A stretch of DNA of 64,000 nucleotides from Haloarchaeobius sp. HME9146 (GTDB lineage: Archaea; Halobacteriota; Halobacteria; Halobacteriales; Natrialbaceae), in the NCBI RefSeq assembly GCF_025399835.1, contig NZ_JAODVR010000001.1, forward strand, positions 3,162,001-3,226,000, written 5' to 3'. The position numbers and the translations under genes are program-made. Positions 1 through 64,000 of this stretch are shown here, in pieces (positions within the stretch are counted from its first letter, which is position 1; every line of letters starts with the position of its first letter). The notes below the pieces were generated by a model, which was not told the DNA's origin, made no database searches, and worked only from the letters and a program-made list of their open reading frames with translations.

Positions 1-590
1 GCCGGGTCGCGCCCGGCCGGGCCAGAGAGGTCGGTCGCGACCTGCCCGGGGTCGACGCAGCCGACGACGTACTCGGTGTCGGCGGCGAACTGGCGGACGA
101 CGGCCTCGGCGGCCGCCTTCGAGACGGCGTAGGAGCCGATGCCGGGCTTGGCGTCGCGAGCGATCTTCCCCGTCGGCACGAGCATGCGTGCCCCCTCGTT
201 GAGATGGGGAATCGACTCGTCGAGGGTGGCGAACACGCCCCGGACGTTCGTCCGGAGGTGGTCGTCGAAACCCGCGTACGACTCCTCCTGGATGGGCGTC
301 TCACCGGGCGTCCCGTGGTAGACACCGGCGTTGGCGACGACAACGTCGATGCCGCCGCCGACCCGCGAGGCCGTCTCCATCAGGCGCTCCACGTCGTACT
401 CGTCGCGGACGTCGGCCCGGACCGCGGTCGCGGTTCCCCCGGCGGACTGGATGTCCCCTGCGACCGCGTCGACGTCGTCGCCACCGCGCGCACAGAGCAC
501 GACGTGGGCCCCCCGGTCCGCGAACTCGCGTGCGATTGCTTCCCCGATGCCGCGACTCGCGCCGGTGACGACTGCTGTGAGGTCGTTCAT
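1..590 (-). CDS. Short-chain dehydrogenase/reductase (SDR), 3' end cut off
   Basis: NAD(P)-dependent oxidoreductase of the classical SDR family; the substrate cannot be told. The ATG is at 590 and about 196 residues are visible before the window edge. The nucleotide-binding motif TGASRGIG lies at residues 9-16, the NAG motif is present (VVVANAGVY), and the catalytic YxxxK appears as SYAVSK (around 139-134 on the DNA). It is divergent from the carotenoid operon, with about 124 bases between the two starts. The family call is firm; the function is not. Confidence 0.85.
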   Translation of the reverse strand, partial: MNDLTAVVTGASRGIGEAIAREFADRGAHVVLCARGGDDVDAVAGDIQSAGGTATAVRADVRDEYDVERLMETASRVGGGIDVVVANAGVYHGTPGETPIQEESYAGFDDHLRTNVRGVFATLDESIPHLNEGARMLVPTGKIARDAKPGIGSYAVSKAAAEAVVRQFAADTEYVVGCVDPGQVATDLSGPAGRDP

Positions 591-684
591 ACCCACTCGT
601 TGGCACGCCATCCGCAGGAAAGCATCGGTCGCGGTACTCCCTGACATGCCACGGTCGCACCGACCGAACGAGGTCGGCACCGGG

Positions 685-690
685 TTTATG
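685..690 (+). promoter_or_regulatory. TATA-like box of the carotenoid operon
   Basis: TTTATG centred about 27 bases upstream of the ATG at 715. This spacing is typical of haloarchaeal leaderless transcripts and supports 715 as the start rather than the longer open frame upstream. Confidence 0.5.
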
Positions 691-714
691 CCGGTCTCAT
701 CACTACAAGAGTAC

Positions 715-2202
715 ATGACTTCCCTCTCTGGAACGTCGGTGGTCGTCGTCGGCTCCGGCTTCGGCGGCCTCTCGACGGCCTGCTATCTCGCTGACGCCGG
801 CGCGGACGTGACGGTCCTCGAGAAGAACGAGCAACTCGGGGGGCGCGCCTCCGTGCTGGAGAAAGACGGGTTCCGCTTCGACATGGGCCCGTCGTGGTAC
901 CTGATGCCCGACGTGTTCGAGCGCTTCTTCGGGCACTTCGACCGCACGCCCACGGACTACTACGGCCTCGAACGGCTCGACCCGCACTACCGCATCTTCT
1001 TCAAAGACGGTGACGAGGTCGACATCACCGCCGACAAGGAGCGCACCAAACAGGTGTTCGAGTCCTACGAGGCAGGTGCTGGCGAGGCCCTCGAACGCTA
1101 CCTCGACAAATCAGAGGAGAACTACGAGGTCGGGATGGAGCACTTCGTCTACGAGGACCGCTCCTCGCTCAGGGACTTCATCGACCTCGACGTGGCCCGG
1201 CAGGCCCGCGGCCTCTCGCTGCTGGGGTCGATGCAGGACCACGTCGAGAAGTACTTCGACCACCCGAAGCTCCAGCAGATCATGCAGTACACGCTGGTGT
1301 TCCTCGGCGGCTCGCCGAACAACACGCCGGCGCTGTACAACCTGATGAGCCACGTCGACTTCAACCTCGGCGTCTGGTACCCCGAGAACGGGATGGGCGG
1401 CGTCGTCGACGGCATCGTCCAGATGGCCGAGGAACTGGGCGTGGAGTTCCACGTCGACGAGCCCGTCACGGCCATCAAGGGCCGCGGCGGCGGCTTCCTC
1501 GTCGAGACCGCCCACGGGAACAAGTTCCCGGCAGACCTCGTGGTCTCCGACGCCGACTACGCCCACACCGAGCAGGAGCTCCTGCCCGAAGAGAAGCGCC
1601 AGTACGACGCCGAATACTGGGACTCGCGCACCTATGCGCCCTCGGCGTTCCTCATGTACATGGGCGTCGAGGGTGACGTGGACGAACTCGCCCACCACAC
1701 CCTCGTGCTCCCGACCGACTGGGAGGAGCACTTCGGCCAGATATTCGACGACCCCGAGTGGCCCGAGAACCCGGCGTACTACCTCTGTGTCCCCTCGGAG
1801 ACCGACGATTCCGTGGCCCCCGAGGGCCACAGCAACCTGTTCGTGCTCGTCCCCATCGCGCCCGGCCTGGACGACGGCGAGGAGACCCGCGAGTGGTACC
1901 GCGACCTCGTCCTCGACGACATCGCCCAGAACACCGGCGTGGACCTCCGCGACCGCCTCGTGGTCGAGGAGACGTTCTCCGTCTCCGAGTTCGGCGAGCG
2001 CTACAACTCGATGCAGGGCACCGCCCTCGGCATGGCCCACACGCTGCGCCAGACCGCACTGTTCCGTCCGCCCCACCGCTCGAAGAAGGTCGATGGCCTG
2101 TACTTCACCGGGTCGTACACCACCCCCGGAATCGGCGTCCCGATGTGTCTCATCTCGGGTGACCTGACCGCGGACTGCGTCCTGGAGGACCACGCGAACT
2201 GA
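715..2202 (+). CDS. crtD: Carotenoid 3,4-desaturase (CrtI/CrtD family phytoene-desaturase-like)
   Basis: FAD-dependent carotenoid desaturase of 495 residues. It has a dinucleotide-binding GSGFGG at residues 13-18, LEKNEQLGGRAS just after, and the family C-terminal signature (GLYFTGSYTTPGIGVP). It overlaps the next gene by one base and heads a crtD-lyeJ-cruF operon. In Haloarcula japonica the gene in this position encodes the 3,4-desaturase of bacterioruberin synthesis, so I infer CrtD rather than CrtI; sequence alone does not fully separate the two. The open frame extends to 331, but that extension has poor coding character and lies antisense to the SDR gene. Confidence 0.85.
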   Translation: MTSLSGTSVVVVGSGFGGLSTACYLADAGADVTVLEKNEQLGGRASVLEKDGFRFDMGPSWYLMPDVFERFFGHFDRTPTDYYGLERLDPHYRIFFKDGDEVDITADKERTKQVFESYEAGAGEALERYLDKSEENYEVGMEHFVYEDRSSLRDFIDLDVARQARGLSLLGSMQDHVEKYFDHPKLQQIMQYTLVFLGGSPNNTPALYNLMSHVDFNLGVWYPENGMGGVVDGIVQMAEELGVEFHVDEPVTAIKGRGGGFLVETAHGNKFPADLVVSDADYAHTEQELLPEEKRQYDAEYWDSRTYAPSAFLMYMGVEGDVDELAHHTLVLPTDWEEHFGQIFDDPEWPENPAYYLCVPSETDDSVAPEGHSNLFVLVPIAPGLDDGEETREWYRDLVLDDIAQNTGVDLRDRLVVEETFSVSEFGERYNSMQGTALGMAHTLRQTALFRPPHRSKKVDGLYFTGSYTTPGIGVPMCLISGDLTADCVLEDHAN

Positions 2203-3080
2203 TGACCGACGTGGCGACCCGGCTCGCGGCGGCAGTCCCCTCCGAGGAGACGCTTCCGGGCTACCTGCTCCGGCTCTCCCGGCCCAGGTTCTGGTTCTAC
2301 CTCGCCGGCCCGGTCGTCGTCGGGGTGACCTACGCCGCCACCTCGACTGCCGAGCTGTTCGCCCCCGTCGCCGTCTTGCTGTTCCTCTACTTCACGTTCC
2401 CGGCGAACGTCTTCCTCTACGGCGTCAACGACGTGTTCGACCGCGACGTGGACGAGCACAACCCGAAGAAGGAGGACAAGGAGGTCCGGTATCGCGACAG
2501 CCCGGCGGTGAACGTCCTGATACTGGCCTCGGGCGTCATCGGGCTCCCGTTCGTGTTCGTCCTGTCGCAGGAGGCCGGCATCGCCATGGCCCTCTACTAC
2601 GTCCTCGCGGTGCAGTACAGCGCGCCGCCCTTCCGGTTCAAGACGAAGCCCCTGTTCGACTCCCTCTCGAACGGGCTGTACGTCCTCCCCGGCGTGGTCG
2701 CCTACGCCACCCTCGCGGGCGAGTTCCCGCCGCTGCTCGCGATTGCAGGCGGCTGGCTCTGGACGATGGGCATGCACACGTTCTCGGCCATCCCGGACAT
2801 CGAACCCGACCGCGAGGCCGGGATTCTGACCACCGCGACGTTCCTCGGGGAGAGTCGGACCTACGGCTATTGCGGGCTGGTGTGGCTCGCCGCCGCGGGC
2901 GCGTTCGCCCTCGTGGACTGGCGACTCGGGCTCCTGCTCGGAATCTACCCGGTGTTCGTCGCAGGTATCGCGCTCTCGGACGTGGCTGTCGACCGGGCCT
3001 ACTGGTGGTTCCCGTTCGTGAACACCTTCGTGGGTATGCTGCTGACGATGGGCGGCCTGTGGGTGATGCTGTATGGATAG
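2202..3080 (+). CDS. lyeJ: Lycopene elongase/hydratase, UbiA-type prenyltransferase
   Basis: Integral membrane prenyltransferase of 292 residues that adds C5 units to lycopene on the way to C50 bacterioruberin. Both Asp-rich motifs of the UbiA family are visible: NDVFDRDVD at 76-84 and DIEPD at 199-203. Hydrophobic segments run through most of the chain. The start ATG overlaps the crtD stop by one base and the end overlaps cruF by eight bases, so the three genes are translationally coupled. The role is inferred from family plus the diagnostic neighbours. Confidence 0.9.
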   Translation: MTDVATRLAAAVPSEETLPGYLLRLSRPRFWFYLAGPVVVGVTYAATSTAELFAPVAVLLFLYFTFPANVFLYGVNDVFDRDVDEHNPKKEDKEVRYRDSPAVNVLILASGVIGLPFVFVLSQEAGIAMALYYVLAVQYSAPPFRFKTKPLFDSLSNGLYVLPGVVAYATLAGEFPPLLAIAGGWLWTMGMHTFSAIPDIEPDREAGILTTATFLGESRTYGYCGLVWLAAAGAFALVDWRLGLLLGIYPVFVAGIALSDVAVDRAYWWFPFVNTFVGMLLTMGGLWVMLYG

Positions 3081-3960
3081 GCTGGGTTCGCGGTCGAACG
3101 GACTCGACCGCCGCGGCATCGAAGCCCGCCTCGACGCCCTGGTCCGCGAGCACCGCTTCACCATCGCGGTCGTGTTCCCCGCAGTGGGAGCCGTCTCGCT
3201 CGTCGCCAGCGCAGAGGGCCTGCTCCCGGCCTTCCTGACCTACAACGCCCTGTTCATCATGTTCGGGGTCGTCGTCATGCGCCTGCCCCTCGTGGCCGGT
3301 GTCCTTCCCGTACTGGGCAAGAAGGGCCTCGCGAGCCTCGGGCTGCTCACCGTCTACGCCTACGGTATCGAGTTAGTCGGGGTCAGGACGGGCTGGCCCT
3401 ACGGGCACTTCGAGTACGAGATCTCGCTCGGGCCGATGCTGTTCGGCGAGATACCCATCGGGCTCCCCGTGTTCTTCTTCCCGCTGGTCCTGAACGCCTA
3501 CCTGCTCACACTCCTGTTGCTGGAGGACCGCGCAGAGAACCGCGCCATCCGGCTGCTCGCGACCATCGCGACCGTCCTCGCCATCGACCTCGTGCTCGAC
3601 CCCGGCGCGGTCGCGGTGAACTTCTGGGAGTACGCGGCCCACCCCGACGGCGTCGGCGGCTACTACGGCGTCCCGGCCTCGAACTACCTCGGCTGGGTGC
3701 TCTCTGCCACTGTTGCCGTCGTGCTGTTCGACATCGCCTTCGCGGGTACGAGACTCCGCGAGCGCCTCGACTCCTGTGAGTTCATGCTGGACGACCTCGT
3801 GAGCTTCGTGGTGCTGTGGGGCAGCATCAACGCGGTGTACGCCAACTGGATTCCGGCGTTCCTCGCAGTCGGCTTCGGCTTCGGCCTCCTGCAGACCGAC
3901 CGGTTCGACTTCGAGGTCGGGGACAGCGCGCTGGTTCGCGTCGTCAAAAGAGCGTTCTGA
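3073..3960 (+). CDS. cruF: Bisanhydrobacterioruberin hydratase CruF (carotenoid biosynthesis membrane protein)
   Basis: Polytopic membrane protein of 295 residues, last gene of the crtD-lyeJ-cruF operon. CruF-family proteins hydrate the end groups of the C50 chain to finish bacterioruberin. Visible features: several hydrophobic helices, a conserved-looking RTGWPYGHFEYE stretch about one third in, and a central DLVLDPGAVAVNFW region typical of this family. It starts eight bases inside lyeJ and ends 27 bases before the stop of the convergent dsbB gene. Confidence 0.88.
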   Translation: MDRLGSRSNGLDRRGIEARLDALVREHRFTIAVVFPAVGAVSLVASAEGLLPAFLTYNALFIMFGVVVMRLPLVAGVLPVLGKKGLASLGLLTVYAYGIELVGVRTGWPYGHFEYEISLGPMLFGEIPIGLPVFFFPLVLNAYLLTLLLLEDRAENRAIRLLATIATVLAIDLVLDPGAVAVNFWEYAAHPDGVGGYYGVPASNYLGWVLSATVAVVLFDIAFAGTRLRERLDSCEFMLDDLVSFVVLWGSINAVYANWIPAFLAVGFGFGLLQTDRFDFEVGDSALVRVVKRAF

Positions 3961-3987
3961 GCGGGACCGTCGCCGCACAAGGGTGGT

Positions 3988-4440
3988 TCAGTCGGACCCG
4001 ACCCGCTCGGGGTCGGTGGTCTCGGCTGCCGTCCGGCGGGCCTCGAACGCGAGGCTCCCGACCAGCACAAGAATCATCGAGAACGCGATGAGTGAGAGGT
4101 TCGGGATGGTCAGCACCCCGAAGAACTGGTACTGGATCGTTGCACAGAACGACGAGCACATCAGCGAGTCGCCCGCGACCTGGGCGTAGGAGTGGTACGC
4201 CGCGATGAGCCAGCCGATGGCCGCGACGGGCAGGACGGTCCGGTAGACTGCGACGCGGTTCTCGACGGCGGCCACGCCGAGGACGATGACCAGCGGGTAC
4301 ATGAAGATACGCTGGAACCAGCAGAGTTCACAGGGGAACAACCCCATGCCGTGTCTGAAATAGAGGCTCCCGGCCGTCGCGACCGCCGCGACGAGGGTAG
4401 CTGCAACGAGGACGTGGCGCTGCATACGAGACGTGTTCAT
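3988..4440 (-). CDS. dsbB: Disulfide bond formation protein B (DsbB family)
   Basis: Four-helix membrane protein of 150 residues that reoxidises a thiol oxidoreductase by passing electrons to quinone. The two redox Cys pairs are intact: CELC (C37, C40) after the first helix and C95/C99 in MCSSFC in the second loop. ATG at 4440 is preferred over GTG at 4443. No DsbA/thioredoxin partner is adjacent. A 44-residue zinc-finger gene lies just upstream on the same strand, 69 bases away, and may be co-transcribed. Confidence 0.9.
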   Translation of the reverse strand: MNTSRMQRHVLVAATLVAAVATAGSLYFRHGMGLFPCELCWFQRIFMYPLVIVLGVAAVENRVAVYRTVLPVAAIGWLIAAYHSYAQVAGDSLMCSSFCATIQYQFFGVLTIPNLSLIAFSMILVLVGSLAFEARRTAAETTDPERVGSD

Positions 4441-4509
4441 CACGTCTAGTTTGCGAGCATCTCGGATAGCCCTTCTATCAGGGCCGTGAGGAGAGGGTCG
4501 TGATGCAAC

Positions 4510-4644
4510 CTACTCTGTCAGCCCGTCGTAGTCGCGGTGTTGCCAGCAGAACTCCTGCTCGCTGGTAATCGTCCGTTGACACGGCGTCCCGTCGTCGCAT
4601 TCCACACCACAGCGATGAACTGTGGTCTCCTCGCTCTCAGACAT
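4510..4644 (-). CDS. Small zinc-finger protein (44 aa)
   Basis: ATG at 4644, TAG at 4510-4512. The 44-residue product has the ordered ligands HRCG, C16, GTPCQR and FCWQH, i.e. a Cys/His zinc site of the C-x(n)-GTPC-x(n)-CxxH type seen in short zinc-finger proteins of archaea and bacteria. Acidic N-terminus (SESEE). It sits alone between the SDR gene and dsbB on the same strand. Function unknown; it may bind nucleic acid or protein. The ligand pattern makes it very likely to be a real gene. Confidence 0.72.
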   Translation of the reverse strand: MSESEETTVHRCGVECDDGTPCQRTITSEQEFCWQHRDYDGLTE

Positions 4645-4720
4645 CAGAGACGGATAGTGGCTGAAACGTAAGAAACCCTATTTTTACTCAAATACTCACA
4701 ACAGTCTGGACAGGCGAGAC

Positions 4721-5533
4721 TCACGTCTCCGCCTCCACCGGCTCGCCCGCCGTACTCGTCCCCTGTGCCGCCTCGTGCGCCTCGACGAACCGCTCGGTTC
4801 CCTTCTTCACCAGGAACGGAAATCGCTGTGCCGCCGCCAGCCCGATTCTGGTGACCCAGTCGGTGAAGATGGTCGGCTTCCGCGACTCTATCTGCCGGGC
4901 CAGCTTCCGCCCCACGTCGGCGGGGTCACTCATCTGCGAGGCGGGATAGTCGAGTTCCTTCGCCTGCCTGGTCGCAGCCAGCGTCGGATGCATCACGGTC
5001 ACCGTGACGTTCGTGTTCTGGAGTTCGAGCCGCAACGACTTCGTGAACGCCTCGATGGCACCCTTGGTCGCCCCGTAGCCGGTCAGACCGGGATTGCCGA
5101 CCAGTCCGACGCCGGAACTCACGTTGTGGATGATGCCCTCGTTCCGAGCTCGCATGTGCGGGAGGACGGCGTGGATGGTTCGGAGGTAGCCGAAGAAGTT
5201 GACCTCGAAGGTCTGTTTCGCGTCCGCGAGCGTCTGGTCCTCGAAGAAGCCGAAGTTCAGGACCGCGGCGTTGTTGACGAGCACGTCTATCTGGCCCCAC
5301 TCGGCGATGATGGCGTCGACTGCGGCCTCGACGTCCTCGTCACTGGTCACGTCGCACTCGTGGTAGCGCAGGCTCTCGGGATGTGTCTCCTGCAGCGATT
5401 CGAGGTTCCGCACGTCGATGTCGAGGCCGACAACTCGGTAGCCGTCGTCGAGGAGGGCCCGCAGCATGTGGTGGCCGATACCCTCGTTCGCACCCGTGAC
5501 GACGACGACCCGTCCCGCGCCAGAACTACTCAT
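4721..5533 (-). CDS. SDR family oxidoreductase
   Basis: Classical SDR of 270 residues. TGANEGIG at 13-20 binds the nucleotide, NNAA is at 87-90, and the catalytic residues are S139/S140, Y153 and K157 (GYGATK). The C-terminal ~80 residues carry the extension used for substrate binding and possibly membrane association (FPFLVKKGTERF), as in SDRs acting on lipids or sterols. Last of a same-strand run with the MDR gene (84 bases upstream). Substrate unknown. Confidence 0.85.
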   Translation of the reverse strand: MSSSGAGRVVVVTGANEGIGHHMLRALLDDGYRVVGLDIDVRNLESLQETHPESLRYHECDVTSDEDVEAAVDAIIAEWGQIDVLVNNAAVLNFGFFEDQTLADAKQTFEVNFFGYLRTIHAVLPHMRARNEGIIHNVSSGVGLVGNPGLTGYGATKGAIEAFTKSLRLELQNTNVTVTVMHPTLAATRQAKELDYPASQMSDPADVGRKLARQIESRKPTIFTDWVTRIGLAAAQRFPFLVKKGTERFVEAHEAAQGTSTAGEPVEAET

Positions 5534-5617
5534 GCTGTAGAGAGAACGCTTGCGAGGGATATGAGGTGAGAGCCGATTCCTGCGAGGTGAGAGCGAGCGA
5601 GACGCGAGGCCCGTCGC

Positions 5618-6667
5618 TCAGACCGTGATGACGACCTTTCCGCGAGCGTGCCCAGTTTCGAGATACCGAATCGCTTCGGGCGTCTCCGACAGCGGATACG
5701 TCCGGTCGATGGTCGGCGTGACCGTACCGTCCGCCAGGAGTTCGGCCAGCGTCTCCAGATCCTCGGTGTTCACAGTCGCGAGGAACCCACGGAGTCGCTG
5801 GTCCGAGAACCGCCCGACAACGACAGCCCTGGCGAGCGTGCCGAGCGGCCCGAGCACTCGACCGCCCGCGCCACTGCAGAGGACGAGCGTCCCCTCGTCT
5901 GTCAGCACGCGCCGAAGCGCCGACAGCGAGTGGTTCCCCGCCAGGTCGAAGACGAGGTCGTATCGCTGCTCGCCCGTCGTGAAGTCCGTCTTCGTGTAGT
6001 CGATGACGTGGTCGGCCCCGAGCGACCGGACCAGTTCGACGTTCCGCGTGCTGCACACACCGGTCACGGTCCCGCCGAGCGATTTCGCGAGCGGGACGGC
6101 GAACGTCCCGACGCCACCCGACGCACCGTTTATCAGGACGCTCTGTCCGGCCGTCAGCTCGCCGTGGTCGCGCAGCCCCTGCAGGGCGGTGGTCGCCGCG
6201 ACGGGGACCGCCGCTGCTTCTTCGAAGGAGCAGGTGGCCGGTTTCGCGGCGAACGTGTCGACACTGCCGACGACGTACTCGGCGAACGCGCCGGCTGCCT
6301 GCCCGAACACCTCATCGCCCGACTGGAACTCCGTGACGTTCGCGCCTACCGCTTCCACGACCCCGGCCACGTCGACGCCCCGGACGGGGGTCGACGGCCG
6401 TCGCAGTCCCGACTGTAGCCGCATGAGATACGGCTCGCCACGCATCATGTGCCAGTCGAGCGGGTTCGTGGCCGCCGCCCGAACACGAACCAGTATCTGG
6501 TCGGCCGTGGGGACCGGAACCGGAACCTCGCGATGCTCGAGGACATCCGGAGGCCCGTACACGTCCTGGGTGATGGCCAGCATCGTCTCCTCGCGGACCG
6601 CGCCGCGGTGGACGTGTGATGAGCCGGTCGAATCCGCTGTGACGTTGTCGCGAGTGGTCGATGCCAT
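5618..6667 (-). CDS. Zinc-independent medium-chain dehydrogenase (quinone-oxidoreductase-like)
   Basis: NADPH:quinone oxidoreductase-like MDR protein of 349 residues if the ATG at 6667 is used. The family's usual N-terminus (MLAITQDVYGPPDVLE) begins 28 residues in, so an internal ATG at 6583 is equally plausible. The GroES-like N-domain contains NPLDWHMMRG; the Rossmann domain has GASGGVGTFA. The structural-zinc cysteines of alcohol dehydrogenases are absent. It lies 63 bases downstream of crtB on the same strand. A redox role with an unknown small substrate is all that can be said. Confidence 0.85.
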   Translation of the reverse strand: MASTTRDNVTADSTGSSHVHRGAVREETMLAITQDVYGPPDVLEHREVPVPVPTADQILVRVRAAATNPLDWHMMRGEPYLMRLQSGLRRPSTPVRGVDVAGVVEAVGANVTEFQSGDEVFGQAAGAFAEYVVGSVDTFAAKPATCSFEEAAAVPVAATTALQGLRDHGELTAGQSVLINGASGGVGTFAVPLAKSLGGTVTGVCSTRNVELVRSLGADHVIDYTKTDFTTGEQRYDLVFDLAGNHSLSALRRVLTDEGTLVLCSGAGGRVLGPLGTLARAVVVGRFSDQRLRGFLATVNTEDLETLAELLADGTVTPTIDRTYPLSETPEAIRYLETGHARGKVVITV

Positions 6668-6730
6668 AGTCTCTCTGGGATTGAGACGTCGGCTGCGAGA
6701 ATAGTTCTTCCGTAGAGAAATCGAAGACTG

Positions 6731-7696
6731 CTACCGCGTCGGCAGCCAGCGCGTCCAGCCCCGGCTGTGCTCGTGGGTCCCCGCCTCCTCGGTCGCGGGC
6801 ACCGCGCTCACGCGGTGGAAGATGGCTTCGGGGTCCTTGTTCCAGAGCCAGTGCCAGCGGGTCTTGGCCACCAGCGAGAGCTTGCGGGCCAGCGAGAGGT
6901 CGGGCTCGTGGTCGATGGTGTTGTAGTCCACTTCCCGGATAGCCCGGTGGTGTTCGGCGTACAGCACCGACGCCAGAAGGACCGCGAACTGGCAGTCCTC
7001 GGGCAGGTACCGGATGCCGGCGACGCCCTCGCGGTAGAGGTCCTCGGCGCGGGAGACCTCCTCGCGGACCGCGTCGCGGAACTCGGGCGAGGAGTCGAGG
7101 TTCAGGACCTCCTCGACGTCGACGCCGTGGCGTTCCAGTGTCTCGATGGGGAGATAGACGCGGTCGCGGTCGACCACGTCCTCGCGGACGTCCCGGAGGA
7201 AGTTCGAGAGCTGGAACGCCTCGCCGAGCTTGACGGCGTGGGGGAGGGCGCGCTCGTACTCCTCGTCGGAGAGGTCCATGATGTCGGTCATCATGACGCC
7301 GACGGCGGCCGCGGAGCCGCGCATGTACTCCTCGAGGTCGGAGTACGTCTCGTAGCGGTCCGTCTCGATGTCGGCGGCCATCGCGTCGACGAACTCGTTC
7401 ACCCACTCGTCGCTGATGTCGTGCTCGTCGCAGAGCTCACAGAACGCCTGCATGACCGGGTCGTCCGTCGGTTCCTGGCCGAGGGCCTGTGCGCGGAGGG
7501 TTTCGAGGCGGGCGGCCTGCTGTTCGGGGGCGTCGCCGTCGGGGTCGTCGACGACCTCGTCGGCGATCCGGAAGAAGCCGTAGAGTACGTACGTCGGGTG
7601 GCGGATGCGCTGTGGGAGGAGGCGCGTGGCGATGTGGAACGTCTTCCCCGTCTTGCGCTGGATGGCCTTCCCCGCGTTGACCTGTGTTTTCTTCAT
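6731..7696 (-). CDS. crtB: Phytoene synthase
   Basis: Squalene/phytoene synthase family, 321 residues. Condenses two geranylgeranyl diphosphates into phytoene, the first committed step of carotenoid synthesis. The two Mg-binding Asp-rich motifs are present: DEVVD at 46-50 (in FRIADEVVDD) and DVRED at 169-173 (in LRDVREDVVDRDRVYLP). It lies about 3 kb from the crtD-lyeJ-cruF operon, on the opposite strand. The ATG at 7696 gives the expected N-terminus. Confidence 0.95.
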   Translation of the reverse strand: MKKTQVNAGKAIQRKTGKTFHIATRLLPQRIRHPTYVLYGFFRIADEVVDDPDGDAPEQQAARLETLRAQALGQEPTDDPVMQAFCELCDEHDISDEWVNEFVDAMAADIETDRYETYSDLEEYMRGSAAAVGVMMTDIMDLSDEEYERALPHAVKLGEAFQLSNFLRDVREDVVDRDRVYLPIETLERHGVDVEEVLNLDSSPEFRDAVREEVSRAEDLYREGVAGIRYLPEDCQFAVLLASVLYAEHHRAIREVDYNTIDHEPDLSLARKLSLVAKTRWHWLWNKDPEAIFHRVSAVPATEEAGTHEHSRGWTRWLPTR

Positions 7697-7817
7697 ATGT
7701 AGGTTCGGTGTTCGAAAGACCGGCGAGAGCGTGCTTCCGTGGTAATCGATACGTCAGCGACGGGAATAGCCTGCGTCGGTAACCAGTTAGGTTCCCGCCC
7801 TGACAGTGCATGACGGC

Positions 7818-9152
7818 TCATCGCAGGTACCCCCACGAGAGGAGTTTGTCCCCGTCGTTCACCCAGCGGTCGCCGATGTCGTCGCGGTAGTACATGTTCG
7901 GGAGGATGATGTCCTCGATGCGGTCGTACGCCTGTTTCTGGGCGGCTCGCATCGAGGTTCCCTTGCCCGTGACGACCAGCGGGATGCCCGAGGAGCCGGA
8001 GACGCGCCACTGGCCGTTGGCCGGGGTGACGCCCTCCGCGGTCCCGTCGGGGCCGACTCGCTTCGCGTCCTCGATGTGGACGCCCGGCGGACGCTCGCCC
8101 TCGAACGCCTCGCGGAAGACGATGGCCGCGTTCTTCGAGTTCTCGTCGAAGGTCGCGTCGTCGTTGAACGGGAACGGCGGGAGGCAGACCCGGACACCGA
8201 CCTGGAAGCCGCGATGCACCTCCAGGCCGGGGTCGTTCCCGTTTGCGATGTCGTAGAACAGCTCCGAGATGGGTGTCTTCATGCCCTCCTCCTGGATGAA
8301 GATGCCCGGGTAGCCGAAGCGCGGCGTGAACTCCAGCGGGTAGATACCCCGTCCGTTGACGATGCAGTTCAGGTCGATGTAGCCGACGTAGCCCTCCTCG
8401 GCCAGCGTCTCCTCCATCGGGCGGAGGGTGCGCTCGAACAGGCTGGTCGGCTCGGTCCAGAACATCGAGGTGCCCATCTCGCCGGTCGGCGGGCCGACGT
8501 TGCCCGGGAACAGCTTCTTGTGCTCGAAGTTGACGTTGACCGGCTCGACGAACTCGTTCCCGTTGAAGAACGCGCCGATGGCCACCTCGACGCCCTCGGC
8601 CCGGCGCTGGAGTTCGAACGACTGCATCCGGTGGCCCCAGGCCTTCTTGTACGCCCGGAGCACGTCGACCACGTCGCCGCCGTCGTCGTCCTCGCCGACG
8701 TACACCAGCCGCTTGACGTTCTGCACCTCGCCCGAGGGTTTGATGACGTACCGGGCGGGGTTGTCCTGGACGAACGAGACGGCCTCGTCGAAGTCGGTGA
8801 ACCGCCTGCGAGGCAGGATGTTCACGCCGTGGTCGGCGAGTTCCTCCTGCCCGAAGCCCTTGTCCTCCTCGAGGCGGTCGGTGTACTCGGTGCCGCCGAC
8901 GACCGCGTGCCCCTCCTCGCGAAGTCGTTCCGCGTGGGTCCCGTGGCCGAACACGTCGTCGAAGACGATGACGTCCGCCCAGGCGACATCGGCTTCCCAG
9001 TCGTCTGTCTTCTCGACGAAGCCGTCGGCGATCTCGCGTTCGGACTCGCTCTCGATGTAGTACCGAACGTCGTGGCCCTGCTCGCGGACGCGCCAGGCCA
9101 CGTCACCGACGAGACCGTCGATAGAGACGAAAAGGAAGTTGCGTCGGTCCAT
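7818..9152 (-). CDS. PurD-like ATP-grasp protein (GAR-synthetase paralogue)
   Basis: 444 residues with the overall layout of phosphoribosylamine-glycine ligase: an N-terminal Rossmann-like domain, an ATP-grasp core (RYVIKPSGEVQNVKR, then EVAIGAFFNGNEF and DLNCIVNGRGIYPLEFTPRFGYP) and a C-terminal GARS-C-like domain (KQAYDRIEDI). The N-terminal GGREHA motif of true PurD is absent; the chain starts MDRRNFLFVSIDGLVGD. I read it as a paralogue with an altered substrate, not as the purine enzyme. It lies just upstream of crtB (121 bases) on the same strand. A carboxylate-amine or acyl-phosphate ligase reaction is expected. Confidence 0.75.
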   Translation of the reverse strand: MDRRNFLFVSIDGLVGDVAWRVREQGHDVRYYIESESEREIADGFVEKTDDWEADVAWADVIVFDDVFGHGTHAERLREEGHAVVGGTEYTDRLEEDKGFGQEELADHGVNILPRRRFTDFDEAVSFVQDNPARYVIKPSGEVQNVKRLVYVGEDDDGGDVVDVLRAYKKAWGHRMQSFELQRRAEGVEVAIGAFFNGNEFVEPVNVNFEHKKLFPGNVGPPTGEMGTSMFWTEPTSLFERTLRPMEETLAEEGYVGYIDLNCIVNGRGIYPLEFTPRFGYPGIFIQEEGMKTPISELFYDIANGNDPGLEVHRGFQVGVRVCLPPFPFNDDATFDENSKNAAIVFREAFEGERPPGVHIEDAKRVGPDGTAEGVTPANGQWRVSGSSGIPLVVTGKGTSMRAAQKQAYDRIEDIILPNMYYRDDIGDRWVNDGDKLLSWGYLR

Positions 9153-9216
9153 ACACAGAACGGGCGCGGAATGGGGGTAAATGTTTGGGAGGTGAGAATC
9201 CTCTGTGGCTGAACGG

Positions 9217-10434
9217 TCACTCCCGCCCGTACACCGTCGTCTCGGGATGGAACGTCAGCCAGGCGAACCAGAACATGGTGGACGTGTCGGTGGCAGAGAC
9301 GAGCATCTCGCCCTCGTGTGGGCCGTCGACGGCCTCGCCGGTCAGACGGTGCCAGCGCGAGCCGTCCGCCAGGAGGTGTGCGTCGTCCACCGGCTCGAAG
9401 GTGTGGGCCTCGCCGTCGATTCGGCGGTCCCACGCCACCATGCTCCCGTCGGCCGAGAGCGTGACGACCACGGGGAGCCCGCCGACCGTCTCGTGGATGG
9501 GGCCGTCCCACTCGATCTGCTGACGGGGATACGCCCGCGCCTCGCCGTTGGCCGCGACCCCGAGGACCATGGTCCGCCGGCGGAGGCGGGTGTCCGTCCA
9601 GGTGTCCTGCCCGAAGCTGCCCAGCTCGGGGAACTGCTCGGCGAGTTCGTTCTGTCGGCCCGCGATATCGATGTCGTAGTTGTAGCGGACCTCGCCGACG
9701 ACGGTCCCCGAGAGTGGCGGGGGGAGCAACACCTCGGTGGCGGGATGACGCTCGCGCCACTCGGCCCAGGTGGTCCGACTGACCGGGTGCAGGTCGAGCG
9801 TCCTCCCCGTTCGTGGCCCGCGGATGGCCGTCGCGAGCAATTGGCTCCAGAGGCTCTCGGTCTCGTCGTCGTACATCACCAGGTCGGCGTGCCACAGCAG
9901 TCCGGAGACCCCGAACGTCGCCGGCGTCCCGTCGACAGTCCGGTCGGCGACGACCCCACTCTGGCAGATGGGACAGAAGGTGACGAGCATGGGTTTCGAG
10001 AGCGTGTCGTTGACGACCTCGTGCCAGCGAAGGAGCGTCAGGGGATACGCCCGGACCGTGTCGCCGTCGACGACGCCGAGCACCTCGTCGTCCGTCGAGA
10101 GTTCGGGCTCGTAGCGCTCGCTGGTCCCGTCGCGGAAGTGGATGTCGTAGCTGACATCGGTCCAGTCTGGGCCGAAGGCGGGGTCGACGATGGCCGGGAT
10201 GGCGTCCTTGCCCGCCGACCGGTGCAGGGCGGACTCGGGGACCGGCAGCGACACGTCTTCGGGGGCTGTCACGCCCCGCTGGGTCGCACCGGACTGGGCC
10301 GTCCCTGGCGGTGTCGAGCCGGTCCCCGAGGGGGACTCGTCCCCGTCACCTCCGCCAGAGAGCCCGGTACAGCCAGCCAGGCCGAGGGCACTCCCGAGCC
10401 CAGCCAGCGAACCGAGATACGCCCGTCGTCGCAT
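9217..10434 (-). CDS. Tat lipoprotein with DUF3179 domain
   Basis: 405 residues. The N-terminus MRRRAYLGSLAGLG is a twin-arginine-type signal ending in a lipobox LAGC with C22, so the protein is exported folded and lipid-anchored. A low-complexity Ser/Gly/Asp linker follows. The rest is DUF3179: conserved VVDGDTVRAYPLTLLRWHEV, FCPICQSG and SGLLWHADLVMYDDETESLWSQ stretches. DUF3179 has no agreed biochemical role; the CPxC motif could bind metal. The stop is 64 bases before the start of the PurD-like gene. Confidence 0.85.
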   Translation of the reverse strand: MRRRAYLGSLAGLGSALGLAGCTGLSGGGDGDESPSGTGSTPPGTAQSGATQRGVTAPEDVSLPVPESALHRSAGKDAIPAIVDPAFGPDWTDVSYDIHFRDGTSERYEPELSTDDEVLGVVDGDTVRAYPLTLLRWHEVVNDTLSKPMLVTFCPICQSGVVADRTVDGTPATFGVSGLLWHADLVMYDDETESLWSQLLATAIRGPRTGRTLDLHPVSRTTWAEWRERHPATEVLLPPPLSGTVVGEVRYNYDIDIAGRQNELAEQFPELGSFGQDTWTDTRLRRRTMVLGVAANGEARAYPRQQIEWDGPIHETVGGLPVVVTLSADGSMVAWDRRIDGEAHTFEPVDDAHLLADGSRWHRLTGEAVDGPHEGEMLVSATDTSTMFWFAWLTFHPETTVYGRE

Positions 10435-10568
10435 AGCTCCGGATAGGCACCCCCATCCTAAAGCGGTCCGCCGCCCGTGCGAACGGACCGCACGACCCGG
10501 GAACCGACGCGAGACGCCTTCATCTCGCCCGCACAGACAGTACCGGGACGTGAGAGGAACCAGAGAAA

Positions 10569-10573
10569 TTTAA
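10569..10573 (+). promoter_or_regulatory. TATA-like box of the PGF-CTERM protein gene
   Basis: TTTAA inside the AT-rich GAAATTTAAGTAAG, centred 29 bases before the ATG at 10600, which supports this internal start over the longer open frame from 10477. Confidence 0.45.
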
Positions 10574-10599
10574 GTAAGCACGCCCGGGATAGCCAACTA

Positions 10600-11841
10600 A
10601 TGCGCCTGATTGCCATCGGAATCGGCCTCCTTCTGCTTCTCGCACCGGTCACGGGTGTCGCTGCCGCCGACGGCAGTACACAGGACGTGGCACTCCGAAT
10701 CACCGTCGTCACCCAGAACGGGGACGGCGTCGGCAACGCCGAGGTCACCGTCACCTACGACGGCCAGAGCCAGACACGCGAGACCGTCTCGAACGGCGAA
10801 GTCCTGTTCGACGTGCCCAAGGGAGCCGACGTGAAGATCGACGTGGAACACCCCTTCCTGGTCCGGAACAACGCCGCCACCGTCACCGACGTCAGCGACG
10901 GTGACGAGGTGAGCGTGACGATGTACGAGACGGCCAGCGCGTCGTTCACCGTCGAGGACGGCGACGGCCCGGTCGCCGACGCGAACGTCAAGGTCAGGAA
11001 GGCCAACCAGCTCCCCGCGGCCACCGGCACGACCGGGAGCGACGGCAGCTTCGAGACCGGCGAGATAGAGAAGGGCGAGTACACGGTGACGGTCACCAAG
11101 CCGGGCTACTTCGACGAGGAGACCACGCTCGCCATCAGCGGGTCGACCACGGAGACCTTCGACCTCGAACAGGGGAGCGCGAACGTCCAGTTCTCCGTCG
11201 TCGACAGCCACTTCGAGGACCCGCAGCCGCTGGAAGCGACCATCGCCATCGACGGCGTCGGCTCCTTCCAGACCGACAAGAACGGGAACCGCGGCGTGAC
11301 CCTCGACGTGAACACCGAGTACACGGTCACGGTGAGCAAGGACGGCTACGATGGCCAGAGCGGGACGCTCACCGTGGGCGAGACCGACAAGCAGCTCACC
11401 TACGAGATCTCGCGCACCCCCGAGCTCACGCTCGAACCGGCCAACACGCAGGTCGTCGTCGGCCAGACCGTCCGCGTCACGGTCACCGACGAGTACGGTG
11501 AGGCCGTCGAGGGCGCGACCGTCCGTGTCGGCGGGACCGACGCGGCCACGACCGGTGCCGACGGCGGTGCGACCGTCGAGATAGCGTCCGCTGGCGACGT
11601 GGAACTCGAAGCGGTGAACGGGTCGGTCACCTCGGATAGCGTCACGGTCGAGGGCGTCCAGGCCGCGACCGACGCACCCGAGCAGACCACGACGACCGGG
11701 ACGACCGAACAGACCACCTCGGCACAGGCGACGACCGCGGCCGACGAAGGTGGTGACGGCTCGACGCCTGGATTCGGCGTCGGTGCTGCAGTGGTTGCGC
11801 TCCTGGGGAGTCTCCTCGTCCTCCAGCGCCGGCGCGCCTGA
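10600..11841 (+). CDS. Secreted PGF-CTERM surface protein with carboxypeptidase-regulatory-like repeats
   Basis: 413 residues with a Sec signal peptide (MRLIAIGIGLLLLLAP, likely cleavage after GVAAA). Four or so consecutive beta-sandwich units follow, each with the pattern 'V.D..G..V..A.V.V...' and 'T..DG.....' found in CarboxypepD_reg/Ig-like domains. A Thr-rich stalk (EQTTTTGTTEQTTSAQ) leads to TPGFGVGAAVVALLGSLL-QRRRA, a PGF-CTERM sorting signal processed by archaeosortase A for lipid anchoring. Expected on the S-layer face; likely glycosylated on the stalk. Partner unknown. Confidence 0.85.
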   Translation: MRLIAIGIGLLLLLAPVTGVAAADGSTQDVALRITVVTQNGDGVGNAEVTVTYDGQSQTRETVSNGEVLFDVPKGADVKIDVEHPFLVRNNAATVTDVSDGDEVSVTMYETASASFTVEDGDGPVADANVKVRKANQLPAATGTTGSDGSFETGEIEKGEYTVTVTKPGYFDEETTLAISGSTTETFDLEQGSANVQFSVVDSHFEDPQPLEATIAIDGVGSFQTDKNGNRGVTLDVNTEYTVTVSKDGYDGQSGTLTVGETDKQLTYEISRTPELTLEPANTQVVVGQTVRVTVTDEYGEAVEGATVRVGGTDAATTGADGGATVEIASAGDVELEAVNGSVTSDSVTVEGVQAATDAPEQTTTTGTTEQTTSAQATTAADEGGDGSTPGFGVGAAVVALLGSLLVLQRRRA

Positions 11842-11853
11842 GACGACGAGCCC

Positions 11854-12372
11854 TCAGTCGAACAGGTCCTCGTGCCGGGACGCGAGGTCGGTGTAGGCAC
11901 CCGACGAGTAGGCGTCTGCGATCTCTTCTGGGTCGACGCTCGTCTCCGAGAGCGGGACCACCTGTGCGGGGACGCCCCGGACGAACGACTCCGACGGGAT
12001 GGTGAACCCATCCGGGACCACCGTCCCGGCGGCGACGATACTCCGTTCGCCGACCGTGACGTTCGAGTTGAGCGTCGCGTTGATGCCCACCAGCGAGCCC
12101 GTCGCCACGTCCGCGTCGTTCAGGACGGCACCGTGCCCGACCATCACGCGTTCTTCGACACGGGAGTCGTGGAAGACGGCGTTGTCGCCCACGTGTGAGC
12201 TCGCCCCGATACGGACGGGACCGACGTCACCACGGAGGACGACACCCGGCCAGACGCTCGCGTCCTCCTCGACCGTGACGTCGCCGACGAGGGTCGCGTC
12301 ACGCGCCACGTAGGCGGAGTCGTGAACGTTGGGAGCCGATCCTTCGAACTCGTAGTGACGGCGGTCTACCAT
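11854..12372 (-). CDS. Gamma-carbonic-anhydrase-like hexapeptide-repeat protein
   Basis: 172 residues from ATG 12372 (a GTG five codons upstream is possible). Left-handed beta-helix with repeated [LIV]-G-x4 hexapeptides; typical CamH/PaaY-like stretches are DASVWPGVVLRGDVGPVRIG and FHDSRVEERVMVGHGAVL. The usual second zinc histidine in 'GHGAxLHG' is replaced (here GHGAVLND), so carbonic anhydrase activity is uncertain. Convergent with the PGF-CTERM gene (12 bases apart). Confidence 0.8.
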   Translation of the reverse strand: MVDRRHYEFEGSAPNVHDSAYVARDATLVGDVTVEEDASVWPGVVLRGDVGPVRIGASSHVGDNAVFHDSRVEERVMVGHGAVLNDADVATGSLVGINATLNSNVTVGERSIVAAGTVVPDGFTIPSESFVRGVPAQVVPLSETSVDPEEIADAYSSGAYTDLASRHEDLFD

Positions 12373-12851
12373 GCTGGGTGTCGACACGCGCCACGCTGAA
12401 AACCGTTTCCCTGAGTGACAGAGGGCGACGCGACGGGATGTGGTCGCACTCGGGAGGGGTCACGTGGGGGGCCAGACACGGTGTCGACCCGAAGCCCACC
12501 CCGTCGCCGACACAGCGCCAGCCGGTCCGGTCTCCCTACCAGCCGTGTGTCTGCGTGTTCTCGGTCCGGACTCGCGTCCCGTTCGACGCTGGTGCCGGGC
12601 GGTGTGCCCCGCCCATAACGACGCACTCCTCGGTTCAACCGGGCATAGAAGGACCCGAACGAGCCATTCGAGTGGCCCCACCCACCAATCGCGGCACATG
12701 ATAACCAATAGCAATTTTTATCATAGTAACATAGTCAAATCCGTCACCCACGTATTGCGTTTTCCCTGATTTTCACCCATTAGAGGACCGTAACGTAACA
12801 ATCTCGCAAAGCTTTACGTCACTAGCCCGCGTATCGTATCAACATATATTG
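12373..12851. other. Non-coding region between the hexapeptide protein and the pilus operon
   Basis: 479 bases with no convincing gene. The first ~300 bases are GC-rich with only short shadow frames. The last ~150 bases (about 12700-12851) are clearly AT-richer, with an A/T run near 12710-12740, a CGTAACGTAAC direct repeat near 12790, and AAGCTTTACG near 12810. This is the likely promoter/regulatory region of the pilus operon, but I cannot place one TATA box with confidence. Confidence 0.5.
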
Positions 12852-15086
12852 ATGAATCACTATGAGAAAACCGACGAGGGGGAGGACCGCACGGACACCA
12901 CCGACGGGGGTTGGACGGTGACCGAGAGCGAGTCGACGTCGACCGAGGACGAATCGATGTCGACCGAAGGGGAAGAGTCGGCCGCAACGGGGGCTGGGGA
13001 CACCGACACCGATGTCGGTCCCGAGTTCGGCCCAGTAGCCGAACAGGACACCGTCGAAGACGTGTCCGAACAGGCGGACGGGGACGCGATGGACGAGGAA
13101 GCGGCGGGTGAATCGGCAGACGCGTCCGCCACGGTTACGGAGAGTGACTCACTCGTCCCCACGGAGGAAACAGTAGACGAGCTGGAGCGCCACGAGGCCG
13201 CGACCATCCTGGAGGACGAAGAAGCCGACGCCGACGCCGACGCCGACAGCGACGAACCGTCCGAGGAGCTCGTCCGCCGCGAAGACGAGGAAGACCCCGC
13301 CGACGAGGGCGAGACGGCCGACGACGCGTCGGACGAACTCGTCGTCCGCGAGGACGACCCCGAACCGGCGGAAGACGAGGACGAGACGGAGGACCCGACC
13401 GAACTCGGCACGGAGGAGCTGGTGCTATGGGTCGAACAACAGGAGACCCTCACCAAGGACGACATCATCAAGCTCATCCTCGACGACGTGAAGGCGTACT
13501 ACGACAGCGTCACGCTCGACGAGAGCTTCGCCGCGCGCCCGACGAACGAGTTCATCGACGAGCGCTGGTTCGACTTCTCGTACCTCGACGACCTCGTCGA
13601 GGTCGAGCGCTACTGGGTCAACCGCCCGTACGCGTACGTCTCCATCATGTTCTGTCCGAACCGGAAGGAGTTCCGCTACGAGGTCACGGAGGTCAAACTC
13701 GACGGCTTCGAGCGCTACGTCCGGGAGGACCTCACGCGCATCCTGCGCAACAGCCTGATGTACCACGACATCGAGTCAGAGCGCGGCCGCGAGGTCGTCT
13801 TCGAGGAGAAGTCGAAGGACATCATCGCCGAGCACGCCGCGACCGTCGAGGACGGCAGTATCTACAAGCTGCTGTACTACCTGCTGCGGGACTTCCTCGA
13901 CTTCGGGAAGATAGACGCGATGATGCGCGACGAGAACCTCGAGGACATCTCGTGTGACGGTATCGACGTCCCGGTGTTCGTCTACCACGGCGACTACCGA
14001 GACCTGCGCTCGAACGTCGTCTTCGACAAGGACCGGCTGAACTCGTTCACGGTCCGGCTCGCCCAGCGCGCCGGCAAGCACATCTCCGTGTCCGACCCGC
14101 TCATCGACGCGAGCCTGCCCGACGGGTCACGCATCCAGCTCACGCTGGGCTCGGACATCGCGACCCGCGGGTCGAACTTCACCATCCGCAAGTTCGCGGA
14201 GGTGCCGTACACGCCGGTCGACCTCATCAAGTGGAACACGTTCGACGTCCACCAGATGGCGTACTTCTGGCTCGCCATCGAGAACAACAAGTCGCTCGTG
14301 TTCGCGGGCGGTACCGGGTCCGGCAAGACGACCTCGATGAACGCCATCGGGTTCTTCATCCCGCCGAACTCGAAGGTCGTCTCCATCGAGGACACCCGCG
14401 AGATCACGCTGCCCCACGACAACTGGATCCAGTCCGTCTCGCGCCCCGCCGTCACCGACGGTGGCCGCGGCGAGGTGTCGATGTACGAGCTCCTCCAGGC
14501 GTCGCTCCGGCAGCGCCCCGAGTACCTGCTCGTGGGTGAGGTCCGCACCGAACAGCGCGTCGCCCTGACGTTCTTCAACGCCATCGCGACCGGCCACACG
14601 TCGTACACGACCATCCACGCCGACTCCGTGGAGGGCGCACTCGCCCGCCTGGAGAACGCGCCGCTGTCGGTCCCGGTCCAGATGATACAGGACCTCGACG
14701 TGCTCGCCATCCAGAAGCAGATATTCACCGACGACACCCGCGTCCGCCGCAACCAGGTCATCGCCGAGGTTCACGCCAGCGACGACCTCACCGCGATAGA
14801 GACCAACGAGGTGTTCCGCTGGGACCCGCGGAGCGACGAGTACGAACGAGGCGACGAATCGCGGCTCCTCGCGGAGATCGCCGACGAACGCGGCTGGACG
14901 GCCGACGAGCTCACCGACGAGCTCGCGGTCCGGACCGAGGTCCTCAGCTTCCTCGTCGACAACGACATCACCGACTACCACGACGTCACCCGGACCATCC
15001 ACACGTTCCAGCGCGACCGTGACGAGATCCTCGACGCCATCCGCGCCGACCGGCTGGACGGCGTCATCCACGCGGAGGCGCGATGA
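12852..15086 (+). CDS. Type IV pilus assembly ATPase (type II/IV secretion ATPase, PilB/TadA-like)
   Basis: 744 residues. Powers assembly of an archaeal type IV pilus at the cytoplasmic face. Walker A GGTGSGKTT at 486-494, followed by an Asp/Glu box (SIEDTREI) and a Walker B region (EYLLVGEVRTEQR). The first ~195 residues are an extremely acidic, probably disordered extension with repeats of the form [ED]ELVxRED (138-146, 161-169, and a degenerate copy at 188). ATG at 12852 is chosen over TTG 12849. The end overlaps the platform gene by four bases (ATGA). Not an archaellum FlaI: no other archaellum genes are present. Confidence 0.92.
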   Translation: MNHYEKTDEGEDRTDTTDGGWTVTESESTSTEDESMSTEGEESAATGAGDTDTDVGPEFGPVAEQDTVEDVSEQADGDAMDEEAAGESADASATVTESDSLVPTEETVDELERHEAATILEDEEADADADADSDEPSEELVRREDEEDPADEGETADDASDELVVREDDPEPAEDEDETEDPTELGTEELVLWVEQQETLTKDDIIKLILDDVKAYYDSVTLDESFAARPTNEFIDERWFDFSYLDDLVEVERYWVNRPYAYVSIMFCPNRKEFRYEVTEVKLDGFERYVREDLTRILRNSLMYHDIESERGREVVFEEKSKDIIAEHAATVEDGSIYKLLYYLLRDFLDFGKIDAMMRDENLEDISCDGIDVPVFVYHGDYRDLRSNVVFDKDRLNSFTVRLAQRAGKHISVSDPLIDASLPDGSRIQLTLGSDIATRGSNFTIRKFAEVPYTPVDLIKWNTFDVHQMAYFWLAIENNKSLVFAGGTGSGKTTSMNAIGFFIPPNSKVVSIEDTREITLPHDNWIQSVSRPAVTDGGRGEVSMYELLQASLRQRPEYLLVGEVRTEQRVALTFFNAIATGHTSYTTIHADSVEGALARLENAPLSVPVQMIQDLDVLAIQKQIFTDDTRVRRNQVIAEVHASDDLTAIETNEVFRWDPRSDEYERGDESRLLAEIADERGWTADELTDELAVRTEVLSFLVDNDITDYHDVTRTIHTFQRDRDEILDAIRADRLDGVIHAEAR

Positions 15087-17149
15087 GTACCCGGGAGAGT
15101 GGAGGCGTCCAGACGCCGTTGAGCGAGGGACAGACGCCGTTGCCCGACTACGAGGTCAGCCAGTACTTCCCGCGGTCGCGGGACATGACCCCGGAGGAAC
15201 GCAGCGAGCTGCGCGACCAGTACGGCGTCATCCGGACGTACTTCAAATCACGCCCCGCGAAGTACCGCGACGTCCAGCGCTGGCTGAACCAGGCCCGTAT
15301 CGGGACGACCTACGACATCTACCTCACCCACAGCGCCATCCTCGCGATGGTCGGCGGTGCAGTGGGGGCGACCGTCGGGGTCCTCCTGACGTTCTGGCTC
15401 GCAAACGCCGGTATCCTCGGCGGCCTCACGTCGCCGGTCACCGCCCCTGGCGGTATCACGTCGCTGGTCTCGTCGAACCGGGTCCTGTTCGCCGGCGGTG
15501 CCTCGGCGCTGCTCCTCGGGAGTACGGTCGGAGGGTCCATCTGGGCCTTCCGGTACTACTACCCGCGGAACGTCGTCTCGAACCGCGAACGCTCCATCAA
15601 CGTGGCACTCCCGCACGCCATCACGTACATGTACGCGATGAGCTACGGCGGCATGAACCTCGTCGAGGTGTTCAAGGCACTCGCGAAGTCGCACGACACC
15701 TACGGTGACGTCGCCGACGAGTTCGACATGATCGTCCGCGACATGGAGCTGTTCGGGAACGACCTGTTCACCGCGTTGCGGAACGCCCGCAACCTCACGC
15801 CGAGTGACAACCTCGAACAGTTCCTCGACGACCTCGTGAGCGTGCTCGACTCCGGTGGCGAGGTGACCTCGTTCTTCGAGGACCAGTCCAGCCACTACGC
15901 CGAGACCGCCAAGGACGAACAGGAGGAGTTCCTGGAGACGCTCTCGGTGCTCTCCGAGATATTCATCGTCGCGTTCGTCGCCGCGCCGCTGTTCATCATC
16001 GTGACGCTGATGGTCATCAGCTTCCTCGGCGGCTCGACGCTCACCCAGATGGCCGTCCTCATCTACGTGGGCCTCCCACTCGGGATGGTGGGCTTCCTGC
16101 TGCTCATCGACGTGCTCTCGGCCCCGTTCGTCCAGACGAGCGGCGTGAAGCTCGAAGAGAAGCGCGCCAGACCCATCGACACCGAGCCCGTCGAAGACGA
16201 CGACCGGTTCGGTCCCTACCAGAAGGACCAGCGCCACGAGCGATTCACCGAACTCGCCCGCGACCCACTCGCGGTCGTGAAGGCGACGCCGCTCCTGTCG
16301 CTCCTGTTCACCGTCCCGGCCGCACTCGCGTTCACCGCCGCGGTCGTGTTCCAGGGCTTTGCGACCCCGTCGGTCGCCGGCTTCGAGGCCGCACCGGTCG
16401 CGGCGACGGCCCTGCTGGTCGTCCTGCCGCTGCTCATCGTGGCGATGCCGCTGTCGTACTTCCACGAACGCAAGCGCCGCCGCGAGAAGATACTCGCCGA
16501 GCGCTTCCCCGACACGCTGAACGTGCTCTCGAGTGCGAACTACATGGGCATCCCGCTCATCGACGCGCTCGACATGGTGGCTCGCTGGTCGAAGGGCGTC
16601 CTCGCAGACGAGCTCCGGCTCGTCCGCAACGACATCCACTGGAACCACGACCTCACCGAAGCACTGGTCGGTCTCGGGAACCGCCTCAAGGTACCCCACC
16701 TGACCCGCACCATCAAGCTCATCGCGGAAGGTGGCCGGTCGTCCGGCGACATGTCGAAGATCCTCGCCATCGCGGCCGAGGACACCCGCAACCGTCACCG
16801 CATCGACCGGGCCCGCCAGCGCGCGATGTCGTCGTACATCGCCATCGTGGTCATCGGGTTCCTCGTGTACCTGATGGTCATCGTGCTCATCGACGCGAGC
16901 TACTTCGGTGCCATCGCGGAGACGACCGCCGAAACGGAGAACCTCGCGGAGGCCCAGGCGGCTGGATTCGCCTCCCTGAGCAACGTCCCGCTCGACACCT
17001 ACCGGGCGCTGTTCTTCCACTCCGTCATCATCATGGCGATTGGAAGTGGCATGCTCGCGGGCAAGCTCTCGGACAACGACACCCTCTCGGGGTTGAAGTA
17101 CAGTATCGGCCTGACGCTCGTCGCCGTCGTGACGTTCGTCCTGGTCTGA
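15083..17149 (+). CDS. Type IV pilus membrane platform protein (TadC/PilC-like, type II secretion F domains)
   Basis: 688 residues with two T2SF domains. The first has transmembrane pairs near residues 85-155 and 285-350; the second, with strong helices near 390-460 and 580-690, carries the family segment FPDTLNVLSSANYMGIPLIDAL. It anchors the ATPase and pilins in the membrane. Translationally coupled to the ATPase (four-base overlap) and followed 17 bases later by a pilin-like gene preceded by the purine-rich GGGGGAGAA. Typical of PilB-PilC pairs in haloarchaea. Confidence 0.92.
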   Translation: MSTRESGGVQTPLSEGQTPLPDYEVSQYFPRSRDMTPEERSELRDQYGVIRTYFKSRPAKYRDVQRWLNQARIGTTYDIYLTHSAILAMVGGAVGATVGVLLTFWLANAGILGGLTSPVTAPGGITSLVSSNRVLFAGGASALLLGSTVGGSIWAFRYYYPRNVVSNRERSINVALPHAITYMYAMSYGGMNLVEVFKALAKSHDTYGDVADEFDMIVRDMELFGNDLFTALRNARNLTPSDNLEQFLDDLVSVLDSGGEVTSFFEDQSSHYAETAKDEQEEFLETLSVLSEIFIVAFVAAPLFIIVTLMVISFLGGSTLTQMAVLIYVGLPLGMVGFLLLIDVLSAPFVQTSGVKLEEKRARPIDTEPVEDDDRFGPYQKDQRHERFTELARDPLAVVKATPLLSLLFTVPAALAFTAAVVFQGFATPSVAGFEAAPVAATALLVVLPLLIVAMPLSYFHERKRRREKILAERFPDTLNVLSSANYMGIPLIDALDMVARWSKGVLADELRLVRNDIHWNHDLTEALVGLGNRLKVPHLTRTIKLIAEGGRSSGDMSKILAIAAEDTRNRHRIDRARQRAMSSYIAIVVIGFLVYLMVIVLIDASYFGAIAETTAETENLAEAQAAGFASLSNVPLDTYRALFFHSVIIMAIGSGMLAGKLSDNDTLSGLKYSIGLTLVAVVTFVLV

Positions 17150-17166
17150 ACGAAGGGGGAGAATCA

Positions 17167-18822
17167 ATGCAACACAACAACACCAACAATACACTCAAAC
17201 TGTGGGGGGACGAGCGCGGCGTATCGCCGGTGCTCGGCGGTATCCTCATCTTCGGGCTCGCGCTGTCCCTGCTCGCACTGACGCAGGTCAGCCTCGTCCC
17301 CGCGATGAACGGCCAGATAGAGTTCGAACACAACCAGCAGGTCCAGGAGGACTTCGAGCAGCTCAACGCTGGTATCCTCGAGGTCGCCGAAGAGGGGACG
17401 CCGACCGATATCGTCATCCAACCCGGCACCCGGTACCCGGCACGGATGTTCCTCGTGAACCCCGGGCCGGCTTCCGGCCGACTCGACTCGACCACGGGAA
17501 CCGGGATTCGAATCTCGAACGTCGCAGCGGTCGATCCGGACGCTGACGAGTACCTTGCTGGACTCGCGACGAGTCGCGAACTGAGCTACTCGACGAGCAC
17601 CATCGCGTACACGCCCCGGTACAACAACTACGGGACCGCCCCCACGACCTACCTCGAGAACGGTATCGTGTACAACCGGTTCCCGAACGGTGCGACCACG
17701 CTGGTGACCGACGGCGCGTTCATCGACGGGAACCGCATCACCCTCGTCGCCGTCGACAGTGACCTGTCGCTGCAGTCGGTCGACTCGGAGACGCTCCGAC
17801 TGGAGCCCGTCACTGGTGCAACCCAGCGACTCGCCGTGACGAACAGCGGCGGCGACCTGACCATCAGGCTCGATACGCAGCTCACCCAGACCGAGTGGGA
17901 CGAACTACTCGCAGAGCCCCTGGCCAGAGGCACCGTCACCGACGTGGATGTCTCTGCTGGAACGGTGACGGTCACCCTCAAGCCGGGGACCTACACCCTG
18001 CAGGTCGCTCGCGTCTCGGTCGAGAAGTCGACGGCGAGCGAGCAACCCGCCTACATCATCAACAAGGGCGGGAGCGACCTCTACATGACCGTCGGCGGGT
18101 CAGAGACCCTCCGCGTCCAGGTCCGTGACCAGTACCACACCCCCGTCAGTGGCGTGGTCGTGAACGCGACCGACCCGGGTGTCGGCTCACTCGCCGAGAA
18201 CAGCGCCGTCACCGACGAGGACGGTATCGCGGAGTTCGTCTATGCCGCAGGAGCGTCGGACGGCTCGGCTTCGGTGAACATGAGCTTCGGGGCTACCCCC
18301 ACGTCTGTGGAATCGACCGAGGTCTCTGTCAAGGTCGGCGAACGCAACGAGGGCATCGGGGGGACCATCAACCCGGGCAGCGCCAACACCGTGAACCTGC
18401 AGACGGCCGACATCATCGAGGTGAACACCAGCGATAAGAAGTTCTACGCGGACCTGACGCTGGAGAACCGCGGGTCGGTCGACCGGACCATCGACGAAGT
18501 TCGCGTGAACTTCTACTCCGCGCGCCAGATCTCGAACAGCAACAACCGGGACCCACCGCTAGAGTACAGGATCGACGGGACCGGTCCAAGCGGTAGTGCA
18601 GCCAACTTCACCATCGGCGGTGACTACGCTGAGCCGGCGAGCACACTCGGAACCATCGCGAAGAACGGCGGCACCGAGACGTTCCGGTTCGAGTTCATCG
18701 GCGTGGACAACAAGGGCGACCTCGCGAACTACCAGCTCGAGGAGGGTGACTACTACATCCTCTCCATCATCTACGACGACGGTACCTCGGCGACGTACTT
18801 CGTGACGCCGCAGGTGCCCTGA
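17167..18822 (+). CDS. Large pilin-like surface protein with class III signal and Ig-like (Big_1-type) domain
   Basis: 551 residues. The N-terminus carries a type IV prepilin-like signal, DERG|VSPVLGG, with predicted PibD cleavage after G18 and a hydrophobic helix 19-40. The ectodomain contains a probable Ig-like unit around residues 310-385 (YMTVGGSETLRVQVRDQYHT, then VNATDPGVGSL and DEDGIAEFVY) and a C-terminal beta domain ending SATYFVTPQVP. Much longer than ordinary archaeal pilins (100-200 residues), so it is more likely a minor/tip pilin or adhesin than the main fibre subunit. Third gene of the pilus operon. An operon start 17 bases after the platform stop supports the M chosen. Confidence 0.8.
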   Translation: MQHNNTNNTLKLWGDERGVSPVLGGILIFGLALSLLALTQVSLVPAMNGQIEFEHNQQVQEDFEQLNAGILEVAEEGTPTDIVIQPGTRYPARMFLVNPGPASGRLDSTTGTGIRISNVAAVDPDADEYLAGLATSRELSYSTSTIAYTPRYNNYGTAPTTYLENGIVYNRFPNGATTLVTDGAFIDGNRITLVAVDSDLSLQSVDSETLRLEPVTGATQRLAVTNSGGDLTIRLDTQLTQTEWDELLAEPLARGTVTDVDVSAGTVTVTLKPGTYTLQVARVSVEKSTASEQPAYIINKGGSDLYMTVGGSETLRVQVRDQYHTPVSGVVVNATDPGVGSLAENSAVTDEDGIAEFVYAAGASDGSASVNMSFGATPTSVESTEVSVKVGERNEGIGGTINPGSANTVNLQTADIIEVNTSDKKFYADLTLENRGSVDRTIDEVRVNFYSARQISNSNNRDPPLEYRIDGTGPSGSAANFTIGGDYAEPASTLGTIAKNGGTETFRFEFIGVDNKGDLANYQLEEGDYYILSIIYDDGTSATYFVTPQVP

Positions 18823-19049
18823 CCCGGCCACGAACGGCCACCGATTCGACCCCCGTTTCGAATGCTGATTCTCTCCGGAGTATTAACCACCCAGCCATCC
18901 AGCCACTACACGTGCTCACACGGTAATCCCAACCGTCGCGGCTGTTCCCAGGTGGGGCTGGTGCAGTCGACTCACAGCGGCACAGCACTTGTCATAGGTC
19001 GAGCGCTGCGGCTCACCGCGCGCTCAGATTCCACACCCGCATCGCACGT

Positions 19050-19943
19050 TCACGCTATCGTGATGAGCGTCGCACCGACGACGACCAGCAACGCGCCAGC
19101 GGCCAGCCCTTTCGTCACCCGTTCCAGATCCCCGAGCAACAGCGCGGTGAACACGGCCACGAACAGCGGCGCAGTCCCAACCAGCGAGGAGACGACGGCC
19201 ACGTTCCCGCGGTCCAGCGCGGCGAAGAACAGGAACAGCGAGGTGGCGTTGAGGAGACCGGCGACGAGGTAGAACCCGAGCGCCCGACGGGGGATGTCGA
19301 TAGCGTCCCAGCCGACACGCCCGCCGATGATGGCGACGAGCCAGAGGACGCCCCAGGTCTCGTGGAGGGCAACTGCCTCGAGTGCCGTGACGGGTGTCTC
19401 GGTCAGGCCGAAGCGCCGGACCACGTCACTGCCGCCGTAGGCGATGGCCGCGAAGATGGGGAAGACGAGTTCCCACGGCTGCCAGCCGGCGATGTCGCCA
19501 CCTTTCGAGAGAGTGAGGACGACGAGCCCGACCACGAGCACGACGATGCCGGCGATGGTCAGCTCGTTCACGACCTCGCCGATGAAGAGGAAGGCGAGGC
19601 CAGCGGCGAACAGGGGTCGGGTCGAGATGCCGGCGGAGTTCACGCTCGCGCCGACGCGGTCGATGCCGACGAACGAGGACAGTCGCGCGATGGCGGTGCC
19701 GACCGTCCCCGAGACGAAGAAGATACCCAGCACGAACGGCGTGATCGGTGGCGTGTGGCTGGTCGTGACGGCGACACCACCGATGACGAGCCAGTAGCAG
19801 ACCGCGTCCATCGTGGCGACGACCAGCGAGCCCTGCAGCACCGTCCCCCCGGCTGCCAGCCCGCGCTTCTGGAGTGTCATCGAAAGCGCCCAGATGGCGG
19901 CGGCCGCGATCGCCAGGGCGGGGACGAGGAGTTCTCCGGTCAC
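19050..19943 (-). CDS. EamA-family (DMT) membrane transporter
   Basis: 297 residues with about ten hydrophobic helices in two EamA repeats (each ~140 residues). The family exports metabolites or amino acids; the substrate cannot be predicted. The first repeat contains SMTLQKRGLAAGG, the second GGSDVVRRFGLTETPVTALE. Convergent with the pilus operon (227-base gap, nothing recognisable in it) and not obviously linked to its neighbours. Confidence 0.85.
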   Translation of the reverse strand: MTGELLVPALAIAAAAIWALSMTLQKRGLAAGGTVLQGSLVVATMDAVCYWLVIGGVAVTTSHTPPITPFVLGIFFVSGTVGTAIARLSSFVGIDRVGASVNSAGISTRPLFAAGLAFLFIGEVVNELTIAGIVVLVVGLVVLTLSKGGDIAGWQPWELVFPIFAAIAYGGSDVVRRFGLTETPVTALEAVALHETWGVLWLVAIIGGRVGWDAIDIPRRALGFYLVAGLLNATSLFLFFAALDRGNVAVVSSLVGTAPLFVAVFTALLLGDLERVTKGLAAGALLVVVGATLITIA

Positions 19944-19997
19944 TATCGGGCGAATGGGACGGGGGGTCGTGAGCCTACCGGAACCGGCGAATGCGAG

Positions 19998-21035
19998 TCA
20001 TCCCTCCCGTTCGGCGATTCGGGAGCCCACGCTCCGCCCGTTCTCGAACGCGAGATGGACCCGTCCCTCGCCGACTACCCAGTCACCGGCGACGAACAGC
20101 CCCGCGTCCTCGGCACAGCTCGCCGTCTCCGGGTCGACCGCAGCGTCCGGGAGCGCGTACCGCCAGCCCTGCGAGTCGACCCAGTCCGGTTCGGTGAGTC
20201 GGTCGTCGTCGAGCAGGGTGGCGACGAGGGCTGCGGCTTCCGCGGCGGCCTCTTCGGTCGGGTCGTCGTAGTGCTCGACCGACCACTCGGGACTCATCTG
20301 TGCGATGAGCAGACTCTCTCCCTCGGGGACGTGCCCCGGCTTGCACTCCTCGCGCGAGAGCCAGCCGACCGGGTGCTCGCGGTCCGGGTTGACGAGCGCG
20401 TACCACGGCCGGTCGAGTTCGAACGGGTAGTGCAGGACGAGCGTCCGGATGGTCCGGTACGGAACCGACTCGACCGCCTCGTGAAGCCGCGAGAGACGGC
20501 CGTCGGCCCAGTCGGTGGCTGCGAGCAGGTCGGCGGTCTGCGGTGCCGGCGGGGTGAGCACGAGGACGTCGAACGGGCCGTAGGACTCACCGTCGGTGTC
20601 GGTGAGGGTCCACGCGTCGTCCTCGTTCGCAATCTGCTCGATTCGAGTCGCCTTGTGGACCGATGCGCCCGCCCGCTCTCGGACGCGCTTGGCGAACTGG
20701 GTGATTCCTTCCACATAGGTCCACTTGTGCGACTCGTCGTCGCGGCCCTCGGCGATGGTCCCCTCGGCGTCGTGGGTCCACACCGGCTGCTCGATGTCGG
20801 CGAGGCCCTCCGCCCCGAGCTCATCGAGCAGTTCGTCAACCCAGGCGTCCTCACCGGGCTTGAGGTAGTTCGCGCCGTGGTCGTAGCGACAGCCGTGCTT
20901 GCGGCGGGTCGCGGCCCGGCCGGAGATGCCTCTCCCCTTGTCGAACAGCGTGACCTCGGTGTCCGTCCCACGGAGCGCGTCCGCGACGCCGACGCCTGCA
21001 GCGCCAGCGCCGACGACGGCGACCGTTCGTGTCAT
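19998..21035 (-). CDS. FAD-dependent oxidoreductase, renalase-like
   Basis: 345 residues from ATG 21035. N-terminal FAD fold: VAVVGAGAAGVGVADAL then the GRG motif (DKGRGISGRAATRR) and an R/H-rich loop (YDHGANYL) as in renalase-like amine oxidases. The C-terminal end has LFVAGDWVVGEGRVHLAFENG, the family's FAD-binding closing motif. Likely a soluble flavin oxidase/dehydrogenase acting on reduced nicotinamide isomers or amines; the substrate is not visible. Divergent from the antiporter gene (121-base gap). Confidence 0.82.
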   Translation of the reverse strand: MTRTVAVVGAGAAGVGVADALRGTDTEVTLFDKGRGISGRAATRRKHGCRYDHGANYLKPGEDAWVDELLDELGAEGLADIEQPVWTHDAEGTIAEGRDDESHKWTYVEGITQFAKRVRERAGASVHKATRIEQIANEDDAWTLTDTDGESYGPFDVLVLTPPAPQTADLLAATDWADGRLSRLHEAVESVPYRTIRTLVLHYPFELDRPWYALVNPDREHPVGWLSREECKPGHVPEGESLLIAQMSPEWSVEHYDDPTEEAAAEAAALVATLLDDDRLTEPDWVDSQGWRYALPDAAVDPETASCAEDAGLFVAGDWVVGEGRVHLAFENGRSVGSRIAEREG

Positions 21036-21156
21036 ACCCTGAAGTCGGGCTTCCACGGGAAAAACCGCCGCGCTCCCCGAGCGGCTTACCGGGAGGTGAC
21101 CGCATCACCCGACCCGGAACGAACGTTATCCGGCTCGGGGGCCTTTCCTGAGACAG

Positions 21157-22413
21157 ATGAGCGAGATCGAGCCGGTCCTGGCGAGCGTCGTGGCCATCTT
21201 CGCCATCGCGTTGCTCGTCAAGCTCCTCGCCGACTGGCGCCCTGAATTCTCCTACGCCAGCGTGCTCGTCGCCGTCGGGGTGCTCGTCTCCGTGCTCGGT
21301 CTGGAGTTCGACCTCGTACTCTCCGCAGACCTCATCCTCGCCGTGTTGCTCCCGACCATCGTCTTCGAAGGGACGACCAGTATCGACGTGCGCGAACTCC
21401 GCCACAACGCGGTTCTCATCCTCGTTCTGACCCTCGTCGGGCTCCCGGTGGCGGTCCTCACACTCGGGCTGCTCGGGACGGTCGCGTTCGGCTTCCCGCT
21501 CATCGTCGCGCTGGTCTTCGCGTCGGTCGTCCTCCCGACGGACCCGGCCGCGGTGCTCTCGGTGTTCGAGCAGTTCGACGTGGGGAAGCGACTCTCGGTC
21601 ACGATCGAGGGTGAGAGCCTGCTGAACGACGGGGTCGCCATCGTCATCTTCTCCACGCTGGTCGCCGCGTTCCGGCAGGCCGAGAGTGCCAGCGACGCGG
21701 TCGCGTCGCTCACGACGTCTGGGCAGGTGGTGTCGTTCGTCCTCAGCATCGCGATCGTCGGCGGCGGTGGCCTGCTCGTCGGCGTGGTCGTCGGCTACCT
21801 CGCACACCTGTGCGCTCGTCGGCTTCGGGACCGGCTGGCGGTGATGCTCCTCACGGTCGTCGTGGCATACGGGAGCTTCCTGCTCGCAGAGTGGGGTCTG
21901 GGCCTGTCCGGCGTGCTGGCGACCGTCGGGGCGGGTCTGGCGATGGGAGCCCACGAACTGACCCACGAGCACATGTCCGCGCCAGAGTCGTTCGTCCAGC
22001 GGGTGTGGAACGTCGCCGCCTTCCTGGTGAGCACGGTGCTGTACGTGCTCATCGGGGCCACCGTCGACGTGGCCCACTTCGTCGAGTACGGCGGATTCGT
22101 CCTGCTGGCCGCAGTGCTCGTCGTACTGGTCCGAGCCCTGACCATCTACCCGCTCGTGACACTGACGAACCAGGTGCTGCCCGACCCGCTTCCGGTCGCC
22201 TGCCAGCACATCGTGGTGTGGGGCGGCCTGCACACCGTTGTCCCGGTCGGGCTGGCCCTGGCGCTTCCCACGGGGCTTCCGTACCGCGAGGTCGTCCAGA
22301 CGATGGTGTTCGGCGTGGCCATCATCAGCGTGGTCGCCCAGGGGTTGTTGATGCCGACGGTGCTTCGGCTCACCGGGCACGGCGATGGCCAGTTCGGGAA
22401 TACGGCGGAGTGA
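21157..22413 (+). CDS. Cation:proton antiporter (CPA1/NhaP type)
   Basis: 418 residues, about 12 hydrophobic helices. The family-diagnostic motifs are present: LLPTIVFEGTTSIDVREL, then ASVVLPTDPAAVLSVFE (the T-D-P ion site) and IEGESLLNDGVAIVIF (the E-S-L-x-N-D site). Extrudes Na+ (or K+) in exchange for H+, important in a high-salt cell. No C-terminal regulatory domain is seen. No operon partner on this strand; the YchF gene converges from the other side. Confidence 0.92.
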   Translation: MSEIEPVLASVVAIFAIALLVKLLADWRPEFSYASVLVAVGVLVSVLGLEFDLVLSADLILAVLLPTIVFEGTTSIDVRELRHNAVLILVLTLVGLPVAVLTLGLLGTVAFGFPLIVALVFASVVLPTDPAAVLSVFEQFDVGKRLSVTIEGESLLNDGVAIVIFSTLVAAFRQAESASDAVASLTTSGQVVSFVLSIAIVGGGGLLVGVVVGYLAHLCARRLRDRLAVMLLTVVVAYGSFLLAEWGLGLSGVLATVGAGLAMGAHELTHEHMSAPESFVQRVWNVAAFLVSTVLYVLIGATVDVAHFVEYGGFVLLAAVLVVLVRALTIYPLVTLTNQVLPDPLPVACQHIVVWGGLHTVVPVGLALALPTGLPYREVVQTMVFGVAIISVVAQGLLMPTVLRLTGHGDGQFGNTAE

Positions 22414-22548
22414 GCAGCTACTCGATGGTGGCGAACAGGCGACACGGGCGAGGAGAAGAACGGAGACGGGCGTGTCGCACAACCGCGGCACCGTCCCCGG
22501 CGATGGTCAGACCATGCCGGGGGTGGCCGCGGCTTCGTATTTGAAGTC

Positions 22549-23745
22549 TCAGCTGGTGGTGACGAGTTCGACGACCTCGCGGTGGTCGAGCTCGGTGTCG
22601 CCGCCGATCTGGCGCTTGGTCCGGCAGTTCAGGCCGTGGAGGAGGCCGTCGCCGATGTCGGAGTGGAGGTGGTACGCGAAGTCGGAGGTGGTCGAGCCTT
22701 CGGGGAGGAGGAAGCAGTCACGCATGACGCGGCCCTGCTCGTCGCCCATGGCCTCCGCACCGCCGGGGAAGACGGCGATGACGCCGAGTTCGTCGAACAG
22801 CGCGGTCTCGATGGCCTGCTGGACGCCGGTGCCGCCGTACTCGGTGACGAACTCGCGAATCTGTTCGAGGCCCTGCTCCTGTTCTTCGGACACGTCGGCG
22901 ACGATGTCGAAGTCCTCGTCACCGGCGTGGTAGTCGACGATGTCCTGCTCGGCGGCGTTCTTGAGCGCCTTCTCGGCGTGGGCGCTGGCCGCGACGAACG
23001 TGAGGTGCTCGTAGTCCGGGTCCGTGGTGATCTCCTCCCAGTTCGCCTGGGCGGCGGGCGTGTCCATCTTGTTCGCCGCGATGACCATCGGCTTGGTGTA
23101 CTTGCGAATCTCGCGGGCGAGGTCCTCGCGGTCCTGCGCGTCCCACTCCTCGGGCTCGAAGCCGAGGTCGAGTCGGAGGATGAGCTTCTTGACCTCGTCC
23201 TTGTTGATGCCGAACGCGGACATCTGCTCGGCGAGTTCGACCTCGATGGCGAGTTCGTCCTGGCCCTGGTAGCGGTTCTGGAACTTCTCGATACCCTTGT
23301 CGAGGATGCCGACGTACCACTGGTCGAGTTCGTTCTCGAGGAAGTCGATGTCCTCGCGGGGGTCGTGCCCCTCGGTGTTCTCGCCCTCGATGTCGGTGGT
23401 GCCGGAGAAGTCGACGACGTGGACGAGGACGTCGGCCTCGTTCAGGTCGGTGAGGAACTGGTTCCCGAGGCCGCGGCCCTCGTGTGCGCCGGGGACCAGC
23501 CCGGCCACGTCGACGAGTTTCGTCGGGACGTAACGTGTCCCCTGCTGGCAGTAGCCGGTATCGGGTGTGCAGGACTCGTCGAACTCCGGGGCCGCACAGT
23601 CGACGCGGACGTACGCCTCGCCGACCGAGGGGTCGATGGTCGTGAACGGGTACGCACCCTCGGGCACGTCGTTCATCGTCGCCGCATTGAAGAAGGTGGA
23701 CTTGCCCACCGAGGGCTTGCCCACGAGACCGATCTTGTAGCTCAT
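22549..23745 (-). CDS. ychF: YchF/OLA1-family redox-regulated ATPase
   Basis: 398 residues from ATG 23745. P-loop GKPSVGKST at 9-17, DVAGLVPGAHEGRGLGNQFL (switch II) and AANKMDT (NKxD position). The C-terminal TGS domain is visible (MRDCFLLPEGSTTSDFAYHL). Obg-superfamily protein that prefers ATP and is linked to ribosome/stress physiology. The open frame extends upstream to 24174, but the coding part clearly starts at MSYKIGLVGKP. Confidence 0.92.
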   Translation of the reverse strand: MSYKIGLVGKPSVGKSTFFNAATMNDVPEGAYPFTTIDPSVGEAYVRVDCAAPEFDESCTPDTGYCQQGTRYVPTKLVDVAGLVPGAHEGRGLGNQFLTDLNEADVLVHVVDFSGTTDIEGENTEGHDPREDIDFLENELDQWYVGILDKGIEKFQNRYQGQDELAIEVELAEQMSAFGINKDEVKKLILRLDLGFEPEEWDAQDREDLAREIRKYTKPMVIAANKMDTPAAQANWEEITTDPDYEHLTFVAASAHAEKALKNAAEQDIVDYHAGDEDFDIVADVSEEQEQGLEQIREFVTEYGGTGVQQAIETALFDELGVIAVFPGGAEAMGDEQGRVMRDCFLLPEGSTTSDFAYHLHSDIGDGLLHGLNCRTKRQIGGDTELDHREVVELVTTS

Positions 23746-23851
23746 TGGAATCGTCAAGCCGGTCGGGCAGTATAAGGCTTGAAATCCGTTTCTGCAGTGG
23801 TATGCGGCCCCATACCGTACGATGTCCAGTCCGGGTACAGACGCCAGCCGC

Positions 23852-25153
23852 TCAGGCTGGCGGCGGCCGGCGAACGTCCGACCCGGGCGCGACGAACCGG
23901 ACCGGGAACGACTCGACGCCGTAGATGAAGGCGCTTCGGACCGGCGTGAGCCCGTCGGCGGTGGCCACAGCCTCGATGTCGTCGACGCTGTCGAGGAGTG
24001 CCGAGAGTGCGAGACGGGTCTCCAACCGGGCCAGCGGCGCGCCCAGGCAGTAGTGGATGCCACGCCCGAACGCGAGGTGCTGGTTCGGCGTCCGGTCGAC
24101 GACGAACTCCTCGGGGCGCTCGAATGCGTCGGGGTCGCGGTTCGCCGACCCGACCCAGAGGACGACCACGTCACCCTGCCGGATGGTCTGGCCGCCGAGC
24201 GTCGTGTCCGTCGTGGCGACCCGCCCGAGGGCCTGGACGGGCGAGCGGTAGCGAAGGACCTCCTCGACGGCCTTGGTCAGCAGAGTCGGCTCGGACTGGA
24301 GCCGTTCCAGGGTCTCCGGGTGCTCCGTGAGCGTCCAGACCGCGTTGGTGAGGAGGTTGGTCGTCGTGATGTTCCCGGCGACCAGCAGGAGCACGCAGAA
24401 CCCGCGCATCTCCTCGGCCGACAGGGGTCGGTGCTCGATCTCGGCGGTGACGACCTTCGAGATGAGGTCGTCGCCGGGGTCGCGCTTGCGCTGGTCGATG
24501 AGGTCGTCGAAGTACTCGCGGAGTTCGTCGAGCGTCTGCTGGCGGCGGTCCTCGACCTCGCGGGCGGCAGCCTCGCTCCGCTCGGTCGGTGTCTCGACCA
24601 GCGAATCGGACCAGCGCTTGAACGTCTCGCGGTCCTCACTGGGGATGCCCAGCAGCTCGGCGATGACGATGACCGGGAGCGGGTACGCGAGGTCGGCGAC
24701 CACGTCCATCTCGCCGTCGGCGAGCACGTCGTCGAGGCAGTCTTCGGCTATCTCCTCGATGCGGGGCGCGAGGTCGGCGACGGCCCGCGGCCGGAAGTGT
24801 TCCTCGACGACTCCCCGGAGGTGCTCGTGCTTCGGTGGGTCGCTGCCGAGCATGGTCTCCATCTCGACGCCCTCGCTGGCCCGCCGGAACGCCTCGTTGC
24901 TCGCGTTCCGTGGGTCCGACGAGAAGGTCTCGGGGTCAGAGAGCACGGCGGAGACGTCGGCGTGCCGGAACACGTCCCAGCACTCGCGGTCGGCGTCCCA
25001 GTGGACCGGCTCCGTCTCGCGCATCTCGGCGTACCACCCGAACGGGTCGAGCCACGACTCGGGTGTCGACAGCGCCTCGGGGACGGACAGGACGCCCGGC
25101 GGTCGGGCGTTGCTCGGCCGCTCTGGCGGTGTATGTGGGTCTCGTTCGGCCAT
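23852..25153 (-). CDS. Cytochrome P450
   Basis: 433 residues from ATG 25153 (ATG 25159 two codons upstream is also possible). Heme-thiolate motif FGRGIHYCLG with the axial ligand at C369. The ExxR motif is EVLR (VEEVLRYRSPVQ), and the I-helix reads LLLVAGNITTTNLLTNA. The usual acidic/Thr oxygen-activation pair (AGxD/ET) is replaced here by AGNITT, which could shift reactivity or substrate. Soluble bacterial CYP107-like layout; no ferredoxin or reductase gene is adjacent. Divergent from the 2-hydroxyacid dehydrogenase. Confidence 0.92.
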   Translation of the reverse strand: MAERDPHTPPERPSNARPPGVLSVPEALSTPESWLDPFGWYAEMRETEPVHWDADRECWDVFRHADVSAVLSDPETFSSDPRNASNEAFRRASEGVEMETMLGSDPPKHEHLRGVVEEHFRPRAVADLAPRIEEIAEDCLDDVLADGEMDVVADLAYPLPVIVIAELLGIPSEDRETFKRWSDSLVETPTERSEAAAREVEDRRQQTLDELREYFDDLIDQRKRDPGDDLISKVVTAEIEHRPLSAEEMRGFCVLLLVAGNITTTNLLTNAVWTLTEHPETLERLQSEPTLLTKAVEEVLRYRSPVQALGRVATTDTTLGGQTIRQGDVVVLWVGSANRDPDAFERPEEFVVDRTPNQHLAFGRGIHYCLGAPLARLETRLALSALLDSVDDIEAVATADGLTPVRSAFIYGVESFPVRFVAPGSDVRRPPPA

Positions 25154-25277
25154 GTGCATCTCTACGGAGCGATGGCGCAAGTTGCCGCGCTTACGCGGGG
25201 GTAACGCTGCACCAGCAGTGACACCTCAGGCGACCGATGACCCAACGGCTAAGCAGCCGCGAGCGAGTCCACGACAC

Positions 25278-26228
25278 ATGACGACTCCCCTGGTCCTCGT
25301 TCCACACAGTGTCGGTCCCGAACGCGCCGAAGCACTTCGAGAGTCGCTGGAAGCGGCGGTCCCGGCGGCGACGGTTCGAGCGACCACGACACCAGCAGAG
25401 ACGGCCGAACACCTCCCCGACGCCGACGGCTACGTGGGCTATCACCTGGACGCCGACGCGAGGGCGCGAGCGACGAACCTCCGCTGGATTCACTGCCTGA
25501 GTTCGGGTGTCGACCACTACGACCTGGACGCGCTCGCCGAGGAGGGCGTCATGCTGACCAACTCCTCGGGCATCCACGCCGAACCCATCGCCGAGCAGGT
25601 GCTCTGGTACCTGCTGACGTTCGAGCGAAAGATGCACGTCGGCCAGCGCCAGCAGGCCGAGGGGCACTGGGAACGCTTCGAGGGAGGCGAGATACACGGG
25701 AAGACGCTGGGTATCGTCGGCGTCGGTGCCATCGGTGGCCGGGCGGCCGAACTCGCCAGCGCCCTCGGCATGGACGTCCTCGGACTCAAACGGGACACGA
25801 GCGAGGTCCCCGACGGGGTGGACGAACTGTTCGCCCCCGATGGCCTGCACGACCTGCTCCCCCGCGTCGACTACCTCCTGCTGGCCTGCCCGCTCACCGA
25901 CGAGACGGCGGGACTCATCGGCCGGGAGGAACTCACCCTGCTGGGCAGCGACGCCGTACTCGTGAACATCGCCCGCGGCGAGGTCGTCGACCAGGACGCG
26001 CTGGTCAGGGCACTCACCTATCACACCATCGGCGGGGCCGCCCTCGACGTGTTCGAGGAAGAGCCACTACCCGAAGACTCCCCGCTGTGGGACCTCTCGA
26101 ACGTCGTCATCACGCCCCACATGGCCGGGTCGAACCCGAACAAACTCGACCGCTGGACCGAGATTCTGGCCGAGAACTACCGGAAACTCGCGGCCGGAGA
26201 GACGGACCTTCGGAACCGTCTCGTCTGA
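25278..26228 (+). CDS. D-2-hydroxyacid dehydrogenase (NAD-binding)
   Basis: 316 residues from ATG 25278. Rossmann motif [17 protein letters not shown] in the middle; conserved [25 protein letters not shown] (catalytic Arg) and VVITPHMAG (catalytic His). Reduces 2-oxoacids to D-2-hydroxyacids; which one is not visible. Long open frame upstream (from 24273) is the antisense of the P450 and was discarded. MsrB follows 49 bases downstream on the same strand. Confidence 0.9.
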
Positions 26229-26277
26229 GCCCACCGCGACCACGGCCTCTTTGCCGATGGCGTCCGTACAGCAGGGC

Positions 26278-26694
26278 ATGAGCGACAGTTCCGCCGACGC
26301 GAAACGAGACGTTCCCGAGAGCGACGCCGAGTGGCGCGAGAAGCTCGACGACGAGTCCTACCACGTGCTCCGCGAGCAGGGGACCGAGGCCCGGTTCTCC
26401 GGCGAGTACGTCGACCACTTCGAGGACGGCAAGTACCGCTGCAAGGGCTGTGGCGAGGTCCTGTTCGACGCCGAGACCAAGTTCGACCACGGCTGTGGTT
26501 GGCCGTCGTTCTACGCCGCGGACGAGGGGAAGATCGAGAAGCGCGAGGACCACAGCCACGGGATGCACCGCATCGAGGTCGTCTGTGCGAACTGCGAGAG
26601 CCATCTCGGCCACGTCTTCGACGATGGACCGGCGCCGACCGGAAAGCGATTCTGTATCAACTCGGTGGCGCTGGAGTTCGACGACGAGGAGTGA
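26278..26694 (+). CDS. msrB: Peptide-methionine (R)-S-oxide reductase
   Basis: 138 residues. Repairs methionine-R-sulfoxide in proteins. The zinc-binding pairs are CKGC and [12 protein letters not shown] is the substrate-binding segment and the catalytic Cys is C126 in RFCINS. ATG 26278 is preferred; an in-frame ATG at 26257 would add seven residues. Size and motifs match the stand-alone MsrB family exactly. Confidence 0.96.
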
Positions 26695-26915
26695 TCGACC
26701 ACCCCAGGCACCGTTCTTCGACGCCGAGCAGTAAGCGATCACTCGGCCGCGCTTCGATGACGTTCGACCGCCAGTTGCCGATAGTCGGCTGCCACCTGCG
26801 GAGAGACGGCCGGCGATATCCCTCCAACCAGTTAGCGCACCTGTTTTCGCTACACTGCCGAAAGCACCCGTTCCAGAGCCCCAAATGCAAGATTAGAAGT
26901 GTTATCGTAGATACG

Positions 26916-26921
26916 TTTATA
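26916..26921 (+). promoter_or_regulatory. TATA box (TTTATA) of the second pilin-like gene
   Basis: TTTATA inside ACGTTTATATCC. It is centred about 25 bases before the ATG at 26944, the usual leaderless spacing, but only about 19 bases before the first in-frame ATG (26938). That favours 26944. Confidence 0.5.
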
Positions 26922-26943
26922 TCCCTGAACGTCCAATATGCTA

Positions 26944-28854
26944 ATGGCTCTGGGGAGAGTCAGGGGAATGAGGGGAGATACACAACACCGGGAGTGCGGA
27001 GCATCGGGTAACGAACGATTCGGCGCCGGCCAGTGGGGGATTCAGACGTCGCAGCGTCCTGTTGACAGCCAGCGTGCTGTCACGCCCGTGCTCGCGCTCG
27101 TGTTGCTCATGCTGGTCGTCTCGATGAGTGTCGTCGCGGTACTCGTCGGGGGCCAGACCGTCCTGACCGGCTTCCAGTCCGAGGTCGACGTCGACCACGC
27201 GTCGGCATCGATGCACGAGCTGGACAGCCAGATCACGGACCTCTCGGTGGGCGACAGCGACGCGACGGTCCTCGCACTCGGGGGAGGCGAGGGTCAGTAT
27301 TCTGCGTCCTCGACCGCAGGTCGAGTGACCATCACGCATTACAACTACACCGGACTGGGTGACAACCACACCCTGTACGACCTGCCACTGGGCGAGGTCG
27401 CCTACCAGAACGGTGACACCGAGCTGGTGATGCAGGGCGGCGGTATCTGGCGGACCGACGGCGCGGGCAGTGTGATGCTCGAATCGCCCGACCTCTACGT
27501 CCGCGACGGGACCCTGCACGTCCACCTGCCCCGCATCGCGAGCGACACCACCAGCACGGGTATCACCACCGCGACGGCCACCCGGACCGACCGCTCGCGG
27601 GTCTACCCGAGCGCGAACAGCTACCCGAACGGCTACCAGATGGCCAACCCCATCGCGAACGGGAGCATCGCCATCACGGTCCAGAGCGAGTACTACGACG
27701 CCTGGGGACGTCACCTCGCGAAGACCACCGGCCGTCCCGTGACGTTCGACCACGCGGCCAAGACCGCGACGGTCGATTTCAGTACCTACACGCGAAACGT
27801 CACCCGGACGACCGCGACCGTCTACCCGCCCGGACCCATCCCGGGGAAGCCGCTCGTCATGGGCGCAGTCGTCTCGCCGTTCGACGGCGGGAGCCTCACC
27901 CTCAACCACGAGTCGACGGTCGACAGCTACGACTCCTCGCTCGGGAACTACACGACCACCCGGACGACCACCGGTGAGATCTACTACGGCGGGAACGTGA
28001 CGCTCAGCGGGAACGCCACGGTCGAGGGGAACGTCAACGCGAGCGGGACCGTCGACGTCGGGACCTACTCGTACATCACCGGAGACCTCGCCCACGGGTC
28101 GGGCACCGTCTCCAACGCCTCGGTCGGCGGCACCGTCAGCGACACGGGCTCGGTCCCCCTGGTCGAACCAGTCACCGACCTGGTGAACACCGAGGTCGAC
28201 CGCATCGAGGCGACGAACGACAACGGCGCGACCACGGCCATCTCGGGCACCACGCTCCAGTGTGCCAGTGGCTGCACCCTGACCACCGGGGAGTACTACC
28301 TCTCCGAACTCACGCTGAAGCCCGGCGCGACGCTCGTCGTGGACACGACCGGGGGCGACGTGACCCTCGCAGTCGATGGGAACGTCTCGCTCAAGAACAA
28401 CGCCCACATCGAGGTCGTCGGCTCGAACCAATTCACGGTCTACACGACCGCGAGCGCCATCACCTTCAACAGCGGGACGACCCTCACCGCACCCGAGAAC
28501 CGGGCCACGCAGGTCTGGCTGTTCGGCCTACCCGGAACCGTCGTCGAGCTGAACCACGCGGGCACCTTCACCGGCGTCATCTACGTCCCCGGTGACGAGG
28601 CCAACCCGTCAGACATCCGCCTCAACAACGCCGGTGCCGTCTACGGGGCCATCGTCGGCCGGGTCACCGAGATGAACAGCGACTCGAACCTGCACTTCGA
28701 CCTCGCGCTGCGTGGCGATATCGGGTCACCCGTGTTCCCCTACACCGTCACGACCACCAACGTGAGCTACGAGTTGCAGGCAGGGGCCGACGTCAGCTCG
28801 CTCATCGAGTACGTCCAGTGCACCGACCACGTCGTGACCGTCAGCTTCGACTGA
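26944..28854 (+). CDS. Large pilin-like/DUF7289-type surface protein with beta-helix-like domain
   Basis: 636 residues if started at the ATG 26944 (others at 26938 and 26968). Residues ~45-75 hold a class III-type signal, QRAVTPVLALVLLMLVVSMS, preceded by a long polar leader. The ectodomain is Thr/Asn/Gly-rich. It has a run of GN.T..GN....G..... repeats (GNVTLSGNATVEGNVNASG) resembling bactofilin/beta-helix ladders, then a disulfide-capable CASGC and a second ladder (VDGNVSLKNNAHIEV, then IYVPGDEANPSDIRLNNAG). Probably membrane-anchored or pilus-incorporated by PibD processing. Unlinked to the pilus operon (about 8 kb away). DUF7289-like by N-terminus; function unknown. Confidence 0.75.
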   Translation: MALGRVRGMRGDTQHRECGASGNERFGAGQWGIQTSQRPVDSQRAVTPVLALVLLMLVVSMSVVAVLVGGQTVLTGFQSEVDVDHASASMHELDSQITDLSVGDSDATVLALGGGEGQYSASSTAGRVTITHYNYTGLGDNHTLYDLPLGEVAYQNGDTELVMQGGGIWRTDGAGSVMLESPDLYVRDGTLHVHLPRIASDTTSTGITTATATRTDRSRVYPSANSYPNGYQMANPIANGSIAITVQSEYYDAWGRHLAKTTGRPVTFDHAAKTATVDFSTYTRNVTRTTATVYPPGPIPGKPLVMGAVVSPFDGGSLTLNHESTVDSYDSSLGNYTTTRTTTGEIYYGGNVTLSGNATVEGNVNASGTVDVGTYSYITGDLAHGSGTVSNASVGGTVSDTGSVPLVEPVTDLVNTEVDRIEATNDNGATTAISGTTLQCASGCTLTTGEYYLSELTLKPGATLVVDTTGGDVTLAVDGNVSLKNNAHIEVVGSNQFTVYTTASAITFNSGTTLTAPENRATQVWLFGLPGTVVELNHAGTFTGVIYVPGDEANPSDIRLNNAGAVYGAIVGRVTEMNSDSNLHFDLALRGDIGSPVFPYTVTTTNVSYELQAGADVSSLIEYVQCTDHVVTVSFD

Positions 28855-28862
28855 CAGCGACC

Positions 28863-29165
28863 CTACTTCTCCGCCGAGATGAAGACCTCGTGTGACTCCA
28901 TCTCGCTTTTGCCCGAGAACATCTCCTTCGGCGGGCGGTCTCGGTGTGCCTCGCGGAAGTCCTCGCTCTCGGTCCACGCGTCGAACGCGTCTTCCGATTC
29001 CCAGTAGGTCAGGACGACGTACCGGTCGGCCTCGACCGGGCGCAGGACCTCCATCCGGACGAACCCCTCGCGCTGGTCGACCTTCTTGGCGCGCTTCTCG
29101 AACCGTGCCTCGAAGTCGTCTTCGTGTCCTTCCGCCACCGGGATGCGGTTCGCTACGACGAACAT
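28863..29165 (-). CDS. Antibiotic-biosynthesis monooxygenase-like (ABM) protein, HmoA-like
   Basis: 100 residues, one ferredoxin-like ABM fold: VVANRIPVAEGHEDDFEARF at the start, YVVLTYWESEDAFDAWTES in the middle, EMFSGKSEMESHEVF at the end. Members oxidise small aromatics or degrade heme; the W and the SHEVF-type end resemble haloarchaeal heme-degrading-like proteins. Convergent with the surface-protein gene (8 bases apart). Confidence 0.85.
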   Translation of the reverse strand: MFVVANRIPVAEGHEDDFEARFEKRAKKVDQREGFVRMEVLRPVEADRYVVLTYWESEDAFDAWTESEDFREAHRDRPPKEMFSGKSEMESHEVFISAEK

Positions 29166-29243
29166 GAGGGACGAATCACACGAGAACAGTAATAAGATAT
29201 CGGACAGGCAGCGGCCGTCGATGGGGCGCGATGCCCCGGTCGG

Positions 29244-29345
29244 TCAGTCCGCGCCGTGGGGCGGGACGTACCCGCAGGTGGGGCAGCGGTCCAGATACGG
29301 TTGGTGAACGATTCCGCGGCAGGTGGAACACGAAGTACGCGTCAT
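29244..29345 (-). CDS. Mini zinc-ribbon protein (33 aa)
   Basis: ATG at 29345, TGA at 29244-29246. The entire chain is MTRTSCSTCRGIV followed by HQPYLDRCPTCGYVPPHGAD: two CxxC knuckles (C6/C9 and C21/C24) that could form one zinc ribbon. Too short for most gene finders. It lies between the ABM and HhH genes, on the same strand. Function unknown. Confidence 0.6.
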   Translation of the reverse strand: MTRTSCSTCRGIVHQPYLDRCPTCGYVPPHGAD

Positions 29346-29499
29346 CAGCACTCTAGGCGCGGTCCGCCAGCATAAGCTTGTCCTGTGACTGATATGTTCC
29401 CCCAGTCCACACGCTCGCACTGCCCGCGGGTCGCGGTGCCGGGGCTGGAGATGGTCGATACCGGCGCGGGGCTCACGTTCCCGAAAAGGGTGGGTCCGC

Positions 29500-30159
29500 T
29501 CAGGTCCAGGTGTCCGAGTCGGGACGGTGGGCGACGGCGTTCGAACCGGCAGACTGCTCGTGCATCGGCTGGTCGTCTTCGGTCGCCGTGTCGGTCTCGG
29601 CGAGGAGTTCACCGGCCCGTTCGACCCAGATCTTCGCCCGGCTCTTCGAGACGTCGACAGCCTCGGCGACGTGTTCCGGCGTCGACAGCGAGAGCCCCCG
29701 GAGCGTCTCGATGCCGACCCCACGGAGTCGGTTGGCGTAGGTCGGCCCGAGACCGTGTATCGCGGTGAGTTCGGAGAACGCCGTGGCCCGTTGTTCGTCC
29801 GTCATCTCCGACCAGTCGTCCCTGTCGGTCGCCGGTTCGTCGAACTCCATCTCGGGGCGGTCCGTGGCCGTCTCGGACTCCCCGGTCGGGCGGTGCTCGA
29901 TGTCGATGCCGACGGCCTCGCCCGTCCCCTCGCTCCAGGCGACCTCGTCGTCGGTGAGCGCGTGTGTCGTCGAGACCGGCTCCTCGTGAGCGTCGAGCTG
30001 GTCGGCGACGTCGTCGGGGAGGACGAACTGCAGGTCGTCGTACGGGATGAACCCGACCACCTGTTTGCGCTTCTCGTCGGCGGTGAGCACGACGCCTTCG
30101 TCGATCGCCTTGAAATTACCACACGATACCGACACGCCGCTCTTGGTTATCGCCTTCAT
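29500..30159 (-). CDS. Helix-hairpin-helix protein with unknown N-terminal domain
   Basis: 219 residues. The C-terminal third has two helix-hairpin-helix motifs (LTAIHGLGPTYANRLRGVGIETL and LSLSTPEHVAEAVDVSKSRAKIW), the kind used for non-specific DNA binding. The N-terminal ~80 residues (MKAITKSGVSVSCGNFKAID, VLTADEKRKQVVGFIPYDDL) form a compact beta-rich domain I do not recognise; the middle is acidic linker. It could be a DNA-associated or polymerase-accessory protein. Upstream on the same strand is the AI-2E permease. Confidence 0.78.
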   Translation of the reverse strand: MKAITKSGVSVSCGNFKAIDEGVVLTADEKRKQVVGFIPYDDLQFVLPDDVADQLDAHEEPVSTTHALTDDEVAWSEGTGEAVGIDIEHRPTGESETATDRPEMEFDEPATDRDDWSEMTDEQRATAFSELTAIHGLGPTYANRLRGVGIETLRGLSLSTPEHVAEAVDVSKSRAKIWVERAGELLAETDTATEDDQPMHEQSAGSNAVAHRPDSDTWT

Positions 30160-30289
30160 AGCTCTCCCCGGGGACCGAGTCCCCTGCTACGTCGTCTAGA
30201 AGCGCCGAACGGGCATGAATTCTACCGCAGAGATGCCAGCAGCCGCGGAGGTCTCGGGCAGGCCACCACCGGAATCGCCCGGCCTCCGG

Positions 30290-31435
30290 TCAGTCCAGTT
30301 CGTCGGGGTCGGGCGGTACCGCCGGTGCCGGCTCCGGCGTGAGGTCGCCGTGAACGAGCTTCGGGAAGACCAACGTCACGAACCGGAGCACCACCACGAG
30401 GACCAGCGGGGCGAGGAAGACGCCGTACCAGCCGAATATCGCCGCACCGAGCAGGTACGCGACCAGCATCACGGGCGGGCTGACGGTCTGGCCCGCCAGG
30501 TACGGTCTGACCCCGTACCGGATGACCACGTCGAGGCCGAACAGGCCACCGAGGAGGACGAGGACGGGGAACCAGAGGTAGCCGATTTCGACGAGCAACG
30601 CCTGCACCCCGACGTACAGCGTGAGCGGGACGTACACGATGGAGCGACCGATGAGGGGGATGAACGACCCGACACCCGTGAGCAGCCCCATGAGAAGTGG
30701 GAACGGGATGGCGACGCCCGGCGGCGCGACCGCGTTCAGCAGCGAGTAGAACAGCCACCCGAGCACCATGACCGCGAAGATGGTGAGCATCTGGCCGAAG
30801 TATATCTTCTCGAGCTCCCTGTCGACGCTCTCGAAGTAGTCGTAGGCGACCGACTCGCCGTCCGCGAGGTTGGTGCGAACCCAGCGACCGATGGCTTTGT
30901 CCTTGCGCAACAGCAGCGAGACGATGACGAAAAGCAGCGTGACGTGGAAGAAGAACTGCGTGAACGCCCCCGCCGCCCCCGTCGCCACGTCGATGGTCGA
31001 GGAGACCAGTTCGCCTCGCGGCTGGCTCTCGACGAAGGTCACGACCCTGTCGACGAGTTGCTGCACCGAGGTCACCTCGGTGACGGAGCCGAACTCCGCG
31101 AGGAGTTCGTCGACCCAGTCGAACCCGCCCTCGCTCAACTGGAGCACCTGCCCGGCGAGGACGACCACGAACACGACCAGGATGAGGACGAACGGGGCCA
31201 TGATGGCGAAGACGGTGAGCGTCGTCGCCAGGTCGACGCTGACGTGTGTCTCCAGGCGACGGCGAATCGGCCTGCCGAAGTAGTACAGGAACAGCGCGAA
31301 CGAGAGGAGGCCGAGGAACCGGTACGAGACGTACAACAATAACCCGGCGACGAACAGACCGAACGTCCACCAGCCGAGGTGGATTCGAGCGAGCAACGAG
31401 TCGCTGTCACTCGGTTGACCCGGTGCAGTACTCAT
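30290..31435 (-). CDS. AI-2E family transporter
   Basis: 381 residues with ~8 transmembrane helices and the family core (FIPLIGRSIVYVPLTLYVG, then LGAAIFGWYGVFLAPLVLVV). Members export quorum-sensing molecules or transport Na+/other ions; 'AI-2' should be read as a family name only. The C-terminus carries a short Pro-rich tail (PEPAPAVPPDPDELD). Start M1 is a plausible ATG with no competitors in the first 60 residues. Confidence 0.87.
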   Translation of the reverse strand: MSTAPGQPSDSDSLLARIHLGWWTFGLFVAGLLLYVSYRFLGLLSFALFLYYFGRPIRRRLETHVSVDLATTLTVFAIMAPFVLILVVFVVVLAGQVLQLSEGGFDWVDELLAEFGSVTEVTSVQQLVDRVVTFVESQPRGELVSSTIDVATGAAGAFTQFFFHVTLLFVIVSLLLRKDKAIGRWVRTNLADGESVAYDYFESVDRELEKIYFGQMLTIFAVMVLGWLFYSLLNAVAPPGVAIPFPLLMGLLTGVGSFIPLIGRSIVYVPLTLYVGVQALLVEIGYLWFPVLVLLGGLFGLDVVIRYGVRPYLAGQTVSPPVMLVAYLLGAAIFGWYGVFLAPLVLVVVLRFVTLVFPKLVHGDLTPEPAPAVPPDPDELD

Positions 31436-31525
31436 GGAGGAACTACTCTGTCAGGCAGAATAAGTGGTGTCGGCGGTCCGCTGGTGATTCGGTGGGTGTG
31501 GGCGACCGACAGACACTGCCGGGAC

Positions 31526-32371
31526 TCACGACTGCCGCGAGTCGAACTCCTGGTAGATGATGTGGCCGCAGGCCTTGCAGTGGGACGCGTCCGGGTCGTG
31601 GTACGAGAGGCCGCAGGAGTCACAGGTGACCGAGACCTTGTCGGTCGTCCACTCGCGGACGATACGGCCCGCCTGCCACGGGATGAGGACGATGCCGGAG
31701 ATGATGGCCGCCGTGGTCACGAATCGTCCCGCTCCCGTGACCGGGGTGATGTCGCCGAACCCGACGGTCGTCAGGGTGACGACGGTGAAGTAGAACGCGT
31801 CGTTGAAGTTCCCGACCTGCGGGTTCGCGGTGTGCTCGACGGCGTAGAACACGCCCGCCGAGACGAAGAAGATGGTGAGAACGGTCAACAGCAGCTTCAG
31901 GATGCGTAGCTCGTGGGCGGAGATGGAGCCGAAGAAGAACTCCTCGTCCCGCGTGAACCGGTAAAAGCGCATGAATCGGACGACCCGGAACGCCCGCAGG
32001 AAGCCGATATCCAGCGCGAACACCGACAGCCCCGGGACCAGCAATACCGCGGCGGTCGGCAGGATAGCGAGCAGGTCGACCATCGTGTAGAAGTCGGTCA
32101 CCTCCTGAAGGCGGTCCGGGGCACCGTACAGTCGGAGCACGTACTCGACGAAGAACACGGCCGCGATAGCGACCTCGATGCCCCACATGAGCCGTCGGGT
32201 CTCTGTCGAGATGTCGTACGTCTCCAGGACGAAGATGCCGACGAACACGAGGTTCAACACCAGCAGTGCGATGTCGATGGCCTTGCCCAGCAGCGTCCGG
32301 TGGTCCAGCAGGTAGAACTCGACCAGCTCCCTCGGCCCAGCGCCGGTCGGACGCACGTCACGGTTGCCCAT
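31526..32371 (-). CDS. Voltage-gated potassium channel with C-terminal zinc ribbon
   Basis: 281 residues from ATG 32371. Six-helix layout: helices near 31-48, 60-83, 97-118, an Arg-rich S4-like segment (RAFRVVRFMRFYRF, 126-139), 157-176, and a pore helix leading to the K+ selectivity filter TTVGFGD at 201-207, then S6. After S6 a four-Cys zinc ribbon is appended (C250/C253, C265/C268: CDSC and CKAC), an unusual cytoplasmic tail. Downstream of the kinase-dead sensor gene, same strand, 64 bases. Confidence 0.9.
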   Translation of the reverse strand: MGNRDVRPTGAGPRELVEFYLLDHRTLLGKAIDIALLVLNLVFVGIFVLETYDISTETRRLMWGIEVAIAAVFFVEYVLRLYGAPDRLQEVTDFYTMVDLLAILPTAAVLLVPGLSVFALDIGFLRAFRVVRFMRFYRFTRDEEFFFGSISAHELRILKLLLTVLTIFFVSAGVFYAVEHTANPQVGNFNDAFYFTVVTLTTVGFGDITPVTGAGRFVTTAAIISGIVLIPWQAGRIVREWTTDKVSVTCDSCGLSYHDPDASHCKACGHIIYQEFDSRQS

Positions 32372-32435
32372 ACTGTCACACGGAAGCCGCAACAACATGT
32401 AGCCGTTGGGGTGTGTTCGCCTGCCAGACAGTCGG

Positions 32436-35400
32436 TCACTCGACGACGACGACGTCGCCGAACTCGAGGCGAACCCCGCCGTTTCCATCCTCCGTGCGCG
32501 TCATCGTCCAGCCGTTCGCGGTCACCATTCGACCGACCGCGCGCAGGCCATCGAGGCTCCGGTGACTCCGGGTGGCGACGCTGTGTGCGGCGGCCCCTTC
32601 GTCTTCGGTCTCCCAGTCGACGGCGACGACGAACCCCTCAGGCTCCTCCTGGTGCGAGAGGCTGACCACGCACTCGCCATCCCCTCCCGTGGTTACGGCC
32701 TCGAAGAGCGACTCGAAGAGCTGTTCGACCGCGCGTCGGTTCGCCTCGACGACGAGGGAGCCGTCGGTGACCACGAGCCGGTCGGTTGGCTGGTCGAGGT
32801 CCGACCAGACCGTGCGGGCGAGCGCGCCGAGGTCGACGCGCTCGGTCTCGCTGGCCGTCATCGACAGGGCGAGCGTGAGCGCCTCGTCGAGGAGCGCCTC
32901 GGACCGTTCCAGCGCCTGGGTGGCCGCCTCCAGCGAGGGCAGGTCTTCCTGCTGACGGGCCTCCTCGGTGTGTGCCTGCGCGTCGCGCACCGGTACCGCG
33001 ATGCGCTCGGAGAGCAGTTCGGCGAGCTCGTGAGCGACGGCGTCGCGACGGTCCAGTTCCGTCTCGTAGCGCGACTCGGCGAGTTCGTGCCCGAGCCAGT
33101 TGGCCAGCAACTCCACCATCGAACACCGGTCTTCGGTGAGTTCGGTCGGCGTCTCGGACTCGTCGAGGAAGCAGACGACGCCCCACAGCGACTCCTCTAC
33201 GTAGACGGGGGCACCGACGTACGAACCGATCGACGGCGCGGCGGACGGGATGCCGCCGTTCGATTCGGCCAGCTCTGTCGCGTACGTCGCGACGACGCGT
33301 TCGTCCGCAATCACCTGTTCGCAGAGCGTGTCTCCGAGCGGCACCGTCGTGCCGACCGGCGGCGGGTTCACGTCCCCCAGCGAAACCACGATCTCGTGCG
33401 TCTCGGCGGTCTGGTCGACGCGACAGAGCTGCGCACTGGTCGCTTCGAGCGAGTCGTGGAGCGTCTGGATGAGGAGTTCGATGCGCTCCGTCGAGGAGAG
33501 GCTCGCGTCCGTCATCGTGTCGTGGAACGCGTCGAGCAGGTCGTCGACCGCCGCGCGGTCCGTCACGTCCCGGCTGATGCCGATGATGCCGACGAGTCGG
33601 CCCGCGTCGTCGTAGTGGGGGTACTTCTCGCTCTCGAAGACGTGTTCGCGGCCGTCGATGATGTGTCGCTCCACCTCGGCCCTCGGCTCCTCGTGTTCGA
33701 GGATCCAGCGGTCGATGTCCAGCAGGTCCTCGTCGAGGTCGAACAGTTCCCTGTCGGTCCGGCCGACGACCGCCGTCGGTGCGAGTTCGAAGTACCGCGC
33801 ACCGGCGTCGTTGATGAACTCGTACCGCCCCTCGAGGTCCTTGATGTAGATGGCGTCCTGCGTCCGTTCTGCGATGGCCTGCAGTTGCCACGTCTGTCGG
33901 CGCTGTGCCGTTATGTCCTGGACGAACGAGAGGACGCTCACCGTCTCCCCGTTCTCGTCGAGGATGGCCCGGTTGTGCCACTCGCAGTCTATCTCCGCAC
34001 CGCTTTTCGTCACGTTCCGGTTGACGATGTGCTCGGTCTCCTCTCCGTCGACGAGGCGTTCCCACACGGCATCGACCGCGTCTTCCGAGGTGTGCGGGAC
34101 GATGAACTCGGCGTGCTGACCGATTGCCTCCTCGCGGGTGTACCCGAAGAGCTCCTGGGCGGCGTCGTTCCAGCGCACGACCTCGAAGTCGAGGGTCCAC
34201 TCGATGACCGCCATCGGGGACTGCTTGAACAGGAACTGCAGTTGCTGGTTCGCCCGTTCGAGGACCTCCTTGCGGTGGCGCTGGTCGCGGTTGTGCAACG
34301 CGATGACTGCCTGGTCGGCGAGTTCGGCGGCGAAGCGTATCTCGTCCTCGTCCCACTCACGTTTCGGCCCGCCGGTCTCGTTACAGAGCACGCCGACGAC
34401 CTGCCCGCCGCGTCGGATGGTCGCGTCGAGCATCGAGGTGATGCCGAGCGGTTCGAGGTACGGCTCGCACAGCTCCGCCGTCCGTGCGTCGGCGCGCGCG
34501 TCCGTCGCCGGAATCGCCCGGTGGCCTGCGAGTGCCTCGAAGTAGCTGGGGTAGTTCTCCACGGTGAGTTGCATGCCGGTCTCGTGGTCCCTGGTGGACC
34601 GGTCGTAGAGGTCGAGACACTCCAGCGTGTCGAAGGTGTCGTCGAACAGCCAGATGGAGGAGCGGTCGACGTCGAGAGTCCCGGCCGCCGTCTCGGTGAT
34701 ACGCCGCGCCGCACACTGCAGTTTCCCGCTCACCAGCACCTCGTCGGTCGCGAGGTCGATGACGGCCTGGCGCTGGCGTTCCTGGCGCTGTTCCCGGAGG
34801 TACCGGTTCGTGATGTCCCGGAAGATGAGGACGACCCCGACCACGTCGTCCGATTCGTTCGTGATGGGAGCCGCACTGTCCGCGATGTAGCGCTCGGTGC
34901 CGTCGAGCGAGCGGAGCTTCGTGTCCTCGGAGAACTCGAACGCGCTCTCGTGTTCGATGACGCGCTCGACCGGGCTCTCGACGGAATCACCGGTCTTGGC
35001 GTCCACGATGTCGAAAACCTCTGCCAGCGGCTTCCCGACGGCGTCCTCACGGTCCCAGCCCGTCAGTTCCTCGGCGACCACGTTCATGCGCTCGATGACG
35101 CCGTCGGTGTCGGTCGCGATGACGCCGTCACCGATGGAGTCGAGCGTGATGCGAAGGTCCTCCTCGCGTTGCTTGAGTGCCGAGCGCGTGCGCCAGTGGT
35201 ACGCCTCCTGCTCGATGGTCTGGGCGAGCAACCCGTACTGTGCCATCGGGTCGCCACCCTTCTGCAGGTAGCGGTTCGCGCCGAGGTTCAACGCCTCCAT
35301 CGCCACCTCCTCGCGGCCTTTCCCGGTGAAGATGACGAACGGAATCTGGTTGCCTCGCTCCTGGCGGAGCTGTTTCAGGAAGTCGAGACCGTCCATCTCG

Positions 35401-35600
35401 GGCATCTGGTAGTCCGAGACGACGACGTCGAACTCCTCCTCGCCGAGTCGGTCGAGGGCGTCGACCGCCGAGGCCGTCGTCTCTACCGACAACTCCTCGA
35501 ATCGCTCTTCGAGATACGTCTGTGTTGCCTCGAGAAGCGACTTGTCGTCGTCCACGTAGAGGACGTGGATTCCTCGGCTCGAATTGGTCTCGGCCCCCAT
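32436..35600 (-). CDS. REC-PAS-GAF-PAS-PAS-GAF sensor with degenerate histidine-kinase core
   Basis: 1054 residues from ATG 35600 (GTG 35624 also possible). Order: REC 11-125 with phospho-acceptor D63 (VVVSDYQMPEMDG); PAS ~145-270 (LRITLDSIGDGVIATDTDGV); GAF ~290-450; PAS ~455-575 and ~580-695; GAF ~710-860; then a HisKA-like helix and an ATPase-like domain. In the expected H-box the His is missing (RRDAVAHELAELLSERIAVP instead of SHDLRNPL), the N-box Asn is missing (LFESLFEAVTT) and no DxGxG motif follows. It is probably a signal integrator or docking protein without kinase activity. Upstream of the K+ channel gene. Confidence 0.88.
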   Translation of the reverse strand: MGAETNSSRGIHVLYVDDDKSLLEATQTYLEERFEELSVETTASAVDALDRLGEEEFDVVVSDYQMPEMDGLDFLKQLRQERGNQIPFVIFTGKGREEVAMEALNLGANRYLQKGGDPMAQYGLLAQTIEQEAYHWRTRSALKQREEDLRITLDSIGDGVIATDTDGVIERMNVVAEELTGWDREDAVGKPLAEVFDIVDAKTGDSVESPVERVIEHESAFEFSEDTKLRSLDGTERYIADSAAPITNESDDVVGVVLIFRDITNRYLREQRQERQRQAVIDLATDEVLVSGKLQCAARRITETAAGTLDVDRSSIWLFDDTFDTLECLDLYDRSTRDHETGMQLTVENYPSYFEALAGHRAIPATDARADARTAELCEPYLEPLGITSMLDATIRRGGQVVGVLCNETGGPKREWDEDEIRFAAELADQAVIALHNRDQRHRKEVLERANQQLQFLFKQSPMAVIEWTLDFEVVRWNDAAQELFGYTREEAIGQHAEFIVPHTSEDAVDAVWERLVDGEETEHIVNRNVTKSGAEIDCEWHNRAILDENGETVSVLSFVQDITAQRRQTWQLQAIAERTQDAIYIKDLEGRYEFINDAGARYFELAPTAVVGRTDRELFDLDEDLLDIDRWILEHEEPRAEVERHIIDGREHVFESEKYPHYDDAGRLVGIIGISRDVTDRAAVDDLLDAFHDTMTDASLSSTERIELLIQTLHDSLEATSAQLCRVDQTAETHEIVVSLGDVNPPPVGTTVPLGDTLCEQVIADERVVATYATELAESNGGIPSAAPSIGSYVGAPVYVEESLWGVVCFLDESETPTELTEDRCSMVELLANWLGHELAESRYETELDRRDAVAHELAELLSERIAVPVRDAQAHTEEARQQEDLPSLEAATQALERSEALLDEALTLALSMTASETERVDLGALARTVWSDLDQPTDRLVVTDGSLVVEANRRAVEQLFESLFEAVTTGGDGECVVSLSHQEEPEGFVVAVDWETEDEGAAAHSVATRSHRSLDGLRAVGRMVTANGWTMTRTEDGNGGVRLEFGDVVVVE

Positions 35601-35686
35601 ACTGGTACGAGAGTAGGGACTCACAGCACATAGCGAGTGCGCTCGTCGTGGCCAGATATATCAGCAGTCGCGGGCGGCCAGACCCG

Positions 35687-35953
35687 TCACTTACCCGACG
35701 GCATCGCCTGGTTCGCGTCGTCGGCAGTGTTCGTAAGCCGGTCTGTCGCCGTCGAATCGAAGGAGCGCTGGCAGCGCGCGACCCAGCTCGCGGCGTCCTC
35801 GGTCGGGTCGGCGCTGTCAGGTTCTTCCGTGTCGAACGGTGTCTCGCGTGTGGCGGTCTCTGCCGCCTCGTCGGTCGTGGTGGTGGTGTCGATGCTGGTC
35901 GGGTCTGTCGTGGGTCGGTACTGCTGTGTGGCAGCGGGTGTGTCTGTTCTCAT
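35687..35953 (-). CDS. Low-complexity acidic hypothetical protein (88 aa)
   Basis: ATG 35953, ends at 35687. Thr/Asp/Glu-rich N-terminus (TDPTSIDTTTTTDEAAETAT), followed by a short region with one Cys (WVARCQRSFDSTATDRL). The acidic composition matches haloarchaeal proteins, which argues for a real gene, but there is no recognisable family. It fills part of the 600-base gap between the sensor and eIF1A genes; 35954-36187 holds no other gene that I can support. Confidence 0.35.
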   Translation of the reverse strand: MRTDTPAATQQYRPTTDPTSIDTTTTTDEAAETATRETPFDTEEPDSADPTEDAASWVARCQRSFDSTATDRLTNTADDANQAMPSGK

Positions 35954-36187
35954 ACGGGATGGGTGTCGTGTGGTCGGCAGGCTGGGCTGGGTCGGAGAAT
36001 GAAGTCAGCGGTGTACCCGTACGAGCATCATGTACTCACCACTCAGACCGCATCTATAATAAATGTTCATGTTCAACTCGTCGTCGGTGTCGGAGTCGGC
36101 CCCGGTTCGGCAGAAGCGGGCGACGTTGCCGCCGCTTCAGCCATCCCCTGGACACCATGTGCCGCGATACCACTGGCCCTCCCATGA

Positions 36188-36193
36188 TTTAAA
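36188..36193 (+). promoter_or_regulatory. TATA box (TTTAAA) of eIF1A
   Basis: TTTAAA centred 26-27 bases before the GTG start at 36217, so transcription should begin at or within a base or two of the start codon (leaderless mRNA). This supports the GTG start. Confidence 0.6.
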
Positions 36194-36216
36194 CGTGCTC
36201 TCTACATATACTACGT

Positions 36217-36504
36217 GTGAGCGAAGAAACACAGGAGCGGCGGAATCTCCGCATGCCCAACAAAGACGAGCTTTTCGGAGTCGTAACAGAACACAACGGC
36301 GGCAACCACGTCCGCGTCCAGTGCGAGGACGGTGTCAGCCGGATGGGCCGAATCCCCGGCCGAATGAAGTACCGCACGTGGATCAACGAGGGCGACGTCG
36401 TGCTCGTCGAACCGTGGTCGTGGCAGGACGAGAAGGCGAACATCGAATGGCGTTACACTGGCCAGGACGCCGACCAGCTCCGTCGCGAAGGCCACATCCA
36501 GTAA
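36217..36504 (+). CDS. eif1A: Translation initiation factor eIF-1A
   Basis: 95 residues starting at GTG ([20 protein letters not shown]). OB-fold S1-like factor, with the family's [38 protein letters not shown] and a short C-terminal tail. Stabilises initiator tRNA binding on the small ribosomal subunit. The later in-frame ATG (M13) would cut the conserved N-terminal arm, so GTG is the right start. Single gene, not in an operon. Confidence 0.95.
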
Positions 36505-36638
36505 TTCTATATCGCTGACCGGCAGGCGACAGTCTGCGGGCAGGTCCGTCACAGCCCGAGCATAGGCTGGCACGGGTAGTCACGACGCTCTCTCTCTCGA
36601 CGATAGTTCAGTCGCTCCCGAGCGGCCAGCTCGCCAGT

Positions 36639-37403
36639 TCAGTTCGCCGTCGGTTCGTCGACGTGGACCACGCGAGGCTCCGAACCGGTGAGCCAGAGCA
36701 CGTAGTCCTGCTCGGCGTCGCTGGGATTCACGTCGCGGTGGACGAGGCCCGCCGGGATGTGGAAGCACTCGCCGGCCCGCGCGAGCGCCCGCTCGTCCGG
36801 CCCGGTCCCATACTCGACGTAGCCCTCACCTGCGATGACGTACCCGAACACGTCGTTGTCGCCGTGGTGGTGCCAGTCCGACTCGATTCGCCCGGCAGCG
36901 TGGCCCCGGACCTGCTGGACGTCGGCCTCGGGGAACGGCATCAGGCGTGTCAGGTTCTTCAGGGGCGCAGCCGGGACGAGGTCGTCCGCACCGGCGACGC
37001 GGGGCTGGTGGGTCGAGTCGGCGGCGCGTGGCCCGTCCACGGGTACCCTGGTCGGTCCGGACCCGATGAACGCGACCAGTACCACGAGTTCGGAATCACC
37101 CGGGTTCGTCGTCCGGTGGACGAGACCGGCTGGGAGGTGGAGAAAATCGCCGTCGGTTGCGGCCATCGTCTCGCCACCGTCGGGACCGAACGCGAGTTCC
37201 ACCCGACCGTCGAGGACGTAGCCGTAGGCGTCACGGTCGCCGTGGGTATGCCAGCCGGTCGTCGCCCGTGGGGCGAGCGTCGTGCGTGCCAGGGTGACGC
37301 CGTCGGTGTCGAATATCGTCGTGACGGTTCTCTCGGAATCCGGGTGCTGGCCGTCGGCGAGGTCGGCCAGCTGGACGACCGAAACGGCCTGTTCGAACTG
37401 CAT
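36639..37403 (-). CDS. Bicupin protein
   Basis: 254 residues made of two cupin barrels. Cupin 1 ~35-115: TGWHTHGDRDAYGYVLDGRVE and LPAGLVHRTTNP; cupin 2 ~165-240: ESDWHHHGDNDVFGYVIAGEG and HIPAGLVHRDVNP. Each has the two-His/Glu-type metal site of the fold. May be a metal-dependent isomerase, dioxygenase or a binding protein. Divergent from the epimerase gene (98 bases), which may hint at shared regulation. No substrate evidence. Confidence 0.8.
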   Translation of the reverse strand: MQFEQAVSVVQLADLADGQHPDSERTVTTIFDTDGVTLARTTLAPRATTGWHTHGDRDAYGYVLDGRVELAFGPDGGETMAATDGDFLHLPAGLVHRTTNPGDSELVVLVAFIGSGPTRVPVDGPRAADSTHQPRVAGADDLVPAAPLKNLTRLMPFPEADVQQVRGHAAGRIESDWHHHGDNDVFGYVIAGEGYVEYGTGPDERALARAGECFHIPAGLVHRDVNPSDAEQDYVLWLTGSEPRVVHVDEPTAN

Positions 37404-37501
37404 GGTCTCGTACTGACAGACGCGCCCAGCAGGCGTAACGAGTGCGGCGGCGACGTGAGAAGACGCAGTAGGCCTATCGTGCTCGCGTCCGGGATGCCCG
37501 T

Positions 37502-38503
37502 ATGGACGTCCTCATCATCGGTGGAACCGGCCTCATCAGCACGGCCATCACCCGCCAGCTGGTCGAGACAACCCACGACGTGACAATCGCGACGCGCGGC
37601 GAGACCGACGCCGACCTCCCGGACGCCGTCACACACGTCACCTGCGACCGGAACGACAGCGACCGACTGGCCGCGGTCGCCGAGGCGGTCGCTCCCGACT
37701 GCGTCATCGACATGGTGTGTTTCACCCCCGAACAGGCCCGCGAGGCCGTCGACGCCTTCGCGGGCGTAACCCAGTACGTGTTCTGCTCGACCGTCGACGT
37801 GTACCACCGCCCGACCGCCAGCGTCCCGAGTACCGAAGACGCGGCCCGCGATCCCGGCGTCAGCGAGTACGGCCGGAACAAGGCCGCCGCCGAGGACGTG
37901 TTCCGCGACGCCCACGGAGACGCCTTCGCGGCGACGATTATCCGCCCGTGGAGCACCTACGGCGAGGGCGGGCCGGTCCTCCACACACTGGGACTTGGAA
38001 CGTACTACATCGACCGAATCCGGCAGGGGAAACCCATCGTCGTCCACGGCGACGGGACCTCGCTCTGGGGGCCGTGCCACCGCGACGACGTGGCGCGAGC
38101 GTTCGTCAACGCGGTCGGGAACGAGACCGCCTACGGCGAGACCTACCACGTCACCAGCGAGGAGGTGATGACGTGGAACCAGTACCACGAGACGGTGGCC
38201 CGGGCGCTCGACGCGCCCGACCCCGAGCTGGTCCACATCCCGACCGACGTACTCAGCGAGGTCACCCCCGACCGGACGGGGATGCTCCGCGACCACTTCC
38301 AGTACAGCACGGTGTTCGACAATTCGAAGGCCCGCCGAGACCTCGATTTCGAGTACACTGTCTCCTTCGAGGAAGGCGTCCGGCGGACCGTCGCCTGGCT
38401 GGACGAGCACGAGGAAATCGAGGCCTGGGACAGCGAGAACGACGACCGGTTGATTCGAGCGTGGCGCGACGCCACCGACGGATTCGTCTCCGCGATGGAG
38501 TGA
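37502..38503 (+). CDS. NAD-dependent epimerase/dehydratase (extended SDR)
   Basis: 333 residues. N-terminal IIGGTGLISTAI is the Rossmann GxxGxI variant, with further family marks VFCSTVDVYHRPT and YGRNKAAAEDVF (catalytic Y/K: YxxxK). HGDGTSLWGPCHRDDVARAF is the 'isoflavone-reductase/epimerase' substrate-end motif. Acts on a nucleotide sugar or polyol; the substrate is not visible. Convergent with the small gene at 38517-38771. Confidence 0.86.
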   Translation: MDVLIIGGTGLISTAITRQLVETTHDVTIATRGETDADLPDAVTHVTCDRNDSDRLAAVAEAVAPDCVIDMVCFTPEQAREAVDAFAGVTQYVFCSTVDVYHRPTASVPSTEDAARDPGVSEYGRNKAAAEDVFRDAHGDAFAATIIRPWSTYGEGGPVLHTLGLGTYYIDRIRQGKPIVVHGDGTSLWGPCHRDDVARAFVNAVGNETAYGETYHVTSEEVMTWNQYHETVARALDAPDPELVHIPTDVLSEVTPDRTGMLRDHFQYSTVFDNSKARRDLDFEYTVSFEEGVRRTVAWLDEHEEIEAWDSENDDRLIRAWRDATDGFVSAME

Positions 38504-38516
38504 GCCGCCCCGGGTA

Positions 38517-38771
38517 TCAGCCGCCCTTCTTGCGGAACCACACCTGCGAGCCGACGGGTGACTCCTCGGGCGCGAGGTCGAGCCGGCTGGTGAACAGGTC
38601 CCGGATCGCGAGCGTCACCACGAGTTCGACCTGCTCGCCATCGTCCGCCGTCACCGTGACCACACAGTGCCCGTCGCGTTCCTCGATGCGGTCGATGGTG
38701 CCCGCCCGCCAGCGCTCGATGTCGTGGGTCGGCTCCCGCGCGTGGATGCGGTCGTGGGCCACGTCAATCAC
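38517..38771 (-). CDS. Small hypothetical protein downstream of EamA (84 aa)
   Basis: 84 residues; ATG 38771 overlaps the EamA stop by eight bases, so it is translationally coupled as the third gene of an HTH-EamA-small-protein operon. No recognised domain; strongly beta (VTVTADDGEQVELVVTLA) with a Lys/Gly tail (VWFRKKGG). Function unknown, plausibly accessory to the transporter. Confidence 0.6.
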   Translation of the reverse strand: MIDVAHDRIHAREPTHDIERWRAGTIDRIEERDGHCVVTVTADDGEQVELVVTLAIRDLFTSRLDLAPEESPVGSQVWFRKKGG

Positions 38772-39684
38772 CCATCGATGGCTGGCGGGACTCGACGACG
38801 AGTTCCGCGAGCGCGCGGCGCTTGAGCAGGACGAAGCCGAGGAAGACGACGAAGAACCCGGCGATGGTCAACGGCGTGATCTGCTCGTTCAGGATGAACA
38901 CGCCCGCGATGGTGGCGACCACCGGGACCAGGTAGGCGACGAGGCTCGTCTCCAGCGCGCCACGGACCTCCAGCAGCGAGTAGTAGATGAAGAAGGCGAG
39001 TGCCGTCGCGAACACGCCCAGGTAGAGGACGGCCGCGACCGGCTTCGGGGCGGCGGGAATCGCGAACGGTTCGCCCACCGCGACGCTCGTGAGGTGCAGG
39101 ATGACGCCGCCGACGGCCATCGACCAGCCCGAGAGCGCCGCGCGGTCGAGCGTCGGCCGCGAGCGCTGGACGAGGACACCACCCAGCGAGACCGAGGCGA
39201 CCTGCCCGAGGATGAGGAGCCGGCCCAGGGTTCCGCCCGCGAACAGGTTGCCCGGGTCGGGCCGGACGATGAGGCCGACGCCGAGGAACCCGAGCAGGAT
39301 GCCGACCGCACCCACCGTGGAAACTCGCTCCTCCGGAAGGATGCCGAGCGCCCACAGCGTCGTCGCGATGGGGACCAGACTCTGCATGACCGCGGCCACC
39401 CCCGACGGGACGGTCTTCTGCCCGAGGAACAGCAGGGCGTTCCCCGCGACGAGGAAGACCCCGCCTGCGAGGACGGCCGCGAGGTCGTTCCTGGCCGTGG
39501 GATACCACTCGGCGGTCCGGACGACGCCGTAGCCGACGAGCAACACGGCCGCGATGTCGTACCGGAACGACGCGAACAGTATCGGGTCGAGCGTCTCCAG
39601 GCCGACGCTGATGGCCGGGAAGGAGAGTCCCCAGAGCGTCGCGAGCAGCCCGAACAGACCGATGACGGCGAAGCGATTGCGCAC
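38764..39684 (-). CDS. EamA-family (DMT) transporter
   Basis: 306 residues, ten hydrophobic helices in two EamA repeats (AVIGLFGLLATLWGLSFPAI at the start; MAVGGVILHLTSVAVGEPFA in the second repeat). Lies 25 bases downstream of a transcriptional regulator and overlaps the following small gene, so the three form a probable operon. Exports an unknown metabolite, whose ligand is likely sensed by the regulator. Confidence 0.87.
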   Translation of the reverse strand: MRNRFAVIGLFGLLATLWGLSFPAISVGLETLDPILFASFRYDIAAVLLVGYGVVRTAEWYPTARNDLAAVLAGGVFLVAGNALLFLGQKTVPSGVAAVMQSLVPIATTLWALGILPEERVSTVGAVGILLGFLGVGLIVRPDPGNLFAGGTLGRLLILGQVASVSLGGVLVQRSRPTLDRAALSGWSMAVGGVILHLTSVAVGEPFAIPAAPKPVAAVLYLGVFATALAFFIYYSLLEVRGALETSLVAYLVPVVATIAGVFILNEQITPLTIAGFFVVFLGFVLLKRRALAELVVESRQPSMGD

Positions 39685-39709
39685 TGGTTCGTTCTACGAC
39701 GCCAGCGGG

Positions 39710-40552
39710 TTATGCGTCTCGATTCTCCGCGAGGAGATCCCCGGTCCGCTCGGTGGCCCGATCTCTGTATCGGTCGTACCGGGCCTCCGCCCACGCCACG
39801 GCCTGTGGCGATTTCGTGACGACCGTCCCGTTGGCGTTGTGGTACTGCTCGTCGTAACAGACGACCGCGGCCTCCGAGTCGACGATATTTCCGTCCTCGT
39901 CCTCGATGTATCCCACCCCGAACCCGTACGGGATATCGTCGGTCGGAAGCGAGTAGGCCGTGATGTCCCGCTCGCGGAACATGATGCCCATCTCGTCACC
40001 GAACCGCTCCCAGAGGAACTCGAAGAACTGGTCGGGGACCACCAGTTCGACCGAGAGGTCGTTCTCGATGACCTCGGTGGCGAAGTGCAGGAACGTCCCG
40101 TCACGGGTGAGGTTCGGAACGACGACGTGGAAGCGGTCGACGCGGGAGACGAACTCGAGTATCTGGTCGAACACCTGATGTCTCGCGATGGTGCTGTCCG
40201 TCGCGACCTCGACCGACCCTTCGGTGAGGACGAACGAGGGAAGCGTCGCGTCGGCCGGAATCGCGTCGTAGAGCGACCGGTACCGCTGGTGTGCGTGCCC
40301 CTCCTCGGCCCAGGACAGCAGCTGCCGCCCGAAGAAGGTCAGCGAGTAGGTGTGGGGCTTCTCGCTGTCGTCGGTCTGGAGGACGCCGTGGTCGTCCAGC
40401 TCGTTGAGTGTCCGGTTGACGGTAGACTTCGAGTATTCCGTCTTCGCGGTCAGCGTGGAGAGGTCCGCGGCCGGTTCGTCGGCGATGGCTCGCAGGAGCG
40501 AGTGCTTGTCGAGCAAGTGCTGCAACAGTTCCGAATCACCCACCTTGCCCAT
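39710..40552 (-). CDS. HTH transcriptional regulator (FilR1/DUF1724-like layout)
   Basis: 280 residues from ATG 40552. N-terminal winged helix (ELLQHLLDKHSLLRAIADEP, YSKSTVNRTLNELDDHGVL) and a C-terminal ~180-residue effector domain with the pattern of archaeal DUF1724 regulators (VLTEGSVEVATDSTIARH, RDGTFLHFATEVIENDLSVE, GVGYIEDEDGNIVD). Likely controls the downstream EamA transporter. An upstream frame from 40624 adds 24 poorly coding residues. The GTGACG repeat cluster at 40773-40901 lies upstream. Confidence 0.82.
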   Translation of the reverse strand: MGKVGDSELLQHLLDKHSLLRAIADEPAADLSTLTAKTEYSKSTVNRTLNELDDHGVLQTDDSEKPHTYSLTFFGRQLLSWAEEGHAHQRYRSLYDAIPADATLPSFVLTEGSVEVATDSTIARHQVFDQILEFVSRVDRFHVVVPNLTRDGTFLHFATEVIENDLSVELVVPDQFFEFLWERFGDEMGIMFRERDITAYSLPTDDIPYGFGVGYIEDEDGNIVDSEAAVVCYDEQYHNANGTVVTKSPQAVAWAEARYDRYRDRATERTGDLLAENRDA

Positions 40553-40772
40553 CTCTGGAACCAATGTTACCGGCCAGTTGGTATAACCACGTCGGTTGTT
40601 CCCACAGTTTGCAACTGGTTTCAATCCTTGCGACGTTCCCGCTCCGGCTGGACGCTCCCACCATCCGACCGCAGACTCATGTCACGAAAAATAAACTATT
40701 TGGGCGTGGGAAACATAGATGTCGTCTGGGGGGAAGGTGTCTACCGGCTCAGGTCGTAGAAAGGTACATTCT

Positions 40773-40901
40773 GTGACGCCGGCGACGCCCGACGATAACG
40801 AGCGTCACTGCCCGTGACGTTCGTTCACAACAGTCTTCTCTCCATTGCGTTCTCTCGCGAGTGACGACCGACGTGACGCAGTCGCTCTCGACTATGTGAC
40901 G
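40773..40901. repeat. Cluster of GTGACG motifs between csp1 and the HTH regulator
   Basis: Five direct GTGACG hexamers (40773, 40814, 40861, 40873, 40896) plus one inverted CGTCAC (40803), so 40803-40819 reads CGTCAC-TGCCC-GTGACG as a palindrome. Non-coding; the surrounding 40553-40960 gap contains no supportable gene (a 26-codon frame at 40679 has no Shine-Dalgarno or family). Could be operator sites for the adjacent HTH regulator. Confidence 0.5.
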
Positions 40902-40927
40902 TTTCGGTAGAAGCGTTGGTACGCTCT

Positions 40928-40944
40928 GTCGCCCCGGTGGCGAC
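40928..40944 (-). terminator. Stem-loop after csp1
   Basis: GTCGCC-loop-GGCGAC perfect 6-bp stem located 17 bases after the csp1 stop. A matching stem with a different loop follows csp2 (41511-41526). Shared stem, different loop, suggests structure is kept; role as terminator or mRNA stabiliser is inferred (no T-run follows). Confidence 0.4.
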
Positions 40945-40960
40945 TAGTTAGAAATCCGAT

Positions 40961-41155
40961 TTATACGCGAACGACGTTCTTCGCGCGGGGACCCTTGGGA
41001 GCGTCCTCGATGTCGAATTCGATCTCGGTACCTTCCGTGAGGTCCTCACCGCCAACGTCCTCCATGTGGAAGAAAACGTCCTCGTCAGCATCCTCAGTCG
41101 CGATGAAACCGTAGCCGCCTGTGTCGTTGAAGAAATCAACCTTACCGTTTGCCAT
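40961..41155 (-). CDS. Cold-shock protein (CspA family), copy 1
   Basis: 64 residues, one cold-shock OB-fold: RNP1-like GGYGFI at 13-18 and RNP2-like DVFFH. Binds single-stranded RNA/DNA, acting as RNA chaperone. 60 of 64 residues match copy 2 586 bases upstream (differences at 2, 5, 23, and the last residue). ATG 41155 is preceded by a conserved promoter box. The longer open frame to 41377 is not coding-like. Confidence 0.92.
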   Translation of the reverse strand: MANGKVDFFNDTGGYGFIATEDADEDVFFHMEDVGGEDLTEGTEIEFDIEDAPKGPRAKNVVRV

Positions 41156-41164
41156 TGCGAATGA

Positions 41165-41193
41165 ACCCAGTTGGAGGACACGGTTAAGGGTTG
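41165..41193 (-). promoter_or_regulatory. csp1 promoter box, identical to that of csp2
   Basis: 29-base stretch exactly identical to 41751-41779 at the same distance from the start codon. It contains CCCTTAACCG on the gene strand; the TTAA (41184-41187) is centred about 30 bases before the ATG, the expected TATA position. Confidence 0.6.
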
Positions 41194-41510
41194 GCATTCG
41201 TCCGTAGAAACCCGTTTTTCGCAGACATGTATTCCCGAATCCAGTTCTGTATTGGCCATCCGTACACAGACATCGGATTCTAGGTCGAGGTGGTGCCCGA
41301 TTCGGCAGAACCTGCGGCGACTTCCGACGAATCCACAGTTCCCGACCGGGACAGTTCGTCGACTGCCCCGGTACCACCGTTCTGCAGGTCCTGAAACACC
41401 GACGAGACCAACAGCTCGCCCAGCGCGACCGCTCCGTGGTTCCCTGATTCGGTCACGACAGAGAACGCTCTCGGTGGGGTGGTTCTCGGAGAGAAACGAT
41501 GTAACGCTAC

Positions 41511-41526
41511 GTCGCCGTGGGGCGAC
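41511..41526 (-). terminator. Stem-loop after csp2
   Basis: GTCGCC-4-base loop-GGCGAC 6-bp stem about 17 bases after the csp2 stop; matches the stem after csp1. Rest of the 41156-41510 gap holds no gene that I can support. Confidence 0.4.
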
Positions 41527-41543
41527 CGTGCGGTAAAATCGCG

Positions 41544-41741
41544 TTAGTTAGTGCGAACGACGTTCTTCGCGCGGGGACCCTTGGGAGCGTCCTCGATGTC
41601 GAATTCGATCTCGGTGCCTTCGGTCAGGTCCTCGCCGCCGACGTCCTCCATGTGGAAGAAAACGTCCTCGTCAGAGTCCTCAGTCGCGATGAAACCGTAG
41701 CCGCCTGTGTCGTTGAAGAAATCAACGTTGCCGTTTACCAT
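41544..41741 (-). CDS. Cold-shock protein (CspA family), copy 2
   Basis: 65 residues, same cold-shock fold (GGYGFI, DVFFH), differing from copy 1 at four positions plus one extra C-terminal Asn. It lies upstream on the same strand in a tandem duplication whose unit is 586 bases. ATG 41741 is fixed by the conserved promoter box and by alignment to copy 1. Acts as RNA chaperone. Confidence 0.92.
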   Translation of the reverse strand: MVNGNVDFFNDTGGYGFIATEDSDEDVFFHMEDVGGEDLTEGTEIEFDIEDAPKGPRAKNVVRTN

Positions 41742-41750
41742 TGCGAATAG

Positions 41751-41779
41751 ACCCAGTTGGAGGACACGGTTAAGGGTTG
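41751..41779 (-). promoter_or_regulatory. csp2 promoter box
   Basis: Identical over 29 bases to the csp1 promoter box (41165-41193) at the same position relative to the ATG. TTAA at 41770-41773 is about 30 bases from the start codon, a TATA-like position. Confidence 0.6.
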
Positions 41780-41783
41780 TCAT

Positions 41784-42080
41784 CTGTCCGTAAAATCAGC
41801 GATTTAGAAAACAAATATCTCGCGCTACGCTGTTGCAACGGACATTCGACCATACACAGTCGGCTCCTCCGGAAAATAGTGACCGTGCAGTCGGAACCAG
41901 CGACTGACTCTGTGGTATCCACAATTCCCAGCGCCGGGGGTTCGACGATCGGGACCAGATATGATTAGACATTCGGAGCGTATTCCCCGATATTTCGCTA
42001 TTTCTGTGTAGAGAAAGTAGAGTTTTGAGGAAAATAATAGCAACTGTTCTAGGACCTAAACCACGTATGTCCACAGACAC
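41784..42080. other. AT-richer intergenic region upstream of csp2 and the CBS gene
   Basis: About 300 bases with no supportable gene. Its first part is the csp2 upstream region, which keeps a second conserved box (ATCCACAATTCCC at 41917) at exactly the same 176-base distance from the ATG as ATCCACAGTTCCC (41331) upstream of csp1. The rest is unusually A/T-rich for this DNA. Confidence 0.5.
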
Positions 42081-42086
42081 TAAATA
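42081..42086 (+). promoter_or_regulatory. TATA box of the CBS-domain gene
   Basis: TAAATA within the palindromic CACTAAATAGTG, centred about 29 bases before the ATG at 42113. Consistent with a short or missing leader. Confidence 0.45.
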
Positions 42087-42112
42087 GTGTGTTGGGCTAG
42101 CATACGACAACC

Positions 42113-42556
42113 ATGATCGCAACCACGGTCGATACCCTCAGACTCCACTCGCTCGATACCGTCACGCCCGAGACGCCGGTCGGCGACGCCGCCGAGCGCC
42201 TTCGCTGCCCGTCGGTGCCCGCTCTCACGGTCATCGAGGACGATACGGTCGTCGGGACGGTCACCGAGTCCGATATCGTCGCGATGGTCGCCACCACGGA
42301 CGAACGCAAGACGGTCGAATCCGTCATGTCGATGCCGGTCACCATCTCTCCCGACGCGACCCTGCACGACGCCGCCGACACGATGCGGGCCACCGGCGTC
42401 GAGCACCTCCCGGTCGTCGACGAGGCGTACTGCGGGCTGCTCTCGGCCAAGACCCTCGCGCCGTACCTCTCGCGCCGGACGCTGGACTTCGAGACGCGCG
42501 AGGCGACGGTTCCCGTCGCGACGGTCGACGGGCACGAGCTGGCCGCCGGGGACTGA
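42113..42556 (+). CDS. CBS-domain protein
   Basis: 147 residues with a CBS pair: first copy DTVTPETPVGDAAERLRCPSV/LTVIEDDTVVGTVTESDIV, second copy SVMSMPVTISPDATLHDAAD/HLPVVDEAYCGLLSAKTL. CBS pairs bind adenine nucleotides and regulate partners; this one has no fused enzyme domain. Co-directional with the rhodanese gene (77-base gap). Confidence 0.88.
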   Translation: MIATTVDTLRLHSLDTVTPETPVGDAAERLRCPSVPALTVIEDDTVVGTVTESDIVAMVATTDERKTVESVMSMPVTISPDATLHDAADTMRATGVEHLPVVDEAYCGLLSAKTLAPYLSRRTLDFETREATVPVATVDGHELAAGD

Positions 42557-42603
42557 GACAGCTACCGGCTTCCCGAGCGCTCGGACGAACGCCGGTCAGT
42601 ACG

Positions 42604-42608
42604 TTTTA
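42604..42608 (+). promoter_or_regulatory. TATA-like box of the rhodanese gene
   Basis: TTTTA in CGTTTTACC, centred 28 bases before ATG 42634, typical leaderless spacing. Confidence 0.4.
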
Positions 42609-42633
42609 CCGATTCGGTGTACAAGCGGGCGTG

Positions 42634-42999
42634 ATGAGCAAGCTCCGCCCGGACGAACTCGACGCCCGGCTCGACGGTCAGCAGCCCTTCCTCCTCGACA
42701 TCCGCCCACGCGAGGCCTACCAGACCGAGAACATCGACGGGAGCTACAACCTCCCCGTGTACGACGACCTGCGCTCGGGCGACGAGGACGCGCTCCGACA
42801 GCGCCTCGACGAGGTCCCCCGGGACCGCCAGGTCGTGACCGTCTGCAAGATGGGCGTCATCGCGAAGGAGGCGACCCGCATCCTCGACGACGAGGGGTAC
42901 GAGGTGACCACGCTCGCTGGTGGGATGAGTGGCTGGCGAGGCTACCAGAACGGGACGGTGGGATACCGGCTTCGGTCGCTGCTCTGGCGGCTGTTCTGA
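42634..42999 (+). CDS. Rhodanese-like sulfurtransferase
   Basis: 121 residues, single rhodanese domain: LLDIRPREAYQTENIDGSYN at the start and an active-site loop with Cys in VTVCKMGVIAKEATRI, then LAGGMSGW. Transfers sulfur from a persulfide or thiosulfate-like donor; the actual donor/acceptor is not visible. A GTG three bases upstream (42631) is also a possible start. Ends with a hydrophobic/Arg tail (LRSLLWRLF). Confidence 0.9.
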   Translation: MSKLRPDELDARLDGQQPFLLDIRPREAYQTENIDGSYNLPVYDDLRSGDEDALRQRLDEVPRDRQVVTVCKMGVIAKEATRILDDEGYEVTTLAGGMSGWRGYQNGTVGYRLRSLLWRLF

Positions 43000-43055
43000 G
43001 CGTGCCTGCCAGAGGAGGCTGCCCCCGGTACTCCCGATGGCGCGCCCGTCCTCGC

Positions 43056-44597
43056 TTACCGCGGTAACTGGCCGTTCATCGCCGGGATCCAGTTACAGGC
43101 ACAGTCTTTCGATGGGCAACAGCAGCCGTTGTGGCAGGGTTCTGCCGCGTCGACCTGCACGAGGGGGCAGTCGAGTGCGCCGATCAGGCACTGCATGGCC
43201 ATCCCCTCGCCCGCACCATCGACGAGTGGGACCCGGGCTTCCGTGGGGCCTTGCTGCCCGTCGTCGCTCCCCTCGGGCTCCTCTCGTGTCCGGCCGGTAC
43301 GGGCCGAGCGTTTGCTGATGGAGGCGAGTCGCTGTGGGCCCTCGCCGTCGTGGAAGTCCGGCGGCAGGTAGGCGAGCGATTCGCGGTCGAGCGCGCCGTC
43401 GTAGCAGACGGACCCGAAGCGGCCTCGCTTGCGAGTGAACCCTGACTCCGCTGCTTTTCGCATCGCCGCGGCGTCGTCACCGTGTTCGATGCCGACGATG
43501 TCGTTCGGACCCTCGGCGACCAGCATCGTCGCGCTGTTCTCGTAGAGTGCCCCGTCGTCGACGAGCCAGCCACCGACGTAGAGCAACTGGCCCCCGTGAC
43601 GGAGCCGCCAGGCGTTGAACAGCGCCGGCATCGGGCAGGGGCACCCCGGCGGCTGGACCGTGACCGCCCCGACGAGACAGGGACTCACCGCGGCCCCATC
43701 GACGCTCGTCTCCCCGCCCCAGTTCGACGGGACTGTGGAGAGGCCATCGTCGTCGCTGTCGTCGTCGCCCGAGTCAGAGACGAACCGCCACGATGGCGCA
43801 CCCTCGTCGCGGGGGACGGTGGAGACGACGACTGCCCCTCCCATTCGTTCGACGGCGACCCCCCGGTTGCTGCCGTCGGTATCGACGCTGAGGTGTGCTG
43901 CCCGACAGGCCATCTTGTCACCATCTGTCCCGGCGGCGTCGCCGGAATCGACGCGATAGCACTCCAGACGGTCGTCGGCCCCCTGTTTCGCCCGCCCCCA
44001 CACGAACATCCCCTCATCGTTGGCGAGACGGGTCGGCTCGGCGGAGAGCTGGTCGAGCAGTATTTTGGGCGTGAGCACGTTCGCGAGTGACTCTTCGCGG
44101 CCGGCCACACTCGCGTCCGGCACCACGACGACGAACCGCTGGGAGACCGTTGGCTCGGCGGCGAGGTACTCGAGGAGACGGCCGATATCGTCCTCGTCAG
44201 TCTCGTCGTCGAAGGCGATCTCGGTTCGCGGTTTGTTCGACCGGCTGCTGTTGTAGTCCTGTGCTGCCGCCTTCGAGTCCGTGTAGATGCCGTCGAGGTC
44301 GACCGTCCTGGAGACGCCTTCGAACTCGCCCCTGGCGACGATGGGGACGTACTCCATCGTGTAGTCCGTCTCCACCTGCTGGCGCTCACCGGTCCGGTTC
44401 TCGCCGCCGGCGTAGAAGAACGACGGGCTCGCCGCTGTACCCGAGACAACTCTCCCAGCTACCTCGTCCCCGAGCCGACCCCGTATATCCTGGATACACC
44501 CACCCAGACTCGCCATCCCCATGGCGCCAGCCGCGGCCAGTAGTTCCCGCCTGCGAATCGTCCCCTCCCTCCCGGGTCGTCGACTGGTAACACCCAT
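43056..44597 (-). CDS. Tat lipoprotein with Cys-rich C-terminus, unknown family
   Basis: 513 residues from ATG 44597. The Tat signal TIRRRELLAAAGAMGMASL ends in lipobox LGGC with C34, so export as a folded lipoprotein is expected. The ectodomain has no domain I recognise: a regular first half with (EYVPIVARGEFEGVSRTVDLDGIYTDS), a Asp/Ser-rich spacer near 290-310, and then Cys-rich motifs: CLVGAVTVQPPGCPCPMP, CLIGALDCPLVQV and the end CHNGCCCPSKDCACNW. The clustered cysteines suggest a metal or Fe-S site or multiple disulfides. It lies downstream of the fructosamine-kinase gene (52 bases), same strand. Confidence 0.75.
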   Translation of the reverse strand: MGVTSRRPGREGTIRRRELLAAAGAMGMASLGGCIQDIRGRLGDEVAGRVVSGTAASPSFFYAGGENRTGERQQVETDYTMEYVPIVARGEFEGVSRTVDLDGIYTDSKAAAQDYNSSRSNKPRTEIAFDDETDEDDIGRLLEYLAAEPTVSQRFVVVVPDASVAGREESLANVLTPKILLDQLSAEPTRLANDEGMFVWGRAKQGADDRLECYRVDSGDAAGTDGDKMACRAAHLSVDTDGSNRGVAVERMGGAVVVSTVPRDEGAPSWRFVSDSGDDDSDDDGLSTVPSNWGGETSVDGAAVSPCLVGAVTVQPPGCPCPMPALFNAWRLRHGGQLLYVGGWLVDDGALYENSATMLVAEGPNDIVGIEHGDDAAAMRKAAESGFTRKRGRFGSVCYDGALDRESLAYLPPDFHDGEGPQRLASISKRSARTGRTREEPEGSDDGQQGPTEARVPLVDGAGEGMAMQCLIGALDCPLVQVDAAEPCHNGCCCPSKDCACNWIPAMNGQLPR

Positions 44598-44649
44598 CTT
44601 ATCAGTTGAATTAGGAGACTCGCAGACATAACCGTATCTGTGCGTTCGG

Positions 44650-45495
44650 TCAGTATCCAAGCGTTTCGAGCGTCGCTTCGAGGGGGTCCAGGTATTCCTC
44701 GCCGAAGTGCCGAACGTGCGTCAGCAACGGGTAGAGCCGGTAGACGTGTTTTCGCTCGTCGTAGCCCGAATCGACGCCAGCCACCTCGCGGTAGCGCTCG
44801 AAGAAGGCGTCGCCGGCCACCTCGGTCCACTCGGCGTAGGCCAGTTCGACCTCGGGGTCGGCGTAGTAACACGCCGGGTCGAGGAAGGCCCGAACCGACT
44901 CACCGTCGGTCAGCAGGTTCGCCGACCAGACGTCGCCGTGGATGAGCGACTGGGTGGGGTCGTGGTCCAGCAGCCCGGGAAGATCCGCGGCGAGACTGGT
45001 GAGTCGCTCGCCGAGGTCGGCCGGCAGCACATCCTCCTCCCGAGCACGGCGAGTCGCGTGCCGGAGTCGTTCGTCGCCGAAGAACGTCGCCCAGTCGGCC
45101 GTCCAGGGGTTGGGCTGGCGGTATTTTCCCGTAAGGGTGTCGAAGGGGAAGCCGAACTGGTCGCGTTGGGTGCCGTGAAGGGCGGCCAGTCGGTCGGCCA
45201 GGTCGCGCTCGACAGTGGGTGTAATCGTCGAGTCACCCATGACGAACTCCAGCACCAGCAGGTCGGGGGTGACGTGGTAGACCTCGGGGACCCGGAGACC
45301 GCCCTCCGAGCGCAGGTGGGCGAGCATCTTCGCTTCCGTCCGCAGGTCGGTCCGGGCGGTCTTGACGACGACGCGACGGTCGTCGGCGAGGTCGACCCGG
45401 TAGACGGTCCCGACCAGCCCGCCATCGAGTTCGGTGACTGTTTGGACGGGGCAGCCAGCCCAGTCGGCGACAGCTGTAGTGGTCGACTCGTCCAT
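44650..45495 (-). CDS. Fructosamine/ketosamine kinase family protein
   Basis: 281 residues from ATG 45495. Kinase-like fold: DGGLVGTVYRVDLADDRRVVVK (ATP-binding, with the Lys), LIHGDVWSANLL (catalytic loop) and FLDPACYYADPEVELAYAE (the conserved second metal site). Phosphorylates ketosamines formed by glycation, so acts in protein-damage repair. In an operon-like run with the GCS2-type ligase (101 bases upstream) and the Tat lipoprotein downstream. The long upstream frame is not coding. Confidence 0.9.
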   Translation of the reverse strand: MDESTTTAVADWAGCPVQTVTELDGGLVGTVYRVDLADDRRVVVKTARTDLRTEAKMLAHLRSEGGLRVPEVYHVTPDLLVLEFVMGDSTITPTVERDLADRLAALHGTQRDQFGFPFDTLTGKYRQPNPWTADWATFFGDERLRHATRRAREEDVLPADLGERLTSLAADLPGLLDHDPTQSLIHGDVWSANLLTDGESVRAFLDPACYYADPEVELAYAEWTEVAGDAFFERYREVAGVDSGYDERKHVYRLYPLLTHVRHFGEEYLDPLEATLETLGY

Positions 45496-45596
45496 TAGCA
45501 ACACGCTGTCGGGGGAGTCAGATAGTTTCTCGGGGATTCCTCTGTCCACCCGACCGTGTCCCAGCGGACGTCCTGTGGAGGGGAGCCAACTACCAG

Positions 45597-46712
45597 TTAT
45601 AGTCGGTTGACATCTATCGAACGGCTGCGAACCGCCCGTTCGAGCACGTCGGCATACTCCAGCCGTCGGTCTCGGGCCGCCTCGGCCGATATCGTCGGCC
45701 CGTCGTCGACGTGCTCGGTGAGCGGATCGTACGCCGCGACGTCGAATCCCATCCGTTCGAGGTAGCCACGGACCTGCTCGGAGTCGAGCCCGTCCTCGAT
45801 GGCGGCGTCGACGTACTCGAGGACGGTGTCGAACGACGGGAGGACGAGACCTTCCTCGGTCCGGCGACCAATCTCGCCCTCGATACGCACCTCGCCGTCG
45901 CGGACACTGGCAGCCACGTCGGCAAGCTGGTCGGCCAGCCGAAGGACCTGGCCCGGCAGTGCCGCGTCCGCCGAACGCCATTCGACGGTCCCGAACCGCT
46001 CACGGAACTGGACCGGAGTCCAGACCGCGCTCTCCGGGTCGAAGTTCGCCTCGACCGTCGCCCGGTCGACGTCCGCGTCCAGCGTGGCCGTGACGAAGTC
46101 CTCGTAGCGACGCTCCAGGCGGCGCGTCCACTCCGCTTTGTCGTCGATGTACGACCACAGCCGTCCCTGATGGGGCATACCGTCGTACGCTCTCCGCCGG
46201 TACAGTTTCGACCGCGCGCCAGCTGCCAACCGCTCCCCCCGGTAGTACGGCGAGGAGTTGACCAGCGCCAGCGCCGGGTCGAGGGCGACGAACGCGTTCC
46301 ACTGGTCGACCTCGTGACCGGGCTGCTGTTCGACGTGGACGTGCGTCCCGGCACAGTGGCGGACGTACCCGAAGTCCTCGCCGATCACCTCGTTCTGGAT
46401 TCGCGTGCGTTCGCTGGGTATCTCGTCGACCTCGGACCCGGCCATCGGCGTCGCCAGCGGGACGAGCCGCTTCCCCGACTCCTCGGCCCGGTCGAGTACC
46501 GCTTCGAGCTGGTCGAACAGTTCGTCGCGTAGTTGGCTCGTCGTCTCGCAGGGCGTCGTCTTGACCTCCAGCAACGGACGGACGAACTCCCGTTCGGCCC
46601 TGCCCGATGCCGACACCAGTTCGCCCGGTTCGACCAGTTCTCCCTGTTCGTCGATGACCCAGTACTCGACCTCGATGCTCCGCCGAATCGGCTGTGTAGT
46701 GTGTGCTGCCAC
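45597..46712 (-). CDS. GCS2-family glutamate-cysteine ligase-like protein
   Basis: 371 residues. The N-terminus SIEVEYWVIDEQGELVEPGE and later LEVKTTPCETTSQLRDELF, CAGTHVHVEQQPGHEVDQWN and WSYIDDKAEW fit the GCS2 ATP-dependent carboxylate-amine ligase fold. Halobacterium-type GshA makes gamma-glutamylcysteine, but this sequence lacks that enzyme's 'GVEEEFYxVD' opening, so the substrate may be different. First gene of a run with the fructosamine-kinase-type gene. C-terminal ~50 residues are helical/acidic. Confidence 0.82.
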   Translation of the reverse strand: MAAHTTQPIRRSIEVEYWVIDEQGELVEPGELVSASGRAEREFVRPLLEVKTTPCETTSQLRDELFDQLEAVLDRAEESGKRLVPLATPMAGSEVDEIPSERTRIQNEVIGEDFGYVRHCAGTHVHVEQQPGHEVDQWNAFVALDPALALVNSSPYYRGERLAAGARSKLYRRRAYDGMPHQGRLWSYIDDKAEWTRRLERRYEDFVTATLDADVDRATVEANFDPESAVWTPVQFRERFGTVEWRSADAALPGQVLRLADQLADVAASVRDGEVRIEGEIGRRTEEGLVLPSFDTVLEYVDAAIEDGLDSEQVRGYLERMGFDVAAYDPLTEHVDDGPTISAEAARDRRLEYADVLERAVRSRSIDVNRL

Positions 46713-47315
46713 GGTAAACGGCCGTCAGGTCGGCCGAACCTCCTTGTGCGGCCCAGCGTGCAGACACCCAATCGCCCCACGTATGCCAATCTTTGTCATA
46801 GTCTCGTGTAGTAACTACCGTCTCGAACTAAATACCTTCCGCCGACTGCAACCAAATACCTTACATACCCACCAGCTTCTACGAGTTTAGCTATTTTATG
46901 AAGAGTTTTTGGGCCAAAATCAGAACAAACGTCGTTTTTCTACTGCTCACTTCGGTAGGCGACGCCCGGTGTAGCCGGTAGAATCGCGGTACTGGAGCGG
47001 TCTGGTCGATTGTCGCGGCGGCAGGAAGAATGTTCGTTCCGATACTTCTCATCCAGCCCGGGACCCACCGCTACTGTGGCCACAACGAGATACCCCCGGA
47101 GACATTGATTTCCCAGAATTATGGCGGCCTCGGCACTCATAGGGCTCGTCACCACCAGGAGCCACCCCGGTTCGGAGCGGTGCCTTCGTCATCGGCCACC
47201 CGGAACTCGGAGACCCGGCACAAAGAGCGTACTCCTTCGACCTGCACGCTCACCACCCCAGAGAAGATTCGCCGGCACACACAGGTCTTTTTGCCCGGCC
47301 ACGGTATGCGCTGGC
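46713..47315. other. Intergenic region between the GCS2-type gene and the E1-alpha gene
   Basis: 603 bases. The part 46800-46940 is A/T-rich, with AAATACCTT repeated at 46830 and 46854 (24-base period, then ACATACCC) and a T-run near 46930. 46940-47280 is GC-rich with only shadow frames. No RNA gene seen. It likely carries the promoters of the divergent flanking genes; TCTTTTTG near 47288 lies about 27 bases before the E1-alpha start. Confidence 0.4.
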
Positions 47316-48419
47316 ATGACAGACACGGCCGGTTCGTACGAGATGGTTCGGCGGCTCGACGAGGACGGCAGGCCGGTCGAGGAGGGGTACGAACCGCCCC
47401 TCGAAGACGAGCAACTCGTCGCCCTCTACCGCGATATGCGCCTCGGCCGCCGGTTCGACGACCGGATGATCAGCCTCCAGCGACAGGGCCGCATCGGGAC
47501 GTACGCCTCGCTGGCGGGCCAGGAGGGTGCGCAGTTCGGGTCGATGTACGCGATGGACGAGGTGGACTGGCTGAGTTACCAGTACCGGGAACATGCGGGT
47601 CCCATCGTCAGGGACTGTCTCGCGCCGTACATCCAGTACTGGATGGGCCACGAGGAGGGGAACGCGGCACTGGTCGACGAGAACATCATGCCGCTGAACA
47701 TCTCCATCGGGTCCCACATCCCGCACGCGACCGGGTACGCGTGGGCGGCCAAACTTCGCGGGGACGACCGGGCGGTGGTCTGTCACTTCGGGGACGGCGC
47801 GACCTCGGAGGGTGACTTCCACGAGGGGCTGAACTTCGCGGGCGTGTTCGACGTGCCGGCGGTCTTCGTCTGCAACAACAACCAGTGGGCCATCTCGGTC
47901 CCCACGGAGCAACAGACCGCGAGCGAGACGTTCGCCCAGAAGGCCGAAGCCTACGGGTTCGAGGGCGTCCGGGTGGACGGGATGGACCCACTGGCGATGT
48001 ACGAGGTGACCCGGGACGCCCTCGAGAAGGCGAAGGACCCGGACGAGGACAAGCGACGCCCGACGCTCATCGAGGCGGTCCAGTACCGGTTCGGCGCGCA
48101 CACGACCGCCGACGACCCGACGAAGTACCGCGACGACAGCGAGGTCGAGGCGTGGAAGCAGAAGGACCCGATCGTTCGACTGGAGGCGTTCCTTCGCGGG
48201 CGCGGACTGCTCGACGACGAGCGGATCGAGGCCATCGAGACCGAGGTGTCGGAGACGCTGGCCGAGGCGGTCGACGCGGCCATGGCGGTCGAGGCCGACC
48301 CCGACTCGATGTTCCAGTACGTGTACGAGAATCAGACACGTCGACTCGCCGAGGACACGGCGCGTCTCCGAGCGCTGCGTTCGGCGTTCGGCGACGACGC
48401 CTTACTCCGGGACGAGTAA
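47316..48419 (+). CDS. Thiamine-diphosphate E1-alpha subunit of a 2-oxoacid dehydrogenase (orphan)
   Basis: 367 residues from ATG 47316. ThDP motif GDGATSEGDFHEGLNFAGVF plus NNQWAISVP, and EHAGPIVR-containing subunit contacts, fit the E1-alpha chain of pyruvate or branched-chain 2-oxoacid dehydrogenase. It decarboxylates a 2-oxoacid and passes the acyl group to E2. No E1-beta, E2 or E3 gene follows; the next gene is a regulator. It must pair with a beta subunit elsewhere. Confidence 0.9.
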   Translation: MTDTAGSYEMVRRLDEDGRPVEEGYEPPLEDEQLVALYRDMRLGRRFDDRMISLQRQGRIGTYASLAGQEGAQFGSMYAMDEVDWLSYQYREHAGPIVRDCLAPYIQYWMGHEEGNAALVDENIMPLNISIGSHIPHATGYAWAAKLRGDDRAVVCHFGDGATSEGDFHEGLNFAGVFDVPAVFVCNNNQWAISVPTEQQTASETFAQKAEAYGFEGVRVDGMDPLAMYEVTRDALEKAKDPDEDKRRPTLIEAVQYRFGAHTTADDPTKYRDDSEVEAWKQKDPIVRLEAFLRGRGLLDDERIEAIETEVSETLAEAVDAAMAVEADPDSMFQYVYENQTRRLAEDTARLRALRSAFGDDALLRDE

Positions 48420-48692
48420 CCGGCCAGGTCGGCAACATCTACCGGTTTTCGCGTGACAGGAGTCTCCCCGGAAGGTTCCTGAAACGCCTCAAAACCCGTA
48501 GGAGAGAGATTATTACGCAGAGAAAGCGGCAGATACATAACCATCTCGTTAATACGCCAGGGCGAGAATTGTACGACTGTACACGGAATGGGGTTGGGAG
48601 GACATATCTCTGCAACGAGAGACGGGTCGTAAGCGGCACCGGGCAAGTGCCGTTGACCAGGACCGACACGTCATTCCGGTGCAGTATGGACC

Positions 48693-49454
48693 ATGACCGA
48701 ACAGACAGACAACACCGGTGACGCAGCACACATCCCGAGCGACGACCTCTTCGAGGCGCTCTCGGACCATTATCGACGGAAAGTGCTGTTTCACCTCCGC
48801 CAGAACGGGCTCGCGACCGTCGACGAGCTGACCGTCGTCGCGGCGGAACAGGAAGACGAGGCCGCCGACGTCCGCGAGACGCTGGTCGAGACCCACCTGC
48901 CGATGCTCGAATCGCTGGGTCTCGTAGACGTCGAGGCCGACGAACAGAAAGTGGAGTTACTCGCAGACCCCGACGAGATCGGAGACTGGCTCGACCTCGC
49001 GGTGAAGCGAGACGTGGAAGCAGAAATGAACGAAGACGCAGAACAGACAGAGGTGGCGGCGCACGAACCGGAAGATATCAGGGTACTACTTGTCGACGAC
49101 GCGCCCGACTTCGTGAGCGCCGTCGCCGACCTGCTCGAGCGCGAGCACGAGGACCTCGACATCATGACCGCGACGAGCGCGCCGGACGCGTTCACCGTCC
49201 TGAAGAACGAGGAGGTCGACTGCATCGTCAGCGACTACAAGATGCCGGCCATCGACGGGCTGGAGTTCCTCGACGCCGTCCGGGACGAGTACCCGGACGT
49301 CTCGTTCATCATGTTCACCAACAAGGGCAGTGAACACACCGCGGGTGAGGCGGTCGCCATCGGTGTGAGCGATTACCTCCAGAAGGAGACGAGTCCCGAA
49401 GGCTACGACCGCCTGGTCGACTCTATCAGGAACGCGGTAGGCAAACAGGCCTGA
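48693..49454 (+). CDS. Response regulator with N-terminal HTH (DUF7344-like) and C-terminal REC
   Basis: 253 residues. Residues ~18-100 form a haloarchaeal winged-helix module (LFEALSDHYRRKVLFHLRQN, then LPMLESLGLVDV), followed by an acidic linker and a REC domain from ~128: acceptor D181 in VSDYKMPAIDG and Lys in FTNKG. HTH-first, REC-last order is reversed relative to most response regulators. It is 15 bases upstream of a giant histidine kinase, its obvious partner. ATG 48693. Confidence 0.85.
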   Translation: MTEQTDNTGDAAHIPSDDLFEALSDHYRRKVLFHLRQNGLATVDELTVVAAEQEDEAADVRETLVETHLPMLESLGLVDVEADEQKVELLADPDEIGDWLDLAVKRDVEAEMNEDAEQTEVAAHEPEDIRVLLVDDAPDFVSAVADLLEREHEDLDIMTATSAPDAFTVLKNEEVDCIVSDYKMPAIDGLEFLDAVRDEYPDVSFIMFTNKGSEHTAGEAVAIGVSDYLQKETSPEGYDRLVDSIRNAVGKQA

Positions 49455-49469
49455 CCCCCCTTCCCGTCG

Positions 49470-52400
49470 ATGAACGACAGGGACTACGAGTACGAGCACC
49501 ACACCGCCGAGAGCGGGCTGGAGAGCGTCATGACGACCCCGCTCTCGGACACCAGCCAGATACGGGTCCTCCACGTCGACGACGACCCGGACCTCGTTGA
49601 GGCGACGGCAGCGTTTCTGACCAAGATAGATGCCGGCCTGACCGTCGCCACGGAGACCGACGCGGAGACAGCGCTCGCTCGACTCGATGGGGGAATCGAC
49701 TGCGTCGTCAGTGACTACGAGATGCCCGGGATGGACGGCATCGACTTCCTCGAGGCTATCAGAGAGCGATACAACTCGCTCCCGTTCATCCTGTTCACCG
49801 GCAAGGGGTCCGAGGAGATAGCCGGAAAGGCACTCTCGGCCGGCGCCAACGGCTACATCCGGAAGGAAGGTGGGACCGGACAGTTCACCGTCCTCGCCAA
49901 CATGATCCGCGAAGCCGTCTCGAAGGTCCGCGCGGAGACGAACTACCGGGAGATATTCAAGGCGACGGCGGAGGGCATCCTCATCGTCGACCCCGGAACC
50001 GGTATCATCCTCGACGCCAACCCCGGTGCGTGCGAGTTGCTCGAACGGGACGCCCACGAACTGGTCGGGCACGCCTTCGGCGAGGTCAGTTCCGACTACG
50101 AACCACACACCGGGGCGGCCCTGTCGGAGTGGCTGACACGGACCGTCGAGGAGGGCACACAGAAGCTCGAGTGGCAGCTGCTCGACGGTGACGGAGACCT
50201 GCTCTGGACCGAGTTGCAACTCAACCCCACGCGGCTGGGTGGGGAGGAACGCGTCCTCGTGTTGCTGCGCGACATCTCCGACCGGAAGTTCCGCGAGAAC
50301 GAGCTCAGACGTCGGGAGAAGGAGCTCATGCGGGCCGAAGAGCGCTACCAGTTGCTCGTCTCGAACGTCGAGGACTACGCCATCTGCGAACTCGACCCGG
50401 AAGGGTACATCAGTTCGTGGAACGAGACGGCCGCCCGCATCACCGGGTTCTCCCGCGAGGAGGCCATCGGCACCCACCTGTCGCTGCTCTACACCGACGA
50501 GGACATCGAGCAGGACGTTCCCCGGCGACTCCTCGAGGAGGCCCAGCGCGAGGGACGCTCCGAGGACGAGGGCTGGCGCGTCCGCCGCGACGGCTCACGG
50601 TTCTGGGCGAACGTCGTCATCAGCAAACTCCAGGCTGGTAACGGCGAAACCGGGTACGAGGCGCTGACCCGGGACCGCTCACGCGAGCGCGAGCAGCGAG
50701 CGCAACTGGACCTGGTCGAACAGCGCTACCGCCAGCTCGTCGAACAGAACCTGGTCGGTATCTACGTCATCCAGGACGACTCGCTGGCGTACGTCAACCC
50801 ACGATTCGCGGAGATATTCGGGTACGACCAGGACGAACTCGTGGGAACGGACCCGCTGGACCTGGTGATAGACGAGTACACCGAAGAGGTCGAGGACCGC
50901 CTCCGCCGCCGCATCGAAGACCAGTTGACGGACATCCAGTACCGGTTCGAGGCTGTCCGCAAGGACGGCGAGACCATCCTCGTCGAGGTGCACGGGAACT
51001 ACATCGAGTACGACGGCCAGCCGGCGGTGATAGGGTCGCTCATCGACGTGACCGAGGACGCCGAGCGAAAACAAGAACTCGAACGCTACCAGCGCATCTT
51101 CGAGGCGATGGGCGACGGCGTGTACAAGCTCGACCTCGACGGCAACATCACCGACTGCAACCGGACCGCAGAGGACATCAGCGGCTACAGCCGCGAGGAC
51201 CTCGTCGGCGAGCACGTCTCGCTCGTGATGACCGATGCGGACATCGAGCGCTGCGAGCGGGGCATCCACGAGCTGTTGACCGTCGGCGACGAGCGCGTCA
51301 AGCGCTACGAGATAGACATCAAGCACCGCGACGGCCACACCGTTCCCTGCGAGCTCAACCTGACGGTCCTGCCGCTCGGCCCGCACGGCGAACTCCGGGG
51401 GACGGTCGGCATCGTCCGCGACATCTCCAGGCGCAAGGAGCGCCAGCGCCGGTACGAGGCGATATTCAACCAGACGTACCAGTTCACGGGGCTCCTCGAC
51501 CCCGACGGAACGATGCTCGAAGCCAACGAGACCGCCCTCGAGTTCGGCGGGCTGAACCGGGCCGACATCGTCGGCAAGAAGATGTGGGAGACCGGCTGGT
51601 TCACCGACGACGAGGAGACGAGAGAGACCCTGCGCGGGCTCGTCGAACAGGCCGCCGCCGGCGCGTTCGTCCGATGCGAGATGGACGTTCACGGCCCCGA
51701 CGACGTTGCCGTCACCGATTTCTCCATCAAACCGGTCACCGACGACGACGGCGAGGTGGTCCTGCTCATCCCCGAGGCGCGCGACATCACCGAACGGGTC
51801 CGCATCGAGAGCGAACTCCGCGAGAGCCGCCGGAAGTTCTCGACGCTGCTGTCGAACCTCCCCGGGACGGCCTACCGGTGTGCGAACGAGCCGGACTGGC
51901 CGACCGAGTTCGTCAGCGAGGGCTGTCTGCCCCTGACGGGATACAGCCGGGAAGAGATCGAATCGGGCACGGTGACCTGGGGGAGCGACATCATCCACCC
52001 GGACGACCGCGAGGACGTCTGGGAGTCGGTCCAGGCGGCGTTGCGAGCCCGCGAACCGTTCGAGGTGAACTACCGTATCGTGACCAGAGACGGCGAGGTG
52101 CGCTGGGCGTGGGAACAGGGCGAGGGCGTCTTCGACGACGATGGCGAACTCGAGGCACTGGAGGGGTTCATCACCGACGTCACGGAACGCTACCGCATGG
52201 AACAGGAGGTCCGCGCCGGAGAGCAAGCACTTCGCGAACTCGCCGACGTGGCCTCGCGCGTCGACCTGACCTTCCAGGAGAAGCTTCCGAAGATACTCAC
52301 AATCGGCTGTGAGCGCCTCGGGCTGGAGCACGGCCACCTCACCAGGGTCCAGCCACAGTCCGACCTTCGGGAGGTCGTCGCGGTCAGCGACGACCACCAG

Positions 52401-53453
52401 TACGTCGTCGAAGGTTCGGTGATGCCGCTCTCCGAAACCCTCTGTGCGAAGACCATCGACTCGCGGGAGATGAACTGTATCCACGAAGACGGCGACGGCC
52501 CGTTCAAGACCTACGTCGGGGTGCCGGTCGTCTCCCAGGGCAGGATCTACGGGACGCTCTGTTTCGTCGATTGCGAGACGCGCGACCCGCTCTCCGACGC
52601 CGAGCGGTCGTTCGTCACGCTGGTCGCCCAGTGGATCCGCTTCGAACTCGAGCGCGAGGAGTACGAACGACAGCTTGAACGCGAGAACGACCGGCTGGAG
52701 GACTTCGCGAGCATCGTCAGCCACGACCTGCGGAACCCCCTCGACATCATCTCCATCACGCTCGAACTCATGCGCCAGGACGAGGACCTCGACCGACTCG
52801 ACGCCATCGAACGGGCCGCGAGCCGGATGAACGAGCTCATCGACGACCTGCTGTTGCTGACCCGCCAGGGCAAGATCGTCGGGGAGACGAGCCTCGTCGA
52901 CGTCGGGGCGGTCGCAACGCGGGCCTGGGAGAACGTCGATACGGCCGACGCCGACCTGACCGTCGAGCCCGACCTCGGCCACATCGCCGCCGACGAACCC
53001 CGGCTCCTGCAGGTGTTCGAGAACCTCTTCCGGAACTCCGTCGAACACGGGCGGTCGGAATCTCAGCTGCGGTTCGAGGAGGCGGGCGACCACGAGGCTC
53101 GACAGACTGTGGGTGAGCCCAGCGCCGGAAACGGTGGTATCACCACCGCTGACGAGTCCCTCTCGATCCGCGTCGGGCCACTCGATACCGCCCCGGGATT
53201 CTACGTGGAGGACGACGGCGCGGGCATCCCGCCGGACCAGCGCGACCGCGTGTTCGACCACGGCTACACCACCTCCGAGGCAGGGACCGGCTTCGGGCTC
53301 TCCATCGTCCGGGACATCGTCGAGGCCCACAAGTGGCAGATATCGGCGACCGAGAGCGAGGCTGGCGGTGCCCGTTTCGAGGTGCGAAAGCAGCCGGCCA
53401 CCGGTGTGGCAGACACCGGGTTCCCGCCGACCCAGCCTGAACCCGAGGAGTGA
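49470..53453 (+). CDS. Giant hybrid sensor histidine kinase (REC, multiple PAS, GAF, HisKA, HATPase)
   Basis: 1327 residues. REC ~30-145 with D82 (CVVSDYEMPGMDG); then five or six PAS domains (starts near 155, 290, 410, 535, 660 and 785; e.g. EAIFNQTYQFTGLLDPDG, FSTLLSNLPGTAYRC, with PAC ends such as GTVGIVRDIS); GAF ~915-1060; HisKA with phosphoacceptor H1085 (SHDLRNPL); HATPase with N-box ENLFRNSVEHG, DGAGIPPDQRDRVFDHGYTT and GTGFGLSI. All catalytic motifs intact, so an active kinase. No transmembrane segment is seen, so it is cytoplasmic. Coupled to the HTH-REC gene (15 bases). Confidence 0.93.
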   Translation: MNDRDYEYEHHTAESGLESVMTTPLSDTSQIRVLHVDDDPDLVEATAAFLTKIDAGLTVATETDAETALARLDGGIDCVVSDYEMPGMDGIDFLEAIRERYNSLPFILFTGKGSEEIAGKALSAGANGYIRKEGGTGQFTVLANMIREAVSKVRAETNYREIFKATAEGILIVDPGTGIILDANPGACELLERDAHELVGHAFGEVSSDYEPHTGAALSEWLTRTVEEGTQKLEWQLLDGDGDLLWTELQLNPTRLGGEERVLVLLRDISDRKFRENELRRREKELMRAEERYQLLVSNVEDYAICELDPEGYISSWNETAARITGFSREEAIGTHLSLLYTDEDIEQDVPRRLLEEAQREGRSEDEGWRVRRDGSRFWANVVISKLQAGNGETGYEALTRDRSREREQRAQLDLVEQRYRQLVEQNLVGIYVIQDDSLAYVNPRFAEIFGYDQDELVGTDPLDLVIDEYTEEVEDRLRRRIEDQLTDIQYRFEAVRKDGETILVEVHGNYIEYDGQPAVIGSLIDVTEDAERKQELERYQRIFEAMGDGVYKLDLDGNITDCNRTAEDISGYSREDLVGEHVSLVMTDADIERCERGIHELLTVGDERVKRYEIDIKHRDGHTVPCELNLTVLPLGPHGELRGTVGIVRDISRRKERQRRYEAIFNQTYQFTGLLDPDGTMLEANETALEFGGLNRADIVGKKMWETGWFTDDEETRETLRGLVEQAAAGAFVRCEMDVHGPDDVAVTDFSIKPVTDDDGEVVLLIPEARDITERVRIESELRESRRKFSTLLSNLPGTAYRCANEPDWPTEFVSEGCLPLTGYSREEIESGTVTWGSDIIHPDDREDVWESVQAALRAREPFEVNYRIVTRDGEVRWAWEQGEGVFDDDGELEALEGFITDVTERYRMEQEVRAGEQALRELADVASRVDLTFQEKLPKILTIGCERLGLEHGHLTRVQPQSDLREVVAVSDDHQYVVEGSVMPLSETLCAKTIDSREMNCIHEDGDGPFKTYVGVPVVSQGRIYGTLCFVDCETRDPLSDAERSFVTLVAQWIRFELEREEYERQLERENDRLEDFASIVSHDLRNPLDIISITLELMRQDEDLDRLDAIERAASRMNELIDDLLLLTRQGKIVGETSLVDVGAVATRAWENVDTADADLTVEPDLGHIAADEPRLLQVFENLFRNSVEHGRSESQLRFEEAGDHEARQTVGEPSAGNGGITTADESLSIRVGPLDTAPGFYVEDDGAGIPPDQRDRVFDHGYTTSEAGTGFGLSIVRDIVEAHKWQISATESEAGGARFEVRKQPATGVADTGFPPTQPEPEE

Positions 53454-53505
53454 CCGGCGCTCGCAGGCCGCTCCTTTTTCGCCGCGGCGACCGTAGCACC
53501 CACCC

Positions 53506-54453
53506 GTGACGCGATTCGTCTGTTACGGCGGGAAAGGCGGCGTCGGGAAGACGACCTGTGCCGCAGCGACCGGACTGGCACTGGCCGGGCGCGGTCACGA
53601 CGTGCTCGTGGTCTCGACCGACCCGGCGCACTCGCTCGGTGACGCGTTCGACACGACGGTCGGCGGCGAGCCACGCGAACTCGCCGACGGCTGCTGGGGC
53701 GTCGAGGTCTCGCCCGAGACCGGGCAGGCGGCGTACCGGCGCGTGGTCGAGGCCCTGGTCGCTGACTTCCGTGACGCCGGCCTCCGCATCGACGAGGAAA
53801 CCTTAGAAGAGCTGTTCGCGGCCGGCCTCGTCCCTGGTGCCGACGAGGTCGCGGCCCTGGAGCACATCGCGGACTACGCCGCGAGCGACGACTGGGACTG
53901 CGTGGTGCTCGACACCGCCCCGACCGGGCACACGCTCCGTCTGCTCGACCTCCCCGAGGTGCTGTCGAGCACCCTCGGCGCGGCCGGTGAGGTGCAGGGA
54001 CAGGTTCGCCGGCTGGTCGATGGGGCACGCAGTGCGATGTTCGGGCCGGCCGCCTTCTTCGGCCGCAACCGCGACGAACCCGACGCCATGACCGACCTCC
54101 GGGACCGCCTCCACGCGGTCAGCGCGGTGCTCAGGGACCCCGAACGGACCGAGTTCCGGCCGGTTCTCGTCCCCGAGGCGATGGCCATCGCGGAGACGGA
54201 ACGGCTGGTCGACCAGCTCGAAGACGCCGAGGTGCCGGTGGGCCCCATCGTCGTCAACCGCGTACTGGAAGCCGACGACTGCGACTGCCATCGATGTACG
54301 ACCCGGAGAACGCTCCACGACGAGCGCCTCGCGGAGATCGAGGAGACGTTCCCCGGCCGCGAGGTGTGCCGACTGCCGGTGCTCGACGGTGAAGCACAGG
54401 GTCGCGACGCGCTCGACGCCCTCGCCAGCCGGCTCGACGCCACGTTCGAGTGA
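53506..54453 (+). CDS. ArsA/Get3-type ATPase
   Basis: 315 residues starting at GTG 53506. Deviant Walker A KGGVGKTT at 10-17, STDPAHSLGDAFDT (switch I) and DTAPTGHTLRLL (A-motif/switch II). A CDCHRC cluster near the C-terminal third is a Get3-like metal-binding feature; a single-copy (unfused) chain is typical of Get3 rather than bacterial two-repeat ArsA. Likely a tail-anchored-protein targeting factor or metal-pump ATPase; no membrane partner is near. A T-run (53472-53476) just after the kinase gene separates it from that operon. Confidence 0.9.
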   Translation: MTRFVCYGGKGGVGKTTCAAATGLALAGRGHDVLVVSTDPAHSLGDAFDTTVGGEPRELADGCWGVEVSPETGQAAYRRVVEALVADFRDAGLRIDEETLEELFAAGLVPGADEVAALEHIADYAASDDWDCVVLDTAPTGHTLRLLDLPEVLSSTLGAAGEVQGQVRRLVDGARSAMFGPAAFFGRNRDEPDAMTDLRDRLHAVSAVLRDPERTEFRPVLVPEAMAIAETERLVDQLEDAEVPVGPIVVNRVLEADDCDCHRCTTRRTLHDERLAEIEETFPGREVCRLPVLDGEAQGRDALDALASRLDATFE

Positions 54454-54471
54454 GACCGACGCTCGCAGCCG

Positions 54472-55161
54472 TCACCCGAATCCGGCCGGGTCGATGTACT
54501 CCCCCGGGTCACGCTCACGGTGCGATGCCGCCGCGGGGACGCTCACGGTTCGCCCTGCCGTGCAGTCGAACGCCGTGAGCTGGTTCCCGTACACGCAACC
54601 GGTGTCCAGCCCGACCGCGTACCTGCTCACGAGGGGCGCAGAGAACACCCGGTGCCCGAAGAAGACGCGATGTGGGCCCGAGTAGAACTCCCACCAGTAC
54701 GGTCGGCCGGTCCCGCTCGCCGCGAGCGACCCCGGCTCCATGAGGTCCGCAGGGACGTGTGACGCGAGGGGTTTGCGGGGGTCGATGCCTCCGTGCACGA
54801 CGAGCAGGTCGTCCCACGACAGCGCGACCGGCAGCGACGCCAGCCACTGCCGCTGTTTCTGGGACAGGTCCGGCGCGTCGACCGTCCCGTCGAGGACGTT
54901 CTGTTCGGTGTTCCCCCGAACCGCGACCATGTTCGGCGACTCCCGAACGAGGGAGACGACGCCCGCGCTGTCCGGACCCCGCGTCACCAGGTCGCCGACG
55001 AACACGACCAGGTCGTCGGCATCGACCGCGAGGGTGTCGAGTAGCGCCTCCAGTGCCTCCAGACACCCGTGGACGTCACCGACGATGTAGACGTCTCGAC
55101 CGGCAGGGTCGACCCGCCGGTGCTGGCGAGAAACGGCGTCACCGAAACGCGGCGGGTGCAT
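54472..55161 (-). CDS. Metallophosphoesterase (calcineurin-like)
   Basis: 229 residues. Metal motifs GDVHG, GDLVTRG, RGNTE and VVHGG are all visible, and YSGPHRVFFGHRVFS gives the final GH. Resembles bis(5'-nucleosyl)-tetraphosphatase or PrpA/B-type protein phosphatases; the substrate is not determined. Downstream of the UspA gene on the same strand (75 bases). ATG 55161. Confidence 0.9.
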   Translation of the reverse strand: MHPPRFGDAVSRQHRRVDPAGRDVYIVGDVHGCLEALEALLDTLAVDADDLVVFVGDLVTRGPDSAGVVSLVRESPNMVAVRGNTEQNVLDGTVDAPDLSQKQRQWLASLPVALSWDDLLVVHGGIDPRKPLASHVPADLMEPGSLAASGTGRPYWWEFYSGPHRVFFGHRVFSAPLVSRYAVGLDTGCVYGNQLTAFDCTAGRTVSVPAAASHRERDPGEYIDPAGFG

Positions 55162-55236
55162 GTGCCAGCAGTCACGGGCAGGGGTAAAAAGCGAGGGCCC
55201 GACCTTGTGCGGGTGCGGGCCCAGCCAGACAGCAGA

Positions 55237-55686
55237 TCACTCCGGGTGACGGACGATGTGAACGTCGTACTCCGGGTCCTCGGAGATGGGGGAGCCGACG
55301 CTCGCCAGGGGCGTCGAGACGCGCCCCGCGTTCTCGCTCCCGATGAAGAGGATCTCCGCGTCGACCTCGGCCGCGACCTGTCTGATGCGACGCGCCACGT
55401 CCATCGGGACCGTTGCCACGGGGTCGGTCGGGTCCTCGATGAGTTCGCATCGGAACTCGGCGGTGGGTGCCTCGTCGTGGACGCGCTGGCGGAGCTTTCG
55501 CTCGATGACGCCCACGTCGAACGTGTCCTCGGGGTCGAGCCAGCCGCGCTCACGCGCGTACTCGGGGTCGTCCGGCACGAGCGTGAGGACGACGAGCTCG
55601 GCGTCGGAGAACGTCGCGAACTCCTGCGCCCGCCGCAGTGCAGTCATCGAGAGCGTGGAACCGTCGAACGGGACTAACAGCGACAT
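55237..55686 (-). CDS. Universal stress protein (UspA family)
   Basis: 149 residues from ATG 55686. Starts MSLLVPFDGSTLSMTALRRA (V-P-x-DGS signature) and has an AEILFIGSENAGR segment, near the ATP-binding GxxG. The final beta strand is DVHIVRHPE. Soluble stress-responsive nucleotide-binding protein. Promoter-like TTTATT (gene strand, 55718-55713) is about 29 bases upstream and overlaps the MFS stop. Confidence 0.88.
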   Translation of the reverse strand: MSLLVPFDGSTLSMTALRRAQEFATFSDAELVVLTLVPDDPEYARERGWLDPEDTFDVGVIERKLRQRVHDEAPTAEFRCELIEDPTDPVATVPMDVARRIRQVAAEVDAEILFIGSENAGRVSTPLASVGSPISEDPEYDVHIVRHPE

Positions 55687-55712
55687 CGTCCAACGGTTCA
55701 AACGGCCGAGAC

Positions 55713-55718
55713 AATAAA
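55713..55718 (-). promoter_or_regulatory. TATA-like box of the UspA gene
   Basis: TTTATT on the gene strand, centred about 29 bases before the ATG at 55686; it overlaps the stop codon region of the MFS gene, so the uspA-like gene can be transcribed on its own. Confidence 0.4.
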
Positions 55719-56951
55719 CTATCCCCGCCCGCCGGCGAGGTCGGCAGCCTCGGGGCGCGCCCGGAGCCGGAGCATCGAGAGCGTCCCCACGAGCGGACCG
55801 GCCGCCAGCGGGACGAACGCGTACTGCCAGCCGACCGCGTCGGCCACGATGGGGGTCAACTGGATGGAGACCGTCGTCAGCAGGAACCCGACCGCCGTCT
55901 GCAGGGTCAGCGCGCTCCCGACGTAGCTCGGGGCGGCGAGTTCGGAGACCGCCGCCGAGAACTGCGCCGAGTCCGCGACGATGGCGACGCCCCAGACGAG
56001 CAGGAACGGCGTCACCACCCAGAGTGGTGCGCCGAACAGTGGCACCGCCAACAGGCAGCACGCGCCGCTGACGGCCATGCTGGCGCTCGTGAGCGGTGTG
56101 CGACCGACCCGGTCGGCGACACGGCCGGCGGCAGCCGCACCGACCCCACCCACGGCGATGGTCGCGAACGAGAGAAGGGCGATGACCTCCGTGTCGACCG
56201 CCCCCGAGAACCCCGCGGTGAGGTACAGGGGAATCCACGTCCACACCGCGTACAGCTCCCACATGTGGCCGAAGTAGCCACCGTTCGCGAGCATGGTCGG
56301 CCGGTCCCGAACGATGCGCCGAACCGCACCCGGGTCGAACGGTGCGGCCGGAGCCTGGTGCGGGCCGGGCCTGGCAGCGAGCGCGAGCAGGCCACCGAGT
56401 GCCCCGAGTGCGGCGGCCCCGTAGAGGACGGCCGTCGGGTCGCCGATACCGCCCACTGCCCGGAGGAGATGCGGCATCGCCGACCCGACCGAGAGCGCCC
56501 CGACGAGCGTCCCGATGGCGAAGCCTCTCCCGGTGTCGAACCAGCCCGCGATGAGCTTCATGCCCGGCGGGTAGACACCGGCGAGGGCCGCGCCGGTGAG
56601 GAACCGCAGGGCGACTGCTGGCAGGAACGAATCGACCGCGCCAGCGATGACTGCCGTGGCCCCTGCGCCGACCAGTGCCGAGGCGGCGAACAGGTACCGC
56701 GGCGGGACGGTATCAGAGAGCGTCAGGACCGCCGACAGCAGCGCTCCTGCGACGAAGCCGAGCTGAACAGCGTTGGTCAGCCACGCCGTCTGCGCCCCGG
56801 AGAGATTCCAGGCGTCGGCGAGTTCCGGGCCGACCGCGGACGCCGAGAACCAGAGCGTCATCGCCAGCAGTTCGGCCGTCGCCAGCAGGGCGAGCATCCG
56901 CCACTTCGGGTCGAATCGCGTCACTGCCCGACGTTCTCCGGCCACCGGCAT
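55719..56951 (-). CDS. Major facilitator superfamily transporter
   Basis: 410 residues with twelve hydrophobic helices. Conserved MFS loop motifs: GRVADRVGRTPL (A-motif) between helices 8 and 9, and AGWFDTGRGFAIG. Cys/Ser-rich, no obvious substrate code. Some possible alternative start at VTRFDPKW, 9 residues in. The stop lies 32 bases upstream of the UspA gene on the same strand. Confidence 0.88.
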   Translation of the reverse strand: MPVAGERRAVTRFDPKWRMLALLATAELLAMTLWFSASAVGPELADAWNLSGAQTAWLTNAVQLGFVAGALLSAVLTLSDTVPPRYLFAASALVGAGATAVIAGAVDSFLPAVALRFLTGAALAGVYPPGMKLIAGWFDTGRGFAIGTLVGALSVGSAMPHLLRAVGGIGDPTAVLYGAAALGALGGLLALAARPGPHQAPAAPFDPGAVRRIVRDRPTMLANGGYFGHMWELYAVWTWIPLYLTAGFSGAVDTEVIALLSFATIAVGGVGAAAAGRVADRVGRTPLTSASMAVSGACCLLAVPLFGAPLWVVTPFLLVWGVAIVADSAQFSAAVSELAAPSYVGSALTLQTAVGFLLTTVSIQLTPIVADAVGWQYAFVPLAAGPLVGTLSMLRLRARPEAADLAGGRG

Positions 56952-57018
56952 AAACCGGCTGCGGTCCGGCAGCGCCGGTGCACTGCCGGCGACACCGGGG
57001 ACACCGATTGCGACGGGC

Positions 57019-57879
57019 TCAGGACTCGTTCGCGGCGACGCGCTCTGCGGTCTCGATGGACCCCGAGAGCTCGCGTTGCGGGGCGGGGAGCGAGATACCC
57101 TCGGCGTCGTAGCGCGCCTTCACGTCCTCGACGAACTCCGAGCGGATACGCACGAAGTCGGTCCGTGCCGGCCTGTCGATCCAGAAGCGCGACTGGAGGA
57201 TGACCGCCGAGTCGCCGAGTTCCTGGATGCGGACGCTCGGGCCGGGCCGGTCGAGTATCTCCTCGTTCGCGAGCGCTTCCTCGACGATGATGTCCTGGGC
57301 GCGCTCGAGGTCGTCCTCGTACCCCACGCCGAACGGGAACGTCACCCGGAGGCGGTCCTTCGCGACCGGGTTCGTGATGGTGTTCTTCGTCAACTCCGAG
57401 TTCGGCACCGTCACGAGTTCGTTGTCGAAGGTGTGGATACGGGTCACCCTGAAGCTGATGTCCTCGATGATGCCCTCCTTGTCCTTCCACTGGATCCAGT
57501 CACCGATGTTGTACGTCGGGTCCGCGACGATGAAGACGCCGCTGACGAAGTTCCCCAGCACGTCCTTCGAGGCGAAGCCGATAGCGATGGTCGCGCCGGC
57601 GGTGATGGCCTCCGTCGCGGCGAGGAAGCTCGCCACGCCCGAGACGGTGATGGCCGTGAACACCGCGAACACGCCGAACCCGGCGTTCAGGGCCTTGAGG
57701 AGCGGTAGTTCGACGGTGTCGTCGATGTCGAGGGCGTCCATCAGCCAGCGGGCCCCCGGGACCACGAGGTACCGGCCCGGCAGGTAGATGACCGCCGCGA
57801 CCGCGAGAAAGACCGCGCCGTCCTGCAGGACGGTCGCGAGCTCCGCGAACACCTGCTCGAGCGAGCGAATCTGGGTCAT
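57019..57879 (-). CDS. Mechanosensitive channel of small conductance (MscS) family
   Basis: 286 residues. Three helices near the N-terminus (VAAVIYLPGRYLVVPGA at ~29-45, AGFGVFAVFTAITVSGVASF), then the pore-lining TM3 region (AGATIAIGFASKDVLGNFVSG) with the family's Gly/Ala packing, and the beta domain (GDWIQWKDKEGIIEDISFRVT). Opens on membrane tension to release solutes. Upstream of a divergent 73-aa gene. Confidence 0.92.
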   Translation of the reverse strand: MTQIRSLEQVFAELATVLQDGAVFLAVAAVIYLPGRYLVVPGARWLMDALDIDDTVELPLLKALNAGFGVFAVFTAITVSGVASFLAATEAITAGATIAIGFASKDVLGNFVSGVFIVADPTYNIGDWIQWKDKEGIIEDISFRVTRIHTFDNELVTVPNSELTKNTITNPVAKDRLRVTFPFGVGYEDDLERAQDIIVEEALANEEILDRPGPSVRIQELGDSAVILQSRFWIDRPARTDFVRIRSEFVEDVKARYDAEGISLPAPQRELSGSIETAERVAANES

Positions 57880-57977
57880 CGGCCCGACACTGCACAGCGA
57901 ACGCTCTTAGTACCGCGGGTCGTCACGCAACCGACAGGAGCGAAAAGTCTTCCACGGTCGACGGCGATGGGGGAGGT

Positions 57978-58199
57978 ATGCCCCTCGGGGAGACCGACAC
58001 CGACGTCCTCGCCTACGAGCTGACACAGACCGATTTCGACGCCGTCGAACGCGACGGCTACCGCGCCGAGTGGAACGTCGAGGGAACGGAAGTGTACGTC
58101 ACGGAGCTGGCGACCGAGGACGTCACCGAGTACAACGCCGAGGACCTCGTCCGGGCGACCTCCGACCAGGAGGTCGAGAACGCCAGAACCAGCCAGTAG
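57978..58199 (+). CDS. Small hypothetical protein (73 aa)
   Basis: 73 residues; very acidic (DTDVLAYELTQTDFDAVERD), beta-rich, no recognised family. Composition and third-position GC fit haloarchaeal coding DNA. Start ATG 57978, 16 bases after GGGGAGG (an SD-like run). Convergent with the Bat-type regulator (37-base gap). Confidence 0.6.
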   Translation: MPLGETDTDVLAYELTQTDFDAVERDGYRAEWNVEGTEVYVTELATEDVTEYNAEDLVRATSDQEVENARTSQ

Positions 58200-58236
58200 C
58201 GCTCGAACGGTCGCTACGCCCCGTACAGCCCCGGTC

Positions 58237-58878
58237 TCAGTCCGTGACCGATTCTTCGACGAGAGACCGAACGGCACGGCGGAACCGCTCGGAGGCGGCG
58301 TTCTCCGAGATATCCAGTCTGCCGCTGAGTTCAGCAAGGGACACCTCGCGAGGGATAGAGAGGTAGCCGCTGTCGAGCGCTTCCAGGAGTATCTCGCGCT
58401 GTGCAGCCGTCAGCTTCGGTCCCTTCCCGACGCCCCAGTCGGTCTCCTCGTACATCCGGTCGAAGCTGAACGAGATGTCGTTGTCACCGCAGAACTGGTA
58501 CACCTGTTCGAGCGATTCACGGTCCGGGAACCGGGCCCGGCACCACCACCCCTCGTTCGTCCCGATGGCCTCCTGGAGGACCCCACCGACGTCCATCAGG
58601 ACCGGCATCAGGTTGGCATCCCTGCCGGGGTCGTCGAAGGTGAGCCGGTACAGCCGCCGGTCGCCCACTTCGGCCAACATCGTGAAACCGGCCAGCGCCG
58701 AGTCGTCGGTGATGGCTGCCTCGACGCCCTCGAAATCGGCCGAGGTTATCCACGCGAGCATCTTCGTCAACCCGGTTTCGGTCTCGTACGTCTCTTCCCA
58801 GACGACCTCGATATCGCGAACGCGTCGCAACGCTTCGCGGAGGACTGGGTGGTCGATGGTGAATTCGGCGATGAGCAT
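58237..58878 (-). CDS. Bat-type helix-turn-helix regulator (bacterioopsin-activator family)
   Basis: 213 residues from ATG 58878. The C-terminal HTH_10 module is clear: GPKLTAAQREILLEALDSGY, then EVSLAELSGRLDISENAASERFRRAVRS. The N-terminal ~140 residues are the BAT/GAF-like regulatory domain. Ligand unknown. Last of a minus-strand run behind NIF3 (71 bases), but may have its own promoter. Confidence 0.88.
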   Translation of the reverse strand: MLIAEFTIDHPVLREALRRVRDIEVVWEETYETETGLTKMLAWITSADFEGVEAAITDDSALAGFTMLAEVGDRRLYRLTFDDPGRDANLMPVLMDVGGVLQEAIGTNEGWWCRARFPDRESLEQVYQFCGDNDISFSFDRMYEETDWGVGKGPKLTAAQREILLEALDSGYLSIPREVSLAELSGRLDISENAASERFRRAVRSLVEESVTD

Positions 58879-58949
58879 CGAGATTCGTCTCGTTACGTCA
58901 TCTCCAGCGAGAGGGACCTTAACAATCAGGGCCGACCGGACGGCGTGGC

Positions 58950-59723
58950 TCAGATACCGGTCGGGACGTCGAAGAACGTCGTCTCCAGCGGTTCGTCCCA
59001 CTCCTCCACCCACGACTGGAGGTTACGGACGCCGAACGTCTCGGTGGCGTAGTGGCCCGCGAGGACGACCGTGAGCCCTGCCTCCTGGGCCTCGTGGTAC
59101 GTCTTCTGCTTGCCCTCGCCCATGATGACGGCGTCGACCCCTTTGGCTGCGGCTTCGTCGATGTAGTCCGACCCGTCGCCGGTGACGATGGCGACGTGTT
59201 CCAGCTCTGCCGGGCCGAAGTCGAGCACCTGGACGGGCTGGTCCCCGGTCGACAGTTCGGCTTCGAGCGTCTCGCGAAGCTCGTCGGCGGGCTGTGGCTC
59301 CGGCAGGCGACCCTGCTGGCCGGCGTGCTCCGGGCCGACACGACCGAAGGGTGCCCGGTTCGCGAGGTCCAGCAGGTCGGCGATGCCGGCCGCATTGCCG
59401 AGGTCGGGATGGCCGTCGAGCGGGAGGTGCGAGACGTACAGCGCCACGTCGTTCTCGACGAGCGGGGCGATGCGGCCGTACTGTCGACCGGTGACGCGCT
59501 CGATGCCGCCCCACGAGATGCCGTGGTGGACGACGATGGCGTCCGCTCCCCAGTCGGCTGCCATGTGGAACGTCTCCTCGACACCGTCCGTACAGAACGC
59601 GACCTGCGCCACGTCGGCCTCCTCGGGGCCGACCTGCAGGCCGTTCGCACTGGCATCGAGGTCCGCCCAGTCCGCGGTTCGCAGTTCCTCGTCGAGTCGG
59701 TCACAGAACTCGGTGAGCTTCAT
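58950..59723 (-). CDS. NIF3-family dinuclear-metal protein
   Basis: 257 residues. Typical starts LTEFCDRLDEEL and DLDASANGLQVGPEEADV, HHGISWGGIERVTGR (metal His pair), SHLPLDGHPDLGNAAGIADLL, and a C-terminal GEGKQKTYHEAQEAG, HYATETFG. Hexameric ring with two metals per subunit; the reaction is not established for the family (cyclohydrolase-like and other roles have been proposed). Between agmatinase and the Bat-type gene. Confidence 0.92.
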   Translation of the reverse strand: MKLTEFCDRLDEELRTADWADLDASANGLQVGPEEADVAQVAFCTDGVEETFHMAADWGADAIVVHHGISWGGIERVTGRQYGRIAPLVENDVALYVSHLPLDGHPDLGNAAGIADLLDLANRAPFGRVGPEHAGQQGRLPEPQPADELRETLEAELSTGDQPVQVLDFGPAELEHVAIVTGDGSDYIDEAAAKGVDAVIMGEGKQKTYHEAQEAGLTVVLAGHYATETFGVRNLQSWVEEWDEPLETTFFDVPTGI

Positions 59724-59873
59724 GGCTGCACCAACGGCTGCGAGGAGGAAAAGCCCCAGTGATTGGCGAGCAGGCGGCAGACTGTCCGGTCGGGAGTGTG
59801 CCGCACAACCGCTGGCTCCCGACCGGTGACTCGTCAGGGCACGACGGGTCTGGGCCCGTCTTCACTGAAAAAC

Positions 59874-60686
59874 TCAGTCGTCGCTGGCCGCGTCGGCGAA
59901 GACGAACTCCCGGAGGAGTTTCCCGCCGAGTGCGGCGGCCTGGCCGTCGTCGCGGTCGTTGACCTCGACCACGTCGAAGCCGGTCACCTGCCCCGACTCG
60001 CCGAGTGCCCGGACCACGTCGCGCATCTCCCGCGGCGCGAGCCCGAACGGTTCCATCGTTCCCGTCCCGGGGGCGAACGCGGGGTCTGCGCCGTCGATGT
60101 CCACCGACAGGTACACTTCGCGGTCGCCGACGTCGGGTTCCCAGTCGGCCACGTCTTCGGGGGCGACGACCGTCACGTCGGCCTCGGCGGCGCGGTTCCA
60201 CTCCGCCTCGGAGCCGGTTCTGGCCCCGAGGATGACGGCTTCGTCGGCGATGTCGAGGACGTGCCGGGTGACAGTCGCGTGGCTCAACTCGTTTCCGTCG
60301 TACTCGGCTCGCAGGTCGAGATGGGCGTCGAGACAGACGAACACGTCCGGGTCGACCGCGCGGACGTTCGCGAGCGTGACGGTGTGTTCCCCGCCGAGGA
60401 GGAGGGGAATCGCGTCGTCCCACACGGCGTCCCGGCAGACACCTTCGAGGTAGTCGAGGTACTCGGCGGCGTCGTCCCAGGCGCGGACGTCACCGTGGTC
60501 GTGGACGCCGAGTTCGGAGAAGTACCGGTCCGTCCGGTGGTCGTAGTCGTCGTACGTTTCGGAAAAGCGGCGAACGCGGTCCGGTCCGAACCGCGTGCCT
60601 GGTTGGAAGGTCGTCGAGATGTCGAGTGGAGCTCCGACGACCACGTAGTCGGCGTCGGCGCGGTCGGCGAGCGCTCCGGGGAACAT
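59874..60686 (-). CDS. speB: Agmatinase (ureohydrolase)
   Basis: 270 residues. Ureohydrolase motifs: GGEHTV, DAHLDLR, SVDIDGADPAFAPGTG, and ...VEVNDRDDGQAAALG at the end (metal Asp/Glu). It directly abuts eIF5A: the eIF5A TAG ends where the agmatinase ATG begins, without a gap. In Haloferax this pair is part of hypusine formation, where agmatine is first attached to eIF5A and this enzyme then removes urea. First family choice is agmatinase; other ureohydrolases are possible. Confidence 0.9.
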   Translation of the reverse strand: MFPGALADRADADYVVVGAPLDISTTFQPGTRFGPDRVRRFSETYDDYDHRTDRYFSELGVHDHGDVRAWDDAAEYLDYLEGVCRDAVWDDAIPLLLGGEHTVTLANVRAVDPDVFVCLDAHLDLRAEYDGNELSHATVTRHVLDIADEAVILGARTGSEAEWNRAAEADVTVVAPEDVADWEPDVGDREVYLSVDIDGADPAFAPGTGTMEPFGLAPREMRDVVRALGESGQVTGFDVVEVNDRDDGQAAALGGKLLREFVFADAASDD

Positions 60687-61064
60687 CTAGACGATCTTGC
60701 GCTGTTCGTCGAGTTCGAGGTACTCGATCTCGTCGTCGGGCGAGGCGTCGAAGTCCTCGGGGATGGACATCGTGATGGTCTCGTACGTCTCGAGGTCCAT
60801 GACCTGTGCGACGGTGTCGGACTCGACGGAGACGATCTGGCCCTGCTTTCGCTCGATGATCGGGACCCAGCACTTGGCGTCGACCGGCTGGGACATCGAA
60901 CGCTTCTTTCCGTCGAAGACACCGACGGCCTCGACGCGAGCCTTCGCACTTCCGTGCTTACCCGGCTTGGCTGTGGAGTAGTGGTTGATCTTACACGCGG
61001 CGTCGTCGATAACCACGTAACTGCCTTCGCGGAGGTCACGAACTTCCTTTTGCTCTTTAGCCAT
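60687..61064 (-). CDS. eif5A: Translation factor eIF-5A
   Basis: 125 residues from ATG 61064. Contains [19 protein letters not shown], whose Lys in PGKHG is the hypusine site; the S1-like C-domain follows ([34 protein letters not shown]). Helps peptide bond formation at difficult sequences. Agmatinase follows without a gap. Promoter TTTATA on the gene strand lies 27 bases upstream, consistent with a leaderless mRNA. Confidence 0.95.
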
Positions 61065-61088
61065 GTTCCTGCGTTCCCCCCGTATCGG

Positions 61089-61094
61089 TATAAA
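61089..61094 (-). promoter_or_regulatory. TATA box (TTTATA) of eIF5A
   Basis: TTTATA on the gene strand, centred about 27 bases before the ATG 61064: leaderless spacing. Confidence 0.55.
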
Positions 61095-61198
61095 CGGTTT
61101 GGAACGGTCCAGCGGTCCCGGTGCCCCGTCCCCGCCGTCTCCGCGCCGAACTCGCCCGACGCGCCCGTTTTTACATCGGATTGGGAATATGTTCGGAT

Positions 61199-61206
61199 TA
61201 TAAATA
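61199..61206 (+). promoter_or_regulatory. TATA box (TATAAATA) of the DoxX gene
   Basis: Perfect TATAAATA. It lies about 36-43 bases before ATG 61242, leaving a leader of roughly 14 bases that contains GGTGA (61230-61234), a good Shine-Dalgarno core seven bases before the ATG. One of the few leadered mRNAs that the window shows. Confidence 0.6.
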
Positions 61207-61241
61207 GTTCTCTGTTGTATGGTACCGTGGGTGAACCCAAT

Positions 61242-61772
61242 ATGGCAACCAGAGAACCCGAGATGGAACTGTTCGGGAGACAGACCGGCTTCGAGTACTC
61301 CGAGACGTGGGTCGGCTACGCCCTGCTGGGCATGCGACTCACCATGGGCTGGGTGTTGTTCTACGCGGGCATCGACAAGGTGCTCGCCGGAGACTGGTCG
61401 GCAGGCGGCTTCCTGATGGGAGCAGCGTCCGGAGAGAACTTCATGGCGGGGTTCTGGGAGACCATGGCCGCGGACTGGCTCTGGCTCATCGACCCGCTCA
61501 ACATGTGGGGCCTGACACTCACGGGCCTCGCCCTGATGCTCGGGGCGTTCGTCCGCTGGAGCGCGTTCTGGGCGGCCATCATGATGCTGTTCTACTGGCT
61601 GGCGAGCTTCCCGCTCGAGCACTCGTTCATCATCGACGACCACGTCGTGTACGCGATGCTCCTGTTCGGCCTGGGCGCGTTCGGCGCAGGCCGCATCCTC
61701 GGCGTCGACGACTGGCTCGAGGACACCGAATTCGTCCAGAACAACCGCTGGATGACGTATCTGTTGGGGTGA
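61242..61772 (+). CDS. DoxX-family membrane protein
   Basis: 176 residues, four hydrophobic helices ([72 protein letters not shown]). DoxX/TQO-small-subunit-like; may be part of a quinone-linked thiosulfate or other redox complex, or of SOD-associated membrane systems. No partner beside it. ATG 61242 is supported by the SD and TATA box. Confidence 0.88.
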
Positions 61773-61810
61773 CCGCGACGCTGCTGCGACCACACCAGCA
61801 CACAGCCGAG

Positions 61811-61819
61811 TTCTTTTTT
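61811..61819 (+). terminator. T-run terminator after doxX
   Basis: TTCTTTTTT 38 bases after the DoxX stop, the typical haloarchaeal T-rich termination site. Confidence 0.5.
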
Positions 61820-61917
61820 CAGCCACTGGCGGCGAACCGGGCCAGCGACCGGTACCCGAACCGCCTGCGAGCACGTATCAATACGTCTATAAGTTCTCGC
61901 GAGGCGTCACGAGGGGT

Positions 61918-62208
61918 ATGAGCACCACCATGCCCCACCCAGACGCCAGTTCGGTCGCGAAGATCTACTACGCCGACGACCAGCCCGCCCAGGTCGACGC
62001 CGCCTTCGTCATCGAGGGGTGGGACTGGGTCGTCGGGTTCGACCAGGTCAACACCGACGACTACGACTACGTCTCCATCCCCATCGACCGCGTCGTCGGC
62101 GTGATGTCGCCGCAGTACACACAGTTCTCGCACAACGGCCGGCGCGTCACCGCCTACGGCGTCGACGACGTCGAGGTCGAGGAGTTTATCCACCTGCTTC
62201 CGCTGTAG
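61918..62208 (+). CDS. Small hypothetical haloarchaeal protein (96 aa)
   Basis: 96 residues, acidic, beta/alpha (VAKIYYADDQPAQVDAAFVIE, YDYVSIPIDRVVGVMSPQYT). No recognised family; the compact, conserved-looking pattern suggests a real gene. Start ATG 61918 lies next to GAGGGGT (SD-like) and CTATAAG 26-30 bases upstream. Stop is three bases from the convergent aminotransferase stop. Confidence 0.65.
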   Translation: MSTTMPHPDASSVAKIYYADDQPAQVDAAFVIEGWDWVVGFDQVNTDDYDYVSIPIDRVVGVMSPQYTQFSHNGRRVTAYGVDDVEVEEFIHLLPL

Positions 62209-62211
62209 GAC

Positions 62212-63288
62212 CTAGTTCGTTCCGCCGCGCTCGATGACCCGCGCAACCCGTTCCAGTCCCTCTTCTAACTCCGCGGTCGGCAGCCCGAACCCGAGCCGCC
62301 AGTAGTTCTCGAAGCCGAACAGGTCGCCCGGCGCGAGCACGACGCTCTCCTCCTCGACGACGGCGACGCAGAACTCCCGGGCGTCCGCGAAGCCCTCCGG
62401 CACCGAGACGAACCCGTTCACCCCCACCGGGTCGTACCACTCGAGGTCGTGTTCCTCGACGAACTCACGGACGATATCGCGGTTCGTCTTCGCCAGCTCG
62501 CGGTTCTCCGCCAGAATCTCGTCCTCCTGCTCGCCCAGCGCCTGTTTCGCGACGTGCTGGCCGAAGATGGGCGGCGAGATGGTGGTGTAGTCCTTCCACT
62601 CGACCGCCTGCTGGACCACGTCCTCGGGACCGGCGATCCACCCGAAGCGCAGGCCAGCGAGACCATACGCCTTCGTCAGGCTGGTCGTCGAGATGCCCCA
62701 CTCGCCCAGGCTGGCGACCGGCGGGAGCGGGTCGTCGTCGAGCAGTCGGTACACCTCGTCACAGAGCAGGTATGCTTCGTTCTCGGCCGCGAGGTCGTAC
62801 AGTTCCTGCACCTTCGCCTCGTCGTGGTATCGTCCGGTCGGGTTGTTCGGGTTGTTCAGCACGACGAGTTTCGTCTCCTCGCGCATCGCGTCGGCGACTG
62901 CGTCGACGTCCAGCCGCCAGTCACCCTCCGAGAGCCAGACGCGGGTCACGTCGCCGACGGCGTCGGGGACCGACTGCAGGGCCTGGTAGGTCGGCGTGAC
63001 GACCACGGCGTGGTCGCCCTCGTCGAGTAAGGAGAGGAATATCAGGAGGTTCGCCTCCTGTGTCCCGCAGGTGAAACACACCTCGTCCTTGCCCCGGCCG
63101 TAGCGCTCGCCGATTTCGTCCCTGAACTCGGGGTCGCCATCGGTCGGGATGACGTAGTTCAGCTCGCCGGGGTCCGTATCGAAGCGCTCCGAGTCGAGCG
63201 GGCGAATCCCGGATTCGGCGAGCATGATGTCGGCACCGTGTTCGTACTGCCCGAACCAGCGTTCGAGGCCGAAGGGCTCGATGTCCAT
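62212..63288 (-). CDS. Class I/II aminotransferase (PLP-dependent)
   Basis: 358 residues from ATG 63288. Contains the PLP Lys in STTSLTKAYGLAGLRFGW, NNPNNPTGRYHDE, DEVYRLL, and an N-terminal CFTCGTQEANLLIFLSL. Family fold-type I; similar to aspartate/aromatic/other aminotransferases, exact substrate not visible. The longer upstream frame to 63501 is not coding-like. Co-directional with the two membrane genes upstream. Confidence 0.9.
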   Translation of the reverse strand: MDIEPFGLERWFGQYEHGADIMLAESGIRPLDSERFDTDPGELNYVIPTDGDPEFRDEIGERYGRGKDEVCFTCGTQEANLLIFLSLLDEGDHAVVVTPTYQALQSVPDAVGDVTRVWLSEGDWRLDVDAVADAMREETKLVVLNNPNNPTGRYHDEAKVQELYDLAAENEAYLLCDEVYRLLDDDPLPPVASLGEWGISTTSLTKAYGLAGLRFGWIAGPEDVVQQAVEWKDYTTISPPIFGQHVAKQALGEQEDEILAENRELAKTNRDIVREFVEEHDLEWYDPVGVNGFVSVPEGFADAREFCVAVVEEESVVLAPGDLFGFENYWRLGFGLPTAELEEGLERVARVIERGGTN

Positions 63289-63406
63289 GGCTGGTGGTGA
63301 GTTGGGCTGGTAGAAAGGTCGTTGGGTCTCTGTGCCGGCGGCGGCGGCGTGCGAACCCGGGCCCGGTGCGGGAGACGAGGGGAGGGTGGACGCCGCACCG
63401 TCTCGC

Positions 63407-63619
63407 TCAGTCCTCAGCCGTCTGGTGGAGGCCGAACACAGCTTCGAGTCCGAACATGACGAACGCCATCGTGCCGGCCTGCAGGAGACGTAACTCGTCA
63501 CTCACCAACAGTCCTGCGAGAAGGACGCCCACACCGCCTGACAGGCCGAGGAACAGCGCGTATTGGTATCGAGGGAGACCCCGCAGCCACCGGTCGACCC
63601 GGTCGTAGAGGTGCCACAT
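63407..63619 (-). CDS. Small two-helix membrane protein (70 aa)
   Basis: 70 residues with two hydrophobic segments (YALFLGLSGGVGVLLAGLLV and LQAGTMAFVMFGLEAVFGL). Sits 9 bases downstream of the ABC1/UbiB-type gene on the same strand, so likely co-transcribed. No family recognised. Confidence 0.68.
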   Translation of the reverse strand: MWHLYDRVDRWLRGLPRYQYALFLGLSGGVGVLLAGLLVSDELRLLQAGTMAFVMFGLEAVFGLHQTAED

Positions 63620-63628
63620 GCTGGTCCT

Positions 63629-64000
63629 CTACTCGTTCCCGCGGCGCTCTCTGAGGTTCTGGCGGGTGAACTGCGGCTGCGCCCGGATACCCTTCTTCGT
63701 CCGGAACGACCGCCACAGGCCCACCAGCGTGAGCAGCGAGAACGCCGCGATGACGGCGGCGACGCGGACCTCCCAGACGCCGCCGGCGGCGTAAAGCACC
63801 GACGAGGAGACCAGCCCGAACGCGAAGAACAGGGCGTACACCAGCCGTTTCGCCAGTTTGTCGAGCGTCCCCGAAGAGTCGTTCAGCTCGATCTGCACCG
63901 TGAGGTTCCCGCGCTGGGCGCGGTCCAGGGTGTTCTCCAGCTTCGGTGGGACCCGGAGCATCGACTGGGCGGACTCCCAGGCCTGGTCCTTCGTCTGGTC
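63629..64000 (-). CDS. ABC1/UbiB (AarF)-type atypical kinase, C-terminus only
   Basis: Last ~123 residues of a protein that continues beyond the right edge (no start in the window). The visible stretch (MLRVPPKLENTLDRAQRGNL, then two hydrophobic helices LVYALFFAFGLVSSSVLYAA and WEVRVAAVIAAFSLLTLVGL, and a basic tail RTKKGIRAQPQF) fits the C-terminal membrane end of UbiB-type proteins. The kinase motifs lie outside the window, so the family call rests on this tail only. Confidence 0.65.
   Translation of the reverse strand, partial: DQTKDQAWESAQSMLRVPPKLENTLDRAQRGNLTVQIELNDSSGTLDKLAKRLVYALFFAFGLVSSSVLYAAGGVWEVRVAAVIAAFSLLTLVGLWRSFRTKKGIRAQPQFTRQNLRERRGNE

Follow-up and report, generated by a model that had tools for sequence, protein, structure and literature searches.

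A winged-helix response regulator paired with a PAS histidine kinase across haloarchaea

We analysed a stretch of 64,000 nucleotides (the window, G000:C1:3162001-3226000) from a haloarchaeal genome of 4.19 Mb, in which a response regulator and a histidine kinase are encoded on the same strand by two open reading frames separated by a spacer of 15 bases (49455-49469). The limits that the initial annotation had given for both reading frames were correct. Table 1 collects the features of the locus, together with a pseudokinase that the same annotation had linked to the pair. No conserved third gene could be recognised beside the pair in the neighbourhoods inspected.

Table 1. Features of the regulator-kinase locus and of the pseudokinase, in window coordinates.
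Feature	Position	Strand	Basis
Candidate regulator operator (inferred), TAACCATCTCGTTAA	48538..48552	.	TAACC-N5-GTTAA
Conserved non-coding block, promoter/leader (inferred)	48538..48692	+	identity to congener G001
Response regulator wHTH (DUF7344)-REC, 253 aa	48693..49454	+	ORF and Pfam
Winged helix-turn-helix, DUF7344, residues 20-88	48750..48956	+	Pfam 35.6 bits (cut-off 27.8); AlphaFold model
Regulator REC, residues 131-236, predicted phospho-acceptor D181 (49233-49235)	49083..49400	+	Pfam 82 bits
Cytosolic histidine kinase REC-PAS6-GAF-HisKA-HATPase, 1327 aa	49470..53453	+	ORF, Pfam/TIGR00229 domains and hydropathy
Kinase N-terminal REC, residues 33-135, D82	49566..49874	+	Pfam 78 bits
Six PAS domains, about residues 154-905, limits approximate	49929..52184	+	six stretches of TIGR00229, six of PAS_9
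GAF domain, residues 939-1057	52284..52640	+	Pfam 35.9 bits
Kinase core: HisKA 1076-1133 (H1085) and HATPase_c 1175-1306	52695..53387	+	Pfam 48.6 and 66.6 bits
Pseudokinase REC-PAS-GAF-PAS-PAS-GAF	32436-35624	-	domain search, sequence

In the regulator, the HTH precedes the REC domain, as had been proposed from its likeness to DUF7344, and Pfam assigns both domains. By domain order it thus corresponds to the LtrR-like HTH-REC regulators, in which an N-terminal HTH or wHTH is followed by REC. The receiver has the residues expected of a two-component REC domain, namely an acidic pocket (D135/D136), the phospho-acceptor D181, T209 and K231; among 20 homologues D136, D181, T209 and K231 are invariant, while D135 is conserved in at least 90%. 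DUF7344 was matched 12 times in the genome and found fused to REC in this regulator only, and the literature searched yielded no described function for the domain. Since the whole regulator, used as query in a fold search, matched REC domains only, the HTH was modelled by itself with AlphaFold (residues 1-127, 15 homologues, mean pLDDT 78). The model is a winged helix whose nearest solved structures are the ArsR-type repressors AntR, CadC and SmtB (VIA Z about 10); the haloarchaeal RosR scores Z 9.1. As Foldseek E-values for this model were weak (best 0.01), the predicted ArsR-like character is to be read as a fold assignment, not as a family assignment.

The kinase had been described as a 1327-residue protein with its own REC, five to six PAS domains and a GAF domain, which the domain searches confirmed, setting the PAS count at six. 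Its soluble nature was upheld as well, with no 19-residue window exceeding a mean Kyte-Doolittle value of 1.2 and hence no predicted transmembrane segment, and the residue numbers H1085, D82 and D181 are correct. All four kinase boxes are intact, with the H box VSHDLRNP at 1083-1090, the N box NLFRNSVEH at 1185-1193, G1 (DDGAGIP) at 1248-1254 and G2 (GTGFGL) at 1272-1277, so that from its residues the kinase looks catalytically complete. The acidic pockets of the REC domains are intact as well. The label of a hybrid kinase, however, had to be dropped: by the convention of PMC5847659 a canonical hybrid kinase carries REC C-terminal to the kinase core, whereas here REC is N-terminal and the core C-terminal. 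With an N-terminal REC, PAS/GAF domains and C-terminal HisKA and HATPase, the protein belongs to the REC-(PAS)n-HisKA-HATPase class of that census, whose domain order is the same. These proteins are abundant in archaea and account for almost 20% of archaeal REC proteins, but none had been experimentally characterised at the time of the 2018 census (PMC5847659); the window kinase differs from the class as described there in having a conserved partner regulator.

This conserved partnership became apparent on comparing genomes. Of 125 genomes of the family that were searched, 24 matched strongly, in about 20 cases to wHTH-REC; a class-wide search supplied further wHTH-REC homologues, whose neighbourhoods were then read. 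In 23 of the 27 distinct wHTH-REC genes, the window's own counted, a PAS histidine kinase is encoded by the gene that follows on the same strand. The four exceptions are two genes of the Halorubellus group without an adjacent kinase, one gene accompanied by a divergent gene with HisKA only (L276), and a fusion. For a rough control, we sampled eight other REC relatives without kinase core from the window genome; in 15-kb stretches around them, reaching about 7 kb away, a separate kinase was detected in none (0/8). The frequency of the pairing therefore points to a conserved two-gene two-component system. The initial annotation had spoken of a two-gene cytosolic sensory system, and this description is borne out by the conservation of the pair across haloarchaeal families, by the intact kinase boxes and by the predicted winged helix.

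An orthologous pair was found in a genome of another family (G404, L274), with order and short spacing kept and with a REC domain in the kinase there as well. The two regulators are 62% identical in the HTH and 75% in REC. The kinases share 62% identity over residues 420-1305, which comprise the last four PAS domains, GAF and the kinase core, versus only 33% over REC and the first PAS region, the least conserved part. Consequently, the conserved core of the kinase consists of the later sensors plus the kinase itself. In the fusion (G327, L275:6219-10247), a single protein of 1342 aa shows the order DUF7344-REC-PAS-GAF-GAF-BAT-HTH_10, with a PAS block 41% identical to that of the window kinase. 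It supports a functional link of wHTH-REC to a related sensory block, although its output is of Bat type and not a kinase.

Conservation extends into the upstream DNA. The window and the congener G001 are syntenic over 10.6 kb, and the longest stretch in which they agree letter for letter (92 bp, 48538-48629) is non-coding; 48542-48692 is 96.7% identical, compared with about 84-86% for the coding genes; the block could be promoter, operator or leader. It begins with the palindrome TAACC-N5-GTTAA, which occurs upstream of the orthologous pair in G000, G001 and G404, each time as a single site. Shuffled sequences yielded a shared 5+5 pattern with four or more inverted pairs in 0.7% of cases, for a motif that was first spotted by eye. 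Found in three genomes, two of them close relatives, the palindrome is a suggestive candidate operator. The motif gave no further targets that would define a regulon, the 15-bp site being single-copy in all three genomes. In G404 (L274:1375-5726, minus strand), the pair is divergent from a three-gene GlpABC-like set of two FAD oxidoreductases and an iron-sulfur protein, with the palindrome TTAACCGTTTGGTTAA lying between. There the site faces the GlpABC-like operon too and could serve that operon instead. The upstream block further contains the inverted repeats TTGTACGACTGTACA at 48569-48583, which has no second exact copy in the genome, TCTCTGCAACGAGAGA and CGGCACCGGGCAAGTGCCG. No known RNA family was recognised upstream, the one Rfam match being at chance level (E 2.2); read as RNA, the leader folds better than shuffles (z -2.4), the two sequences compared being too close to inform on covariation.

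We propose that the two proteins encoded by the operon probably form a two-component system in the cytosol, of the archaeal "N-terminal HTH" type represented by LtrK/LtrR, the type being assigned by domain order. In this model, the PAS and GAF domains would read internal signals, the kinase would autophosphorylate at H1085, and the phosphoryl group would be passed straight to D181 of the regulator. Phosphorylation is expected to alter DNA binding by the ArsR-like winged helix, and the targets would probably include the regulator's own promoter. The kinase REC with D82 would tune the kinase as an accessory input or as a brake, and would not be an obligatory relay step. The locus is read most simply as a soluble kinase and its DNA-binding partner, while other kinases, of the roughly 40 kinase cores encoded in the genome, could phosphorylate the regulator too. 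The earlier statement that no pathway of this layout had been described proved too strong, since both LtrK/LtrR (PMC4823666) and the REC-(PAS)n-HisKA-HATPase class (PMC5847659) precede it. For LtrK and LtrR of Methanococcoides burtonii, direct His-Asp transfer from kinase to regulator was demonstrated in vitro, and LtrR resembles our regulator in carrying its HTH ahead of REC, again compared by domain order; LtrK, in contrast, spans the membrane and carries a CHASE-type extracellular domain, with no REC or PAS array described (PMC4823666).

The role of the kinase REC is where alternative models have most room. An N-terminal REC is found in six of the 23 partner kinases (G000, G001, G404, G055, G401 and Haloarcula rara); BLAST detected none in the other 17, and for six of these a Pfam check was made as well. 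The G404 kinase keeps D82 and its pocket, while the REC of Haloarcula rara is degenerate and lacks both the acidic pair and the conserved lysine. On this distribution, the domain is an optional part of the partner kinases. It is conceivable that REC is nevertheless the main input, with another kinase phosphorylating D82 and thereby switching the kinase, which would make the pair a node below a different sensor. Galperin et al. proposed such cascade-intermediate roles for REC-HisK proteins (PMC5847659), and both the conserved D82 pocket and the large complement of kinase cores would suit them. However, no upstream kinase linked to the pair was found, and REC with the first PAS region is the very part that diverges most between the orthologues; we regard this model as possible, though rather unlikely. 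Within the accessory role that we favour, REC, acting in cis, and the regulator might compete for the phosphoryl group of H1085, which would build a threshold or feedback brake into the kinase. This is a tentative idea to which we give slightly less credence than to REC as main input; both cis competition and input from another kinase fit as roles of the domain. If correct, cis competition would be the first role to be worked out for an archaeal REC-HisK protein. For an N-terminal-REC kinase there is now a clear candidate partner, conserved across families, and nature offers a series of partner kinases with and without REC as well as a candidate target site; experiments can therefore address directly what the kinase REC does.

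Could the two genes be neighbours by coincidence, with the regulator serving another kinase or acting unphosphorylated and the kinase having other targets? In a tree of kinase cores, the partners of the other regulators form one clade (100/97), which implies that the association of regulator and kinase is old. The window kinase core and that of its congener fall outside this clade, which would be in line with coincidence, as would the two Halorubellus-group homologues without adjacent kinase; a joint clade is, however, not rejected (AU p 0.45). Because the window kinase core groups apart from the other partner kinases, the kinase partner may have been exchanged in the window lineage. Against coincidence stand the adjoining kinases at 23 of 27 homologues and the retention of pair, order and short spacing in a second family, so that we consider it improbable.

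The initial annotation had further suggested a phosphate relay over three RECs, the third belonging to a kinase-dead sensor at 32.4 kb. This sensor is real: REC, PAS and GAF domains are present without HisKA or HATPase match, and the protein ends in a degenerate kinase core that has E in place of the H-box histidine and has lost the N, G1 and G2 boxes. Its REC is intact with the phospho-acceptor kept; the number D63 given for this residue holds when counting from the next ATG, but becomes D71 from the GTG start. The gene lies 13 kb from the pair on the opposite strand. Among nine other genomes tested, only one congener, G001, has a matching protein, about 16 kb from its pair and in a similar arrangement; four congeners without the pair, and G404 with the pair, gave no match at 1e-80. 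That two related species have both is weak evidence for a connection, and G404 indicates that the pair may occur without the pseudokinase. The motifs VSDYxMPxxDG and FTxKG are indeed shared by all three proteins, as had been noted, but are not specific to them: among 16 other REC relatives of the genome, the pseudokinase included, VSDYxMP occurs in 10 and FTx[KR]G in 10. Being common to most of the REC family, the motifs provide no tie between regulator, kinase and pseudokinase. A recent duplication as the origin of the shared motifs was also rejected, the regulator and kinase RECs not being sisters in a tree that is built on few columns and poorly resolved.

Asp-to-Asp transfer requires an intermediate His. 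We found no HPt or equivalent His between two Asp residues, although a divergent HPt could be missed; the sole Hpt match in the genome lies in a 1381-aa ORF that adjoins REC-only/CheB-like ORFs and is presumably CheA. A relay from H1085 over D82 to D181, with the pseudokinase REC as third station, could draw on the phospho-acceptors kept in all three RECs, on the congener that has both pair and pseudokinase and on a hybrid kinase of Methanosarcina acetivorans that labels several RECs (PMC11784639), but with the intermediate His missing, 17 of the 23 partner kinases devoid of REC, one further REC degenerate, the motifs of the pseudokinase family-wide and the pseudokinase itself unlinked to the pair and unmatched in G404, we judge it highly improbable.

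Direct transfer from kinase to regulator, as we propose, can be set beside further characterised systems. DNA-binding response regulators are uncommon in archaea, and both kinds of protein encoded here were already catalogued in 2018 (PMC5847659); new are their conserved pairing, the fusion and the upstream site. MA4377 of Methanosarcina acetivorans is likewise a kinase with its own RECs beside a neighbouring REC protein, and both intra- and intermolecular transfer were shown for this system; it differs in being membrane-bound, in having two RECs of its own and in a partner that is REC-only (PMC11784639). FilR1 of the FilI/FilR1/FilR2 system of Methanosaeta harundinacea also combines an N-terminal wHTH with a C-terminal REC, but, in what PMC5847659 relates of the system, has DUF1724 in its middle and works alongside a second, REC-only regulator. 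Bat-type regulators such as HVO_1357 are haloarchaeal proteins in which REC and sensory domains drive an HTH output (PMC7824242); in the window system, by contrast, the output HTH (DUF7344) resides in a separate protein and a kinase core is present. The G327 fusion joins the Bat type to the wHTH-REC module, and this protein bears a DNA-binding-type domain at both ends. Another arrangement of the module is seen in a 566-aa protein of the Halorubellus group (L082:6083-7783), in which DUF7344-REC is C-terminal and follows about 320 N-terminal residues without Pfam match.
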